Assembly (NCBI GenBank): GCA_021821055.1
Contig: JAKACX010000003.1
Coordinates: 36,156 to 100,155, forward strand
Source of the DNA: Bacillota bacterium
GTDB taxonomy: Bacteria; Bacillota; Bacilli; Alicyclobacillales; SLC66
DNA length: 64,000 bases
Direction: 5' to 3'
Shown: positions 1 to 64,000 of the stretch, piece by piece
Layout: each line of letters begins with the position of its first letter
Position numbering within the stretch: position 1 is the first letter of the stretch
The notes under the pieces: model-generated
What the model was told of the DNA's origin: nothing
Database searches by the model: none
The model's input: only the letters and a program-made list of their open reading frames with translations
Program-made: the position numbers and the translations under genes

Positions 1-1
1 C

Positions 2-775
2 AAGTACTTCCAGGACCCGCAGATGACAAGCGGATCGAGTCCGGCGCCAAAGTATCCCGGATACCTTGATGTCACGCTGTCTGCGGGCGGGCAGACCATC
101 TACCTGGTGGGCCCCGCCGGTTCGCCGCCGCAGCCGACGCCCACCGACGCCGCGCTGCTCGGAGCGATTACGTCCGGTTCCATCGCAGGAAACATGGCAG
201 GCATCGCGGATGCCCGAAACACGGTCGGCTACCTCAACGCATACGTGCAAAACCTTGCGTCTCAAGTGAACAAGGCCTACGGCAATCCTGTATTTGACGT
301 GAATCCCGCAGGGACGGGCACTCCCCCGGCGGACAGTCCGGTGGTGTACCTGACCGTTGATCCATCCTTTACGGCGTCCTCCCTGTCGACCGCGGGCACT
401 GCAAATCCAGGAAACAACAGCGCGTCGCAGGCCGTCGCAAATGTGCAAAACACGGATACGAGCTTCTCGTACAACACCTATAATTCCATAGCCGGCGGGC
501 CGTCGTCCACGCAGACGTTCACGGGGACATTCGACCAGGGAGTCGCCCAGGTCGTTTCGGCCGTAGGGACCGAAGCGGCCAGCGTCATGTCGGGCGAACA
601 GACGGCAAACGCGCTGGCCCAACAGTCCTCGCAGCTGCGCCAGTCCGTGTCCGGGGTGGACATCAACCAGCAGGCCGCGCAGATGGTCCAGTATCAGAAC
701 GCGTACAGCGCCGCCGCCAAGTTTATCACGGTGTACGACCAGATGATTCAGACGCTGCTGAACAGCGTGCCGTAA
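2..775 (+). CDS. flgK: Flagellar hook-associated protein 1 FlgK, C-terminal part (5' end outside window)
   Basis: Open frame from base 2; C-terminus SGVDINQQAAQMVQYQNAYSAAAKFITVYDQMIQTLL is FlgK-like; followed by flgL. Confidence 0.93.
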   Translation, partial: KYFQDPQMTSGSSPAPKYPGYLDVTLSAGGQTIYLVGPAGSPPQPTPTDAALLGAITSGSIAGNMAGIADARNTVGYLNAYVQNLASQVNKAYGNPVFDVNPAGTGTPPADSPVVYLTVDPSFTASSLSTAGTANPGNNSASQAVANVQNTDTSFSYNTYNSIAGGPSSTQTFTGTFDQGVAQVVSAVGTEAASVMSGEQTANALAQQSSQLRQSVSGVDINQQAAQMVQYQNAYSAAAKFITVYDQMIQTLLNSVP

Positions 776-828
776 ACGGCGCTGGCCTTGGGCGCCTGAG
801 CGGAGGCTTCGCAAAGCGACTGTGTGGG

Positions 829-1758
829 GTGAAGAATGTGAGAGTTACGCAAAACATGATGACACAGCAGTTTCTATACAACCTTACACAGGACGCACAG
901 CGCATGCAGACCGCCCAGGTGCAGATGTCGACCGGCAAGGTCTTGAACCAGCCGTCCGACAACCCGCTCGCCGTGTCGCAGGACATGGCGATCAACGCCA
1001 CACTGAGTCAGATCAATTCCTACCAAGCTTCGACCACGGCGGGCCTCACATGGCTGCAGAACAGTTCATCCGCCGTGCAGTCGATGGTCACCCAGTTGCA
1101 GGGTATTCAGGGCCTGGTGATTCAGGGCCTGAACGGAACCGCAAACAGCCCGTCCGGGAACGCCGCCCTGTCGCAGACCGCCAAACAGTTGGCGCAGTCG
1201 GTCAACCAGGCGCTCGACAGCCAACAGGGCAACCGCTACCTGTTCGGCGGAACGGCGACCGCCACGCCGCCGTCGAGCTACGCGGGCTACGCTGGGACGC
1301 CGGCCAGCACCCCTGCGGGGGCGTCGCAGTCGATCGCGTACACCGTCGCGACGGGTGTCCAGATCAACGTCAACACGACCGCGAGCGCCATGTTTCTCTC
1401 GACGGCCGCGGGGGCGTCCAGCAACCTGCAGGGAACGCTGCAGAGCATCGTCACGGATCTCGCGAGCGGCAACCACGCCGCGCTGTCGCAAGACCTGACG
1501 AACCTGAACGCCAATCTGAACCAGGTGGTGAATATCAACGCAGACCTGGGGACGCACGTTCAGCGCATGACCGCGGCGCAGAACCTGATGAAACAGTACG
1601 CGCAGCGCATGACCACGCAAAAGGGGGTGATCGTCGACGCGAACATGGCCCAGGTCATCACCCAGTTCAACACTGACCAGACCGTATTCCAGGCAGCGTT
1701 GAAAATGGGAGCCGGCATCCTGTTGCCGTCGCTCGTCAGCTATCTGCCAAACGGTTGA
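829..1758 (+). CDS. flgL: Flagellar hook-associated protein 3 FlgL
   Basis: GTG start; MKNVRVTQNMMTQQFLYNL...MSTGKVLNQPSDNPLAVSQDMAIN flagellin-like N-terminus, 309 aa, after flgK. Confidence 0.93.
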   Translation: MKNVRVTQNMMTQQFLYNLTQDAQRMQTAQVQMSTGKVLNQPSDNPLAVSQDMAINATLSQINSYQASTTAGLTWLQNSSSAVQSMVTQLQGIQGLVIQGLNGTANSPSGNAALSQTAKQLAQSVNQALDSQQGNRYLFGGTATATPPSSYAGYAGTPASTPAGASQSIAYTVATGVQINVNTTASAMFLSTAAGASSNLQGTLQSIVTDLASGNHAALSQDLTNLNANLNQVVNINADLGTHVQRMTAAQNLMKQYAQRMTTQKGVIVDANMAQVITQFNTDQTVFQAALKMGAGILLPSLVSYLPNG

Positions 1759-1834
1759 TCGCGGGCGAAGAGCAGTCGCAAGTGCCTCACAGCAGCGAAG
1801 ACATCCTACTCGGTATTGAAAGGACGTGCTGTAC

Positions 1835-2677
1835 ATGTCGCTCAGCTTCAGCGTAAACAACAACAGTTCGGCGAGTAATATCCTGAGCAACCTCAGTTAT
1901 GTTCAAAACCAATTGAACACGTCATACGCCCAACTGTCGTCCGGCAACCGGATCAACAGCGCCGCGAACGATCCGGCAGGCTACGCCATCTCGCAACAGA
2001 TGATGTCGCAGGTGAACGGCCTCAACCAGGCCACGCAAAACGCCCAGAACGGCGTGAGCCTGATCCAGACGGCGAGTGGCGCCATGAACCAGGTTGAGAG
2101 CATCCTGCAGACGATGAACACGCTGGCTGTAGAAGCGTCCAACGGAACCCAGACATCCAGCGACCTGGCGAACCTGCAGACCGAATTCACGTCGCTGCAA
2201 AATCAGATCAGCAGCATTTCAAAGAACACTCAGTTCAACGGCATGACGCTGCTCAATGGCTCGTATGGCTCCCCCAGCACCCCGATGACGCTTCAGGTCG
2301 GCGCGCAAAACAACCAGACCTTGGCGTTCACGATCGCAACGGTCAATAACACGAGTCTCGGAATCGCAACAACGTCGATCTCCATCACAAGCCAGGCGTC
2401 CGCTCAGGCCGCGATCGCGAGCGTTCAGTCCGCGATCACGACGTTGTCCGGATTTCAGGCCAGTCTTGGCGCGATTCAGGATCAGTTGAACTACACGATC
2501 TCTAACCTCCAGAACTCGTCGCAGAACCTGCAGAACGCGGAATCCACCATCACCAACACCAACATGGCCACCGCCTATACGCAGTTCAGCCAGGAGCAGG
2601 TGCTGCAACAGGTCGGTCTGGCCATGCTCGGCCAGGCGCAGCAGCAACCCGCCGCCATCCTGAAGCTGCTCAGCTGA
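1835..2677 (+). CDS. hag: Flagellin
   Basis: Conserved flagellin termini (QLSSGNRINSAANDPAGYAISQQM; AESTITNTNMATAYTQFSQEQVLQQVGLAMLGQAQQQPAAILKLL); ~280 aa with short central region. Confidence 0.95.
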   Translation: MSLSFSVNNNSSASNILSNLSYVQNQLNTSYAQLSSGNRINSAANDPAGYAISQQMMSQVNGLNQATQNAQNGVSLIQTASGAMNQVESILQTMNTLAVEASNGTQTSSDLANLQTEFTSLQNQISSISKNTQFNGMTLLNGSYGSPSTPMTLQVGAQNNQTLAFTIATVNNTSLGIATTSISITSQASAQAAIASVQSAITTLSGFQASLGAIQDQLNYTISNLQNSSQNLQNAESTITNTNMATAYTQFSQEQVLQQVGLAMLGQAQQQPAAILKLLS

Positions 2678-2731
2678 GTTTTCCACCGCACATCTCGACT
2701 CGGAAGATTTCGAGCCGCGCACCATCTACCC

Positions 2732-2762
2732 GGCTCCCGCGTGATTTTCTCTCGCGGGAGCC
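2732..2762. other. 10-bp perfect inverted repeat (GGCTCCCGCG / CGCGGGAGCC, 11-nt loop) between hag and fliD
   Basis: Direct sequence reading; no T-run follows, so not a canonical terminator. Confidence 0.7.
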
Positions 2763-2780
2763 CCTTAGGGGGTCACTGGC

Positions 2781-4307
2781 GTGTCGATCAATCTCATGCA
2801 ACAGTTGAATACCATCTCGAACCCTGGCGGCGGCGGCGTTCCCGTGACGCAGTACGTCCAGGAGTATCAGGCCGTCCTCACGCAGCAACTCGAGTCGACT
2901 CCAAAACAGGAGTTGAGCACCTTGTCGACCCAACAAAGCGCGCTCACCGCGCTACAGTCGGCGCTAAACCAGTTCCAGTCCGCCACGCAGACGCTGGCCA
3001 GTCTCCAGGCGTGGACTCCGGTGACGGTGGCCTCAAGCTCAAGCGCATTTTCCGCAACCGCCCAGGCGGGAGCCCAGCCTGCGACATACAGCATCGGCGT
3101 CACGCAACTCGCGCAGAGTCAATTCTCGGTGGCCACGGTTGGGCAGACCACAGAGAGCGGTTCGTCTTCCATAACGGCCGGTTCCCTTACTGTCACATCG
3201 CTGAACGGCGGAGCCGCCACGGTGAGCATCACAGCTGGCGAGAGCCTTGACAGCATCGCCGCCGCGATCAACCAGAACAGTGCTACGACAGACGTTTCGG
3301 CCAGCATCATCAACAGCGGAAGCGGCAGCACACCGTACTACATCGCGCTGCAGTCGACCCAGACAGGGGCGCAGTACGGATTTTCCCTGAGCAGCTCAAC
3401 CAGCAGCACTTACCTGTCGACCAACTTCGGATTCCCGTCCACGCCGAATCAAGCGGCGCAAAACGCGCAAATCACAGTCGACAACTCCGTCAACCTCTCT
3501 TCATCAAGCAACACATTTACCAGTGCGATCCCTAATGTGACGTTGACCGTGTCCCAGCCAACATCGACGGCCGGGACCCTCACCATCGCCCAGAATCAAA
3601 GCGCGATCGTCGGGGCAGTGCAAACATGGATGAAGTCCTATAATTCGCTAATCGATCTCGTGCATAAAGACACTGCGTACACCCCGGGAACAGGGACAAC
3701 ACCCGGCACCTCGGGTCCTCTGTTCAACGATCCAAACGCGGCGGGAGTGCTCGCCCAGCTGCCAGCGGCGCTGAACATGGTCCAGGGATCCGGCGTACAA
3801 AACTCCCTCGCGTCGGTCGGAATCGTGCTGGATCCAAACACCGGGCATCTGGAGTTCCAGCCTGCCGGAGGCTTCGGGTCGACAGGCGGAACACTGCAGG
3901 ATGGGCAGACGATGTTCACCAACGCCCTCCAGTCCAATGCGAGCGCTGTGCAACAGTTATTCGGCGTCGTTCAGAATGCCGGGGCGTCGTCGGCCATACC
4001 GACGACGGGCGTCCTCGGCAGCGTCACCACGACACTCAGCGAGTTCGTCGGCGGAGGAGGCCAGACTGGGACGATCCAGTCCGAACTGACAGGCATCCAG
4101 AGCCAACAGACCAATCTCAACAGCTACATCACCCAGTTGGACCAGATGATCAGCCAGAACGTGGCGAACTTCACCAAACAACTCAACGCCCTGAACGCTA
4201 GCCTTGCCCAGTCCCAGTCCCAGATGCAGATGCTGGCCGCGCTGATGGGCGGCGGGTCGGCTGGCAGCGGGGGTTCAACAGGCGGCACGCCGGCAGGCAT
4301 CCCGTAA
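2781..4307 (+). CDS. fliD: Flagellar hook-associated protein 2 (filament cap) FliD
   Basis: 508 aa, FliD-type N- and C-terminal organisation, directly downstream of hag; GTG start. Confidence 0.9.
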   Translation: MSINLMQQLNTISNPGGGGVPVTQYVQEYQAVLTQQLESTPKQELSTLSTQQSALTALQSALNQFQSATQTLASLQAWTPVTVASSSSAFSATAQAGAQPATYSIGVTQLAQSQFSVATVGQTTESGSSSITAGSLTVTSLNGGAATVSITAGESLDSIAAAINQNSATTDVSASIINSGSGSTPYYIALQSTQTGAQYGFSLSSSTSSTYLSTNFGFPSTPNQAAQNAQITVDNSVNLSSSSNTFTSAIPNVTLTVSQPTSTAGTLTIAQNQSAIVGAVQTWMKSYNSLIDLVHKDTAYTPGTGTTPGTSGPLFNDPNAAGVLAQLPAALNMVQGSGVQNSLASVGIVLDPNTGHLEFQPAGGFGSTGGTLQDGQTMFTNALQSNASAVQQLFGVVQNAGASSAIPTTGVLGSVTTTLSEFVGGGGQTGTIQSELTGIQSQQTNLNSYITQLDQMISQNVANFTKQLNALNASLAQSQSQMQMLAALMGGGSAGSGGSTGGTPAGIP

Positions 4308-4343
4308 TCCACGTTCCCGGACGGCAGACAGGAGGCGTTTCAT

Positions 4344-4655
4344 TTGCGGACCACCCTCGAAATGGCCATGAGCGTGCATGGACTCTATGAGGCCTGTCTG
4401 ACCGCTCTCGATGAGGAACGTAATTATGATTGCTTCGTGCTGATGCTCGAACGGTCCAAGACCATTAGCGAATGGACGGCCTACGCGCCCGACAGCACGA
4501 CGCGTGAACTGTGGCAGTCTACGATGGTCGAGACTGCCCATCTCGAGGGCCGCATCCGCACGCGCCTCCAGTACTACGAAGAATCCATGCAACGCGAGTT
4601 TGCCACAGCTGAACCGCGCCGCGCCTACATGAGAAGCATGGCGTGCAATCGCTAA
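4344..4655 (+). CDS. Small FliT-like flagellar chaperone candidate (103 aa)
   Basis: TTG start with GGAGG SD; position directly after fliD; short helical protein. Confidence 0.5.
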   Translation: MRTTLEMAMSVHGLYEACLTALDEERNYDCFVLMLERSKTISEWTAYAPDSTTRELWQSTMVETAHLEGRIRTRLQYYEESMQREFATAEPRRAYMRSMACNR

Positions 4656-4687
4656 CCTGGCCGACTATAGATGAATGGAGGACCATC

Positions 4688-6967
4688 ATGCTCATATCGG
4701 CCTGCCTCATCACACGCAACGAAGAATGGACGATCCAGAGATGCCTGGAGTCACTCAAGGACGTCGTCGACGAGATCATCGTCGTGGATACCGGGTCAAC
4801 CGACAACACCGTCTCCCTCGCCCGGCAAGCCGGCGCGCGCGTCTTCCTGAGCACGTGGAAGGATGACTTTTCGATTGCGCGCAATGAGTCTTTGAGCCAC
4901 GCCAGCGGCGACTACGTCCTCGTGATCGATGCAGATGAATACCTTGACGCGGATCAGCGGACGAACCTCCGCGCCGTGCTGGAGCGCGAGCAGCCAGAGG
5001 CGCTGATCGTCCAGATCCGGAACTATGCAGGCTCACTCGCCAACATCAGCGGTGCATCGATGCTTTGGGTCACGCGCGTCTTCCGCCGTGGGCACCTTTA
5101 TGAGGGCGCCATCCACGAGCAGGTAGCGAATTCGGTCATTTCGTCCGGCGGACGGACGATGCGCATAGACCTGACATTTCACCATCTCGGCTACCTTGAA
5201 GAGTTTGTTCGACTGCGCGGGAAATCCGCCCGCAATGTCAGTCTGTTGAACAAGGAACTGGAGAATGACCCAGACAGTTGGTTTCATCGCTGTAATCTTA
5301 TGGCTGAGCACATGCAGACACAGGAATTCGGGGCGTGCGCCGACCTGGGGATGGACTTGCTGTCTGAGATCAGACAGTCTCCAGTTGAGACTTGGCCGCC
5401 GTACACCGCACGAATATTCAATTTCCTCACAGTAGCCCTATGGCATTCCGGGGACAAACAAACCGCCATGGATGTCGCGCGCGAAGGAATTGGCCATTAC
5501 CCATGGCTGACCGACCTGAAGACTCACTATGGCGAAATGCTGCTGGGAGATGGACGCAAGATAGAGGCCGTCAACGCCCTGATGGAAGCGAGGGCGCAGG
5601 GTGATCCCACAGGCAGCCATGTGGACACACTCGAGGGCATGGGCACCTATTATGCTTCTCTGCGACTGGGTGAAGCGTGGCTAGCTTTGGGCGATGTCTG
5701 GCTCGCGCGCGAGTGGCATCTGCGGGCGTTTGTGGAGCACCCGTCGCTTGCCGGCGCGCTGCATGCGTTGGTGTACCTCCTGCCAAAGGATCCCGTATTC
5801 CTCTACCAGCATCTCGAGTCGCGAATCGGGGATGCGGCCACCTACGCACTCTACGCTGAGGTGTACACAGTCAACGACGTTCCCGACGCCGCAGCGGTGA
5901 TCGAGCGCGCCGAAAGTGCCTTTGGATCATCCTCACTCCTGGTGCGGGCGCGAATGGCGGCCAGTTGCAGAAATTCACCCCAAACGGCAGCCGCGTACGC
6001 AGAGCAACATCCGTCCGAGGAGACCTGGATGCTCGCCGGGATGTATCACGCAGAAGAGAACGACATGACATTTGCGTTGGAGTGCTTCTCCAAGGCTGGC
6101 CCACGCGGTGAATATCTTTCACAGGTCTTGGCGTCGCTTCGTCAACCCAACCTAGAACTTCGACTCGGAGACATTGCCCGCGACATCGTCCTCGCGCACG
6201 CGGCTCGTCTGCTGCGCAAGCTCCTGCCGCACGCCACGGATCTGGAGACGGCTTGGGCCTTTTTTGCCGCATCCCCCCTCGCGCATGTCCTTACGGAGAT
6301 AGAGTGGCCAGGAGCCACTTCCGCCCAGTGTGAGAAAAACGCGCTGCGCGCCTTTCAGTCGGGAGCAGTCCCCGCCGCCGAATACTGGACCGCCAGAGCC
6401 ATGGATTTTGAGCCCACGGTGACGCGTGTGTTGTTGGAGTGTGACATCGCGCTCGCAAAAGGCGGTAGATCATACATGGCGGAGATCCTGCGGCAGGGAT
6501 GCCTGCTCTTCCCGGCGTCAGAAATGCTCAAACGGGTGCAGGAACAGACAGGCGAGACCATTTTGGCCGAGGAGGACCCTTTCATGAATCCCGCTGACAT
6601 CTACCGCAAAAACGCCGTGCTGACCATGCCCCTTCACGTTCAGTTGGTCAAACTGCACGAGCAGGGATCTCTCTTGACACAGGAGATTCTCCAGTGCCGC
6701 GACGCAGATGACATTCCCGCCATGCGCGCTCGCATCTCGCAGCTTCAGGACATCATCACGTATTTGCGCGCGTCGTTGGACCGTTCCATATCACTCGCCG
6801 ACGTCACGGACCAGACGTACGCGTTCTATTATTCAACGCTCGTAAGGTGGTACCTGCAGCCATCCGCTGTCGAAGAGACGTACGACGCGATGCTGGGATT
6901 CTGGACCTCATGGGCGGAGACGTGGATGAAGGTGCAGCCCCAGTCCGCCAGCGCCGAGGCGCGCTGA
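4688..6967 (+). CDS. Glycosyltransferase family 2 with C-terminal TPR-like region
   Basis: MLISACLITRNEEWTIQRCLESLKDVVDEIIVVDTGSTDNT GT2 motif, VIDADEYL; GGAGG SD before ATG 4688. Confidence 0.88.
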   Translation: MLISACLITRNEEWTIQRCLESLKDVVDEIIVVDTGSTDNTVSLARQAGARVFLSTWKDDFSIARNESLSHASGDYVLVIDADEYLDADQRTNLRAVLEREQPEALIVQIRNYAGSLANISGASMLWVTRVFRRGHLYEGAIHEQVANSVISSGGRTMRIDLTFHHLGYLEEFVRLRGKSARNVSLLNKELENDPDSWFHRCNLMAEHMQTQEFGACADLGMDLLSEIRQSPVETWPPYTARIFNFLTVALWHSGDKQTAMDVAREGIGHYPWLTDLKTHYGEMLLGDGRKIEAVNALMEARAQGDPTGSHVDTLEGMGTYYASLRLGEAWLALGDVWLAREWHLRAFVEHPSLAGALHALVYLLPKDPVFLYQHLESRIGDAATYALYAEVYTVNDVPDAAAVIERAESAFGSSSLLVRARMAASCRNSPQTAAAYAEQHPSEETWMLAGMYHAEENDMTFALECFSKAGPRGEYLSQVLASLRQPNLELRLGDIARDIVLAHAARLLRKLLPHATDLETAWAFFAASPLAHVLTEIEWPGATSAQCEKNALRAFQSGAVPAAEYWTARAMDFEPTVTRVLLECDIALAKGGRSYMAEILRQGCLLFPASEMLKRVQEQTGETILAEEDPFMNPADIYRKNAVLTMPLHVQLVKLHEQGSLLTQEILQCRDADDIPAMRARISQLQDIITYLRASLDRSISLADVTDQTYAFYYSTLVRWYLQPSAVEETYDAMLGFWTSWAETWMKVQPQSASAEAR

Positions 6968-6970
6968 GTG

Positions 6971-8071
6971 ATGCCATTCATTTCGGCCTGCATGATCGTC
7001 CGGGACGAGGCAGAGCGCCTTCCCGCCTGCCTTGCGTCCATTCAAGATCAGGTCGATGAGATCGTAATCATGGACACCGGCTCCAGTGACGCGACCGTGG
7101 AGATCGCCCGAGACCATGGCGCGCGTGTTTCCACCATGGCGTGGGCTGGCAATTTTGCCGACGCCCGCAACCGCAGCATGGCCATGGCGCGCGGCAGCCA
7201 TCTTTTCATCATCGACGCCGACGAACTCGCTCCGCAGCATCTGCGGCAACGCATTCTGCATTTTGTGTCCGACCATCCCCATGCGTTTGGGCGCGTCCAG
7301 ATTCGCAGCCCCTTTCGCAGCGCCGCCCGCGCCCTGCACGCAAGCGCGTGGGTCAGCAGACTGTCGCCGCACATCCCGGGCATCGGGTTTTTTGGCGCGG
7401 TTCACGAGCAGTTGCGGCGCCAAGGTACGGACCTGCCGCGGCTGAACACGGACATCGTACTTGAACACTCGGGATACGACCTGTCAGAACAACGGACGGT
7501 CGAGAAATATCAGCGCAACAAAGGACTGCTCGAGAGCGCAGTCCTGGCGGAACCGGAAAATCCATATCTGTGGTTTCAACTCGGAAAAACACTGCAGACA
7601 ATGGACCGCCATGCGGAAGCCGCGGCAGCGTACGAGCGGTCCTGGTCGATTGTGCAGCCGGACGGGGCGCACGCATTCAACTTCACATCCGACTTGCTCC
7701 TGGGTTATCTGCACACGCTCAAGCACCTTCAACGAGCCGATGCATTCTTCCCTCTTATGGAAGCGGCGCTGGGTCTGTACCCCGGCGTCCCGGACCTGCC
7801 GTTTCTGCTCGCGGGTGCGCTGATGGCCTTTGGCATACCCGACTTCGACCGCATAAAGCGGTGCTATGACCGGTGCCTCGCCATCGGCGAACAGGGACAC
7901 CGGCTCGACACTGTCGAGGGCACAGGATCGTATTTGGCGCTCTACAACCTCGGCGTCTTCCATGAAGCACTGGGAGAAGTGGCGCAGGCGCGCGACGCCT
8001 TTGCAAAGGCTGCAGAGTACGGCTATCGGCCGGCCGAACACGCCCTGCAGAGAATCTTGCCGACAATGTAG
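6971..8071 (+). CDS. Glycosyltransferase family 2 with TPR-like region
   Basis: ISACMIVRDEAERLPACLASIQDQVDEIVIMDTGSSDATVEIARDHGARV; directly follows the preceding GT2. Confidence 0.88.
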   Translation: MPFISACMIVRDEAERLPACLASIQDQVDEIVIMDTGSSDATVEIARDHGARVSTMAWAGNFADARNRSMAMARGSHLFIIDADELAPQHLRQRILHFVSDHPHAFGRVQIRSPFRSAARALHASAWVSRLSPHIPGIGFFGAVHEQLRRQGTDLPRLNTDIVLEHSGYDLSEQRTVEKYQRNKGLLESAVLAEPENPYLWFQLGKTLQTMDRHAEAAAAYERSWSIVQPDGAHAFNFTSDLLLGYLHTLKHLQRADAFFPLMEAALGLYPGVPDLPFLLAGALMAFGIPDFDRIKRCYDRCLAIGEQGHRLDTVEGTGSYLALYNLGVFHEALGEVAQARDAFAKAAEYGYRPAEHALQRILPTM

Positions 8072-8104
8072 CCGCCCGTCCCATGGCGACACCGGGCCCC
8101 TTTG

Positions 8105-8515
8105 TCAGTCCCGGTCCCGCCGCGTGTAGTATGATCCCTTCCCCGCGTCGCTGGCCGAACCCTCTTTGAGCGAACTGCGCAAGACGTTTGCCGCCGAACG
8201 CAGCGATTGGTCGAGTTGCACGCGGCAGCGCAGGCACAGCTTCTGCCCGAACTGTGCTTCCCCTCCGCAGGATTCGCACCGGTTCCGTTGGCTCCCAGAC
8301 ATGACGAGACGTCCCTCTTCGATCAGGCGTGAAACCGTCTCTTCAGCCACGCCCAAGGCATCGCACAGAGTCATCATCGTTGCCCCGGGGTGCTCGTCCA
8401 GGTAGCCGCGAATCGCGAGAAAGTCATCCTCCCCGCGCCGCGCGCAGTCCGGACACAGAACGCTCGTCCGCTTCATGAACACCTTCCCGCACTGTCGGCA
8501 CGTCTCGATCTCCAT
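8105..8515 (-). CDS. yvyF: YvyF-like flagellar operon protein (Cys-rich)
   Basis: CRQCGKVFMKRTSVLCPDCARRGEDDF...VRxxL and later CESCGG; YvyF family pattern; near comFC and flgKL. Confidence 0.75.
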   Translation of the reverse strand: MEIETCRQCGKVFMKRTSVLCPDCARRGEDDFLAIRGYLDEHPGATMMTLCDALGVAEETVSRLIEEGRLVMSGSQRNRCESCGGEAQFGQKLCLRCRVQLDQSLRSAANVLRSSLKEGSASDAGKGSYYTRRDRD

Positions 8516-8547
8516 GCACATCCACCCCTTTTTGGAGGACTGGGCGC

Positions 8548-9540
8548 TTAACGCCCCAGACTGGGGAATGCAACAAATTTCTTGGCCTGTTCATCCCACA
8601 ACCGATAGCCGAGCGCCCGCAGGCTGGCGAGCAGTCCCACACTCGGCACACCGCAGAGTGCGAGTTTCTGTTCGTGAAACCCCTTCAGGTTGTAGTTTGG
8701 CACGCGCGAACTCAGGTGGTGAATGTGGTGGTACCCGATATTGCCCACCATCCACTGCAGCACTCCCGGCAGCTTATAGAACGAACTCCCACGCAGGGCT
8801 GCGGAGACGTAATCCCAGTCCTTCGCCGGCTCAAAGTACGCGCCGTCGAAATGATGCTGGACGTAAAACAGCCAGATGCCGGCCATCGAGGCGAGATAGA
8901 GAATCGGGCCCTCGACGAGCAGGAACGATTTCCAGCCGAGCAGCCAGCATGCGAGCGCAATCGCAAGCGCAAGCCCCATATTGGTCGCACGCGTGTTACG
9001 ACGCTCGGTCCGGCCCGCGCGTCTCGTGTTGTAACGGTAGGCGACAAGAATCATGTAGACAGGGCCCACGCCGAACATGAAAAACGGGTTGCGGTAGATG
9101 TGATACGCTATTTTTCTCCATTTTGACGCAGCCAGGTATTCATCCACGGTCAGGATCCAGATATCCCCGATGCCCCTGCGGTCCAGATTACCGCTGCTCG
9201 CATGGTGAATGGCGTGCTCGTTTTTCCAGCGATAGTAGGGGAAGGCCGCGAGGAGGCCCGTGATGATGCCCGTAATCTCATTGGCCAGTTTGTTCGGAAA
9301 GAACGCGTAGTGACAGCAATCGTGAAACAGAATGAATGTGCGAATCAGGAACCCCGCCGCAAGCATGACAAATACCATCGTAAGCCAATACGAGAGGGAG
9401 AGGCTGAAGTACGCCAGGCACCAGAGAACAAGAAACGGGGCGATCGTGTTGACCAACTGCCACGCGCTCCTGCCCACGCGCGGGCGCTCGTACGGCGCCA
9501 CTTCCTGCTTCCAGTCGCGCGCTGCATTCTGACCGATCAT
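8548..9540 (-). CDS. Membrane fatty acid desaturase
   Basis: Histidine boxes HDCCH, HAIHH and HHIHH in a hydrophobic 330-aa protein. Confidence 0.9.
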   Translation of the reverse strand: MIGQNAARDWKQEVAPYERPRVGRSAWQLVNTIAPFLVLWCLAYFSLSLSYWLTMVFVMLAAGFLIRTFILFHDCCHYAFFPNKLANEITGIITGLLAAFPYYRWKNEHAIHHASSGNLDRRGIGDIWILTVDEYLAASKWRKIAYHIYRNPFFMFGVGPVYMILVAYRYNTRRAGRTERRNTRATNMGLALAIALACWLLGWKSFLLVEGPILYLASMAGIWLFYVQHHFDGAYFEPAKDWDYVSAALRGSSFYKLPGVLQWMVGNIGYHHIHHLSSRVPNYNLKGFHEQKLALCGVPSVGLLASLRALGYRLWDEQAKKFVAFPSLGR

Positions 9541-9569
9541 AACCGGTTCTTCCTCTCCTCAAGCGGACC

Positions 9570-10298
9570 TTACCTCGCCACCGTCAGGACGTGCACGGAA
9601 ACCGCACCGTGCTGGAACAGCACGCGCGCACAAGCATCGGCCGTTCCGCCCGTCGTCAACACATCGTCCACAAGGAGGAACTCGCGCCCGCGCACCGCAT
9701 CCGCTCCGAAATCGCCATTCAAGGCAAACGCGCCCTCCATGGCCCGCAGGCGCTCCTCACGCGTCACCGTGGTCTGACTCTGGTCAAGCCGGACCCTGGC
9801 CAGCGGGCGGGCCGTCTTAAGGCGCAACCTCGCGCTGAGCACTAGGGCGATCTCCTCGGCCTGATTGAACCCGCGGCGCTTTTGTTTCACAGGGTGCAAT
9901 GGCACCGGTGCAACAAGCATGTGTCGATCATCTCCATGATACCGCACATACGTCTCCACAAGCCATTCACCAATAATTGGAATCAACTCGCGTTTGCCTT
10001 GATACTTGAGCGCCTTGATCGCCTGTTCCGCGATTCCGTCGTAGTGCGCGTACGCACGCGCCGTGAAAAATACGTGCGATTCTCGTTGACAGTCCGCGCA
10101 CAGCGCACCCTGCCGCACTCTGCCGCAGACGCGGCACATGGGCTCGCTCACCGCATGGACTCCGGCCAGGCACTGTTCACACAACTCAGGGCCGCGCAAG
10201 ACGCGCCACCACCCCGCGAGCGCGCCGCCGCACAGCACGCAGCGCGGACTCTCTGGAAAGAGCAGTCCCAGGGCCGTCCCCCTCCAAGTCCTGCTCAC
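9570..10298 (-). CDS. comFC: ComFC/GntX-like phosphoribosyltransferase-domain competence protein
   Basis: Two CxxC motifs near N-terminus (CVLCGG, CRVCGRV..CADC) and PRTase motif LLVDDVLTTGGTADAC; start GTG at 10298 with GGGAGGG SD. Confidence 0.88.
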   Translation of the reverse strand: MSRTWRGTALGLLFPESPRCVLCGGALAGWWRVLRGPELCEQCLAGVHAVSEPMCRVCGRVRQGALCADCQRESHVFFTARAYAHYDGIAEQAIKALKYQGKRELIPIIGEWLVETYVRYHGDDRHMLVAPVPLHPVKQKRRGFNQAEEIALVLSARLRLKTARPLARVRLDQSQTTVTREERLRAMEGAFALNGDFGADAVRGREFLLVDDVLTTGGTADACARVLFQHGAVSVHVLTVAR

Positions 10299-10312
10299 CG
10301 ACAGCCCTCCCG

Positions 10313-11194
10313 TCACGCCTGCGGCGGCGGACCGATGTACACCACTCCCGCGTGCCCCGCGCCCAGGTGCACGCCGAGCGTCGGCCCCATGTCCCGCACG
10401 TGCCACTCCACCCGCGGCGCGACGCGTGTCAGCAACTGCGCCAGAGTCGCCGCGTGCTCCGGCGCCGCCGTGTGCACGACCGCCACCTGCGGCGTGCCGG
10501 CCTCATCCAAGGCCGTAGCCTCGCGCCCCGCCCGCTGCGCGAGAACGTCCAGCGCCCGCTGAAACGTCCGCACCTTCTCCTCCACAGAAACCAGACCGTC
10601 TTTCACCGTCAGAATCGGCTTGATCTGCAAGAGCGACCCCAGCAACGCCGCGGCGCCGCCGATCCTGCCGCCGCGGCGCAGACTGTCCAGCGAGTCCACG
10701 GCAATGTAGGCGTGCGACCTCGCCATGAGACGCCGCAAGGTCTCCACAACCTCCGCCTGCCCCCCGCCGCGCGACGCCACGCGCGCCGCGGCGGCCACCA
10801 CCTGGCCCAGCGCGTACGACGTCGTCCCGGAGTCAATCAACTCGATCGCTCCGTCCATAGCCGCCCCGGAATCCATCACCATCTTGCGCGCCGTTTCCGC
10901 CGCCGCGACCGTTCCGCTCAGCTTGCGGCTGATGAACGCACCCACAATCGCGTCGTGGCTCGTCAGAAGATCGCTGAACACGTCCGCGAACGCCGTCGGC
11001 GACGGCTGCGATGTCGTCGGCAACACGCCTCCCCCGGCCAGGCGGCGGTAGAACTCCGCCGGCGTGAGTTCCGCCCGGTCGAGCAGCGTCTCATCCCCGA
11101 ACCCGATCTGCAGCGGCACCATCGCGACGCCAAGACGCCTGGCTTCTTCGATTGTCAGATCCGCCGTGCTGTCTGTGACCAACGCCACCCGCAT
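10313..11194 (-). CDS. DegV family fatty-acid-binding protein
   Basis: MRVALVTDSTADLTIEEARRLGVAMVPLQI; GGxLPTTSQPSP DegV motif. Confidence 0.93.
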   Translation of the reverse strand: MRVALVTDSTADLTIEEARRLGVAMVPLQIGFGDETLLDRAELTPAEFYRRLAGGGVLPTTSQPSPTAFADVFSDLLTSHDAIVGAFISRKLSGTVAAAETARKMVMDSGAAMDGAIELIDSGTTSYALGQVVAAAARVASRGGGQAEVVETLRRLMARSHAYIAVDSLDSLRRGGRIGGAAALLGSLLQIKPILTVKDGLVSVEEKVRTFQRALDVLAQRAGREATALDEAGTPQVAVVHTAAPEHAATLAQLLTRVAPRVEWHVRDMGPTLGVHLGAGHAGVVYIGPPPQA

Positions 11195-11311
11195 ACGCGT
11201 CCGTCCCTCCGTCGTCCGGCTTCCTGTACATATTATGATAGCACAGGCGCCTCAGGAACCGGCAGCATTCAGGACATGCAGTTTTGCATACAGCGTCCCG
11301 TACGAGTGCGC

Positions 11312-11389
11312 CTCAGACCTCTTCGCCAGACCTCGCCCTCAGACCCCACCCTCAGACCCCACCCTCAGACCTCGCCCTCAGACCCCACC
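11312..11389. repeat. Six-unit ~13-bp tandem repeat (consensus CTCAGACCCCACC)
   Basis: Units read at 11312, 11325, 11338, 11351, 11364 and 11377; overlaps the phoR 3' end and intergenic space before degV. Confidence 0.85.
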
Positions 11390-12703
11390 CCCGGACTGTC
11401 CCCGGTAAGCCGGAATGTCGAAAAAGAACTGGCTGCCCTTGCCCACTTCGGACTGCACCCCGACGTGCCCGCCGTGCACCTCCACGATGTGCTTCACGAT
11501 CGCCAGGCCCAGCCCCGTTCCGCCCGACTGGCGGCTGCGCGCCTTGTCGACGCGGTAGAACCGTTCGAACACGCGCCCGATGTCGGACGGCGGAATGCCC
11601 ACGCCGGTGTCCTCCACCGTGACAACCACCCTGTCCGCCTGCACCTTCGCCCGCAACCGGATCCATCCTCCAGACGGCGTGAACTGCAGCGCATTGCTCG
11701 CCAGGTTGATCAGCACCTGCTTGAGCCGGTCCTTGTCCGCGTACGCCATGATCCCGTCCGTCTCCTCGGACACCTCCAGCCCCACGCCGGCTTCCGCCGC
11801 CCGTCCCGAGAGCGCCCCGGCCACCTGCTCAAACAGGCGCAGCACCGGCACCGGCTGCAGGTCCAGCCGCGTCTGCTTCGCTTCAATGCGCGACAGATCG
11901 AGCAGGTCCTCCACCAGCCGGCCCAGCCGATCCGCCTCTTCCTTCATGATTTGCACAAATTCCCGCGCCGTGGGCGGATCCGCCAACGCCCCATCCAGAA
12001 GAGTCTCCGCAAAACCCTTGAGACCCGTGATGGGTGTGCGCAACTCATGCGACACATTGGCGACAAAGTCACTCCGCATCCGCTCCAGACGCCGCCATTC
12101 GCTGACGTCGTGCAGGAGCACCACCGCGCCGGAAATCGTGCCGCTCGACTGCAGGATGGGCGTCACGTTCGCTTCGAGCGTCAACTCCTGCGGCTTGTGG
12201 AACTGAACCTCGCGCTTTTGCACCGAGCCGAGCGCGATCGTCTCATCGACAATCGACGCCAGACCGTAGTGGTGCCCGAGCTCCCAGTGCCACCTGCCGA
12301 TCATCTCCACTTCCGTCAGTCCGAACAGGCGCTCCGCCGCCTCATTGGCCAGCACCACCCGCCCCGCCCGGTCAATCACGATCACCCCGCTCAGGATGTG
12401 GCTGAGCACGCCGGCCATCTTGCTGCGCTCCTGAAGCGTCTCCTCGCGTTCCTCGCCAATCGCCGACGTCAGCGCGTGGATCCGCTCCGCCAAGTGGTCG
12501 AGGTCGTCGCGCCAGTTTGCGTCCGCGTGTCCCGCATCCGGCCCGTCGAGCGCGCGCCCCTCGTCGAGCGCCGCATTGATGGCGACCATCAGTTCACGGT
12601 GCGTCCGCTTGACGCCGACCAATTTTGCCGACAGCCACACCGTCGCTCCGGCGAACAGCGTTGCCAGCACCGTCATGCTGTCAGACACGACCTGCCCCGG
12701 CAC
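11378..12703 (-). CDS. phoR: PAS-containing sensor histidine kinase, PhoR-like, with a single N-terminal TM segment
   Basis: FVANVSHELRTPITGLKGFAETLLDG H-box; NALQFTPSGG N-box; GTGLGLAIVKHIVEVHGG; adjacent to phoP/phoU. Confidence 0.88.
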   Translation of the reverse strand: MPGQVVSDSMTVLATLFAGATVWLSAKLVGVKRTHRELMVAINAALDEGRALDGPDAGHADANWRDDLDHLAERIHALTSAIGEEREETLQERSKMAGVLSHILSGVIVIDRAGRVVLANEAAERLFGLTEVEMIGRWHWELGHHYGLASIVDETIALGSVQKREVQFHKPQELTLEANVTPILQSSGTISGAVVLLHDVSEWRRLERMRSDFVANVSHELRTPITGLKGFAETLLDGALADPPTAREFVQIMKEEADRLGRLVEDLLDLSRIEAKQTRLDLQPVPVLRLFEQVAGALSGRAAEAGVGLEVSEETDGIMAYADKDRLKQVLINLASNALQFTPSGGWIRLRAKVQADRVVVTVEDTGVGIPPSDIGRVFERFYRVDKARSRQSGGTGLGLAIVKHIVEVHGGHVGVQSEVGKGSQFFFDIPAYRGQSGGGV

Positions 12704-12705
12704 GG

Positions 12706-13401
12706 TTACGCATCTCCCCTGACAAACTTGTACCCGACGCCGCGCACCGTCTTGATGTGTTGCGGCGACTTTGGATCCTGTTCAATCTTGTCCCGCAGGT
12801 GGCTGATATGCACGTCCACCAGCCGCGTGTCGCCCGCGTACTCGTAGCCCCACACCCGGTCCAGCAACTGGTCGCGGCTGACCACGCGGTCCGCGTGCTT
12901 GAGCAGATAGTGCAGCAGTTCAAATTCCCGCGGCGTCAATTCCACAGGCTGTCCGCGCATCGTCACCTCGTATTTCTCCAGATCCAGCCGCAGCGGCCCG
13001 GCGTCGATCGTCGCGCCCGGGTTTGCCGGTTCCTCCGGGTTGCGCCGCAGCACCGCCCTGGCGCGCGCCACCAGTTCCCGCGGGCTGAACGGCTTAGTCA
13101 CGTAATCGTCGGCGCCCATCTCCAAACCGAGCACCCTGTCGATCTCTTCGCCGCGCGCGGTCAGCATGATGATAGGAATCTTCGCCTGCTCCTGGCGCAG
13201 CCGCTTGCAGAGTTCCATTCCGCCGATGCCGGGGAGCATCAGGTCCAAAATCAACAGGTCGTAGCGCTGCTGGTGCACCATCTCCAGCGCCACTGAACCG
13301 TTTTCCGCAACCGTGACGTCATACCCCGCCTGAGCCAGATTGTATTCGACCAACTTGCGGATCGGCTCTTCGTCATCCACCACAAGTACTCTGTCCGCCA
13401 C
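12706..13401 (-). CDS. phoP: OmpR-family response regulator, PhoP-like
   Basis: MADRVLVVDDEEPIRKLVEYNLAQAGYDV...LLILDLMLPGIGGMELCKRLR; winged-helix C-terminus; GTG start at 13401 with SD. Confidence 0.92.
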   Translation of the reverse strand: MADRVLVVDDEEPIRKLVEYNLAQAGYDVTVAENGSVALEMVHQQRYDLLILDLMLPGIGGMELCKRLRQEQAKIPIIMLTARGEEIDRVLGLEMGADDYVTKPFSPRELVARARAVLRRNPEEPANPGATIDAGPLRLDLEKYEVTMRGQPVELTPREFELLHYLLKHADRVVSRDQLLDRVWGYEYAGDTRLVDVHISHLRDKIEQDPKSPQHIKTVRGVGYKFVRGDA

Positions 13402-13415
13402 CTTGGCTCCACCTT

Positions 13416-15677
13416 TCACGTGCCTGGCTGTATGGCCCCTTTGGCACCGCGTTCCCGCTCCAGCCTCCACGGGAGGCGACTGTACCGCCGTGCGACATCC
13501 CCGCGCCGCACGGCCGACTGAAACGCGCCGCGCGACCCCACGATCACCAGCAGCAAACGCGCCCGCGTCATGGCCGTGTAGAGCAGTTGCCTGTTGAGCA
13601 GCACCGTGTGTTCGCGAACGACCGGCAGCACCACGCAGGGGAATTCGCCGCCCTGGCTCTTGTGCACTGAAACCGCGTACGCGTGTACCAGTTGACCGCA
13701 CACCGCCTTGTCAAAACGTACATCGCGCCCCTCCGGCCCCTCCCCGAAGCGGACGGTCACACCATCCTCGTCTAGACCGGCGACAAGCCCGATATCACCA
13801 TTATAGACGTCGCGTTCATAGTCGTTTTTCACATTCATCAATTTGTCCCGCAACCGGATGGTCCGCGCCCCGATCTTGACAGCCGGCGCGTCCGGCGCCG
13901 TCAGCCGGTCACTGAGCCGCGCATTCAGCGCATCCAGCCCGCAGACGCCCTTGCGCATGGGCGCGAGCACCTGCACGCCGGCCACCGCGTCGACCCCGAG
14001 ATACGTCGGCAAGCGCGCCGTCGCCAGTTCAACGACCGTGTCCGCGGCCCTTGCGGGATCGTCCTCTTCGATGAAGTAGTACTCCGAATCCGGCAACCGC
14101 GGCAGGTCCGGCGTCCGCCCCGCGCGCACGGCGTGCGCGGCGAGCACGATCTGACTGTGGCGCGACTGGCGAAAGACCAGTTCCAGTTCATACACCTGCG
14201 CCACGCCCGACGCGATGATGTCGCGCAGCACGCTGCCAGGGCCGACCGGGGGCAACTGCTCCGGGTCGCCGACCAGGAGCAGCCGCGCGTGATCCGGCAA
14301 CGCGTCGAGAAAGTGGGAGAACAGCGGAGCATCGACCATGGACGCTTCATCGACGATAAACAGGTCGCCCTCCAGACGGTGCGCCGGGCCCCGGCCAAAA
14401 CCGAACGACCCGCGCGCCTGCTGGCCGACTTCGAGCAGCCTGTGCATCGTGCGGGCGTCCTCTCCCGCTCCCTCAGCCAGGCGTCTGGCCGCGCGACCGG
14501 TGGGCGCGGACAGAACCACCCTCTCCCCGCGCGCCTGCGCGTCCTGCACGACGCGGCGCATCGTCGTCGTCTTGCCTGTTCCCGGGCCCCCCGTGAGTAC
14601 GACGAGGGAATGGCGCCGCACGGCGCGCGCCGCGGCTTCCTGTGCGGGCGACAATTCCACGCGCCCTTCCCCGGGCGCCGCCACCCCGACTGACGCCGTC
14701 GCCCCGCCGGTTTCCTCCCCCGACGCGTCAACCGCACAACCGCCGTCGGGCGCGTCCCGCCCCGCCGCAAGCTCGTCGCGCCGCGCCAACGCGCACAGTC
14801 GCACGGCGATATTGCGCTCGATCCGGTGCATCCGCGGCAGGTACACCGCCATCGCCCCCGCGTCGTCCGCCTCAAACAGCACGCCGCTCTTGTTGGCGAG
14901 GCCCCCGGCGACCTCGTCCACCAAAGCGACGGGAGCGCCAGTCAACTCCTGCGCCGCCGCCACCCACACCGCGTACGGCAGATAGAGGTGGCCGTCCTCC
15001 TCCGCTTGGTCCAGGGCGTGAAACAGCGCCGCCGTCAGCCTCTCCGGGGCGTGTTCAGGCAACCCCATGGCGCGCGCGATGGCATCCGCCGTACGAAAGC
15101 CGATGCCGCGCACGTCCTCGACGACCTGGTAGGGGTTTGCCCGCAACACCTCCAGCGCGGCCGCACCCCCGCCAAACGTCCGCGCCAGCTTCTCCGCGAG
15201 GTGCAACGGCAGGTCGTGCCCCCGCAAAAAAGTCGCCAACCGCGCCACGTCCCGGTGCTCCACGAAGGCGCGCGCGATCGCCGCCGCCTTCTTGCCCGTG
15301 ACGCCGGGCACCCGCGCAATCTCCTCCGGACGCTGTTGCAACACCTCCAGCGTCTCCAGACCGAACTGCTCCACGATCCGCTTGGCCGTCCGCGGCCCAA
15401 CGCCCTTGAAGCGTCCGCTGGCGAGGAACCGTTCGATGCCGACCAGGCTCGTCGCCGCCTGCTCCGTGCGGGCCAGCACGCGAAATTCCCTGCCGTAGGT
15501 CGCGTGTACATGGAACTCGCCGACGAAGTCGTACTCCATCCCGAGCTTCACGCCCGCCAGATCGCCGACCGCCCGGAGCGTGTCGCCGTCCGCCAGGCGC
15601 ACGCGCACCACGGCGTATCCGCGGTCGCTTTGCAGCAGGAACTTCTCCGCCGTTCCCCGCATCCGCTGCGTCGCCAT
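13416..15677 (-). CDS. recD2: RecD2 family helicase/exonuclease
   Basis: N-terminal helix-hairpin-helix repeats, Walker A LTGGPGTGKTTTMRRV, VDEASMVD, C-terminal VHKSQGGEFPCVVLPV; ATG 15677. Confidence 0.93.
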   Translation of the reverse strand: MATQRMRGTAEKFLLQSDRGYAVVRVRLADGDTLRAVGDLAGVKLGMEYDFVGEFHVHATYGREFRVLARTEQAATSLVGIERFLASGRFKGVGPRTAKRIVEQFGLETLEVLQQRPEEIARVPGVTGKKAAAIARAFVEHRDVARLATFLRGHDLPLHLAEKLARTFGGGAAALEVLRANPYQVVEDVRGIGFRTADAIARAMGLPEHAPERLTAALFHALDQAEEDGHLYLPYAVWVAAAQELTGAPVALVDEVAGGLANKSGVLFEADDAGAMAVYLPRMHRIERNIAVRLCALARRDELAAGRDAPDGGCAVDASGEETGGATASVGVAAPGEGRVELSPAQEAAARAVRRHSLVVLTGGPGTGKTTTMRRVVQDAQARGERVVLSAPTGRAARRLAEGAGEDARTMHRLLEVGQQARGSFGFGRGPAHRLEGDLFIVDEASMVDAPLFSHFLDALPDHARLLLVGDPEQLPPVGPGSVLRDIIASGVAQVYELELVFRQSRHSQIVLAAHAVRAGRTPDLPRLPDSEYYFIEEDDPARAADTVVELATARLPTYLGVDAVAGVQVLAPMRKGVCGLDALNARLSDRLTAPDAPAVKIGARTIRLRDKLMNVKNDYERDVYNGDIGLVAGLDEDGVTVRFGEGPEGRDVRFDKAVCGQLVHAYAVSVHKSQGGEFPCVVLPVVREHTVLLNRQLLYTAMTRARLLLVIVGSRGAFQSAVRRGDVARRYSRLPWRLERERGAKGAIQPGT

Positions 15678-15679
15678 GG

Positions 15680-16339
15680 CTATATGTTCAGGTCCCGCCG
15701 CACCCCTTGGACCATATAGATGACCCACTCGCCAATGTTTGTCGCGTGGTCGCCGATCCGCTCCAGGTGCTGCGAGACCATCATGAGTTGCGTCGCCTGC
15801 TCCACCGCGGCCGGCGAGGACAGCATCAGATCGAGCAACTCGCGGAAAATTTGCGCGTAGAGGCTGTCCACCTCATCGTCGCGTTGCGCCAGACTCTCTG
15901 CAAGAACGGTATCGCGCCGGATGTAGGCCGTCAAGCCGTCGCGCACCATACCTTCCACAACATTCGCCATCCGCGGGATGTCAATCAGCGGCTTGAGCCA
16001 AGGCTGCCTGTTCATGCGCAGGACCACCTTGGCAATATCCACCGAATGGTCCGCGATCCGCTCCAGGTCCGTGACCGCCTTGAGCGCGGTCCCAAGGATC
16101 CGCAGGTCGCCCGCCATCGGCTGCTGCAGCGCAATCAGGCCGAGCGACCTGGTCTCAATGTCGATCTCCATGTCGTCGATCTGGTCGTCCCCGGCGAGGA
16201 TCTCCTGCGCCAGGTCCGGATTCTGATCCGTCAACGCGCGCACGGCCTTGAAAATGGACTCCTCCACCAGAGCACCCATGCGCAGCAAATCCTGCTGCAG
16301 AACCTCCAAGTCGACGTGAAACTGTCTCCTGGCGTCCAA
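15680..16339 (-). CDS. phoU: Phosphate signalling protein PhoU
   Basis: Two repeats typical of PhoU (LERIADHSVDIAK / LERIGDHATNIGEWVIYMV); TTG start 16339 with GGAGG SD. Confidence 0.93.
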   Translation of the reverse strand: MDARRQFHVDLEVLQQDLLRMGALVEESIFKAVRALTDQNPDLAQEILAGDDQIDDMEIDIETRSLGLIALQQPMAGDLRILGTALKAVTDLERIADHSVDIAKVVLRMNRQPWLKPLIDIPRMANVVEGMVRDGLTAYIRRDTVLAESLAQRDDEVDSLYAQIFRELLDLMLSSPAAVEQATQLMMVSQHLERIGDHATNIGEWVIYMVQGVRRDLNI

Positions 16340-16374
16340 TGAAAAACCTCCTTGACACACGCCGGGCATGGCTG

Positions 16375-16417
16375 ATTGTATCATGTTTATATTAAGGCTT
16401 TGTCAACGACATGTTAA
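16375..16417 (-). promoter_or_regulatory. Candidate PhoP box and promoter upstream of phoU
   Basis: Minus strand TTAACA-N5-TTGACA-N5-TTAATA, 11-bp periodicity (16412-16417, 16401-16406, 16390-16395), with TACAAT -10-like at 16375-16380. Confidence 0.6.
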
Positions 16418-16600
16418 GAGCTTGTCTAAGGAGCCGCCCCGGGATCGAAGAAACAGTCCGGCCGCCCGAGCCATGATCAGCATGAAAATGATAGATATGA
16501 ACCCCGCGGGAGAATTCTTTCAGAAACAGTTGCGCATTGTGTTCATTTGACGTATGATCTGTTCAGGTCAATAATAATTAAGAACACGAGGGACATTCCG

Positions 16601-17800
16601 ATGGCTTCCTTAATAGGACAACGCATTCGCGAACTGCGCACAAATGCCGGTCTCACGCAGACAGACCTGGCCAGGGACATCGTCACTCCGAGCATGATCA
16701 GCCAGATTGAGGCTGGCAAGGCGCAGCCCTCGACGTCGCTGCTGAGAAAACTCGCCGCCCGCCTGAACGTCACGGAGGCGGAACTGTTCGTCGAAAAGTC
16801 GCTCGACGTTTCCATCCGCGCGAGACTGCGCGTACTGCGCGTCTGCTCCGAGCAGGGACTGCACGAAGAGGCGCTGAGTCTCGCCCGCGATGTGGAGGCC
16901 GAGTCCGCCGGGCACTGGCAGATCCCCTACGCCCGGGCCATGGCGGCCCTGCACGGTCAGGAGTGGGTGGAGGCCGCGAAGCACACGCGGCAGGCACAGC
17001 GCTCCGCCGCCGGGCAGCAACAGACGGATGTACTCCCCGACCTGTACTCCATGGAAGGAGACATCTACCTCGCCTCCGGGGATCCGGCGCTGGCGCTCCA
17101 CGCCTACCGTCAGGCGCGCATCGCGTTGCGCGCCCAGCAGGCGCCTGGCGTGGTGGCGGACGTCGCACTGACGTTGCGTTTTGTGCAGGCATTCTCCGCA
17201 CAGAACGACGCGGTCGCCGCGGCGCGCCACGTCGACGAAGCCGCCAGGCAGATGGCGCCAAAAGAGAACTCGCGCGGCGCGGCGCGCAGTGAGGCGCTCT
17301 TCGCCTTTCGCGCCCTGTCCACATCGGATGAGGATCATGCGACGCGCGCGGCTGGCCAGGTGGCTGCGCTGCAGGAGATCGCCCAGTGGGTCGACGCCTC
17401 CGCCGCAACCTGCATCGCGCTCGCGGACCGCTTCATGCGGGCGGGAGACCTGTCACGGGCGACAGAACAGCTCGAAAAGTGCCGGGGCCTGCGGGAGAGC
17501 GACTGGAGCGTCGGCGTACGCTCGCACGCGCTGTTCGTTGAAGCGGCCATCAGACTGCAGGAGAAACGAACGGATGACTGGACCGCTCTGATCGGGATCG
17601 CACTGGCGCTGACCCCGGAAGTCCCGTGCCTCGTCCGGGCGACTGACCTGCTCCAGGCGGCTGACGCGGCCATACAAATCGGTCAGTCCGCCTTCGCCTG
17701 CCGCATCGCTAAAGCGGCGCTCGACGCGGCCAAACCGTTGCAACGTCCGGACATTGAAGCACGCGCCGTCATACTGTGCAGGCGTTTGGGCGAGCAGTGA
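16601..17800 (+). CDS. XRE-type HTH regulator with TPR-like C-terminal region
   Basis: IGQRIRELRTNAGLTQTDLARDIVTPSMISQIEAGKAQPSTSLLRKLAARL HTH_3; helical C-terminus. Confidence 0.85.
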   Translation: MASLIGQRIRELRTNAGLTQTDLARDIVTPSMISQIEAGKAQPSTSLLRKLAARLNVTEAELFVEKSLDVSIRARLRVLRVCSEQGLHEEALSLARDVEAESAGHWQIPYARAMAALHGQEWVEAAKHTRQAQRSAAGQQQTDVLPDLYSMEGDIYLASGDPALALHAYRQARIALRAQQAPGVVADVALTLRFVQAFSAQNDAVAAARHVDEAARQMAPKENSRGAARSEALFAFRALSTSDEDHATRAAGQVAALQEIAQWVDASAATCIALADRFMRAGDLSRATEQLEKCRGLRESDWSVGVRSHALFVEAAIRLQEKRTDDWTALIGIALALTPEVPCLVRATDLLQAADAAIQIGQSAFACRIAKAALDAAKPLQRPDIEARAVILCRRLGEQ

Positions 17801-19271
17801 CCAGCGGGACCACCTCCGCCATGTCGCGCGTATCGATCCCGTAGTACCGGAGCGCGTCGGCGACGAGCGACTGCGTACCCACGATGGCGATCAGCCCGCC
17901 TGCGGATCCGAGGCGGCGTTTCGCCACGCCCACGGCCTCCGCGAGGTCTGCCGCGGCCTCGCTCGGCAGCATCCTTTCGGCAACCTCCAGGGCGTTCGCG
18001 GGAAACTCAAGGTGCGGGTTTGACGCGCAGGTCACGATGATCCGCTCCGAGACGCCGGCCATCACCTCGAGCACGCCGACGTAGTCCTTGTCGGCCGGCA
18101 CCGCGATCACCGAGATGACCGACTGCGCCTCAAGCGTTCCGATGAACTCGCTGACGTAGTGGGCGCTCTCGCGATTGATTGCCCCGTCGATCAGCACCGT
18201 CGGATTGCCTGGAATCACCTGGCATCGACCCGGAAACGCGAGCCGCCCCAGATGGCGGCGCACCGCCTCCGGATCAAGCGGCGCGCCGTGGAACGCCTCC
18301 GCCGCAGCCACCGCCACCGCCGCGTTGTCCGCCTGGTGCCTGCCCCGCAGCGAGAGGTGCTGCGCGCCGTACACCTGTTGCCCCGTCCAGAGCGAGAAGC
18401 GCACCCCATCCGCGGCGGCCGTGACGCCCTCGACGCCAAACTGCCCGTCCAGGCGCCCCGCAAGCTGCCTGGCGCACTGCCCGTCCACCCCCATTGCCCG
18501 CTCCGCGGACTCGCCGCCCAAGCGCAGGACCGGAAGCGCCAGGCGCCCGGCCTCCCGCAGCAGCTGCGCCACGGCCTCCGGCGACTGGCGCCCGAGGATG
18601 ACGCCATGCATGCCGGCGTCCATCACGCCTGCCTTATTGTCAATGATCGAGCGCAGGTCGGGCCCGAGTTGTTCCGCGTGCTCCCGCAGGACAGGGGTCA
18701 GCACCGCCCACTCGCCCGCCAGCTGGTTCACATCGTCATAGCGGGCGCCGCGCCCCAGTTCCACCACATTGACGTCGGTCGCGCGGCGCGCAAAGTAGAT
18801 GCAGGCCACGACGGCCACGAGCCCGACCGGTCCGAAGTACCCGTGCGGCGCAAAATTCGCGGCGATCCGGTCCGCCAGCGGCCGGATGTCCGCGAGAATC
18901 TCCATGAACTCCGATTCACCGATGGCCCTGCCGTCCACGCGGATCCGTTCCGTAAAATCGACAAGGTGCGGGCTGGAGAAGAATCCCACGCGGTAACCGT
19001 GCATCTGCAGGAGACCCGCGATGATGCGTGCGGTGGACCCCTTTCCCTTGCTCCCCGTCACCTTGATCGTCCGCGCGAGACGGTCGGGCGCGCCGAGGCT
19101 GTCCAGCAGCTGCCGCGTGTGCCAAGGCTGGCGCACATCCCTGTCGAGCCCCGGGGGACGGTGCGGCGCCGATTTGACATAGGTGGAAAAGATGTAACGC
19201 ACAGCCTCGTAGAAGCTGTCGAACGCAGATGGACTCCCTTCCACAACCATCCTCCTGAACCGTTCATTCAC
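17769..19271 (-). CDS. Mur ligase family protein, FolC/folylpolyglutamate synthase-like
   Basis: IKVTGSKGKGSTARIIAGLLQMHGYRVGFFSSPHLVDFTERIRVDG; FPGRCQVI. Confidence 0.82.
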   Translation of the reverse strand: MNERFRRMVVEGSPSAFDSFYEAVRYIFSTYVKSAPHRPPGLDRDVRQPWHTRQLLDSLGAPDRLARTIKVTGSKGKGSTARIIAGLLQMHGYRVGFFSSPHLVDFTERIRVDGRAIGESEFMEILADIRPLADRIAANFAPHGYFGPVGLVAVVACIYFARRATDVNVVELGRGARYDDVNQLAGEWAVLTPVLREHAEQLGPDLRSIIDNKAGVMDAGMHGVILGRQSPEAVAQLLREAGRLALPVLRLGGESAERAMGVDGQCARQLAGRLDGQFGVEGVTAAADGVRFSLWTGQQVYGAQHLSLRGRHQADNAAVAVAAAEAFHGAPLDPEAVRRHLGRLAFPGRCQVIPGNPTVLIDGAINRESAHYVSEFIGTLEAQSVISVIAVPADKDYVGVLEVMAGVSERIIVTCASNPHLEFPANALEVAERMLPSEAAADLAEAVGVAKRRLGSAGGLIAIVGTQSLVADALRYYGIDTRDMAEVVPLVTARPNACTV

Positions 19272-19275
19272 CCGT

Positions 19276-21024
19276 TCATTGGACCGCCTCGCCGTAGATC
19301 CCCACGCGATTGCGCCCGGCCTGCTTGGAACCCACGTACATCGCCCGGTCCGCGTTACGCAGCAGGCTCTGCGGGCTGTCCGCCATTTCCGGGTACGTCG
19401 CGACGCCGATGCTGGCCGTCACCCGCACCGGGAGCGCCGCCGTGTTTCCCACCGGCGGCACCGAAATCGGCGTCGCCTCCACGGCCCGGCGCAGCCGCTC
19501 CGCAATCTGCACGCCCGTGTCGATCGACGCGCGCGGCAGAATAATCATGAACTCCTCGCCGCCGTAACGGCAGACCACATCCCGGTCGCGCACCTGGTGT
19601 TTGAGGATCTGCGCCACGCGCTGCAACACGGCGTTCCCCACATCGTGGCCGAACGCGTCATTGACCGACTTGAAGAAGTCCAGATCGACCACGAGCAGCG
19701 ACACGGGCGCCCCCGTCTCGTTCGATTCCGCGCACATCTCCTCGAGAGTCTCGACAAAGTAACGATAATTATACACGCCTGTGAGTTGATCCGTATAGGA
19801 CTGCACCCTCGACTGCTGCAGCTTGCGCGCGTTCCACAGTCCGACCGCCGCCTGCCCCGCGAGAATCTGCGTCATCTTCAGGTCGCGCTTGCAAAAACCG
19901 TTACTCTCCCTGTTCGTCATGACCAGAATCCCCAGTCGATGCTCCTGGTACACGATCGGAACGATGAGGATGGACGGACTGCGCATCCACTCGTCGACAG
20001 TCTCCGGTATACCGGTCAGGGAGCGGGCCGTCCGCCGTTGCAGCAACGGACGCCTGTCGCTGAACTTGCGGCCGATCAGGCCCTCTCCGTCCTGGACGCT
20101 CCAGTTGCTCGCGGCCTCCTCCATGCCCGGAGCGTGCGCGCGCACGACGCTCACGCGCAGGACGCCGAGCTCGTCCGGCAGGAAAAGCACGGCGACGGTC
20201 GCCTGGACCAGATTCGGAACGGTGTCCATGAGCCCCGTGACCAACAGGTCGGCGCTCAGATCGCGGTTCAGCTTGATGGACGCGTCGCTGATCGCCGACA
20301 GTTGTTGATTGGCGATCAAGAGATCGGAGTATATCCGAAATCCGATCAGGCCGATCACAAACGCGCCGAACGCCGCCGGGAACCAGTCCGGGCCGTACGC
20401 GTGCAGGACGATGACAAAGACCCAGGCGAGCAGCAGTTCATTGACCGCGGCGATCAGTTCCCAGAGCACTCCCAGGGGCGACAGGCTTCCGCGGGCGCGT
20501 CCAAGCAGGTGCACGAGGCCCCGCGTCATCAGAAAATTCACCGCCGTTCCCGTCACAAAGAAGGCTGTCACCGGCCAGACGACCCGCCCGAGAGGCGTGG
20601 ACCAGTCGTCGGGCATCAGGGTCCCTCCCGCCAGGTGGAACGCCAGCGCGGCCCCCAGAGCCATCAGGGTGTAAACGGCAAAATTCATCAGCACGCGAAA
20701 CCAGCCCAGGTGCCTGCCCATGACCACCTGGCTCGCCATCCACGAAACGAACGCGAGCAGGACGGCCAGCACCACGCCGAACTGAAGGAACAGCGGGATG
20801 ACGACGCTCAGCACCACGCTGGACCACTGCTCGCCGAGACGCACGGGAAACGCCCAGGCGATGAGGAGAAGCAGGAAATAGGCCGCGAGGAGCAACCAGT
20901 GTTCCCCGGTCGTCGGCCACAAGGGCGGCCGCCGGACGGCGCACCAGACGAGCAATACTGCAGCGAGACTGGACAACACGGCCGCGATTGTGAGAAAGCT
21001 CGCGTGGATGCGCTGCGCCGCCAT
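19276..21024 (-). CDS. Membrane diguanylate cyclase with GAF-like and GGDEF domains
   Basis: Multi-TM N-terminus, central GAF-like region, C-terminal RYGGEEFMIILPRA with upstream RDRD. Confidence 0.92.
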   Translation of the reverse strand: MAAQRIHASFLTIAAVLSSLAAVLLVWCAVRRPPLWPTTGEHWLLLAAYFLLLLIAWAFPVRLGEQWSSVVLSVVIPLFLQFGVVLAVLLAFVSWMASQVVMGRHLGWFRVLMNFAVYTLMALGAALAFHLAGGTLMPDDWSTPLGRVVWPVTAFFVTGTAVNFLMTRGLVHLLGRARGSLSPLGVLWELIAAVNELLLAWVFVIVLHAYGPDWFPAAFGAFVIGLIGFRIYSDLLIANQQLSAISDASIKLNRDLSADLLVTGLMDTVPNLVQATVAVLFLPDELGVLRVSVVRAHAPGMEEAASNWSVQDGEGLIGRKFSDRRPLLQRRTARSLTGIPETVDEWMRSPSILIVPIVYQEHRLGILVMTNRESNGFCKRDLKMTQILAGQAAVGLWNARKLQQSRVQSYTDQLTGVYNYRYFVETLEEMCAESNETGAPVSLLVVDLDFFKSVNDAFGHDVGNAVLQRVAQILKHQVRDRDVVCRYGGEEFMIILPRASIDTGVQIAERLRRAVEATPISVPPVGNTAALPVRVTASIGVATYPEMADSPQSLLRNADRAMYVGSKQAGRNRVGIYGEAVQ

Positions 21025-21042
21025 CCGACATCCCCCCCGCGT

Positions 21043-21483
21043 TCAAGGCGCCAATTGAGCAATCATGCGAATGGCGCGACGCACATCTGTCTCGTCCTCC
21101 AGTTCGACAAACAGGGCCTGGGAACGTTTGGCGGCCTCCAGCAAGGCAGCGACGTCCGTCCAGCACCGCTGTTCCGAACTTGGGACATATGTTATGAAGC
21201 GATATGAACGCTGCAGCCTCGTGACGATGAAGGCGATCTCGTCCGAGGCGCTCTTGTCGACAATCAGCACCTCGATCGGCCCGTGAGCCTGAGAGAAGAT
21301 CTCAAGCGACAGTTTGCGGACGAACCATTCGATCCAGTCGCTCGCATGGTCCACCACGACAATGACCGCCGGCACCCCGGCACGGGATTTCCGCTCGCCG
21401 ACCCAACGCCACATCCGCCACGCCAGTGTTACGAAACCATAAACCGCAAACCCCACCACGACGATCGATGCCAACTCGGCCAC
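21043..21483 (-). CDS. Hypothetical membrane-anchored protein (146 aa), possibly a short GT2-like Rossmann domain
   Basis: One N-terminal TM then VIVVVDHASDWIEWFVRKLS...IEVLIVDKSASDE; GTG start with strong SD; next to the GGDEF gene. Confidence 0.6.
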   Translation of the reverse strand: MAELASIVVVGFAVYGFVTLAWRMWRWVGERKSRAGVPAVIVVVDHASDWIEWFVRKLSLEIFSQAHGPIEVLIVDKSASDEIAFIVTRLQRSYRFITYVPSSEQRCWTDVAALLEAAKRSQALFVELEDETDVRRAIRMIAQLAP

Positions 21484-21633
21484 CGCTCCCCCCGCAGCGT
21501 AGTCAGACCGCTCAAGTGGAGCCAGTGTATGCCGTTTCGGGGCCGCGCGTGATGATCATGGAATTCCCCAAATACCGCTACAATTTTTCTATCGCTATTT
21601 TACCATTACTCGCTGTTTGGAAACAGTGAATTT

Positions 21634-21674
21634 GCAAAAAAGAGGGCGCACCGCTCTCACAAGGCGGTGCGCCC
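21634..21674 (-). terminator. Rho-independent terminator downstream of metK
   Basis: GGGCGCACCGC-9nt-GCGGTGCGCCC; T-run on the minus strand (CTCTTTTTTGC). Confidence 0.9.
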
Positions 21675-21747
21675 CAAACGGGGTTAGGGTGTTCTCCGAA
21701 AGCATTCGCGGATTGCCTCGATTTTGTGGGGGTACCCGAGTATTTTT

Positions 21748-22995
21748 CTATTGGATTTCACTCCGGGCTTCTTCACGGTCCCCCTCGGCGTTTGCCGCAA
21801 GTCCGGCGTCGGCGCGCAGCAGGACCGCGCGGTCCGTGCGCTCCCACGGCAGGTCCAGGTCATCCCGCCCAAAGTGTCCGTACGCCGCCGTCTGGCGATA
21901 AATCGGACGGCGCAGGTCGAGCGCCTTGATGATGCCGGCAGGCCGAAGATCAAAGTTGCGCAACACCAGCCGTTCAATCGCGTCGTCGTCAATCGCGCCC
22001 GTCCCGAACGTATCCACCGCGATCGACACCGGCCGCGCCACGCCGATCGCATACGCGATCTGCACCTCACAGCGGTCCGCCAGCCCCGCCGCCACCACAT
22101 TTTTCGCGACGTACCGCGCCGCGTAGGCGGCCGACCGGTCAACCTTGGTCGGATCCTTGCCCGAGAACGCGCCTCCGCCGTGACGCGCGTAACCGCCGTA
22201 CGTGTCGACGATGATCTTGCGGCCTGTCAGCCCCGCGTCCCCCTGCGGTCCGCCGATGACGAAGCGTCCCGTGGGATTTATGAAATACTTCGTTTCCGCG
22301 TCCAGCAGTTCGCCGGGCACCACGGCGTCGACCACCAGTCTGCGCAGGTCCCGTTCGATGGTCTCCTGATCGACAAGCGGGTGGTGCTGCGTCGAGATCA
22401 CCACCGTATCCACGCGCACAGGCTGGTTGCCCACGTACTCCACCGTCACCTGCGTCTTGCCGTCCGGCCGCAGGTAGCTCACCAGGCGCTCCTTGCGCAC
22501 CTGCGCCAGCCGGCGCGCCAAACGGTGCGCCAGCGAGATAGGCAGCGGCATGAGTTCTTCCGTCTCATTGCAGGCGAAACCGAACATCAGCCCCTGGTCC
22601 CCCGCGCCGATCAGCGAGATTTCCTCATCTTCCGTCATGTCTCCGCGCCGCGCTTCCAGCGCCTTGTTCACGCCGACGGCAATATCGGACGACTGCTCGT
22701 CGATCGACGTGATCACGGCGCACGTGTCCGCGTCGAAGCCGAACTTCGCGCGCGTGTAACCCAGTTCTCTTATGGTTTCCCGAACCACGCGGGGAATATC
22801 CACATAAGCCTCCGTCGTCACCTCGCCCGCCACCAGGACCAGGCCCGTTGTGACCGACGTCTCGCACGCCACCCGGGAATACGCGTCTTTTGACAAAAAG
22901 GCATCCAGCAACGCATCAGATATCTGATCACAAATTTTATCGGGATGACCCTCAGTCACCGATTCTGAAGTGAACAATCGCCGCCGCGCCGTCAT
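21748..22995 (-). CDS. metK: S-adenosylmethionine synthetase
   Basis: [59 protein letters not shown]. Confidence 0.97.
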
Positions 22996-23105
22996 CGAGC
23001 CACCTCCCCAACAGAATACAGGCGGTACACCCGCAGTACGGCTGCAGGGGCAGCGGGGCATCCAAACGCCCGTGCGCGCGCAGCCATGCGGCCACCATAG
23101 CAAAC

Positions 23106-23134
23106 ACTCTAGTACAGACCACCCCCGGTGTCAA
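23106..23134 (-). promoter_or_regulatory. SigmaA-type promoter for metK
   Basis: TTGACA (23129-23134)-17 bp-TAGAGT (23106-23111) on minus strand. Confidence 0.65.
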
Positions 23135-23189
23135 CGAATGGGCCCGGGCGAATCCTTCCATAGAATAGATTCGGGATTCCCTGCGCCGC

Positions 23190-23221
23190 AAAACCGTCCC
23201 CGCGAACGAGGGGACGGTTTT
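23190..23221. terminator. Bidirectional-type terminator hairpin
   Basis: AAAACCGTCCCC-GCGAACGA-GGGGACGGTTTT, perfect 12-bp stem between SASP gene and metK. Confidence 0.85.
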
Positions 23222-23284
23222 GCGCTGACCATGCATCGTATTCATTTCCGGGGGGAAGTGTGACGGGAGCGGCGTGCGGGCGGG

Positions 23285-23503
23285 CTAGAGGGGTTTTTCC
23301 TGTGCCAGCGCAAGTTCCGCGAACGCCACCAGCTTCCTCGTCATCTGTCCGCCGACCCGTCCGGCGTCTTTTGTCATGACCTCGCCCCAGTAGTCTTCGC
23401 TGCCCTGGAACACCGGCAGTCCCAGCTCGGACGCGATCTCGTACTTCATGTCATCCAGCGCCTTGTGCGATCCCTTGATGATCTGTGTGAATCCGCTCGC
23501 CAT
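23285..23503 (-). CDS. Small acid-soluble spore protein, alpha/beta type
   Basis: 72 aa; EIASELGLPVFQGSEDYWGEVMTKDAGRVGGQMTRKLV. Confidence 0.92.
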   Translation of the reverse strand: MASGFTQIIKGSHKALDDMKYEIASELGLPVFQGSEDYWGEVMTKDAGRVGGQMTRKLVAFAELALAQEKPL

Positions 23504-23773
23504 GACGACCACGCTCCTTCCTGCAGAGTGTCTTGTTGCGACACGCATATTGTGCACCGCCGCGCGGCGTGTCAGGACGTTAGATTTTGTCGCATTCACC
23601 CCGGATCTTCAATGGAATCGAGCCCGTCCGCCGCCCCCTTGCGCCCCTCGCCGCATCCGTCTGACGGCGCGCGGGCGCGGGCTTTGCGCCCCGTGAACGG
23701 CGCCGCATACAGACGGCGCGGACGCGTGCCGGAGTGGATTGCCAGCCAATAAGCGGTTCGCCGTCCGGCTCCC

Positions 23774-24499
23774 TCAGCGCCGCCGTTCGCGCGCCTCGTT
23801 CCAAGCGCGCCAGGCAAACAGCGGCAGCGCGAGCTGGCGCTTGAAACGGCGCGGTTCCTTCACGAGGCGGTACAGCCATTCCAGGTGGGCCCGACGCCAC
23901 ACTAGAGGCGCCCGCTTCACCGTGCCCCCCAGGATGTCGATCACGCCGCCGATGCCCATGGCAAGCGGCGCCCCCAGGCTCTCCCTGTGCTCCCGAATGA
24001 ACAGGTCCTGCCGCGGCTGGCCCAGCCCCACGAGCAAGAGGTGCGGCGCGAACGACCGCACAGACTCGACGACCAACGGGATGTCCGCGGCGCCAAAATA
24101 CCCGTTGCGTCCCGCCGCCTGCACGCCCGGATAACGGGCGCGCACTGTCTCGAGCGCCTTTTGCAGGGAATCCTCTGCGGCGCCGAGAAGGAACACCCGC
24201 AAGCCGTGCCGCGCGGCGTATGCCAGCAGTCGTTCCGTCAATTCCGCCCCCGTCACCCGCTCCGGCAACGGCTCACCGTACCAGCGCGACGCAATGACGA
24301 CGCCCACGCCGTCGGCCGTCACAAGATCGGCGGCGGCGGCGGCCGACCGCAAGTCCCCGCGCTGCTGAGCGGCCATGACAAATTCCGGCCCGGCGGTCAA
24401 CACGACCCGGTTCCCATCGCCCTCCATGTAGGCAACGCAGCGCGCGAACGCCTCATCTTCGCTGACGTGGGCGAAATCGATGCCGAGGATCGATACCAT
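23774..24499 (-). CDS. WecG/TagA/CpsF family glycosyltransferase
   Basis: LTAGPEFVMAAQQ..LVTADGVGVV.., LLVGLGQPRQDLFIREH, GIGGVIDILGGTVKRAP. Confidence 0.95.
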   Translation of the reverse strand: MVSILGIDFAHVSEDEAFARCVAYMEGDGNRVVLTAGPEFVMAAQQRGDLRSAAAAADLVTADGVGVVIASRWYGEPLPERVTGAELTERLLAYAARHGLRVFLLGAAEDSLQKALETVRARYPGVQAAGRNGYFGAADIPLVVESVRSFAPHLLLVGLGQPRQDLFIREHRESLGAPLAMGIGGVIDILGGTVKRAPLVWRRAHLEWLYRLVKEPRRFKRQLALPLFAWRAWNEARERRR

Positions 24500-24846
24500 T
24501 TACGAATTCACACGCTTTCCATCGTGGAGATGCACTGCCCCAAGCTACAAACAAAGAACCGAACATCCACGGGGGAGTCCGGTCCAGTTTGAAACATCTA
24601 TTGCTTGATAAAAACATATCTCTCAATCTATATATGTCCATCTATAGTCTGCACCCTATGCCCCGAACATACGCTCTGCACTCTAGACACCGCGCACCGC
24701 ATATTTGCTTGCATCGCCACGCTGTGGGGAGAAGGGAACGTGGGGGATTAGTATCCTAGGGGGGACTAGGTTCCGTTCCATTCTCCCTCAGCCGTGACTC
24801 CGAGCGATCCTCTCTCGTGCATCAACCGTCCGTGCGCGACCACTTT

Positions 24847-24942
24847 CGGCAGCCCGGCCATCGTAGCGGCTTTCGCCCAAGGCGTCACCCACTCGTAGAT
24901 CCGAGGCTTTGCGTCCCTGCCTTTCGGCAGGTTTGCCTTTAT
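24847..24942 (-). ncRNA. Cyclic di-GMP-I (GEMM-I) riboswitch
   Basis: Minus strand ATAAAGGCAAACCTGCCGAAAGGCAGGGACGCAAAGCCTCGGATCTACGAGTGGGTGACGCCTTGGGCGAAAGCCGCTACGATGGCCGGGCTGCCG matches the GEMM-I consensus (GGCAAACC, GAAA tetraloop hairpin, GGGACGCAAAGCC, ATGGCCGGGCTGCCG). Confidence 0.93.
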
Positions 24943-24963
24943 CGAGAGGCCTCTCTGGTGCCC

Positions 24964-24992
24964 ATTATACGACCTTCGACAACATTTGACAA
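24964..24992 (-). promoter_or_regulatory. SigmaA promoter driving the GEMM riboswitch RNA
   Basis: TTGTCA (24987-24992)-17 bp-TATAAT (24964-24969) on minus strand. Confidence 0.88.
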
Positions 24993-25018
24993 GCTCTGCG
25001 CGAAAAAAATGAGAAAAA

Positions 25019-26005
25019 TCATGGAGTCAACGCCGGGTCAATGAAATCCGTAAAGACAATCGGGTCCGTTTTCGATCCATCGGGATTCTGCGGCGGCGCC
25101 ACATAGCTCTGTCCCGTGGCGTACACCGTACCCTGGGCGTCCTTGACCTGGTACTGGATCTGGAGATTCTGCACGCCCGACACGTCGACCGACACCGCGG
25201 CGGGAGCGGATCCTCCCTGCATCCACGGCGTCTGCGCGAGCGTGACGCCGTCGCCGAGGAAGACGAGGCGCACGGTGCCATTGTAGTTCTTGCTGAGGTC
25301 ATCCACCGCAAACAGGCCCGTGAGTGTGCGGTACCGGCCGCCCAGGTTGTAGTCCAGGCCCGGGATCTTGGACGTCTGGCCGGGCATGATGCCCCATTCC
25401 ACAGTCGACGACCCTGGATACAGTTGGCCAATGACGGTCGCGGGCCACTGGTTGGTCAGCCGGCCGCCCGGGTACAGCGTCGTATTGGCGAAGTCCCCCA
25501 GCAGCGTCGACGGCGTCAGCGCGGTCAGCGCGGTGGCGCCCGCCGGCAGAGAAGATCCGGCAGCGGGCGCAAAGTTTACATTGCCCGCCGTGTCCACCGT
25601 GGTCTTGAGACCGGTCGCCTGCATGTAGGCGGCCGTCGTGGCCGGCACATCGGCGTACGACGTACCGTTCGTCACGCCGCCAGGCAGCGCCGTCCCGTTA
25701 TAGAAGACGCGGAGCGGCTGCGCGGACGGCGGCGCCGTCACCATGACCGCGGCGGGACTGTTCACCCACGCCACGTGCGCCCCGAGGGCGTGGGCAACGG
25801 TACTGATGGGAACATAGACATTGTAGTTGTAGATCATTGGCTGCGCCGTGACCGTGACGGGACGGCCGTTCAGCTGGATGCCAATATTGTCAAATTCGGC
25901 GCGCACCATCTGGACCCCGGTCGACGCGTACGATGCGCCCGCCCACAGCACGGCGCTCGTCGCGACGCCCAGGGCAACGCTCCATTTCGGTTTCACACCA
26001 GACAC
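25019..26005 (-). CDS. Secreted protein with copper-amine-oxidase-N-like domain
   Basis: Signal peptide-like N-terminus; IQLNGRPVTVTAQPMIYNYNVYVPISTVAHALGAHVAW; paralog of the next gene. Confidence 0.8.
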   Translation of the reverse strand: MSGVKPKWSVALGVATSAVLWAGASYASTGVQMVRAEFDNIGIQLNGRPVTVTAQPMIYNYNVYVPISTVAHALGAHVAWVNSPAAVMVTAPPSAQPLRVFYNGTALPGGVTNGTSYADVPATTAAYMQATGLKTTVDTAGNVNFAPAAGSSLPAGATALTALTPSTLLGDFANTTLYPGGRLTNQWPATVIGQLYPGSSTVEWGIMPGQTSKIPGLDYNLGGRYRTLTGLFAVDDLSKNYNGTVRLVFLGDGVTLAQTPWMQGGSAPAAVSVDVSGVQNLQIQYQVKDAQGTVYATGQSYVAPPQNPDGSKTDPIVFTDFIDPALTP

Positions 26006-26033
26006 CTCCCGATGGACCCGCGAAGACGCGCGG

Positions 26034-27017
26034 TCAGTGAACGTTCACATTCGCAAAGTCGATATTGACAGCGTAACCCGCGGGCATGGACTGCCCCATC
26101 GCATACACCTTCGCGCCAATCTTGACGGAAAAGCCGATGGTCAACAACCTGACCCCCGACACATCCACGCTCACCGGCGCCGCCGGTTGGTGCAGGCCCA
26201 TCCAGGGCGACTGGTACAACTGCTTGCCGTTCCCCGATACCGTCAGTTGGACCTGCTCCTTGCCGTCCGACGCGTCGTCAAGCCCAAAATTGCCCGTGAG
26301 TTGCGAGTAGTGGCCCTGCAGATTGTACTCCACGCCAGGCACCTGTGAACCGCCCTTTGTCGAAGACGACCACACCAGGCTGTTCGCGTTCGGATACGGC
26401 ACCCCGTCGATGCGGGGCGCCCCGTCAGCCCAGCCGTAGGTCGGTCCCGCGAGTTGCGGGTGGAGCATCGCGTATGCTCCGTAGTCGCGGACGTCGTAGA
26501 ACGCCTGGATCGGCATGCCTGTCGACGGACCGCGGCCGATGTACGCGACGCGCTGGGCGTAGTTCACGTAGTACGGCTCATTTAGCGCTGTCGCAAGAGC
26601 AAAGGCGGACACATACGGATAGCCGCGGTAGTATGCGGTTTGGGTTCCGTTATACACGGGAAGACCGGCGTAATCCATGTTCCCTCGGCGGATCGTGGCG
26701 GGAGGATTCGCGGTCAGTTCCACCTGGCGTTTGGCGTTGTTCCAGGCGACCGACGCCCCCAGGCCATGAGCCACCGTGCTCACCGGCACGTAGACATTGT
26801 GATTGAAGATAAAGGGCTGCGCCGCTGTGTTGATGGTCGTGCCATTCGTGAGCAGCTTGATGTTGGCATAATGCGCGGCAATCGTCATCATGCCCGTGTT
26901 GGCGTACGTCAGACCGCCGAAACAGAGCGCTCCAATGCCGAGACCGGTTACGTACCCCGACAACGTCCGCTTCCATTTTTTCATTGCGCCAGTTCCCTCC
27001 TCCGGCCGACAAGTCAT
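26034..27017 (-). CDS. Secreted protein with copper-amine-oxidase-N-like domain, tandem paralog
   Basis: Signal peptide-like N-terminus; LLTNGTTINTAAQPFIFNHNVYVPVSTVAHGLGASVAW; C-terminal VSVDVSGVRLLTIGFSVK matches upstream paralog. Confidence 0.8.
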   Translation of the reverse strand: MTCRPEEGTGAMKKWKRTLSGYVTGLGIGALCFGGLTYANTGMMTIAAHYANIKLLTNGTTINTAAQPFIFNHNVYVPVSTVAHGLGASVAWNNAKRQVELTANPPATIRRGNMDYAGLPVYNGTQTAYYRGYPYVSAFALATALNEPYYVNYAQRVAYIGRGPSTGMPIQAFYDVRDYGAYAMLHPQLAGPTYGWADGAPRIDGVPYPNANSLVWSSSTKGGSQVPGVEYNLQGHYSQLTGNFGLDDASDGKEQVQLTVSGNGKQLYQSPWMGLHQPAAPVSVDVSGVRLLTIGFSVKIGAKVYAMGQSMPAGYAVNIDFANVNVH

Positions 27018-27107
27018 GTCCTATGATACTGGTTTGCAGCAGAGGCGACAATGTCAATATTGGTCACCAGCGCCATGTCCGCCGTCGCGCGAAGTGTCAG
27101 AAATCGT

Positions 27108-27137
27108 TTGACATCTGAAGCGGCATGGTGCTATGCT
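27108..27137 (+). promoter_or_regulatory. SigmaA-like promoter for the cold shock gene
   Basis: TTGACA (27108-27113)-18 bp-TATGCT (27132-27137). Confidence 0.6.
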
Positions 27138-27192
27138 ACAAATGCACACTAATTAGTAAGTACGCCTGTACTACTGTAGGGGGACTCAGACA

Positions 27193-27390
27193 GTGCAAGG
27201 AACTGTGAAGTGGTTCAACGGCGAAAAGGGCTACGGCTTCATTCGTGTGGATGGCGGCAACGACGTGTTCGTCCATTATACCGCGATCAACGGAGACGGC
27301 TACCGTACGCTTGAAGAAGGACAACAGGTAGAATTCGATATCGTGGAAGGTCAACGCGGCCCCCAAGCGGCGAACGTCACCAAGCTCTGA
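27193..27390 (+). CDS. Cold shock protein, CspA family
   Basis: [32 protein letters not shown] (RNP motifs). Confidence 0.97.
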
Positions 27391-27468
27391 GAATATCTTA
27401 CACCTTACGCGATCCTGGCGATGGGCTCATGAAGCCTGTCGTCTTTTTTGTGCGCCCGCACCCACCTG

Positions 27469-27502
27469 AAAAAGGGACGGCGCATGGGCGCCGTCCCTTT
27501 TT
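27469..27502. terminator. Bidirectional Rho-independent terminator
   Basis: AAAAAGGGACGGCGC-ATGG-GCGCCGTCCCTTTTT between convergent genes. Confidence 0.92.
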
Positions 27503-27561
27503 GCCTTTGACCGGTCGGTCGCGGGCCCTGTCGCCAGCGGCTCACTCCACTGGTCAAGGAC

Positions 27562-29115
27562 TCAATACGTGAATTGCGCCTGCGTGTTCGTCACGCTCGT
27601 GCCAGCCACTGTCGCGACGATCGCGTCGACCACATCACCATCATTGTCCGCAGTGCTGCTCGACGTGTAGTCGACTGTCGCCTGGCCGTTTGCCCCGGTC
27701 GGCAACTGCGTCACCGAAAGCGTCCCCGCCGCCTCGGAGGTCTCAGCCTGTGCCTCGGCCGACGTTCCCACGGATTGGCGAACCGAGAAGTTGACCATGG
27801 CGTTCGGCACCACATTGCCATACTGGTCCTTCACCGTGTACGTGACCGCCGACATCTGCGATGCGCCGACACCCGCCGCGGTCGTCGTCGAACTGGTGAT
27901 GCTGTAAGCCGCACCCGGATTGACCGTCAAGTCAAACTGCGGCCCGCTCACCGTTGTCCCGCCCGCGACAACGGAGATCGGCGCGCTGTCCGCCGCCGTG
28001 GTCGGCTGCAGTGTGACGCTGAACGCGCCGTTCGCGGCCGTCTGCGTCTGCGCGGAGACACCGTCCACGGTTACCGTGACGGGTGCGCCCGGAATGGCGG
28101 CGTCCGACGTGCTGTAAACAGAACCGGACACCGTGACATTCTGGCCAGCGGTGATCGTCCCTTGCGAAACCGACAGCGTGCTGTAGGACGGCGATACGCC
28201 CGAACCGCTCGGCGGCGTCGGCGTCACCGTCGTCAGCGTGCTCAGATACGCGCCGATATTCGTCAAACCGTGCAGCAACTCCACGCTCGCTTCATTGTAC
28301 GATCTCAACAGCGTCCAAAGAACGTGGGCGTTCTGTGGAGACACCTGGCCGCTGGAATCAGACTGGATGGCCGCCTCGACCCGCGCGTACAGCGCCGCGT
28401 AGCGCCCCTCGGCCGTCTGCAGCTTTGCCTGCATCTGTTGCAGGGACTTCGCGTCTCCACCGGACAGCGAATTCTCCATGTGGCCCAGGCCAAACGCGTG
28501 CAGGATGGCGTTCATCCACGCGACCGCGGCATGGTTGTGATCATCGCCCTTGCCGTGGTCGTCCTGGTGCTGCCGATCTGACGACCGGCTCGTATGCGCC
28601 TTGAGTTCAGAGATCAACTCTTTGACGTGCGAGACGAGGGAACGCAACTGCCCGGGCGACTTCACGGACGACATCTGCGCGATGTCGGCCTGAATCTGTT
28701 GCTCGATGGCCACGTCCGCCGCTGAATTCGCCTGCGGTTGCGCACTGGCCGTCGCGCTCATCTGGATGGCCGCCGCGAGTTCCGTCTGCACTTTCTGCTC
28801 GAGCGCCTGGATGGGCGGGTTGTAGTATGCCGCCGCCTTGCTCAATCCGGCCACGATGGCCTGCACCCGCACCTGAAAGCCAATCTTCTCGCCGTGATCC
28901 CCGCGATCGTGTTCCTTGTGGCTCTTGTATTTGTGATCATTCTGCTGCTGTTGGCCGTGCTGCTGTTGGCCGTGCTCATGTTGACTCTGGCCATGCTCAT
29001 GTTGACTCTGGCCGTGATGGCCCGAGTCGGCCATCGCGAATCCTGGCGCCAACGCCATCGTCATCGTAAGTGCTGCCGCCGCCGTCAAACCTGCCTTGCG
29101 CATTTTCCCGTTCAT
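27562..29115 (-). CDS. Secreted protein: His/Gln-rich N-terminus, helical region, C-terminal Ig-like/invasin-like domains
   Basis: ATG 29115 with GGGGGAGG SD; signal peptide; HHGQSQHEHGQSQHEHGQQQHGQQQQNDHKYKSHKEHDRGDHG; Ig-like GTITAGQNVTVSGSVYS..., YTVKDQYGNVVPNAMVNF. Confidence 0.78.
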   Translation of the reverse strand: MNGKMRKAGLTAAAALTMTMALAPGFAMADSGHHGQSQHEHGQSQHEHGQQQHGQQQQNDHKYKSHKEHDRGDHGEKIGFQVRVQAIVAGLSKAAAYYNPPIQALEQKVQTELAAAIQMSATASAQPQANSAADVAIEQQIQADIAQMSSVKSPGQLRSLVSHVKELISELKAHTSRSSDRQHQDDHGKGDDHNHAAVAWMNAILHAFGLGHMENSLSGGDAKSLQQMQAKLQTAEGRYAALYARVEAAIQSDSSGQVSPQNAHVLWTLLRSYNEASVELLHGLTNIGAYLSTLTTVTPTPPSGSGVSPSYSTLSVSQGTITAGQNVTVSGSVYSTSDAAIPGAPVTVTVDGVSAQTQTAANGAFSVTLQPTTAADSAPISVVAGGTTVSGPQFDLTVNPGAAYSITSSTTTAAGVGASQMSAVTYTVKDQYGNVVPNAMVNFSVRQSVGTSAEAQAETSEAAGTLSVTQLPTGANGQATVDYTSSSTADNDGDVVDAIVATVAGTSVTNTQAQFTY

Positions 29116-29417
29116 GAAAGTATGTCCTCCCCCTTTTGCGCCCAGTTCCATGAACTGGTGCGCATGTGTCGGCCACGCCAACGAATCTCCCACGTCCGCC
29201 CTGTGCTGTGGAGCGCGCTGCTGGCGGTGCATGTGCAGTGTCTCGGCAAGAACGTCTCGTCACAAGCATTCGCTGGAGGCCAATAGTTTGTGTCGGTCGA
29301 ATGATAAAAATATTTCTGCGCCGTAGCGCGGGCCCGCCGCCCCACCCGATTATTCGCGTCACCTTTATCTATTGATGCACTTCGGGCGCCGATTCACCGT
29401 CTAAGGAAACTATCATA

Positions 29418-29442
29418 CTCAGATTCCATTTATTGAGTTTTC
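29418..29442 (+). promoter_or_regulatory. Upstream element CTCAGATTCCATTTATTGAGTTTTC, shared with the paralog at 39.5 kb
   Basis: 23/27 identity with minus strand 39755-39781 (27-nt comparison). Confidence 0.45.
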
Positions 29443-29537
29443 GCTTTCGTATGTCTATGATGATGGAGTGGTTGTCCTTGTGCAAACTCTCACAGCCTAT
29501 CTGCTCCAATTTCATTCGACTCGGGGAGGGATTTTCG

Positions 29538-31109
29538 ATGCAGAACAAGCAGCATCCACCCAGACGGCTGCTGTCGCGGCACGCTGCGGTTTCCATTGCA
29601 CTCTCTGTCACTCTGCCCACGCTCGTCATCGCTCCCGCTGCATTCGCTGCAACAACCACCAGCGGGTCGATGTACCCGAACACGACCATCAACGGCACCG
29701 TTGGAGTCGCGTTCAGCGGGGTATCGCTGAGCAATTTCATCACCGGCGGGACGTCGCCATACGTGTGGTCCGTTCCGAAAATCGCGGGCACAGCCCCATC
29801 TGTGGTCGGCAGCGTGTATTCGAGCGCCACGCCGCAGACTGGCTCAGTGGTCGGCACGGTCTACGGGGTTCCGACCATGTTGGGCGCACCTTCAGCGACC
29901 TCTACGGTGACCGACAACGTGTACCAGCACAGCGTAACGGGCAATGTCTACGCGCTGTCGGGCGGCCCTACCGGCATCATGGTGTGGAGCGACGGCAACA
30001 TCTCGGGCACCCCTGCTTCTGCCAATACGATTCCGTTTGAGGGCGCCGTGACGGACGCAACCAACCACATGCTGAACGGGATGTATTCGCTCAAGATCGT
30101 TTCAGCGCCGTCGACCGTCACGACACCGACGACGACACCGACAACGACGCCTACGACAACGACGCCTACGACAACGCCGACCACCACACCGACCACCAAT
30201 CCATACGGCACACAGAGCTTCCAGACCACCGTGAACTCTTCCGCGTTTTCGCAAACCCTCACGACACTCGCCATCGCGTCAACTGGTGGAACGGTGAGCG
30301 CCCACACGACAAACAGTTCGATCAATGTCACCGTCGCGTCAGGCGCGTTTACCACCAGCCAGAATGTCACGGTCAGCCAGGCTCCCACGTCCACCGTGCA
30401 GGCGGGCATGCCGAGCGGCCAGACCGCAGTTGACGCGTTCGGTTTGAATTTCGGCGGAGCCACCCCGACGACGCCGGTCACGCTGTCCATCAGCAACAAG
30501 GCCATACCAACCTCGGCCCTCGTCTACCAGGTGCAGTCCAACGGCATGTGGACCCCCATTCCCGCTCAGGTGAGCAACGGGAAGCTGACGGTATCGGTCA
30601 CCAGCGCGCAGGACATCGTCATTGCCAACCCGCAGCTCGCGACCACGAACAGGCAGATCCTGTGGAATGGCCAACGCGAACAGACTGCACACGGATTTGT
30701 CGCCAAAGACCCGGCCAGCGGGGTCATGACGACGTACATGCCGATCTGGTATCTGATGCAAGTGCTCAAGAGTCAGAACATAACAAGCTCGTGGAACGGG
30801 AAAGTGTGGAACATGACGACGACAGGCTCGACGTTTACCCCGAGCCTGACCAACGCCACGCCGGGCAACGGAACCTACCAGATTGAAATCAATGGTCAAC
30901 TTGTCCAAAATGCCTACGGTCAGATTGCCGTCGATCCTGCGCATGGCAACAAGACAACGTACATGCCGATCTACTGGGTATTCCAGGCGCTCAGCCACCT
31001 CGGCTTGCACAGCACGTGGAACGGGGCATCCTGGAGCATCACGACGCCCACCTCCTCCTCTTCGTCCACGTCAGCCACGTCAGCCACGTCGACCACGTCG
31101 ACGACCTGA
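29538..31109 (+). CDS. Secreted protein with Thr/Pro linker and two C-terminal repeats (paralog of 37901-39523)
   Basis: ATG with GGGGAGGG SD, signal peptide, TTPTTTPTTT linker, repeats NRQILWNGQREQTAHGF..TTYMPIWYLMQVL and YQIEINGQLVQNAYGQIAVDPAHGNKTTYMPIYWVFQAL. Confidence 0.8.
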   Translation: MQNKQHPPRRLLSRHAAVSIALSVTLPTLVIAPAAFAATTTSGSMYPNTTINGTVGVAFSGVSLSNFITGGTSPYVWSVPKIAGTAPSVVGSVYSSATPQTGSVVGTVYGVPTMLGAPSATSTVTDNVYQHSVTGNVYALSGGPTGIMVWSDGNISGTPASANTIPFEGAVTDATNHMLNGMYSLKIVSAPSTVTTPTTTPTTTPTTTTPTTTPTTTPTTNPYGTQSFQTTVNSSAFSQTLTTLAIASTGGTVSAHTTNSSINVTVASGAFTTSQNVTVSQAPTSTVQAGMPSGQTAVDAFGLNFGGATPTTPVTLSISNKAIPTSALVYQVQSNGMWTPIPAQVSNGKLTVSVTSAQDIVIANPQLATTNRQILWNGQREQTAHGFVAKDPASGVMTTYMPIWYLMQVLKSQNITSSWNGKVWNMTTTGSTFTPSLTNATPGNGTYQIEINGQLVQNAYGQIAVDPAHGNKTTYMPIYWVFQALSHLGLHSTWNGASWSITTPTSSSSSTSATSATSTTSTT

Positions 31110-31163
31110 CGCTGATCCTATCCCGGGATTAACCGGGCCGCCACATCGCCGGTCGACGCATCA

Positions 31164-31202
31164 CGCAGAGAAAAGGCCGCGCCACGCGGCCTTTTCTCTG
31201 CG
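31164..31202. terminator. Strong terminator hairpin downstream of 29538-31109
   Basis: CGCAGAGAAAAGGCCGCG-CCA-CGCGGCCTTTTCTCTGCG, 18-bp perfect stem. Confidence 0.88.
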
Positions 31203-31991
31203 TGCGCGATTCTGTACGTATGGTCGCAGCACCCTCAGCAGCACCCTCAGCAGCACCAGAATTCTGCGACGACATGCGACAGTCAATCAAGTCAATACCT
31301 CACATCCAGGTTGCACGGCGTCGGTCGTGGTTTCGGTTCCGGGATCGGTCCCGAGGCCAGTGTCCCGGGGTCCGATTTGATGCGAGAAATTAGTTCACGC
31401 GGTAACTGAAGGAGTCCACAAGCCCGCCACGGAGACCCCCACGGGACGGATTCCAGCGGGCGCCTTTCGTCACTGTTTGGAAGTCTAAATTCCGAAGCGG
31501 GGAAAGACTCTCCTCACAGCACACAATGGAACCACCGACGAAGAGCGGCGCGTATGCGGTGAGCGACGCATCCACCAATCACCTTCGTCCCATGCCAGAA
31601 TGAGCGCGATCGCGTCGTGCGCGACGCCGAATTCGCGAGTCGGTGCATGAACGTCATTCCCCGCAGGATTCCCAGCGGGATTCACAGCGGGATTCCGATC
31701 GCATTCCCGGCGAGTCCAGACAGACGGGTGACCGCGCCTTTTCGGTGCGGCATCCGGTTTGAGGGATCTTGGAAGGTGCTGGAGAAGCATGATTGACGCT
31801 TGGCTTGGCAGACGACACAAGACCTGAAATTGTGCTTATAGTTCCTTTTATTACTAATTTCGAGCGATTTAGCGATAGGATTTGGGCCTATTTCCGAAAT
31901 AGAACTCGAAATGACATCTAATATGTAATTTATTGGGTGGCATAAGCCCAATTACTTGTGTTATCTCGGCAGCGACCATACCGCGCATCGC

Positions 31992-32055
31992 GCGCACCGT
32001 ACCCGCGCACCCCGCGCACCGTACCCGCGCACCCCGCGCACCGTACGCGCGCACC
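31992..32055. repeat. 22-bp tandem repeat, ~2.9 copies (GCGCACCGTACCCGCGCACCCC)
   Basis: Direct reading of copies at 31992, 32014 and 32036 (last partial/variant). Confidence 0.85.
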
Positions 32056-32145
32056 GCATGCCAGACAGAACGAGCGGCCCCCAACGAGGGGACCGCCCGC
32101 ACCACGCCACATCTGTTGCCTTGCCCTACCTTGCCCTGCTCCGGA

Positions 32146-35082
32146 TCACGTCGTGGACGCCGTCGCCGCCACGAGAGCCGTGGTGTTGTTCGGGTTCACA
32201 TAGTACACCGGGATTCCGCTGCTGCCGGCCGGAATCTGCACCGAGCTTACCGTGGCGCCGGCCGCACTCAGTCGGAAGCTTCCGCCCGCGCCGCCATCGC
32301 TCAGGTTGAACGTCTGCGCCGTCGAACCCTCGATCACCGAGTTACCCTGCGAGTCGACAGGCCGCAGGAAGAGTTGCACAGGCTGGTTCGCCGTCACCGA
32401 CAACTCGTTGGCGCTCGTGACCTCCTGGCCGGACGAGTTGAACAGCGCCGCGCCAACCGCCGGGCCCGGGACGATGTTCATCGTCGCGCTGCCCGTCACA
32501 TTGCCCGTTCCGACGCTCAGATCCTGGACCTGCATCGTCGCCGGCCCGGCTTGAGCGGCCGTGGCGGTAAACGTCACCGTTCCCGCTGAGGACCCGGACG
32601 TCGGCACGGTAACGTCATACACATTGGCTGTGGCTGTCGCCGTGATGCCGGAACCCTGCGGGTTGCTCAGTCCGGCCGGAAGTGTGACCTGCAGCAGGTC
32701 ACCGTTCGTGCTCGCATTGCCATACGCGTCGGTCGGCGTGATGTTGACCGTCACCGTGTCGCCCGCTTGCGCGGTGGTCGGACTGTTCAGGTACACCGCG
32801 TTGTTGCCGGCGTGGGTTGCCGTGTCCTGCATGGCAATCTTCAGCGCCGTGGGCACGATGCTGACCATTGAGATCTTGACCGGGGCGACGGAGACCGACT
32901 GCCCGTTCACCTGGTTGGCCGACACGTTCCACGCATCGCCCGCCAGATGGCTGCCCACAAACGGCATGGTGATCTGGCCGCTTGAATTGCTGCTCGCCGT
33001 CACGGTTCCCGAGGTGGAACCGTTCAGGGTCGCGGTGTCGCTGCCCGCCGCGTTGCTGACGACGAACTGCACGGGAACGCCGGACTGCGCCACCGGGTTG
33101 CCATACGTGTCCTCAACCTGCGCAACGATGTTCATCGTGTTGCTGGCGATCGGCAGGTCCACATTCGCCGTGGGCGACGTGAACGCCACTTTCGCCGCGG
33201 CCGCCGCCTGGATTGTGAAGTTTGCGCTGGCCGGCGTGAGGTTGTCGCTCGAGAAGACCTTCAGCGTGTAGCTGCCCGCTTTGGTTCCGGTGACGGTAAT
33301 CGTGCCGCCCGAGACCTGCGCCGTCACGCCGGAGGTGATCTGCGTGTTGCCCTGCCAGACCTGCGCTGTGAAACCGCTGTTGTTCGGATCGGACACGGTG
33401 TTTCCGTTCGCATCCACCGTCGTCGCATCGAACACGCCGCCGCTCGACCCCGCCGTGATGGTGCTGCTGCTGTTCGGATTCACCGCAACGTGCACTGCCG
33501 CCGGACTGCCCACAACGGTCGACTGGATATTCGCCGTCCCGGTCTGCAGCCCTTGCGACGTCGCCGTCACCGTGATCGTCCCAGACTGTCCTTGCACCGA
33601 CTGCAGCACGCCGGAAACCGCGGAGTTCGACGAACCGTTGCCCACGTACGCCGTGCTGGTCGCCGTGCTGGTCGTGAACTGGCCAGGGCCGGAAATCGCC
33701 AGGGTCACAGGATACACGCCGCTCAGCATCGGCTCGCCATTTTGGTCGAGCACCTGCACTGTGAACGCGTCCTGCGTCGACTGGTTGTTCTCGACGGTCG
33801 TGGCCGCAGGCACGACCTTGAGCGAGGTCGCCTGCTGCGCAACCTCCGTCACGGACACCTGCGCCGAAGCCGCCTGGCCGTTGGTCTGCAACGGCTGGGC
33901 CGAGCCCGTCGCAACGATGTTCGAACCCGTGATCGTATCGGACGTGCCAGCGTTCGTGTTCGCCTTCAGGTTGATTTTCGCCACGCCGTTCGTGACCGGG
34001 ACGTTCGTCACGGTGTTGGCGGTCGTACCCGAACTGGTCACCAACTGTCCATTGGTGTCCGAGAAGGTCATGGTGCCGTTGAAGCTCGTCACCGGATTGC
34101 CCGCCGCGTCGACGATCGTCGCAATCACCGTGTCGCCCGCCTGGCCGTCCGCCACAAAGGACGACTGGCTCGTGGACAGCTTCACGCCGCTCGCCTGACC
34201 GTACACCGTGATGGTCAGCGGAGCCGAGGTCACGCCGTCAATCGTCGCGGTGACGTTGTACGTGCCCGCCGCAGTCGCGACAAACTGGCCGCTGCTGCTG
34301 ACAAACGCGTTTTGCGTCGCCGCCCCGTTGCTGGTGACCGCATAAGTTACCGGCGCGGAGCCATAATTATAAGGATTGCCGCTCGCGTCCTTCATGGAGA
34401 CCGACAGCGCCTCGTTGCTGTTCATCGCCATCTGTGACGCGCCGGTCAGCGAGACCGTCGCTCCCGACGGCACCTGGCCCTGCGTCTCAAACTTGAGGAT
34501 GTTCGCCAGGACGACCGCCGCGCTGGCGCGGTTCAGGTAGATCTGGTTCTGGCTCGACGGAATGCCGTTGAACAGTCCGATCGACTTTGCGTACGCCAGA
34601 GGCGCCATGCCGTTGGTCGTCTTGATCAGGCCGGCCTGCTCGAATGCCGCGACGAAGAATGACGCCGCGTCGCCCCAGGATGCGTGAAAGTTTTCGTTGA
34701 AGCGGCCGTGCAGTTTCACATTGATCCAGTAGGGTTTGATCCAGCCCGCCTGCTGTGCGGCCCCGATGTAGTTGTAATCCCAGTTGCGCGGAGGGATGTC
34801 GGCGTAGTACTGCGCGTGCGCCACCGGCTCCACATGCGTCACGCTCTTGGCCACGTTCAGGAAATAAGCCAGGAACTGACCTCTGGTGACAGGCGCGTTC
34901 GGAAGAAATGTCCCATTGCTGAAGCCATGAATGAAGCCCTGCTGCGTGAGTGTGATGATGTCCTGCTGGGCGAAGTTGCCGCTGATGTCCGTGTAATTCG
35001 CGGTCGTCGCCGCGAACGCCATCGGAGCGAAATTACCCACGAGCAGAGCCGCCGCGGCGATACCGGTAAGCGTGCGTTTCAT
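32146..35082 (-). CDS. SLH-domain surface/S-layer-like protein with multiple Ig-like domains
   Basis: Signal peptide; N-terminal SLH-like repeats (FAQQDIITLTQQGFIHGFSNGTFLPNAPVTRGQFLAYFL...); long Ser/Thr/Ala/Val-rich Ig-like body; ATG 35082 with GGAGAG SD. Confidence 0.88.
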   Translation of the reverse strand: MKRTLTGIAAAALLVGNFAPMAFAATTANYTDISGNFAQQDIITLTQQGFIHGFSNGTFLPNAPVTRGQFLAYFLNVAKSVTHVEPVAHAQYYADIPPRNWDYNYIGAAQQAGWIKPYWINVKLHGRFNENFHASWGDAASFFVAAFEQAGLIKTTNGMAPLAYAKSIGLFNGIPSSQNQIYLNRASAAVVLANILKFETQGQVPSGATVSLTGASQMAMNSNEALSVSMKDASGNPYNYGSAPVTYAVTSNGAATQNAFVSSSGQFVATAAGTYNVTATIDGVTSAPLTITVYGQASGVKLSTSQSSFVADGQAGDTVIATIVDAAGNPVTSFNGTMTFSDTNGQLVTSSGTTANTVTNVPVTNGVAKINLKANTNAGTSDTITGSNIVATGSAQPLQTNGQAASAQVSVTEVAQQATSLKVVPAATTVENNQSTQDAFTVQVLDQNGEPMLSGVYPVTLAISGPGQFTTSTATSTAYVGNGSSNSAVSGVLQSVQGQSGTITVTATSQGLQTGTANIQSTVVGSPAAVHVAVNPNSSSTITAGSSGGVFDATTVDANGNTVSDPNNSGFTAQVWQGNTQITSGVTAQVSGGTITVTGTKAGSYTLKVFSSDNLTPASANFTIQAAAAAKVAFTSPTANVDLPIASNTMNIVAQVEDTYGNPVAQSGVPVQFVVSNAAGSDTATLNGSTSGTVTASSNSSGQITMPFVGSHLAGDAWNVSANQVNGQSVSVAPVKISMVSIVPTALKIAMQDTATHAGNNAVYLNSPTTAQAGDTVTVNITPTDAYGNASTNGDLLQVTLPAGLSNPQGSGITATATANVYDVTVPTSGSSAGTVTFTATAAQAGPATMQVQDLSVGTGNVTGSATMNIVPGPAVGAALFNSSGQEVTSANELSVTANQPVQLFLRPVDSQGNSVIEGSTAQTFNLSDGGAGGSFRLSAAGATVSSVQIPAGSSGIPVYYVNPNNTTALVAATASTT

Positions 35083-35172
35083 TTCGATGAACTCTCCTCT
35101 CGTTCGGGTCAATGAATGCCCCGTGTTCACGCAACCCATCATACGGGGGCCGCGGATAGAATACTAGCGCCA

Positions 35173-36573
35173 TTAAGTCGCTAGCGCGGTACAATGTGCC
35201 TTGATGTCCTGCCAGTTGACAAACCGGCGCACCACGTCTTCCTCCACCAGGGATGAACCGCGCTGTACTTCGATGAACGTGAGCTGAGTCTGCGCGCGGA
35301 TCGCGTGCCACTGGTCGGGCAAGACGCGAACGACATCTCCGGGTGCAATTTCCACCCGCTGTGTACCGAGGAACAGTTCGCCCGTCCCTTCAATCGCAGT
35401 CCACACCTCTGTGCGCATGAGATGCTTGTGGTAGCTTATGTTTCTGCCCGCTGAGAGCACGACGGTCTTGGTCAAGACCTCGGTCCCGTCTGCGAGCTTT
35501 GTGTAGTCCAGCACGCGGTAGTGACCCCAGCGCCGTTCCTCGTACATCGGGCGTTCCGGATACCGCAGCAGCCCCAACGCGCGCTTCAGTTGTCCGCTTT
35601 GCGATTTGTCCGCCGCCAGAATGCCGTCCGGCGTCGCCACCACCATCACATCCTGCAGGCCGATCGCTACCAGCGGGATGCCCAGTTCATTAATGACGTG
35701 CGTACCGACGCATTCGACGGCGACGCCAAGGCCCGCGACTTGCCCGGACATCTCGCCGGACAGTGTCTCCCATGTTCCGAGGTCCTTCCACGCGCCGCCG
35801 TATGCGGCAGCCACGACCGATTCCGCCTGCTCGACCACTTCATAGTCAAAACTGCGCGATACCACTTCATCATAGTGCGCGCACAACTCCCCGTAACTAT
35901 ATGGATACTCTTTCCGTCTTAAAATCTCCTTTATATAGCCGGCGCGAAAACAGAAGACGCCGCAATTCCACAACGCGCCCCCGGCCATCAGCCTCTCCGC
36001 CGCCGCGCGTTCCGGCTTCTCGACAAACGCCTCCACACGCATGTACCCGCGGGGCTCCCCATGCGCGACGTTCCCGTCCGCGGCGTGGCGCGCCACCTTG
36101 ATGTACCCGAACTTGCCCGACGGTTCCGTGGGCTCGACCCCGAGCAGCGCAAGATCCGCGCCCGACGCGCGCAGGTCAAACTCCAGGTCGACGAGCGCGG
36201 CAAAATAACCGTCCTCCACGTACGGATCCACCGGAAGAACGATGATCGCCTCGTCGTCCGGCACACCGCACACGTCGGTGAGATACAGCGTCGCCAGGGC
36301 GATGGCGGCAAACGTGTCCCGCCGCGCCGGCTCGACGATCAAGGGCACGTCTCCCACCTGCGATTCGATCATCTCCACCTGCGCCTTCGACGCGCAGATG
36401 TACGCGTCGCCCGCCAGACCGGCGCGTTCCAATTGGCGCCACACGCGCTGCACCATCGACTGCATCGAACCCTCGCCATCGGTCAATACCTTCAGGAACT
36501 GCTTCGACCGACTGTCGTTCGACATCGGCCAGAGCCGCTTGCCAGATCCACCGGACAGCAGAACGAGTTTCAT
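35173..36573 (-). CDS. manC: Mannose-1-phosphate guanylyltransferase, ManC-type with C-terminal cupin
   Basis: MKLVLLSGGSGKRLWPMSNDSRSKQFL; EKPERAAAERLMAGGALWNCGVFCFRAGYI; cupin ISYHKHLMRTEVWTAIEGTGELFL. Confidence 0.93.
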   Translation of the reverse strand: MKLVLLSGGSGKRLWPMSNDSRSKQFLKVLTDGEGSMQSMVQRVWRQLERAGLAGDAYICASKAQVEMIESQVGDVPLIVEPARRDTFAAIALATLYLTDVCGVPDDEAIIVLPVDPYVEDGYFAALVDLEFDLRASGADLALLGVEPTEPSGKFGYIKVARHAADGNVAHGEPRGYMRVEAFVEKPERAAAERLMAGGALWNCGVFCFRAGYIKEILRRKEYPYSYGELCAHYDEVVSRSFDYEVVEQAESVVAAAYGGAWKDLGTWETLSGEMSGQVAGLGVAVECVGTHVINELGIPLVAIGLQDVMVVATPDGILAADKSQSGQLKRALGLLRYPERPMYEERRWGHYRVLDYTKLADGTEVLTKTVVLSAGRNISYHKHLMRTEVWTAIEGTGELFLGTQRVEIAPGDVVRVLPDQWHAIRAQTQLTFIEVQRGSSLVEEDVVRRFVNWQDIKAHCTALAT

Positions 36574-36797
36574 CTCCGCACCCCCTCCGAATCCGCGTCA
36601 TTCCCGCACGTCCCAATTATATCACGGACTTGCGGAATTCTAGCACAATCTGGAAAGTAATCTGCGAAGATTTGTGGCTTTGTTCGCGAGCTCGGGCGCC
36701 CGTCCGCCATCCGCCATCCGCCGCACGCCCGCGCGGCCCAGGCTTGTCCATCCGGTCACCGGGGAACGGTGCCGGAGGCAGGACCGCGCGCCGCCGC

Positions 36798-37691
36798 TCA
36801 CGCGTCCTTCGCTGGCCCCCCGCCTGTGCCGCCGCTTCCGCCGCCTGCCACTCCTCCCCCGTTGCCCGCCGTCTTCGCGGACGCCTGCCTCATGAGAAAC
36901 GCGCTGCCCGTGACGCGCGACGCGAAGATCTCCGTCAGTTGCGCGGCGAATTTCTCATTGTATCCCCCGAAGAAGGCGACCAGCACATAGAACAGCCAGC
37001 CGGTTCCGGCATGCGCTGTGGACAGTCCGCCGCCGGTCACGCTCTGCGCGAGAAACAGCGCAATGTTGGCCACAAACGCGCCCATCACGCCGCCAGTGAT
37101 CGGTTTGACGACGTACCACAGGAGCGCGTCGCGATCCAGCGTCCGGTGCAGCGCCCCGACATAGAGACTGTAGAGACTGTACACCGACCCTCCGACAGCC
37201 GCCGCCAGAAAGCTGAGCACAGCGGCCCCCACAGCACCCGCACCGCCGACTCCCGCCGCGCCGCCCGCACCTGCGCCGTGTACGACCGCCGCGCCAAAGC
37301 CCGCCGGGCTCAAAACTCCCACCGCCGTCCACGCCGCGGCGAGCCATCCGACGCCCGCAACCGCCAGCGCGACCACAGCAAATTCGTACAGCGCCAGCCA
37401 CCAGACCGTGCGCGAGGAGGAGAACGCCGCGCAGTCGGCCGCGTGCGCCGCCGCGTTCTCCGCCCTCGCGACCGCATCCACCCACGCAGACACTGCCGCA
37501 AGATCGCCCGACTGTGGCGCCGCATCCAGCGCCGCCTTGTACAGCGCGCCCACGGCCGGCGGCAAGACCCCCCGCTCCGCAAGCTGCTGAACCTGCGCGT
37601 CGACCCGCACGAAGCGACCGTCCCACTCCGCCTTCAGATCCGCCAGAACCAGTGTCTCCGGCGCCCCTTCGCCCGCCTGTCCACCCATCAT
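36798..37691 (-). CDS. Hypothetical Ala/Gly-rich membrane protein (~297 aa)
   Basis: ATG 37691 with GGAGG SD; several hydrophobic segments; downstream of ManC/SLH block. Confidence 0.65.
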   Translation of the reverse strand: MMGGQAGEGAPETLVLADLKAEWDGRFVRVDAQVQQLAERGVLPPAVGALYKAALDAAPQSGDLAAVSAWVDAVARAENAAAHAADCAAFSSSRTVWWLALYEFAVVALAVAGVGWLAAAWTAVGVLSPAGFGAAVVHGAGAGGAAGVGGAGAVGAAVLSFLAAAVGGSVYSLYSLYVGALHRTLDRDALLWYVVKPITGGVMGAFVANIALFLAQSVTGGGLSTAHAGTGWLFYVLVAFFGGYNEKFAAQLTEIFASRVTGSAFLMRQASAKTAGNGGGVAGGGSGGTGGGPAKDA

Positions 37692-37837
37692 CGCGATCCA
37701 CCTCCACCATGCAACAGTGTATGAGCATCGCGCGTCGGGGGACACTGGTCCGTCCACGATTCAGCCGGTTCACGACTGCCGGGCAAAGTCCTCAAGGCCA
37801 GCGCCGTTCTGCGGCGCCGGGACCGGACGCGCAATCG

Positions 37838-37869
37838 AAAAAAGGGCCGCGCAGGCGCGCGACCCTTTC
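37838..37869 (-). terminator. Terminator for the 37901-39523 gene
   Basis: Minus strand AAAGGGTCGCGCG-CCT-GCGCGGCCCTTTTTT. Confidence 0.8.
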
Positions 37870-37900
37870 TCGCAAACTGGTTCCTCACCCCAACCTGGCC

Positions 37901-39523
37901 TCAGGAAGTGGATGTGGGCGACGAGGATGTCGAAGTGGAAGACGTGGTCGTGCTGGTCGAAGAGGAACTGGATGTCGTGATACTCCAGGACGAGCCATTC
38001 CAGGAACTCTGTATACCGAGATGGCTGAGCGCCTTGAAGACCCAGTAGATCGGCATGTAGGTCGTCTTGTTGCCGTGGGCCGGATCGACCGCGACCTGGC
38101 TGTACGCACTTTGCACGAGTTGGCCGTTGATCACAATCTGACTCGTTCCCTGGCCGGGACTGACACCTGTCAGAGACGGGGTGAACGGCGATCCGGAAGT
38201 CGACATGTTCCACACCTTGCCGTTCCACGAGCTTGTGATCCCTTGCTGCTTGAGGATCTGCATCAAATACCAGATCGGCATGAACGTGGTCATGTTCCCG
38301 TGAACAGGGTCCTTCCCGAGCAACGCATGGGCCACCTGCTCACGCTGTCCGTTCCACAGGATCTGCCTCTGATTCGAGGGCAGGTTCGGATTGGCAATGA
38401 CGATATCCTGCGCACCGGTGACAGGGACGGACAGACGCCCGTTATTCACCTTCGCCGGCACAGGCATCCACATTCCGCTGGAGAGAACCTTGTAGACCAG
38501 AGCCGAAGCCGGAATAGCCTTGTTGGAAATGGACAGTGTCGCAGGCGTCGTGGGCGCGGCGCCGTTAAAGTTCACGCCAAAGCCCGCGACCGGCGTCATC
38601 CCGGATGGCGCTCCGCCCTGCAGACTCGACAGGGGCGCCTGATTGACCGTGACATTCTGGCTCGACGTAAAGGAGCCAGCTTGAATCGAGAGTGAGAGGA
38701 AGCTGTCCGTCGTATGCGCGTTCACCGTTCCGCCAGACGAACTGATGGAGGCGGATGTAAGGTTCAATGAGAACGCGGACGACGTGACCGTGCTCTGGAA
38801 GCCCGTTACGCCGCTCGGCAGTGTTGGCGTTGGCGTTGGTGTAGGCGTCGGTGTTGGCGTCGGTGTTGGCGTCGGCGTTGGCGTTGGCGTTGGTGTAGGC
38901 GTCGGTGTTGGCGTCGGTGTTGTGGTAGGCGCCGACACGATCTTCAGCGCGTACATCGCGTTTGCCGTCGAATTGTTCTTGTCCGTCACGACGCCGTCGA
39001 ACGAAATCGTTCCGGCGGAGGCCGGCGTGCCCGAGACGTTGCCGTCGCTCCACACCTTGATGCCGCTGGAACCGCCGGACAACGCGTACACATTGCCCAC
39101 CACGCTGTGCTGGTACACATTGTCAACCACAGTCGGCTGGTACACATTGCCTGTCACCGTGGAACCGGAACTGGTCGTCAACAAAGACGGAACTCCGTAT
39201 ACCTTGCCGACAACGGAACCCGCCTGCGGCGTAGCGCTGGAATAGACGCTCCCGACGACTGACGGGGCCATGCCATCGATTTTCGGAACCGACCACGTGT
39301 ACGGCGAGGTTCCACCCGTGATGAAGTCACTCAGAGATGTGCCTGTAATCGGGACTCCAACCGTCCCGGGAATCGTGGTGCTGAGGAACATCGATCCGCT
39401 GGTAGTAGTTGCCGCGAACGCGGCAGGCGCCGTCGCGAGCGCAGGGAGAGTGACCGACAGAACCATGCAAACGGACGCCCGCCGTGAACGTCTTCTTCCC
39501 GGTGGCTTTTGTTTCTCCTGCAT
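37901..39523 (-). CDS. Secreted protein with Thr-Pro linker, paralog of 29538-31109
   Basis: ATG 39523 with AAGGAGGG SD; ATTTSGSMFLSTTIPGTVGVPITGTSLSDFITGGTSPYTWSVPKIDG and repeats RQILWNGQREQVAHALLGKDPVHGNMTTFMPIWYLMQIL / INGQLVQSAYSQVAVDPAHGNKTTYMPIYWVFKAL. Confidence 0.8.
   Translation of the reverse strand: MQEKQKPPGRRRSRRASVCMVLSVTLPALATAPAAFAATTTSGSMFLSTTIPGTVGVPITGTSLSDFITGGTSPYTWSVPKIDGMAPSVVGSVYSSATPQAGSVVGKVYGVPSLLTTSSGSTVTGNVYQPTVVDNVYQHSVVGNVYALSGGSSGIKVWSDGNVSGTPASAGTISFDGVVTDKNNSTANAMYALKIVSAPTTTPTPTPTPTPTPTPTPTPTPTPTPTPTPTPTPTLPSGVTGFQSTVTSSAFSLNLTSASISSSGGTVNAHTTDSFLSLSIQAGSFTSSQNVTVNQAPLSSLQGGAPSGMTPVAGFGVNFNGAAPTTPATLSISNKAIPASALVYKVLSSGMWMPVPAKVNNGRLSVPVTGAQDIVIANPNLPSNQRQILWNGQREQVAHALLGKDPVHGNMTTFMPIWYLMQILKQQGITSSWNGKVWNMSTSGSPFTPSLTGVSPGQGTSQIVINGQLVQSAYSQVAVDPAHGNKTTYMPIYWVFKALSHLGIQSSWNGSSWSITTSSSSSTSTTTSSTSTSSSPTSTS
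38817..38934. repeat. Short 6-bp-periodic tandem repeat encoding a (Thr-Pro)n linker
   Basis: Degenerate GGYGTY units repeated through the interval, in frame within 37901-39523. Confidence 0.9.
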
Positions 39524-39754
39524 CTGTGAAGTCCCTCCTTGAGTCGAGTAAAATCGGGACACCTACCCCGAGCCGTCCACACCTCCCACCCTGAGAGTCA
39601 TGTGAACACCCCGACAACAAAAGCGAGACCCCTGCTCGCAAAGCCTCCCTGAACCGACCTGAGATTGAATCTTCAGCAAATCGGAGCGAGAAATGTATTG
39701 TGCGTTTCTATTTTTCGACGAGACGTGTTGCGAGGTTAGGATAGCCCCAAGGCG

Positions 39755-39781
39755 GAGAAAAATCAATAAGTGGATTCTGAG
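39755..39781 (-). promoter_or_regulatory. Upstream element CTCAGAATCCACTTATTGATTTTTCTC, shared with the paralog at 29.5 kb
   Basis: 23/27 identity to plus strand element beginning at 29418. Confidence 0.45.
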
Positions 39782-40106
39782 ACAAGCCGCCGCGCAGGGC
39801 GGCGCACAGCGGATCGGCCGGCAGGATGGCTGCGCTCGCCATCGGGCGGGGCGCCTGCAGGCACGGCCACGCCGGGCCCGGTTCCTCACTTCACGGGCTT
39901 GTGCCGAGTCCAAAAGCCAGCCGTGATGATAGAACGAGAATTGCGATGGACAGAGCAAGCGGTCAAGACCTGGCGATCGAACGCGCCAAGATGCACCTTT
40001 CCCTGCACTCGGGCGCCCAATCCCCTCGCACGGACCCCTCGACCACGGTGCACCTCCTCGTGATGCAACCCCGTCGCTTCATGAGATGAGCGGCGGCATC
40101 AATGGG

Positions 40107-41030
40107 TCATCGCGGGAACCGCCGCCTCACCCGGCGACCCCGCTTTGGCAGTCCTTCCTCACCGTACAGCCACCGTCGCGCCGAGACAAACCTATTGTCC
40201 AATCGATCCTTAAGCACCCCCGAGATCCCCCCGAACTTCACCCCCGCGTCCCGTCCGGACGCCTCTGCGAGTATCCGGTCGCGCCGCTCGGACACCTCGT
40301 CCAGCGGCATGCCTTCTCTATCGGCCTGCCTGTTCAAGGCGAGCAACGCCTCCACGGCGGAGGGACCGATACTCTCATTGGCGGTGTACTCACCGGAGAG
40401 TTGCGCATGGAATTCGTCCAGACCCACGGTGTGAAAGAACTGTTCCACAGTCCCTTTCCCGTACGCACGCCAGAGAACGCGGTCGGCGCCAAACACCCCT
40501 TGGAACCCTGCCACGATCCTCGAATAATCAAAGCAAAACCGCCAGCCCGCGGGCGCCACAAACTCTCCCTGCAGGATGATGCCGTCCACAAACTCCTCCA
40601 CGCTCTGCGTAAGTCCGTACTTGATCAGTTCGGCGTACAAGGAATTCGCGTAACTTGCCCATTCTCTAAAAAAGACCACCACGTAGGCGTCATAGCCCAA
40701 GGAATCCGCAAGGGACTTCACGACACTCATCCGCTCAGGCCGACAGTAGAGATACTCGAAGTCTTCCGAGGAGAGGATGACCGTCGAGTGACCGGCGCTT
40801 GCGATCTCCTCCCGAAGCGCGTTCACGTCGCCCAGGGAGGGCTCGAACCTGGGGTCGTCATTCAACTGCCACGCCAGGTTGTGATGCCCGGAAAACATGG
40901 AACTTCTTCCCGCCCGGGGAATGCAGACCCCGCGCTCCCCCAACTCCGCCTCCATGGTCGTCAGGATAGTCTGCAACGACGTGGTGCCAGTCTTGTGCGT
41001 ACCGATGTGCAGGAAGAGTGATTTGCCCAT
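40107..41030 (-). CDS. Sulfotransferase-like P-loop protein
   Basis: MGKSLFLHIGTHKTGTTSLQTIL (5'-PSB/P-loop-like HxGTHKTGTTSLQ); located in glycan locus. Confidence 0.75.
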   Translation of the reverse strand: MGKSLFLHIGTHKTGTTSLQTILTTMEAELGERGVCIPRAGRSSMFSGHHNLAWQLNDDPRFEPSLGDVNALREEIASAGHSTVILSSEDFEYLYCRPERMSVVKSLADSLGYDAYVVVFFREWASYANSLYAELIKYGLTQSVEEFVDGIILQGEFVAPAGWRFCFDYSRIVAGFQGVFGADRVLWRAYGKGTVEQFFHTVGLDEFHAQLSGEYTANESIGPSAVEALLALNRQADREGMPLDEVSERRDRILAEASGRDAGVKFGGISGVLKDRLDNRFVSARRWLYGEEGLPKRGRRVRRRFPR

Positions 41031-41239
41031 TCTGGTCAAGCCTCCACGTGCGGATGGCGCTGCGCGTCTCACCCCTGCCACCGCTGCAAACTTGGCTCCT
41101 GTCGCTGCCTGCCATCGACCGTTGAGCAGTCCTGCCATTATTTCCATGGTATCCTGCGCAACTCCCAACTGAGTGTGCCCTCGTACATTCGCTCACAAAG
41201 ATCGCGAAAATCCGCAGAAGCATCCCCAGATCACCTGGG

Positions 41240-42285
41240 CCGCCTTGCCGCCACCCCCTTGGCAGCAGCCTCTTGAGATATTCTACGTCGGCCTTCGTTT
41301 GATTGCGGTTAACGATCAACACAGGCAGTTTTTGCTGTTCCAAAATGTCTGACGGATCCAGGAAGCCAAGATATGCTAAATTGAGACTCAGCGCGGCAAT
41401 GCGCAACGCATCGCCGTTTACATCCATACCAGCTATCTGTCGCGCGATGATTCCCTTAAGAAATTCCTGATCTACATGCACCTCAGGATGGGAAGCAATA
41501 TGGTAGCGCACGATACGCTTAAAGCATTCCACAAGGAAAATTCCGGACCCGCAAGCAGAATCCATTACGCGGGGCTCATGGCGAAGGCGCTCGACGGTCA
41601 ATGTATGGGACAATACAAAATCCGCAAGCGACGTGGGCGTGTAGTGAGTGCTGTTGTCTTTGACCTGAATCCTGCTGGTTTGAGCAGTGTTTTCAGAGTG
41701 AAAGAACTCTTCATGGATGTTCCTGATGAGCTCAACGGGAATTACGTCAAACTTGTACGCCCATAAGAATAACCGCGATTGTTGACCGACGTCTCCGATC
41801 AGCAGCCTTCGCAAGCACTGTAGGTGGGCTTCCTTCACGATGTGGATCTCCAACTCATCGTGAGGGAACATATCGCCATAAAAATCCACTGATAATTGGT
41901 TGAATATGGCGCATATAAACTCCTTTTAAAGCCTCACACGGAATTGTAATTCTTATCCACCAATGCCTTGTAGTAGTCGGCCGTCAATATACCCCGATCT
42001 TCAAGATGACGAATAAAAATGGAACGGGCAATCAGGGTGTGCGCGGACCGAATGTTGCGACCTCCCAGACCGAGTTTTGTGAGTTCGGACCGAACCGTCT
42101 TCAGGTCCTCCATGAATCGCCAGTCCGCTCTTCCGTCGGTGGTCCGAAACCGCTCCGATCTGAAGAACAGCCCAGACTCTATGTTCTCTCGTGTACAGAA
42201 TTTCAACCGATCCTGTATATCCGCTACAGAACGAACGATTTCCAGATGAACGCCCTGGGATTGTGGACTGGCTGATCTTAGAAGA
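41240..42285 (-). pseudogene. Decayed N6-adenine DNA methyltransferase / type II (IIG-like) restriction-modification gene
   Basis: N-terminal fragment LGLGGRNIRSAHTLIARSIFIRHLEDRGILTADYYKAL (41934-42206) and methylase core THYTPTSLADFVLSHTL..VMDSACGSGIFLVECFKRIVRY..MDVNGDALRIAALSLNLAYLG in another frame; both ends truncated. Confidence 0.8.
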
Positions 42286-43444
42286 GGGAGATCACGCTGA
42301 CGGGAGATCCCTTCTCGTCCTTTCTGAAAGTTTCAATCAAGAGCGAGAAGTCATCTAACCCGCGCCAATCTACGATTTTGAAGCCGTCATATCCCGCAAT
42401 TGAAGACACTGGCCCGTCGTCCCGCAAGAGACCCTCAAACTCGCCCTGTGCAGTGGATACGACAAAATTATTGTGTTTTGTTAAGTGAACCGCATATTGC
42501 TTGGCTGCCGCGTCGGCGTCGCAGTCGACCAATAGCAGCCTATCGCCAGACTTCATGTTGCCAATGATCATTTTCGAAGTCCGATAAAGCGATCTGATAT
42601 TCCGACGACAATGCACAACAAAGAGCAATGGTGTCTTGTGATGACCACTCGTGCCGGGCAACTCGAAGCTCATCTGAAACAGTCTGCGGTTCAACCACTT
42701 TTCGTTCAGCAACTCCAGATTCCATTCGTCACGCGTTGTATTGCCAGGCTCTTCCGCGCGTGTCTTGGATTCCAGATGAATGAGTGTGGAATTTGCTTCA
42801 TACCATACGACTCTTCCAGCTTCGATGACTTTTAGGCACAAATCGATGTCCTCTGCCGAGAAGACGTACCGCTCATCGAACATACCGATTGCATCAAACA
42901 GCTCCCGTTCAATCATAAAAGCTGCACCTGTGACTGCAGGATACGGCCGAGAGATCAAAACGTTCGGATCATCATGGGCCATCCCCCTATAAACGTGCAC
43001 CGGGTGAAGCGGAAAAATCCCCTCTGTCGCAAACACAATACCTGCATGCTGAATCGTCATGTCAGGGTACAGCAGACGGGAACCAACTAGACCGATGGCC
43101 GGATTGGCCTTGAAGGCACTCAGCATCGGGCTGATCCAGTCCGAAAAGGTCACCGTGTCGTTGTTAAGAAAAACGATATGCCTCCCGGAACTCGCTTGTG
43201 CTCCGAGGTTGCATATCCGAGAGAAACTGATGTTGGTCGGCTGGCGAAGAATCGAGACACTCTTTCCAAGAGCATTTTCCACTTGATCTATGGTCCCCGG
43301 GGTAGATCCGTTATCAACAATAAGCACTTCAACAATGTATTGTTGAGGAATATATGGAAGTAAAGATGTTACACACTGAACTGTAAGTTCCGGCTTATTG
43401 TACTGCGTGATCAGAATGGATATGTCTACCGACTTCGAACACAT
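42278..43444 (-). CDS. Glycosyltransferase family 2
   Basis: ISILITQYNKPELTVQCVTSLLPYIPQQYIVEVLIVDNGSTPGT; FLNNDTVTFSDW; strong SD. Confidence 0.92.
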   Translation of the reverse strand: MCSKSVDISILITQYNKPELTVQCVTSLLPYIPQQYIVEVLIVDNGSTPGTIDQVENALGKSVSILRQPTNISFSRICNLGAQASSGRHIVFLNNDTVTFSDWISPMLSAFKANPAIGLVGSRLLYPDMTIQHAGIVFATEGIFPLHPVHVYRGMAHDDPNVLISRPYPAVTGAAFMIERELFDAIGMFDERYVFSAEDIDLCLKVIEAGRVVWYEANSTLIHLESKTRAEEPGNTTRDEWNLELLNEKWLNRRLFQMSFELPGTSGHHKTPLLFVVHCRRNIRSLYRTSKMIIGNMKSGDRLLLVDCDADAAAKQYAVHLTKHNNFVVSTAQGEFEGLLRDDGPVSSIAGYDGFKIVDWRGLDDFSLLIETFRKDEKGSPVSVISLF

Positions 43445-43486
43445 AGTTATTCCCTCCTTCGCTGAGTGTGGTTGCTCTTGGTAAGT

Positions 43487-44794
43487 CTACCCCAAGGCGT
43501 CTCGCAGGTTCTGGATCAGATAGTCCATCCTTCTTTCGTCAATACCCGGATAAACCCCCACCCAGAACGTTCTTTCCATGACTGCATCCGTATTTTCCAA
43601 GGAACTTGCGACACGGAAATTGACACCTCTAAAGGCCAGTTGTTTCGTCAAATTGCCCCCAAACAGCAATCGAGTGCCAATGCCACGCTCATTCAGAGCC
43701 TCAGTAAGTGTGCGCCTGTCCCGAAACCCGTCTCTCCTGAGGGTGATGGGAAACCCAAACCATGAGGGATCCGCATTCTCTTCCGGTTCTGGAAGTATGA
43801 TACGGTCCTCCAGGTCTCGCAACCCACTGTATAGTGCACTAAAATTGCTTTTCCGGGATGAAATAAATCCTGGGAGTTTCTTTAGTTGCGCAAGCCCGAT
43901 CGCCGCCTGCATGTCTGTCACCTTCAAATTATACCCCAGGTGTGAGTAGACGTACTTGTGGTCGTATCCGTAAGGCAGGTCGCCAAACTGTTGCTGAAAT
44001 CGGACTCCACAAGTATTGTCGCACCCGGGATCGCACCAGCAATCACGCCCCCAGTCCCGAAATGACTCAACAATTCTCTTCAAGGACGGACTGTCAGTCA
44101 GTACAGCCCCTCCTTCCCCCATCGTAATGTGGTGCGCCGGATAGAAACTGACGGTCGCGATATCGCCAAACGTCCCTACCTGACGGCCAAGATAGGTCGA
44201 TCCCACCGCGTCACACGCATCCTCTATCAGGAAGAGATCGTGGCGTTTTGCAAAATCAGACACGACCTGCACATTAAATGTGTTGCCCAAGGTATGCGCA
44301 AGTACAATCGCTCCAGTCCGTTCTGAAAAGGCAGCCTGAAGCAAGGTCTCATCTACATTGTAGGTTGGGAACTTGACGTCAATGAAGACGGGCACCAGGC
44401 GATTCTGGACGATTGGGGCAACGGTCGTGGGGAAACCAGCGGCGACGGTGATGACTTCGTCACCGGGAAGCAGTCGCTTGCCGCCCAAGGACGGAGATGT
44501 AAGTGCAGAGATGGCTAACAAATTCGCGGAGGACCCTGAGTTGGTCAAAATTGCGGCACGAACGCCCATGAATTTTGAGAATTCCTTCTCAAACTCCGCG
44601 GCAAATCGCCCACTCGTCCACCAGCCGTCCAAGACGGCGTCCACAGCAAGACACATCTCTTCGGCATCAAACACTTTCCCCGAAACGGGAACGTTCGTAG
44701 GATCGTTCGCGGGCATCAACGTGGGCGCAGATTCGCGAATCAGGTCAGCGATTTTCTGTCTCACCGACGCGTTTTGCTCGTTCACCTTGTCCAA
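43487..44794 (-). CDS. rfbH: CDP-6-deoxy-4-hexulose 3-dehydrase (E1, RfbH/AscC type)
   Basis: DegT fold with [16 protein letters not shown] (His in place of the PLP Lys) and [18 protein letters not shown] [2Fe-2S] region, both E1 hallmarks. Confidence 0.93.
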
Positions 44795-44825
44795 ACATCC
44801 TCTCGGGCTTGATGGGCGCCACCCT

Positions 44826-45953
44826 CTACGGCGTCCATGCCAGACGTTCACGCTCGGCTGCCGCGACATAGTTCGAAATGTATGTGAGGCCCCGCTCCAG
44901 ATCAACAGAAGACAGGTAATACGTTTGGTACCAACTGACGACTTCCCTGATCCCCTCGTCCAACGTGAACACAGGGCGCCATCTCAATTCAGATGCTGCT
45001 TTTGTCCAGTCCAGCTTCAACAGGTTTGCCTCCGGCATTGTTTGTGGACCAGATTCTACGATACTGTACGATCCGCCCCACTGGTTCCCGACACGACTCG
45101 TAAATTCCCTCACCGATAACGCATTTGAGGCCACGGGCCCGAAGTTCCACTGACCAACAAACTTGGCCGGACTTAAATACATCTCCGCCGCGAGGGAAAG
45201 GTAACCAGATAGCGGCTCCAGCACGTATTGCCACGGACGTACAGATCCAGGGTTACGCAGATGAATCGGCGCCCCCTCGACAAGGGACCGCACGATATCC
45301 GGCACAAGACGCTCGTCCGCCCAGTCTCCACCGCCATAGACGTTTCCTGCGCGTACCGTTGCTATCCCAACTTCCTTATGGTGGAACGTGGGTTGCTGAT
45401 ACACTGCCGTCAGCAGGTCGGCGCAGGCCTTACTGGAACTATAGGGATCGAGTCCCCCCAAAGCATCGTTTTCCCGATATGCAAACACCCATTCTCGGTT
45501 ACTGTAAACCTTGTCACTCGTGACATTGACGACGGCCCTTGTTCTATCCGCCCGCCGGACGGCCTCCAAGAGATTGACCGTGCCCATGACGTTTGTCGAA
45601 AAGGTATCTCTTGGATTTCTGTAGGAACGGCGAACCAACGCTTGCGCAGCCAAGTGCAGTACAATATCAGGCTCGTACTTGGCCACCACCCTTTGGAGAC
45701 CGTCGAAGTCACGCACATCCCCGTCAATATGGTCGATCTGGGCATCCATACCCAATGCCGTAAACATACTTGGATTCGTTTCGGGAGGTAGCGCAAATCC
45801 AATGACGTTAGCCCCCATTTGCAGAAGCCAAAGACACAGCCACGTTCCCTTAAAGCCGGTGTCGCCCGTCACAAGAACCGTCTTGCCTCTGTAAACATTC
45901 CCGAATAGTCCTTCCAAGGGGGCGTGACCTCCGGCGATCAAGGTATTTTCCAA
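44826..45953 (-). CDS. rfbG: CDP-glucose 4,6-dehydratase
   Basis: [43 protein letters not shown]; adjacent to rfbF and rfbH. Confidence 0.93.
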
Positions 45954-46708
45954 GGTGCATTCCCGCTCTTCCAGAGACCATCGAGAAGCATTTTGTCACG
46001 AAGTGTATCCATGGCCTGCCAGAATCCACGGTGACGGAAGGCAGCAAGCTGCCCCTGCGCGGCCAGGTTTCTTAATGGCTCTTGCTCGAAAATGGTTTCA
46101 TCGCCGGTGATATACTCGAATATCCCCGGCTCCAGGACAAAATAACCCCCATTGACCCAAGCCCCGTCGCCAGGTGGTTTCTCCACAAATGATCGCACGG
46201 TGGAGTCCGGCCCCATTTCCAGAGCGCCGAACCTCCCTGAGGGCTGAATGGCCGATACAGTTGCTATCTTACCATGTCCTTCGTGAAATGAGAGCAGATC
46301 ATTTAGATTGATGTTGGAGAGACCGTCACCATACGTCAGGAAAAATTTCTCATTCCCCACGTAGGGCGCAATTCTCTTGATCCGCCCTCCGGTCATTGAG
46401 GACAACCCAGTATCCACCAACGTCACACGCCATGGCTCCGCAGCGTTGAAGTGTACCTCCGAGGCATTTGTCCTCAAGTCAAAAGTCACGTCACTGTTGT
46501 GCAAAAAATAATTTGCAAAGTACTCCTTTACCACATAGCCCTTGTAGCCAAGGCAAATGATGAAATCGTTGTATCCATAATGACTGTAGTGTTTCATGAT
46601 ATGCCAGAGGATTGGCTTGTCCCCCACCTCTACCATCGGCTTGGGTTTCAGAACGGTCTCTTCACTGAGCCTGGTTCCCAGCCCGCCGGCCAGAATGACA
46701 ACTTTCAT
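45938..46708 (-). CDS. rfbF: Glucose-1-phosphate cytidylyltransferase
   Basis: MKVVILAGGLGTRLSEETVLKPKPMVEVGDKPILWHIMKHYSHYGYNDFIICLGYKG. Confidence 0.96.
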   Translation of the reverse strand: MKVVILAGGLGTRLSEETVLKPKPMVEVGDKPILWHIMKHYSHYGYNDFIICLGYKGYVVKEYFANYFLHNSDVTFDLRTNASEVHFNAAEPWRVTLVDTGLSSMTGGRIKRIAPYVGNEKFFLTYGDGLSNINLNDLLSFHEGHGKIATVSAIQPSGRFGALEMGPDSTVRSFVEKPPGDGAWVNGGYFVLEPGIFEYITGDETIFEQEPLRNLAAQGQLAAFRHRGFWQAMDTLRDKMLLDGLWKSGNAPWKIP

Positions 46709-46774
46709 GTAACATTCTCCCAATCCTAACAATGGATTCAGTGCCAACCCGGCACGTTCATACAAGACGGTCTC

Positions 46775-47707
46775 TTAAGAGTTGTCTTTGGAATTCATCG
46801 CATTCTCGGAATGATCGGCCTCCATTCGCCTGATGCCGTCTGCCAGACTGACGATAGGCTGCCATCCCGGCAACCACCGCCCAGTTCGCCACGGGACCAT
46901 GACCTCTCGCTTTCGGTATGCGCGGCCACCCCACTGTACCTGCAAATTGACCTGCGCAATGTCGGCGTACATTTCTACCACTTCCCTCAATTTATACAGT
47001 TCCGTCGATGACACGGAGTATTCTTCCCGGCAATCCGTGGTATTCAGCAGTCTTTCGGCAGCAACGACATACGCCTGCACCACATCATCGATGTATACCA
47101 AATCGACGAACTGCTCCCCTGGCGACATCAGGATTGAGTCCTGCCGCTCTGCGGAATCCCTGAGCAGTGTGAAAAGTTTTCTCCTTCTGTCACCAGGGCC
47201 ATAAGTATCGCTTAACTTCAAGGTAATCACCTTCAAATGTGATGACTCGACATAGAATGCGATTATGGCCTCGAATGCCTGCTTTGTCGCTGCGTATAAA
47301 GAGACCGGGTTGTAGGCGTCACCATTATAGTGCTGCCATGATGTCCCTGTGTTAATGAAGTTTCTCACACCGTTTTCAAGCATCGCGTCGACCAATTTCG
47401 CCCCGAATGCGATGTTGCTTTCAATCAATAATGGTATGTCCCCGCGTTTGTGCTCCGCCTGAAACAAGGAAGCGAGATGAAAAACGATTTGCGGATTAGC
47501 CGCTCCGATGATGTCATAGAGATCTCCACCGTTACGGTGCCCGTCCATGACATGAAGTTCAATCTTGTTTGCCATTCTCGCCAAGGCACTGACACTCGAT
47601 TCCCGGCGAATGAGAGCGTGAACATCCCATCCCATACCCACGAGCCTGGCGACAACATGAGATCCAATGTATCCAGTGGCTCCAGTCACGAGTGCAACTC
47701 TTTTCAT
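46775..47707 (-). CDS. NAD-dependent epimerase/dehydratase (reductase-like, possible CDP-sugar 4-ketoreductase)
   Basis: MKRVALVTGATGYIGSHVVARLVGMGWDVHAL; extended SDR; position between rfbF and epimerase gene. Confidence 0.82.
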   Translation of the reverse strand: MKRVALVTGATGYIGSHVVARLVGMGWDVHALIRRESSVSALARMANKIELHVMDGHRNGGDLYDIIGAANPQIVFHLASLFQAEHKRGDIPLLIESNIAFGAKLVDAMLENGVRNFINTGTSWQHYNGDAYNPVSLYAATKQAFEAIIAFYVESSHLKVITLKLSDTYGPGDRRRKLFTLLRDSAERQDSILMSPGEQFVDLVYIDDVVQAYVVAAERLLNTTDCREEYSVSSTELYKLREVVEMYADIAQVNLQVQWGGRAYRKREVMVPWRTGRWLPGWQPIVSLADGIRRMEADHSENAMNSKDNS

Positions 47708-47724
47708 GGCCGTCCGCCCTTCCG

Positions 47725-48291
47725 TCAACTCTCATACACGAATGGAGACACGAAATCGGACAAACGTGGAAACTTCACGTCACGATCAGACAGTATCGGA
47801 GAATCGCTTGGCCATGGAATCCCTGCCGAGTCCCATCGAATACCACTATCGTGTTCTGCCGAATATACGCTGGTGACCTTGTACATGACCATGGCGGTAT
47901 CGCTCAGTGTATAGAACCCATGGGCAATTCCCGGTGGAATGTATATGAGGCTTGCGTCATCCTCGCTTAGCACCATTGATTGCATCTTTTTGAACGTAGG
48001 TGAACCAACGCGCAGATCGACTATGACGTCAAATATCGAACCTTGAACGCAGCAAACCACTTTCGTATGGTCGCAGGGTGGGGTCTGAAAGTGAAACCCC
48101 CGCAAGACATTCCGTTTCGAAGTCGAATAAAAATCCTCTTTGAAATCAGTGGATAGACCATGAAGAGAAAAATAGTCCGCGTTATACGTCTTGACGAATC
48201 GCCCTCTGACATCTTCATTTGAAAAAGGAACAATTACGAAAGCCCCTGGAATAAGACTATCTCTGATCTCGATGAGTGCACCTCCTTGCAT
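47725..48291 (-). CDS. RmlC/AscE-like sugar 3,5-epimerase (cupin)
   Basis: RNVLRGFHFQTPPCDHTKVVCCVQGSIFDVIVDLRVGSPTF; IPPGIAHGFYTLSDTA; start codon uncertain. Confidence 0.88.
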   Translation of the reverse strand: MQGGALIEIRDSLIPGAFVIVPFSNEDVRGRFVKTYNADYFSLHGLSTDFKEDFYSTSKRNVLRGFHFQTPPCDHTKVVCCVQGSIFDVIVDLRVGSPTFKKMQSMVLSEDDASLIYIPPGIAHGFYTLSDTAMVMYKVTSVYSAEHDSGIRWDSAGIPWPSDSPILSDRDVKFPRLSDFVSPFVYES

Positions 48292-48594
48292 GTGAACTGC
48301 TTTTCCCCAGCGCGACGCTCACCAACGGATTCTCAAATACTACACGGGGGCCACCGCTGTCGCTTTCGAGACTATGCCTCTTGCGTATTCTTGTCAATCC
48401 CGCCATGTCGATCGGTTCCACCGCGTCTCTCTACATGCCGCCCTCCTGCTTGTCCGTTGACACAGCAGCGGATGGTTGACGCGGTGGCGATGTCCACGCG
48501 CTTGGCGCGCCTGCCCAGGACAATGACGAGTTGCGCTTCATCCAGGAATACGGACGCCGGCCCGAATCCCTGCCGTGCGCATGGCGACAGCCGC

Positions 48595-49461
48595 CTAGAG
48601 TACGTCGGCAATCTTCGTGATATGCCACCGTCCCAGGTTGGACACAAACAGGTCCTTTCCCCGAAACGCGCAGTTCGTCGGATGACAGAGCGTGTGCGCG
48701 ATCACATCATGGTAGAGCAGTTCCAGTCCCGCCTGAGCGGAGAAACGGTACAGGAGTGATGGCTCATAACAGGCAATGTAGATCCGACCCATCGCGTCCA
48801 GAGCGATCCCGTCGGGGAGCGCGGGAACATCTGTCACCTTCTCTTTGACGCCGGGAGTGCCATCCTTTTTGATGCGAATGCGGCTGACACAGTAGTCGAA
48901 GGTCTCGGCCACAAGCAGTTCGTCGCCGCTGTCCGACATGGCCAGCCCGTTGGCGAACCGCAAGGGAAGCTCGTACCACAGTCCGCCGCGGCCCGTTTCC
49001 AGATCGAATCGCCAGACACCGGGCCCGGCCCGGCCCGCGTCAAAGCTGTCGCTGACATAGAGAAAACCGTTCACCGCATCCACCACAGGAAAATTGGGAA
49101 TCCGGATCTTCCCGCCCCGCCCGCCGCCGTCCGCAAATCGCCTGAGCTCTCCCGTCTTCGTGTTCAGCTTGAAGACGGCCGACAGCTTCAAGTCACACGT
49201 ATACAGGTTCCCCTGATGGTCAAGGGCCACGCCGAGCGTGAACCCCCCTGTAGAGGCAACCTGTTCCATGTGCCGGCCGTCCGGATCAATGCGAAAAATC
49301 TCCCCTGCCTCGCCGCCGCACCAGATGCATCCCTCGTGATCAATGGCAATGCCTTCGGGATGATTGAGCCGCGGTTCGGAGAAGGTCCCATCGAAAAAGA
49401 CGCTCACCTGATCCTCCGCGACAACGGCCCCTTGCCCCCCCACACCGGAACGCTCGTTCAT
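48595..49461 (-). CDS. SMP-30/gluconolactonase-like beta-propeller protein
   Basis: PEGIAIDHEGCIWCGGEAGEIFRIDPDG; VVDAVNGFLYVSDS; FANGLAMSDSGDELLVAET. Confidence 0.9.
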   Translation of the reverse strand: MNERSGVGGQGAVVAEDQVSVFFDGTFSEPRLNHPEGIAIDHEGCIWCGGEAGEIFRIDPDGRHMEQVASTGGFTLGVALDHQGNLYTCDLKLSAVFKLNTKTGELRRFADGGGRGGKIRIPNFPVVDAVNGFLYVSDSFDAGRAGPGVWRFDLETGRGGLWYELPLRFANGLAMSDSGDELLVAETFDYCVSRIRIKKDGTPGVKEKVTDVPALPDGIALDAMGRIYIACYEPSLLYRFSAQAGLELLYHDVIAHTLCHPTNCAFRGKDLFVSNLGRWHITKIADVL

Positions 49462-49490
49462 GTCATTCCCCCCTCATCCGCCGCCTGGCA

Positions 49491-50711
49491 TTATCGCAAC
49501 GGATCTGCCCAGCGCTCGTTGGGCAGCAGCGGAAACCATTCGGGACGAGTCGGGTCCCGGTCATACGGGTAACCGCCCAGTTCACGATACAGTTCCGCGT
49601 ACTCGCGAATCTTGTCCGGATCAACCTCGACGCCCAATCCCGGGCCCTCCGGCACAGCCATGTTGCCGTTGCTGTAGGGCAATTTGCCTCCCTTTAAAAT
49701 ATCGTCCTGCAGATGATGATAGTGTGCATCGGCCGCGAAGGACAGGTTGGATACAACCGCGCCCAGATGAAGCATGGTGGCCAGTTGAATGCCGAGTTCT
49801 CCGGAAGAATGCACGGCCACGCCCAGTTGGAACGTTTCGCACACGCCCGCCGCCTTGATGCAGGCACGGACGCCGCCCCAAAACGTCGTGTCCAGCAGTA
49901 TGACGTCGACCGCAGGATCAAGGATGTTGGCCGCCAGTTGTTCGAAGTTCACGACGACTGTGTTGGTTGCCAGCGGAATGCGTGTCATCGACCTCACGCG
50001 GCGGATTCCATTGAGTCCCCAGGTCGGATCTTCCAGATAATCGTTGTTGAGACCTTCGATGGCGTGACTGAAACGAATCGCCTGTTCCACGCTCAATACG
50101 CAGTTCGGGTCGTAGCGCAGCCTGTCATCCGGGAACGCGTCGGCCAGCGCGCGATAGCATTCCAATTCGAAGTCGGGGTGAAAGACTCCCCCCTTGAGCT
50201 TGTGCACGGTGAATCCATGCTTTTGCTTCAATTCTCCACAATGGCGCACCAGTTGATCGACCGTCCGGACCTCCCCGACGCCCGTCCCCTCGTCCGCAAA
50301 ACGATAGAACAAGTAACTGGCGAACGGCACCTCGTCACGGACCTTGCCTCCCAGCAACTGATACAGTGGAACACTCAGCTTCTTGCCCATGATGTCGAGA
50401 CACGCGAATTCGACGGCGGCATGCAGTTGTGTCCGATTGTTATACAGAGATGCGGTCGGGTTCAAGATTTTAAATCTCAGTTCTTCCAGTTGAAACGGGT
50501 CATGCCCCAATAAATAATGCTTCAGTCCAGCGAATGCGAGCTCGGCGCTTTCCCCGCCGCCCCCCATTTCGCCGTAGCCTATAATTCCTTCATCCGTATG
50601 GACCTCCACAATCGTACGCACAAACCGTCCCCAATGAGCGCCATTGGCGTGTCGCAATGGCGCCTCCAAAGGCACCGTGACCGTCGTCGCACGAATATCC
50701 GTAATCTTCAT
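49491..50711 (-). CDS. Enolase-superfamily (mandelate racemase/muconate lactonizing; glucarate dehydratase-like) protein
   Basis: [87 protein letters not shown]. Confidence 0.88.
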
Positions 50712-50723
50712 GGCGGTGTCTCC

Positions 50724-51515
50724 TTACTCCGGAAGTGCGACCCCGATGGCAGACAGCAGACCTCCGTCGATCTTGATGTCCGCTCCTGTGATGAAGGAAG
50801 CCTTGTCACTGCACAAATACGCGATCAAATGCGCGATCTCCTCAGGCGTGCCGACCCGCCCGATCGGGTGCATGGCCCCCCACGTCTCGACCATGGACTC
50901 CTGCGACATTTCACCGCGCAGCAGATCCGCCGCAAAGCGCAACATCGGCGTATCCACCGACGCGGGACATACGGCATTCACACGAATGCCGTCCGCCGCG
51001 TGGTCCACCGCCATCGCCCGCATCAGCGCGTTGATCCCCCCTTTCGAGGCGCTGTAGGCCGCCACCCCCTTCTGGGCCGCATACGCCTGAACGGATGAGA
51101 CGTGCACGATGGCGCCGCCGCCCCGTTTTCTCATGGCCGGGATGCAATACTTGGAGGTCAGAAACATGCCCTTCAAGTTGGTGTCGATCACCTGGTCCCA
51201 CAGTTCCTCATCTGTGTCCACCACGTTCCCATACCTCTGGATACCGGCGCTGTTGACCAGAATGTCGACGCCCCCAAAGGCGTCTGTCACCTGCTGCACC
51301 ATCTGCCGAACCTGTGCGGCGTCCGACACGTCCGCCTGAATGCCGATGACTTGATCATGGCCCGCAGTGCCGCGTATTTCCCGCACAACGTCGCCGGCGT
51401 CATGAAAGGAAACAACCGCTGTCGACGCCCCTTGACCCGCCAACAGCCGCGCCGCCGCCAGGCCGATCCCCTTGGAACCGCCCGTCACCACCGCGACTTT
51501 GCCGCGAAATGACAT
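50724..51515 (-). CDS. Short-chain dehydrogenase/reductase
   Basis: VAVVTGGSKGIGLAAARLLAGQGA; NSAG; YSASKGGINAL. Confidence 0.93.
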   Translation of the reverse strand: MSFRGKVAVVTGGSKGIGLAAARLLAGQGASTAVVSFHDAGDVVREIRGTAGHDQVIGIQADVSDAAQVRQMVQQVTDAFGGVDILVNSAGIQRYGNVVDTDEELWDQVIDTNLKGMFLTSKYCIPAMRKRGGGAIVHVSSVQAYAAQKGVAAYSASKGGINALMRAMAVDHAADGIRVNAVCPASVDTPMLRFAADLLRGEMSQESMVETWGAMHPIGRVGTPEEIAHLIAYLCSDKASFITGADIKIDGGLLSAIGVALPE

Positions 51516-51597
51516 CCTTACTCACCCCTCTCCCGTGCCGCCATTCCGTCAAGGGAACAATCCGAATCCGCCTGGCATCCAGAAGCGACAGCAACAT

Positions 51598-52272
51598 TCA
51601 CAACCGCACCCCTGCGTTTTGCACGATCCCGAGAACTCCTTCCTTCGCATCGGTGATGTGACGCAAAACCAGATTCCGAGCCCGCCCATAATCCCGTCTG
51701 ACGATGGCTAGGTAGATATCCCGGTGGTCGTCCTCGTTGGCGATCGCCTTTTCCAAAGCCCTGCCGAAGTAAGCGCGGGCCGTCACGAAATGGGCGTGCA
51801 GGGAACGGTACAAACGCAGCAGTTCCGGGTTCCCGCTCAACTCAACCAGCGTCTCGTGAAATCCGATATCCGCTTCGTTGTACGCTCCGAAACGAAAGGG
51901 TTCTTCATTGGCCACGCCACTCAGCACCGCCGCCTTTTCCGCCAGGACGGCCAAAGAGTCGGGGCTTGGGTCGCTGATGGAAGACACGGCGAACGTCTCG
52001 ATCATTAATCTGGCATCGAGGATATGGTGGATATCCGGCAGTGTCAGCGTCCGGATGAATGTGCCGCTTCGCGGTTTGACTGTCACAAGGCCCTCCAGCG
52101 CCAGGCGGTTGAGAGCTTCGTTGACTGGGTGGTTGCTGACGCCAAACTCCTCGGCCAGACGTTTGATGTCCAGTCGCTGGGCAGAAGCCAGTTCTCCGCT
52201 AAAGATCGCGTCGCGTAGTCGCCGATACACATCGTCGCTGATGAGAGTGTGTTTCACCTGCGTCACATGCAT
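51598..52272 (-). CDS. GntR family regulator (FCD/FadR subfamily)
   Basis: LISDDVYRRLRDAIFSGELASAQRLDIKRLAEEFGVSNHPVNEALNRLALEGLVTVKPRSGTFI; SD AAGGAGG supports ATG 52272. Confidence 0.92.
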   Translation of the reverse strand: MHVTQVKHTLISDDVYRRLRDAIFSGELASAQRLDIKRLAEEFGVSNHPVNEALNRLALEGLVTVKPRSGTFIRTLTLPDIHHILDARLMIETFAVSSISDPSPDSLAVLAEKAAVLSGVANEEPFRFGAYNEADIGFHETLVELSGNPELLRLYRSLHAHFVTARAYFGRALEKAIANEDDHRDIYLAIVRRDYGRARNLVLRHITDAKEGVLGIVQNAGVRL

Positions 52273-52368
52273 GCGCTGCATCCTCCTTTATCAATGTCAG
52301 TGTAACATCTGAAATCATTGGATCCGTGTCTGGGCGGACCGCCAGGGTTCCAGCCATGGGACATGCCG

Positions 52369-55119
52369 TCATCCGTTCGCCATAAAATGGTAGGTTGCGA
52401 TTCCTTTCGGAGCGAGCGAGACGTTGAAACTGCGTCCCGCGCTGGCGCCGTCCGCACTCAACCCGTCGGCCATCGGCTCTTCCAGCAGATTCACCTGATA
52501 CACCCGATCCGGCTGCCGACAAAAGCGCATGTCCACGGAAACGTCCTTCTCTTCCACGTTGTAGAGCCGGACAATCACTCCCTGCCCGTCTTCCGCCCAT
52601 TTCACCGCGGACAGCAGCGCCTCGCCGTCCAAGGCCATGAAGGTGTCGACTGCCGCAAGCCGTTCCTTGTGTCCATTCGGATCCGGCCGCATGAATGTGC
52701 CTGTCAATTTCGAACCTTGCACCCACGGCCTCCCCTGCGACCATCTCTCCTCGTCCACCGCCAATAACCGGGTCCTGACCCCCTGGTGAAACGCCTCCGC
52801 CTCTTGATACAGTCGGGTGGCCGAGTCGCCGCCAGTCGTGTCGCCAGTCGTGTTCCCGGCCTTATCGCCGGTCGGGCGAATGGCCAGCTCGAACCTGTGC
52901 TTCCCCAGACACTGCCCCTTCGGCTGCACATCGGTTTCCAACGGCACCGCCGCCCGAACGTTGATGTTCTCAGCGCCGCGCAACACGGTGATGGCCATCG
53001 TCCTGCCGTCGTGCGATGTCTCATACGCGTGCAATCCCTTCGCAAATACCGCGAAACCGCCGTCGCCGCCCTGGAAGTCCACGGCCGCCGCCCATTTCCA
53101 AAAGGGCTGCTGGTTGCTTTCGCGGTCAAACTCCCGCCCCTCGCCCCAGGCTCTTCTGACGGCGTCAAACTGGCCGCCGGCCAGGACGTGCGCGACTTCG
53201 CGCGGCGCAGGAAACAGCAGGCGCAAACGGTGATCCCTGGCCTGGTTGTCCACTTCGGCCGTGAAGTCGAGCTGGCGGGAGTCTCTCCCCAGACGGAGCG
53301 TCACCTCAAACGCGCAGGAAGCGGTCTCCGTCTGCCTCTGTGTGCAGGTATGGTCCAATCCCGCCGGCAACTCCCACACGAACCGGTAACGGCATTCGTC
53401 GTACAACGCGTTCGAGCGCCGATCGAGGAACTCCACGGCCCGTGACCAGACACGGGGCTGCTCGCCGGGGACCGCCCGGAACACGTACAAATCGCCGCTG
53501 TCCCCGGCGTCCTCCCACTGCCCCAAACGATCCAGAATCGCGCCCGTGTGCTTGTCCGTGACGCGAAACGCGCCGTCGGTCTGCACATCGACCCGCAGAT
53601 GCCCATTTTCCAGGACCGGCAGCCCGGACAGCCCACGCTCCGTCACCTGTTTGCCGGCCATGTGCGGACGGACGCGGTACGCCGCATACCCCAAGGCCGG
53701 AACAGACGGTGTCCACTCGATGTCAAAGCGCTTGACACTGAGTACGCCCGGGAGATTGATGGGGCTGAGCACCTGAATGCGACTCGGCTCACTGCGGAGC
53801 ACGCGGTACTCGACAGAATGGCCCTGCGCGTCTTCCAGACAGAAATCATGGACGTCATCCTCTTCCAGGAAATACACGCTCGACTTCACCACCGGACGAG
53901 AGTCGAGTTGCGATGTGTTGACCACAAGCAACTTGAGGTCCTGGCGGTCGAGTGAATCCATCCGGACTTGTCGCGCCAGCACCTGCAATTTCCGGTCGAT
54001 GAGCTCCTCAGCGACTTCTTTTACGGACGCGAAACGATCCATCATGTGGTCGTGGACGGCATCCTGGCTGCACCCGCAGATACTGTCATGCGGATGGTTT
54101 TCCATGTACGACCGCCACAGGTGCCGAATGATTTCGTGGTCGTAGGGATCCAGGCCGAGCATCGCACACCAGGCGGAAAGTGGTTCCAGCCACTTCTCCA
54201 GCAGATCATGGCAGTCCACATTCGCCTGTTTCAGGTAGACGCGACTGGACAGGGTGCCGCTGAGAATCGAAAGGTCGGGCCCCTCGCGCAATTCTCCGCA
54301 TACCGTGGGCCATGATCCATCCGGAAGGCCGGCCGGCCATTCCTTTACGGCGTCCACGTAGTTCGGCAGGGTATCATGCACAAATTCGCATTCCTCCGGG
54401 TAGAGGCTTTGCAACATTTCGAGCACGGCACTCAGATTCTCCTGCGCTTCCAGGTGGTCCACACCGTTCATCAACAGGTAGTGGGGCAGTGCGGCGACCC
54501 GCTCTTCGCGGGTGCGGATCTGGTCAAAGATGGTTTTCAGGCCGCCCATTTCATCCGGCAGTCGCTGCGCGTTGTTGTACCAATACGTCATCAGGATACC
54601 GGTGACCTCACTGCCGTCCGGTGCGCGCCAACGAAAGTGTGGACTCCCGTGGCGCCGGATGTCGTATCCCCGTCCGAAAACGGCGTTGTCAATACCTACA
54701 CCGCGCAGGATCTGGGGCATCTGCCCAATCAGTCCAAAATGGTCGGGCAGGTACCCCACCTTCATCTCGCTGTCGATCTCCCGTGAAATTCGGATGCCCT
54801 CGATCAGATTCCGCACCGTCGATTCGGCGCTGGTGAGAAACAGATCGTTTTGCTCGTACCATGGTCCGACAAGAATTCTGCCCTCCTGAATCCGCGTTTT
54901 CAGGCGTTCCCGTTGACTGGGCCGGACCGCGAGATAATCGCCGATGACAATCGTCTGCCCGTCCAAATGAAAGTGCCGGAACCGTTCATCTTGGTCCAGC
55001 AGATCAAGGACGTTGTCCACAAGATTGACAAGCCGCAGGCGGAACTGTTCAAAGGTCAGATACCATTCCCGGTCCCAGTGCGTATGGGATATAAAGTGAT
55101 ACGTCGGCTTATTTGACAT
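52369..55119 (-). CDS. Glycoside hydrolase family 38 alpha-mannosidase-like
   Basis: MSNKPTYHFISHTHWDREWYLTFEQFR; VGYLPDHFGLIGQMPQILRGVGID; GGGAGGTG SD before ATG 55119. Confidence 0.93.
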   Translation of the reverse strand: MSNKPTYHFISHTHWDREWYLTFEQFRLRLVNLVDNVLDLLDQDERFRHFHLDGQTIVIGDYLAVRPSQRERLKTRIQEGRILVGPWYEQNDLFLTSAESTVRNLIEGIRISREIDSEMKVGYLPDHFGLIGQMPQILRGVGIDNAVFGRGYDIRRHGSPHFRWRAPDGSEVTGILMTYWYNNAQRLPDEMGGLKTIFDQIRTREERVAALPHYLLMNGVDHLEAQENLSAVLEMLQSLYPEECEFVHDTLPNYVDAVKEWPAGLPDGSWPTVCGELREGPDLSILSGTLSSRVYLKQANVDCHDLLEKWLEPLSAWCAMLGLDPYDHEIIRHLWRSYMENHPHDSICGCSQDAVHDHMMDRFASVKEVAEELIDRKLQVLARQVRMDSLDRQDLKLLVVNTSQLDSRPVVKSSVYFLEEDDVHDFCLEDAQGHSVEYRVLRSEPSRIQVLSPINLPGVLSVKRFDIEWTPSVPALGYAAYRVRPHMAGKQVTERGLSGLPVLENGHLRVDVQTDGAFRVTDKHTGAILDRLGQWEDAGDSGDLYVFRAVPGEQPRVWSRAVEFLDRRSNALYDECRYRFVWELPAGLDHTCTQRQTETASCAFEVTLRLGRDSRQLDFTAEVDNQARDHRLRLLFPAPREVAHVLAGGQFDAVRRAWGEGREFDRESNQQPFWKWAAAVDFQGGDGGFAVFAKGLHAYETSHDGRTMAITVLRGAENINVRAAVPLETDVQPKGQCLGKHRFELAIRPTGDKAGNTTGDTTGGDSATRLYQEAEAFHQGVRTRLLAVDEERWSQGRPWVQGSKLTGTFMRPDPNGHKERLAAVDTFMALDGEALLSAVKWAEDGQGVIVRLYNVEEKDVSVDMRFCRQPDRVYQVNLLEEPMADGLSADGASAGRSFNVSLAPKGIATYHFMANG

Positions 55120-55214
55120 GCCACACCTCCCGCGTATGATGGATGCCAGCAGATATACCCGTCGCGAATGGCGCGGACCCAGATTCGGCGGCACCAAGTA
55201 GAGATGGAGGATTA

Positions 55215-57896
55215 TCAGACGGGATTGGACCGGAACACGGGAATGCCGCGGTTGATCCGCCTGCACCACGAGAGCGCCTCGCGGTGGTCCCCGAACGCGG
55301 ATCCCCAGGAGACGCGATAGGTGAACTCGTAGAAACCGCCGGCCTCCGGCGCAAAATTGGTCTCCCAGAAGTTGTTGATCGCCCAGGCGTACAGGACCGT
55401 CCACGGCGCATCGGGCCTCCGCTCCCCGTGCAACCGGCGCCGTCCATAGGAAAGCGGCCCGAGTTGCAGCAGCGGCGTGTCCGGCATCGCGACCGCCACT
55501 CCGAAGTCCGGCGCAACGACGGCAAACCCGTCGGAAATACAGTAGAAATCGGTTCCCGTCCCCGGCAATTGGTCGATACACGGCCGCACCCCGCCGCCCA
55601 TCTTGTCGAGCCACACGCTCGGCGCCCCGCGTGGCCCCTCGCCCGCAGCACTCTCTCCCCTGTCCTCATGGTCCAGCTGCGCGACAGCGGGCGCTGGCCC
55701 TTCCGTCCATTCCACAGAGGCGTCCGCGCCTCGCACAGCGCACACCGGCAGCGCAATGTACACATTCTCCGGCTCCCGCACGCTCTCCTTGTGCATGCGC
55801 ACAGCGGCGTCAACCCTTGGAAAATCGGCGTACACCGTGATGACGACCACGTATTGGCGCATCCCCGGCGCCTCGTGGACGAGTTCCACGGAAGCCGCAA
55901 GGGGTCCGTCAAGGCCGCGCCGCACTTCCACCAGTTCGCCCTGCGTCCGCCTGCACGGCATGCCCTTGCGGTTGCGTCCCATCGCACCGCGCACCTGCAC
56001 CTGGGATTGACCGTCGCGCGGCGCCGTCACCTCGTAGATGGGCGCAAATGCCCCGGCGCCGCCATCCTGGACGAGCAGTTCGCGATTTCCAGCGCGCTCG
56101 CGCATGGAAATCACGCCACGGCCAACCTCCCACGTCACGCAAACGAACGGCGATGTCAGGGACGTCTGTGTAAACACAAACGGCCCTTCGCCGATTTCCT
56201 CGTGCGCCACGTCAGCGACGCCGTCCGTGATCGTCCGGCGTTTGACCGCTTCGGCCTTGCCGTCTGTTGGCCGTGCGGCTCCGGGCCGCAGGACCTCCGC
56301 CTCCTGCGCCAGTTCCACTTTCCACGCGGCGCGCGCGCCCGCCCCGAGCACCGCCGGCACCGCCAGGTGCGTTCTGCCGTCACAGCGCAGCCGCTGTGCG
56401 ACGACCGCCTGACCTGTCGCCGCGTCGACAACGCGCGCCTCTCCCTGTCTGGAGGCTTCCCACGCCTCCAGCGGCAGCATGGCGAGGCCCGACACAGCCT
56501 GCGCGTAGGGATTGACGGCCTGGAAAAACAGTGGACGGCGCGCGGCCAGCCCCAGGGCGCCGTACGCCTCCAGGACATCGTCCAAAACGGTCATGGCCTT
56601 CTCGTGGGCCGCTACCGCATACGCCTGTTTACGCGCCTGTAGCCCCTGGACGCCAATCGTCCACGGCTGATCGACAGACGCGTGGTGGCCCCAGGTGTGC
56701 TCGGCGTACAGCATGAGATCGTCCACGGCCGAGTCCCTCCACACCTGAACCGCCCGCCGTGTGATCCCTCCTGATTGTCCAGTTGCAGTCTCCGCATGTC
56801 GGTCGACCGTCTCCGCCGTCTCCGCCGTCTCCGCAGATCCGGCTTCATCCTCCGCACTCGCGCGCGCTGCCGCCGCCAGTCGGTCGGCCGTCTCAAGCGT
56901 CCGCTGCGCCTCACGGAAGATCTGCGTGTACAGCGGAGTCGACGCGACGCCGTCAGACCACCAGTCGGGCCAGTCGCCGCGGTACACGGGAATCTCCGCC
57001 GCCGCCTGTTCCACGCTCGCGAAGAACTCCCGGAGCGTGCTCGGTTCCAGGCGGACCTGGTCCGCGTGTCGCCCGTTCCAGCGATGGATGAATTCGATCA
57101 CGGCCGGATTGGGCGGTGCGTTGTCCGTGACCAGACCCGACACGGTCACGGGGACGAAATCATACGGGTAGTCCCTGTCCTCCAGTTCGCGCAGGAAGGC
57201 CTCGACGCGCACCTGGGAGACCTCCCAGCCATCCTTGACCGCCCCGTACGCGGGGATCCCGTCGCGAAACGTGTACGTGAGAAATCCCTCCGGACTGATG
57301 CCCAGTTCGTTTCCGAGATTGTAGTGGTCGCCAATCCACACGAGCAGGCGTTCCCCGCCCTGCGTCTCCCACCAGAACGGCGTCTGCGTGCGCGCCGCCG
57401 GATACATCCCGTGATGTGTGTGGACACACGAGAGCAGACGGCGAACCCCGGCATCATGCAGACACTGCGCGTAACCCCAGCTGTACCCGTTGATGTCCGC
57501 CGTCATCGCGGCGTCGGCCGTCGCGCCAAGCGACCGGGAGAAGACCTGCGCCCTCTGCAGGGCCTCGCGCAGCGGCCGCCCGTCGATGAGTTCCGTCATG
57601 TTGAGGTAATTGCCGGTCAGCTCAATGTCTCCGCGCCTGACCGCCTGCGCCAACGAGGCCTTCTCCTGCTCCGTAGACCGCAGCAGGAACTGCTCGACGC
57701 CCCAGTGCGTCTCGCACGTCCAGCGAAACGATTCCCACTCGGGGTGCTGTCCGGTGTGCGCCGCTTCGCTGATCGCGATGGCCTGGCGGATGTAGTCGGC
57801 GTGGGCGCGCCCGATCACTTCCTGTCTGTCCGTGTACCCGATGTCGGTATGCGCGTGATGAATGACGTGCACGGTCCAACGCCGCTTGAGTCGCAT
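55215..57896 (-). CDS. Second GH38-like glycoside hydrolase
   Basis: VHVIHHAHTDIGYTDRQEVIGRAHADYI; TADINGYSWGYAQCLHDAGVR; GAGGAGG SD before ATG 57896. Confidence 0.85.
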   Translation of the reverse strand: MRLKRRWTVHVIHHAHTDIGYTDRQEVIGRAHADYIRQAIAISEAAHTGQHPEWESFRWTCETHWGVEQFLLRSTEQEKASLAQAVRRGDIELTGNYLNMTELIDGRPLREALQRAQVFSRSLGATADAAMTADINGYSWGYAQCLHDAGVRRLLSCVHTHHGMYPAARTQTPFWWETQGGERLLVWIGDHYNLGNELGISPEGFLTYTFRDGIPAYGAVKDGWEVSQVRVEAFLRELEDRDYPYDFVPVTVSGLVTDNAPPNPAVIEFIHRWNGRHADQVRLEPSTLREFFASVEQAAAEIPVYRGDWPDWWSDGVASTPLYTQIFREAQRTLETADRLAAAARASAEDEAGSAETAETAETVDRHAETATGQSGGITRRAVQVWRDSAVDDLMLYAEHTWGHHASVDQPWTIGVQGLQARKQAYAVAAHEKAMTVLDDVLEAYGALGLAARRPLFFQAVNPYAQAVSGLAMLPLEAWEASRQGEARVVDAATGQAVVAQRLRCDGRTHLAVPAVLGAGARAAWKVELAQEAEVLRPGAARPTDGKAEAVKRRTITDGVADVAHEEIGEGPFVFTQTSLTSPFVCVTWEVGRGVISMRERAGNRELLVQDGGAGAFAPIYEVTAPRDGQSQVQVRGAMGRNRKGMPCRRTQGELVEVRRGLDGPLAASVELVHEAPGMRQYVVVITVYADFPRVDAAVRMHKESVREPENVYIALPVCAVRGADASVEWTEGPAPAVAQLDHEDRGESAAGEGPRGAPSVWLDKMGGGVRPCIDQLPGTGTDFYCISDGFAVVAPDFGVAVAMPDTPLLQLGPLSYGRRRLHGERRPDAPWTVLYAWAINNFWETNFAPEAGGFYEFTYRVSWGSAFGDHREALSWCRRINRGIPVFRSNPV

Positions 57897-57943
57897 CCCG
57901 TCAGCCTCCTCTGCGGTTACGGGCGCCGCCGAATGCCTCGACA

Positions 57944-58185
57944 CTACATCTTCATGGCGCCGCTGGTCATGCCTTCTACAAAATAGCGCATTAAAAAAGT
58001 AAACAGAAGCGCAAGCGGAATACACGAGAGCGTAAACGCGGCCAACTGAATGTTGAAGGCGTTTCCCACGGGCGCGAAGGGAGGCGGCTGAAAGTTCACG
58101 ATGGCCACCGCGAGCGTCGGGTCCGAGGTCCCGAGCACCAGTGACGGCAACAGATAATCACTCCAAAGTCCTCCGAGATACGGGA
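57944..58185 (-). pseudogene. C-terminal fragment of a MalG-like carbohydrate ABC transporter permease
   Basis: GLWSDYLLPSLVLGTSDPTLAVAIVNFQPPPFAPVGNAFNIQLAAFTLSCIPLALLFTFLMRYFVEGMTSGAMKM; upstream permease sequence absent. Confidence 0.82.
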
Positions 58186-58234
58186 TAGACGGGTCTACAA
58201 GCGAATCGATTTCGAGAAGAATCGTTAGCCGAAC

Positions 58235-58402
58235 GTGGAAGAAGGATACGTGGGCCCTGCACACTGCGTACAACGCCCGCAAAACGATACTGCATATGAT
58301 ACCATAAGGCTGGAGGCGACGAACGCGAGCCGGTTCGAAACGTTGTTGGATGCAATTGTACACATGATTATCGAGGCGCTCAAAAAGGAGGGTCTGCTCT
58401 AA
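58235..58402 (+). CDS. 55-aa ORF translationally coupled to hicB (TAATG overlap), unknown
   Basis: Frame ends TAA overlapping the hicB ATG; VEEGYVGPAHCVQRPQNDTAYDTIRLEATNASRFETLLDAIVHMIIEALKKEGLL. Confidence 0.3.
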   Translation: MEEGYVGPAHCVQRPQNDTAYDTIRLEATNASRFETLLDAIVHMIIEALKKEGLL

Positions 58403-58800
58403 TGGAGGAGAAATCGCTCGATCACTACCTGTCGCTCCCCTATTCGATTACGTTGGTTCCGTCGCCGGAAGGAGGATTTGCTGTGAAAATCAATGAATTG
58501 ACAGGCTGCATCAGCCAGGGAGAAACGGTTGAGGACGCATACCGAATGATCGAAGACGCGAAACGGGAATGGCTCGCGGCCGCTTTGGAGATGGGTATAG
58601 AGATCCCTGTGCCGGCTGCCGATCCAGAAGAATTCTCCGGCAGGTTTATCGCTCGACTGCCGAAGTCTCTTCACAAGACCTTGGTCAAGAAGGCGCGTGA
58701 AGAAGGCGTCAGCCTCAATCAGTACGTGGTGTACCAACTGTCCAAGGGCATCGGAATGCCCACGGGAAACAACGAGCAGGCTGCCGCTTCCGTGAAATAG
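58402..58800 (+). CDS. hicB: HicB-like antitoxin family protein
   Basis: YSITLVPSPEGGFAVKINELTGCISQGETVEDAYRMIEDAKREWLAAAL; C-terminal RHH-like SGRFIARLPKSLHKTLVKKAREEGVSLNQYVVYQLSKGI. Confidence 0.9.
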   Translation: MEEKSLDHYLSLPYSITLVPSPEGGFAVKINELTGCISQGETVEDAYRMIEDAKREWLAAALEMGIEIPVPAADPEEFSGRFIARLPKSLHKTLVKKAREEGVSLNQYVVYQLSKGIGMPTGNNEQAAASVK

Positions 58801-58934
58801 CAGCGCTCCCTCCATCGGACGCGGCAGCGACACATGCTGCTGACGCTGTTTGTGCGACGGGATCGAGATCCACGCCGTTTCTCCACTCAATCGTATGGGG
58901 CTCGCGTACTCGAACGGTCGGAAAGGAGGAACTG

Positions 58935-59240
58935 CCGCCCCTCCCCGTCGTGATCCTCGATAACGCGTCGCAGGACAACACTGCCGATGTCCTGCGCCAA
59001 CACGTCGCGCAACCCGTCGCTGTCCACCCCGCGTCGATCGACCTCAGCATCCACATCAATCAGACCAACATCGGCTACGCAGCCGGGCACAACCACGGTC
59101 TGCGCGCAGCGCCCGGGAAGCTGTTGAGGGCGGGATCGACAACTGAATCGACACATGGACCCGAATCGACGCGCCGTCCTGTCAAGCCCCCAGTCGCCGC
59201 CACGATTGACAGCGCCGGTCTGCGCATGGGGGCTTTCCTC
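58935..59240 (+). pseudogene. Remnant of a GT2 glycosyltransferase
   Basis: LPVVILDNASQDNTADVLRQ...INQTNIGYAAGHNHGLRAAPG then degenerate sequence with IDSAGLRMG; no complete ORF. Confidence 0.7.
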
Positions 59241-60672
59241 ATGGCGCCGACGAAATGGAACTGGTCTTCATCGACAATGCATCGACACTTCGCCGGTTTC
59301 CAGTGATGGCGAGATAGTCAACAATCTCCCCCCATGTATGATAGCGCCGAATGATGTCATGCTCCACGATCTCCGATCCCCGTTGGACCTCTATGAAGAC
59401 GAGCTTGTCCCGTGCGCGGATCGCATGCCATTGCTCAGGGTGGATCCTGACAACATCGCCGGCGGTGACATGGACCAAGCGCCCGTCGATGGCCACTTCT
59501 CCGCTCCCCTCCAGGACCGTCCACATCTCCGCGCGTCTCTCGTGCTTTTGATAGCTGAGATTATGGCCCGGCAGCAATTCGATCCACCTTGTCAGGACTT
59601 CCGTGCCGTCAGACAGCTCCTGATAGTCCATGACGCGATACAATCCCCACCGACGTTCCTCAAACATCGGGCGTCCCGCATAGGGAGCCACGATTTCCTT
59701 CACCTGGGTGCTCATTTCCTTGTCGGCGACCAGCATCCCGTCGGGCGTGGCCACGACGATCGCGTTCCGCAACCCAATCGCCAAAAGAGGGATCCCCAAC
59801 TCATTGATGACATGCGTTTCCTCACAACGAAATTGTCGTCCTTTGCCGATGAATCGATCGACGATCCGTTGCGAGAGCGACCCCCAGGTACCCAAATCCG
59901 TCCAGAGGCCCGAAAACGGATGGACGGCGACGGAGGACGCCTTTTCGACGACCTCGTAGTCAAAGCTCCGTTTTGGCAGCGAGAGAAACTCCTCAGAGAG
60001 GTTCCTGTAGGACAGCGGCAACCCGCGATCACTGAGCGCGCGCTTCATGTAACCGAGCCGGAAACAGAACACGCCGCAGTTCCACAGGGATCCTCGCGCC
60101 ACCAATTCCTCTGCCACGTCCCGGGTCGGCTTTTCCACAAACGAAGAGACACCCTTCCAGTCGAAGACACCGTTCGGGTGCAATTCTGGCTCAGTGCATA
60201 TGTAGCCAAACTTGCTGCTGGGCTCAGTGGGACGCACACCCATTAGCACCATATCGGCATCCGATTCCATCAGCACCTGAGGTAGCGACTTGAGGCTTGA
60301 AAAGAACTCACCGTCCACGTATGGGTCAATAGGCATTACGACAACTATTTCATCCTCCGAAGCCGCCTCCACATCCAATAAATAGGCAGATGCCAGCGAA
60401 ATGGCCGGAAAGGTGTCCCGGCGCGCAGGCTCTTCAATGAACGAGGCCTGCCCGATCTGTGCCTCAATTACGTCAAGTTGCACCCGCGACGCACAGATGT
60501 GCGAACTCTCTCGAAGACCCGCCTCGCCGAGCTGGGTCCAGACCCGTTGCAGCATGGACACGGATTCTCCATCCTCAGTCGGCAGGACCCGCAGGAACTG
60601 CTTCGAGCGGATGTCGTTGGACATCGGCCAAAGACGCTTCCCCGATCCACCCGACAGCAGCACCAGTCTCAT
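59239..60672 (-). CDS. manC: Mannose-1-phosphate guanylyltransferase, second ManC-type paralog
   Basis: MRLVLLSGGSGKRLWPMSNDIRSKQFLRVLP; LWNCGVFCFRLGYMKRAL; cupin LSYQKHERRAEMWTVLEGSGEVAI. Confidence 0.93.
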   Translation of the reverse strand: MRLVLLSGGSGKRLWPMSNDIRSKQFLRVLPTEDGESVSMLQRVWTQLGEAGLRESSHICASRVQLDVIEAQIGQASFIEEPARRDTFPAISLASAYLLDVEAASEDEIVVVMPIDPYVDGEFFSSLKSLPQVLMESDADMVLMGVRPTEPSSKFGYICTEPELHPNGVFDWKGVSSFVEKPTRDVAEELVARGSLWNCGVFCFRLGYMKRALSDRGLPLSYRNLSEEFLSLPKRSFDYEVVEKASSVAVHPFSGLWTDLGTWGSLSQRIVDRFIGKGRQFRCEETHVINELGIPLLAIGLRNAIVVATPDGMLVADKEMSTQVKEIVAPYAGRPMFEERRWGLYRVMDYQELSDGTEVLTRWIELLPGHNLSYQKHERRAEMWTVLEGSGEVAIDGRLVHVTAGDVVRIHPEQWHAIRARDKLVFIEVQRGSEIVEHDIIRRYHTWGEIVDYLAITGNRRSVDALSMKTSSISSAP

Positions 60673-60710
60673 CATCGCTCCTCCTCCGAGTTGTTGTGCA
60701 TTACACTATA

Positions 60711-62417
60711 TCATACATGCTGGTACGTCTCGGACGCCAACGACACGCCGCCATGGCCGGCGAGCGGTGCGTTCGGAGTCAGCGAAATCCAGTAGCCCGG
60801 CGTCAAGTGCTTCGGGACCGCACGTACGTTCCACCCATCGAATGCACCCGGCGGAACGGCGTAGATCCTCACCCCCACGGCCGCGCTGGCTTCATACAGC
60901 CACACCACACGCGGATTCATCGAACCGCCCACGATCACATGAAGATCAGGGATGTCTTTTCCCCTCCAGGCAAGAGGGAGCAGATCTTGATAAGACTTAT
61001 AAAGGTGACCGTCGCTTATGACCTGCGCGCCCGCACCCGACACCGTTAGACCGAGCAGAACGAGTCCAATTACGAGCACCGGGGTCCGCATCCCTTTACT
61101 CTCCTGCCACCGCGCGCGGCGAAGATTTGCCCAGGCGTCGAGCCAAATCCACAGACCAATGGCTGCCACGACCATCGAGATTATCATACCGAGCTTTCGG
61201 GCCAACGCAGTGAGCAGGATCAGAGACGGTGCATCGGTCATCGACCAGCCCTGTGCATAAAATGGCAACGCAGCAGCACACGCGGCAGCGATGCCCACGA
61301 GGACGAGTCTCGAGATCGGCGTGCCAGCTTTGACTGACTTTCCCTTTATGCCCGGCCCGCACAGCCAAAGGCCCATGACAAAGGGGATGAACACATACCA
61401 GTAGCGCTCATGCACTCGCCAATTATGCGCCACCCCGTCATTAATCACGGACATCACGATGACGATCAGACTGGCGATGAGCAAAAATGCGGCCAGAGAG
61501 CGTTCGCGGCGATCTGCTCCTTGGTTGCCCAGCCAAATTGACACGGGAAAGAAACCTGCTAGCACAGTAAAGCCCGACACATTGGCCACCAGGCTTGTCC
61601 CTGCAATGGAGAGGCTTATGCCGCCCGTGAGTCCGGAGGTATAGAAATTGTTCGTGAACCCACTCCCTGTCATCCATACGAGCAGAACGTAGAAGAGCAA
61701 GAAACCGAGGAGATAGGCGCCAGCATGAAGAACGCCGACACCCCATCTTCGCGCCCGCCAGGTCTCCGTGATCAGCCACGCCACGGTAGCCGCGACCAGC
61801 GCCAGCCCCGTCACCTTCGCCGAAAAAACCGCTCCCGCGAGCGCTCCCATGCCGAGAAAGTCCCATATCCAAGTCCTCGACCTCTCATGCCTGTAGACGC
61901 CGCCAAGTGACACGAAGGCGTACACATACCAAGCGATCAGAGGAATGGCCAGATTCTCACTCATCACCGTCTCAGCAAACAGGGTAATGGGTGATGCAGC
62001 GAACAGGACAGCAACGAGCAACCCAACCTTGCGCCGTCCAAGACGCGCGAACGTCAGGTACAGCGGAACGACCGTGCTTCCCAATGTGATGCTGTTCCAC
62101 AAGAGTGTAAGATGGTACCACTTGCCCAAGGATGCGAGGAAAGATATCCAGATCGGATAGCCCAGTTGCAGAAAGTGCACGGACCCGCCGCGAAATGTCG
62201 TCCCTGCCCCATGAATCAGATGGACGGACAATTTGTGATAAAGGAGTTCATCGATGAAGATGAACGGACCCTTGATCAGCAGCGAGACCGCTGAATGAAA
62301 GATGACGAAGGCGAGCCACAGCGCGAGGATGACCGTCCAATACCGTTTCTTGTCGTCTGACCCAACACTAAACCATTGTGAAAATCTCGACCAAACTATC
62401 AACACCATTGCCTCCAT
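60711..62417 (-). CDS. Polytopic membrane protein, GT39/ArnT-like glycosyltransferase candidate
   Basis: 568 aa, many TM segments, GNxITLGSTVVPLYLTFARLGRRKVGLLVAVLFAASPI; in glycan gene context. Confidence 0.6.
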   Translation of the reverse strand: MEAMVLIVWSRFSQWFSVGSDDKKRYWTVILALWLAFVIFHSAVSLLIKGPFIFIDELLYHKLSVHLIHGAGTTFRGGSVHFLQLGYPIWISFLASLGKWYHLTLLWNSITLGSTVVPLYLTFARLGRRKVGLLVAVLFAASPITLFAETVMSENLAIPLIAWYVYAFVSLGGVYRHERSRTWIWDFLGMGALAGAVFSAKVTGLALVAATVAWLITETWRARRWGVGVLHAGAYLLGFLLFYVLLVWMTGSGFTNNFYTSGLTGGISLSIAGTSLVANVSGFTVLAGFFPVSIWLGNQGADRRERSLAAFLLIASLIVIVMSVINDGVAHNWRVHERYWYVFIPFVMGLWLCGPGIKGKSVKAGTPISRLVLVGIAAACAAALPFYAQGWSMTDAPSLILLTALARKLGMIISMVVAAIGLWIWLDAWANLRRARWQESKGMRTPVLVIGLVLLGLTVSGAGAQVISDGHLYKSYQDLLPLAWRGKDIPDLHVIVGGSMNPRVVWLYEASAAVGVRIYAVPPGAFDGWNVRAVPKHLTPGYWISLTPNAPLAGHGGVSLASETYQHV

Positions 62418-62559
62418 AGGCCTGTCTGTCCTGTTGCAATTCTATCATTCTATCCTATTTCGAGCGACCATATGATAAACTCAGTTCGTTGCGCGACGCT
62501 TGTGTCTTTATGGAGACTGCCGTGGGGATCTGTGTTCATCCATCTGGAAGGATTGTCTC

Positions 62560-63705
62560 ATGGAGAATCAGAGTGAAACTGTGAGAGTTGCACTTGTACA
62601 CGAGTGGCTGGTAAATTTCCGCGGATCCGAAAAGGTTCTACTGGAATTGGCACGCATGTTTCCAGACGCGGTGATCTACGCATCTGTGCTGCGCCGTTGC
62701 GAATTGCCAGAAGAACTGGCCAAACGGGACATTCGCACGACATTCATTCAGCGGCTGCCGTGGGCGCATCGTCTCTATCAGATGTACCTGTTCCTGATGC
62801 CACTCGCCTATTCCTGGCTCGACATGTGGCCGTACGACCTTGTCATCACCAGCAGCCACGCGTGCGCCAACGGGGTCCGGCCCAGGGATGGCGCCACGCA
62901 CGTCAGCTACTGCTATACGCCCATGAGATACGCCTGGAGTGGATACGAGGACTACCGCAACAGTTTGCGGTCGCCAATGGCACGAGCAGTCATGTCATTA
63001 TTGATGCGCTTGATGCGCCGTTGGGATTACAGCACCGCGCAGCGCGTTACCCAGTATATCGCGTGCAGCGGCGAAGTGGCTGCACGCATTAAACGCTACT
63101 ACCACCGGGAATCGACCGTCATTTTCCCGCCTGCGACCATGGATACGGCGGAACCACAGGGAGCCATCGCCGATCTGCTTCCAGAGTTGGCGGGAGGTCC
63201 ATTCTACCTGTCGCTCGGCAGGCTGGTTCCCTATAAGCGGGTTGACCTTGCAATCGAAGCATGCAGGCGCCTTGGACGCCGACTGGTGATCGCAGGAACC
63301 GGTCCTGAACTTGACCGTCTGCGCGCCCTTGGTGGCCCTGCGGTCCACTTCATCACGTCCTTTTCCGACGACGATGCAAAAATCCTTTATGGGAGTTGTT
63401 CCGGATTTCTCTTCCCCGGCGAAGAGGATTTCGGCTTGACCCCAGTGGAAGCGCAGCTTTTCGGCAAACCAGTCGTCGCCTTCGGAAGAGGCGGGGCTGT
63501 CGACACCGTCATACACATGAAGACCGGGGTTCTCTTTGACGAACAGTCTCCCGCAGCGGTTGCGAAGGCCATCGAACTCCTGGAACAGACGAGCTTCGAC
63601 GCGGAAGCCATTCGACGACATGCTTCTCAGTTCTCGTCAGCGACGTTTCGTTCCGCTATACTCAAATCAATCCAAACCATTCCGCGAGGTGGAAGACAAC
63701 TTTGA
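62560..63705 (+). CDS. Glycosyltransferase family 4
   Basis: VALVHEWLVNFRGSEKVLLELARMFPDA; YLSLGRLVPYKRVDLAIEACRRLGRRLVIAGTGPEL; EEDFGLTPVEAQLFGKPVVAFGRGG. Confidence 0.93.
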   Translation: MENQSETVRVALVHEWLVNFRGSEKVLLELARMFPDAVIYASVLRRCELPEELAKRDIRTTFIQRLPWAHRLYQMYLFLMPLAYSWLDMWPYDLVITSSHACANGVRPRDGATHVSYCYTPMRYAWSGYEDYRNSLRSPMARAVMSLLMRLMRRWDYSTAQRVTQYIACSGEVAARIKRYYHRESTVIFPPATMDTAEPQGAIADLLPELAGGPFYLSLGRLVPYKRVDLAIEACRRLGRRLVIAGTGPELDRLRALGGPAVHFITSFSDDDAKILYGSCSGFLFPGEEDFGLTPVEAQLFGKPVVAFGRGGAVDTVIHMKTGVLFDEQSPAAVAKAIELLEQTSFDAEAIRRHASQFSSATFRSAILKSIQTIPRGGRQL

Positions 63706-64000
63706 GAAAGACAGCACTGATAACAGGAATCACGGGTCAGGATGGTGCGTATCTTGCCAAGCTCCTGGTTGGTAAGGGATATCGCGTGGTGGGAACCTAT
63801 CGCAGGACGAGCAGCATCGATACGTGGCGATTAAAGTATTTGGGCGTTGAAAGTCAGATCATACTGGAGTGCATGGACCTTGAGGACCTTTCTGGCCAGA
63901 TCCGTATGATGCAAAAATACCAACCGCACGAGGTGTACAACCTTGCTGCACAGAGTTTTGTCGGAATATCATTCGACCAGCCCGTGCTCACAGGACAGGT
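63702..64000 (+). CDS. gmd: GDP-mannose 4,6-dehydratase (5' part, runs off window)
   Basis: TTG start overlapping previous stop; RKTALITGITGQDGAYLAKLLVGKGYRVVGTYRRTSSIDTWRLKYLG...HEVYNLAAQSFVGISFDQP. Confidence 0.9.
   Translation, partial: MRKTALITGITGQDGAYLAKLLVGKGYRVVGTYRRTSSIDTWRLKYLGVESQIILECMDLEDLSGQIRMMQKYQPHEVYNLAAQSFVGISFDQPVLTGQ

Follow-up and report, generated by a model that had tools for sequence, protein, structure and literature searches.

Among described c-di-GMP-I (GEMM-I) riboswitches, Bc1 of Bacillus thuringiensis has a long expression platform with two terminators and has been studied experimentally; according to its abstract, Bc1 binds c-di-GMP while the genes downstream of it do not respond to c-di-GMP in the cell (PMC11218506). 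This null response is a reason for caution against assuming regulation in the leader considered here, which lies on the minus strand of the window (the whole stretch of 64,000 nucleotides that was analysed) ahead of a wecG/tagA/cpsF glycosyltransferase gene. We consider it probable that this leader acts on wecG as an attenuator that is linked to Spo0A and modulated by c-di-GMP, and that a hairpin carrying two C tracts (the C hairpin) gives it a further control element.

Promoter, aptamer and operon in the family

The downstream gene had been named in an earlier note as a WecG/TagA glycosyltransferase starting at 24499, and PF03808 agrees (23774-24499, minus strand; 194 bits, E 2e-57). The comparison covered the 18 genomes available for this family, the window genome being G000; Ferroacidibacillus organovorans (NCBI family Alicyclobacillaceae) is a named relative. 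All 18 contain a wecG orthologue and, somewhere in the genome, c-di-GMP-I aptamers. The linkage between aptamer and glycosyltransferase that the note had drawn holds in the window and extends to relatives: the aptamer stands directly ahead of wecG in G003-G006, and a LytR-CpsA-Psr gene lies between the two in G009-G013, giving the order lytR-wecG (PF03816, tested in G011). In G014 leader and operon are split over contigs and the fragments fit the lytR-wecG arrangement; in G007 a contig end interrupts the leader. This leader contains no aptamer in G001, G002, G008 and G015-G017.

Several neighbouring genes share the minus strand. The product of the gene upstream of the leader combines NPCBM and copper-amine-oxidase N-terminal domains, and two adjacent paralogues of this type occupy 25019-26005 and 26034-27017. 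Downstream of wecG lies a gene for an alpha/beta-type small acid-soluble spore protein (23285-23599). A GGDEF diguanylate cyclase with a GAF domain (19276-21024; PF00990) is encoded near the riboswitch and is a possible local source of c-di-GMP.

The near-consensus promoter TTGTCA-17-TATAAT is present as previously claimed. It is of the sigma-A type, matches 11 of 12 consensus positions (24992-24964, minus strand; -35 at 24992-24987, a 17-nt spacer, -10 at 24969-24964) and is kept ahead of the same operon in 17/17 readable family genomes. Two Spo0A-box-like repeats in tandem, TTGTCAAA and TGTCGAA, overlap its -35 element and spacer at a distance of 10 bp from each other (24975-24992, minus strand). 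The second repeat (24981-24975) is a perfect copy of TGTCGAA, the core Spo0A box (PMC3485338), so that this promoter contains the 0A-box core that marks Spo0A-controlled promoters. TTGTCA-N5-TGTCGAA recurs with minor changes at fixed spacing in all 17 leaders (G001 and G002 have TGTCGTA at the core position), and the spacing holds in relatives whether or not they have the aptamer. Based on these motifs, Spo0A may bind at the wecG promoter, with an effect that could go in either direction.

The GEMM-I aptamer that had been placed after this promoter is found by cmscan at 24946-24844 (minus strand), far above cut-off, and contains all three of the diagnostic sequence blocks. The Rfam check proposed with it carried a wrong accession, RF00051, a slip for RF01051; the latter scores 76.2 bits at these coordinates. 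The top-ranked Rfam label is RF03167 (c-di-GMP-I-GGC), with 75.2 bits and an E of 5e-16 over the window, and the aptamer exceeds the gathering cut-offs of both families (35 bits for RF01051, 59 bits for RF03167). RF01051 fits equally well. The ligand-contact bases G20 and A47 are present and the GCCG 3' strand places C92, in the numbering of Vibrio cholerae Vc2. Where the printed RF03167 consensus has G the window aptamer has A, at position 47 of the V. cholerae numbering. The G47 expected for c-di-GMP-I-GGC, a criterion that is our own reading of the family name and printed consensus, is absent from the window and from all 41 family aptamers examined, each of which has A47. Because of A47, G20, the GCCG 3' strand and the RF01051 score, the c-di-GMP-I-GGC label misleads and the RNA is best classed with the canonical c-di-GMP-I riboswitches; its ligand is predicted from the contact residues G20-A47-C92 to be c-di-GMP.

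As the window genome holds seven c-di-GMP-I aptamers in the RF03167 and RF01051 searches, the aptamer alone is ordinary; what the leader adds to this routine part is an RNA element specific to the family, found both alongside the riboswitch and in its absence. An eighth RF03167 match in the genome (L008, 27.7 bits) has no RF01051 counterpart and was treated as chance. Four of the same-genome copies (L003, L005, L006 and L007) precede ORFs that, read by eye, resemble a secreted protein, a response regulator, an HD-GYP protein and a GH92 protein, respectively. Position 20 is A in three further aptamers (L090 2182-2259, plus strand; L092 1390-1474, minus strand; L065 1501-1589, plus strand). In other GEMM-I RNAs A20 is known to favour 3',3'-cGAMP.

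Intrinsic terminator and switch segment

The earlier description of this leader was right about the aptamer, the strong promoter and the glycosyltransferase, and missed the Spo0A-box-like repeats, the C hairpin and the terminator. Its statement that the leader has no obvious intrinsic terminator is contradicted by a hairpin with a U-rich tail at 24585-24547 (minus strand), here called T2. The hairpin, GGACCGGACTCC-CCCGT-GGATGTTCGGTTC followed by TTTGTTTGT, has a folding energy of -14.8 kcal/mol, which the best hairpin reached in 0/300 dinucleotide shuffles of the leader. A simple terminator scanner that accepts perfect stems did not list T2, probably on account of a one-base bulge. T2 lies 48-86 nt upstream of wecG and about 260 nt from the aptamer, and an intrinsic terminator between aptamer and gene is one feature expected of a transcription-attenuating riboswitch. 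A terminator occupies the equivalent position in the family leaders except in G003 and G008, where a U tract directly follows the C hairpin; in G002 the best-scored structure is larger and overlaps the expected terminator hairpin. Among other aptamer copies in the family, 17/30 have a terminator within 60 nt, and termination control is therefore usual in this family.

A possible switch is seen in the 5' strand of P1. In relatives the start of the leader has CCUCCCG, which forms P1 or pairs with a downstream CGGGAGG. In the window the corresponding strand is CCTCTCG (24943-24949, minus strand), which belongs to P1 in the RNAalifold consensus and is complementary to the switch segment CGAGAGAGG at 24817-24809. 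Both window strands have changed together, a C to U in CCUCUCG being matched by a G to A in the switch segment. The segment is present in all 11 aptamer-bearing leaders, its form in relatives being CGGGAGG or a variant of this with a bulge. The switch duplex is better than that of shuffles in G009-G014 (p at most 0.033), and shows no significant gain over shuffles in G000 and G003-G006. Helix switching is here predicted from single-strand folding, according to which, without ligand, the switch helix of the window is 4.2 kcal/mol better than P1; it is also favoured in most relatives, G011 being an exception. Binding of the ligand could overturn this advantage. Comparison of the leaders revealed no conserved antiterminator that would oppose T2. 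Pairing of the switch segment with a T2 arm, considered as an antiterminator, was not better than in shuffles (p 0.13-0.92).

The C hairpin and its possible roles

The C hairpin is a 61-nt element between aptamer and terminator (24727-24787, minus strand). It consists of an outer stem of 13 pairs with one mismatch, an inner 5-bp hairpin with a TCCCCC hexaloop (first C tract, 24760-24765) and a 3' bulge that contains a second C tract, CCCCC (24742-24746); the C columns of both tracts are invariant. When 13 versions were folded separately, all 13 gave the same minimum free energy topology, with an inner hairpin of 5 bp or longer and a (U/C)CCCCC loop whose length departs by one base in two of them. 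The window version folds with a z of -3.4. MAFFT misaligned the outer stem, and covariation was read from an N-padded alignment fitted to the structure by hand, each sequence of which also folds in this way alone. In this hand-padded alignment 14/15 pairs have two-sided changes and 99.3% of cells pair, versus 76.7% in shuffles; RNAalifold on the unpadded alignment recovers the same helices. G-U pairs occur in the stems, which points to the element acting as RNA rather than DNA.

A covariance model found one copy per genome in 14/18 family genomes, always at this operon, and inspection of G014 brings the total to 15/18. The same model found none in 41 sister-family genomes and none outside the family among 400 class members, under the tighter filtering that large searches apply. 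When 85,462 species were searched for an exact motif, with a pattern that covers only the commonest apex form, seven contigs were returned, six of them from Bacillota MAGs and the other from Ferroacidibacillus organovorans, whose leader at this operon has the C hairpin and no aptamer. Rfam has no match to the C hairpin at E up to 1, the aptamer being the sole match in 24450-25020. Judged from sequence comparison, the C hairpin is apparently a new, undescribed conserved RNA element. Promoter and C hairpin are kept without the aptamer in two lineages (G001/G002 and G008), and the C hairpin therefore has a role of its own. A further lineage, g9 (L095, L096 and L097), has neither aptamer nor C hairpin, keeps the promoter repeats and T2, and carries a different terminator-like hairpin in the place of the C hairpin.

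This persistence bears on whether the aptamer alone matters, the remainder being a long leader in decay, in which the C hairpin is a simple upstream terminator. The stem does run straight into the U tract of G003 and G008, as such a history would predict, but no U tract follows it in the window, G004-G006 and G013, its apex is conserved far beyond the needs of a terminator, and it outlasts the aptamer. We regard this reading as improbable. A general terminator function of the C hairpin was rejected on the missing U tract in the window and several relatives.

The invariance of the C tracts while the stems turn over, together with the single conserved copy per genome, would also suit a free-standing small RNA, some 400 nt long, as the main product; it would end at T2 and pair through its C tracts with ribosome-binding sites rich in G on other mRNAs, wecG being reached by read-through only. 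GGGGG is found in the ribosome-binding region of about 10% of sampled genes, and the C-rich RsaA of Staphylococcus aureus contacts a Shine-Dalgarno site in the account given in PMC3961350. The constant linkage of the C hairpin to the lytR/wecG operon argues against this reading, as do the other possible uses of C-rich loops, and no target mRNA was identified; it is unlikely, if worth weighing. In a bolder version the C hairpin would be the active end of a c-di-GMP-gated, Spo0A-linked trans-acting RNA: termination at T2 would release the leader, and ribosome-binding sites rich in G would be bound by its two exposed C tracts. We hold this to be rather doubtful; if true, the sensing of c-di-GMP, the control of sporulation and the synthesis of the cell surface would be coupled through one transcript.

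Alternatively, the C tracts could control translation by pairing in cis with the Shine-Dalgarno site of whichever gene comes first in the operon. Runs of GGGGG or more are present in the ribosome-binding region of that gene in G001, G002, G004, G005, G006, G009 and G013, against a background of GGGGG in 11 of 109 genes. The run is absent in the window, where wecG has none at ribosome-binding distance from its ATG, and in G003, G007, G010-G012 and G014. Cis pairing is very unlikely here, and as a general mechanism it was discarded, failing in the window and several relatives. LoaP, a specialised NusG paralogue, works on hairpins of leader RNA that precede terminators, and the C hairpin, so placed, could be imagined as its loading site for processive antitermination. 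This is extremely unlikely, as at most one NusG-domain protein was found in each of the 18 family genomes, including hairpin carriers; the LoaP reading was dropped because no paralogue was detected.

Working model and comparison with described systems

The computed parts of the leader, namely the aptamer, the C hairpin, the terminator, the conserved promoter repeats and the complementarity of the switch segment, can be assembled into the attenuator that we favour. This would be a regulatory leader of about 450 nt for a wall or exopolysaccharide gene. The transcript would begin just 3' of the sigma-A-type promoter with its two Spo0A-box-like repeats, and its first RNA domain would be the canonical c-di-GMP-I aptamer. 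The P1 5' strand CCUCUCG would pair instead with CGAGAGAGG, and ligand would be expected to swap the helices. Next would come the C-rich stem-loop, independent of the aptamer and probably bound by a protein or another RNA, and last T2, which would set the amount of transcription that reaches wecG. c-di-GMP may thereby change read-through at T2, and the C hairpin may influence T2 as well. The sign of each regulatory effect is something we infer, and we lean slightly, for physiological reasons only, towards c-di-GMP raising wecG expression. The operon apparently combines a c-di-GMP switch with a second RNA device at one cell-surface locus, to which Spo0A control is possibly joined. The leader is a tractable natural test of multi-signal integration in acidophilic Bacillota, in which little RNA regulation has been described.

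Compared with known RNAs, the C hairpin resembles small RNAs of the S. aureus RsaA type in being C-rich, a loop-loop contact to a target mRNA being reported for these in PMC3961350; it differs in lying within an mRNA leader, and the likeness is put forward as one of composition, not of sequence or structural homology. With Bc1 the leader shares a c-di-GMP-I aptamer, a long expression platform and intrinsic termination, whereas the two Bc1 terminators are 28 bp apart and the Bc1 abstract mentions no C hairpin. Like other GEMM-I riboswitches of RF01051, the window RNA has the aptamer fold, G20-A47-C92 and a score far above cut-off; unlike them, it lies in a leader of great length, where a further conserved RNA element separates the aptamer from the terminator.
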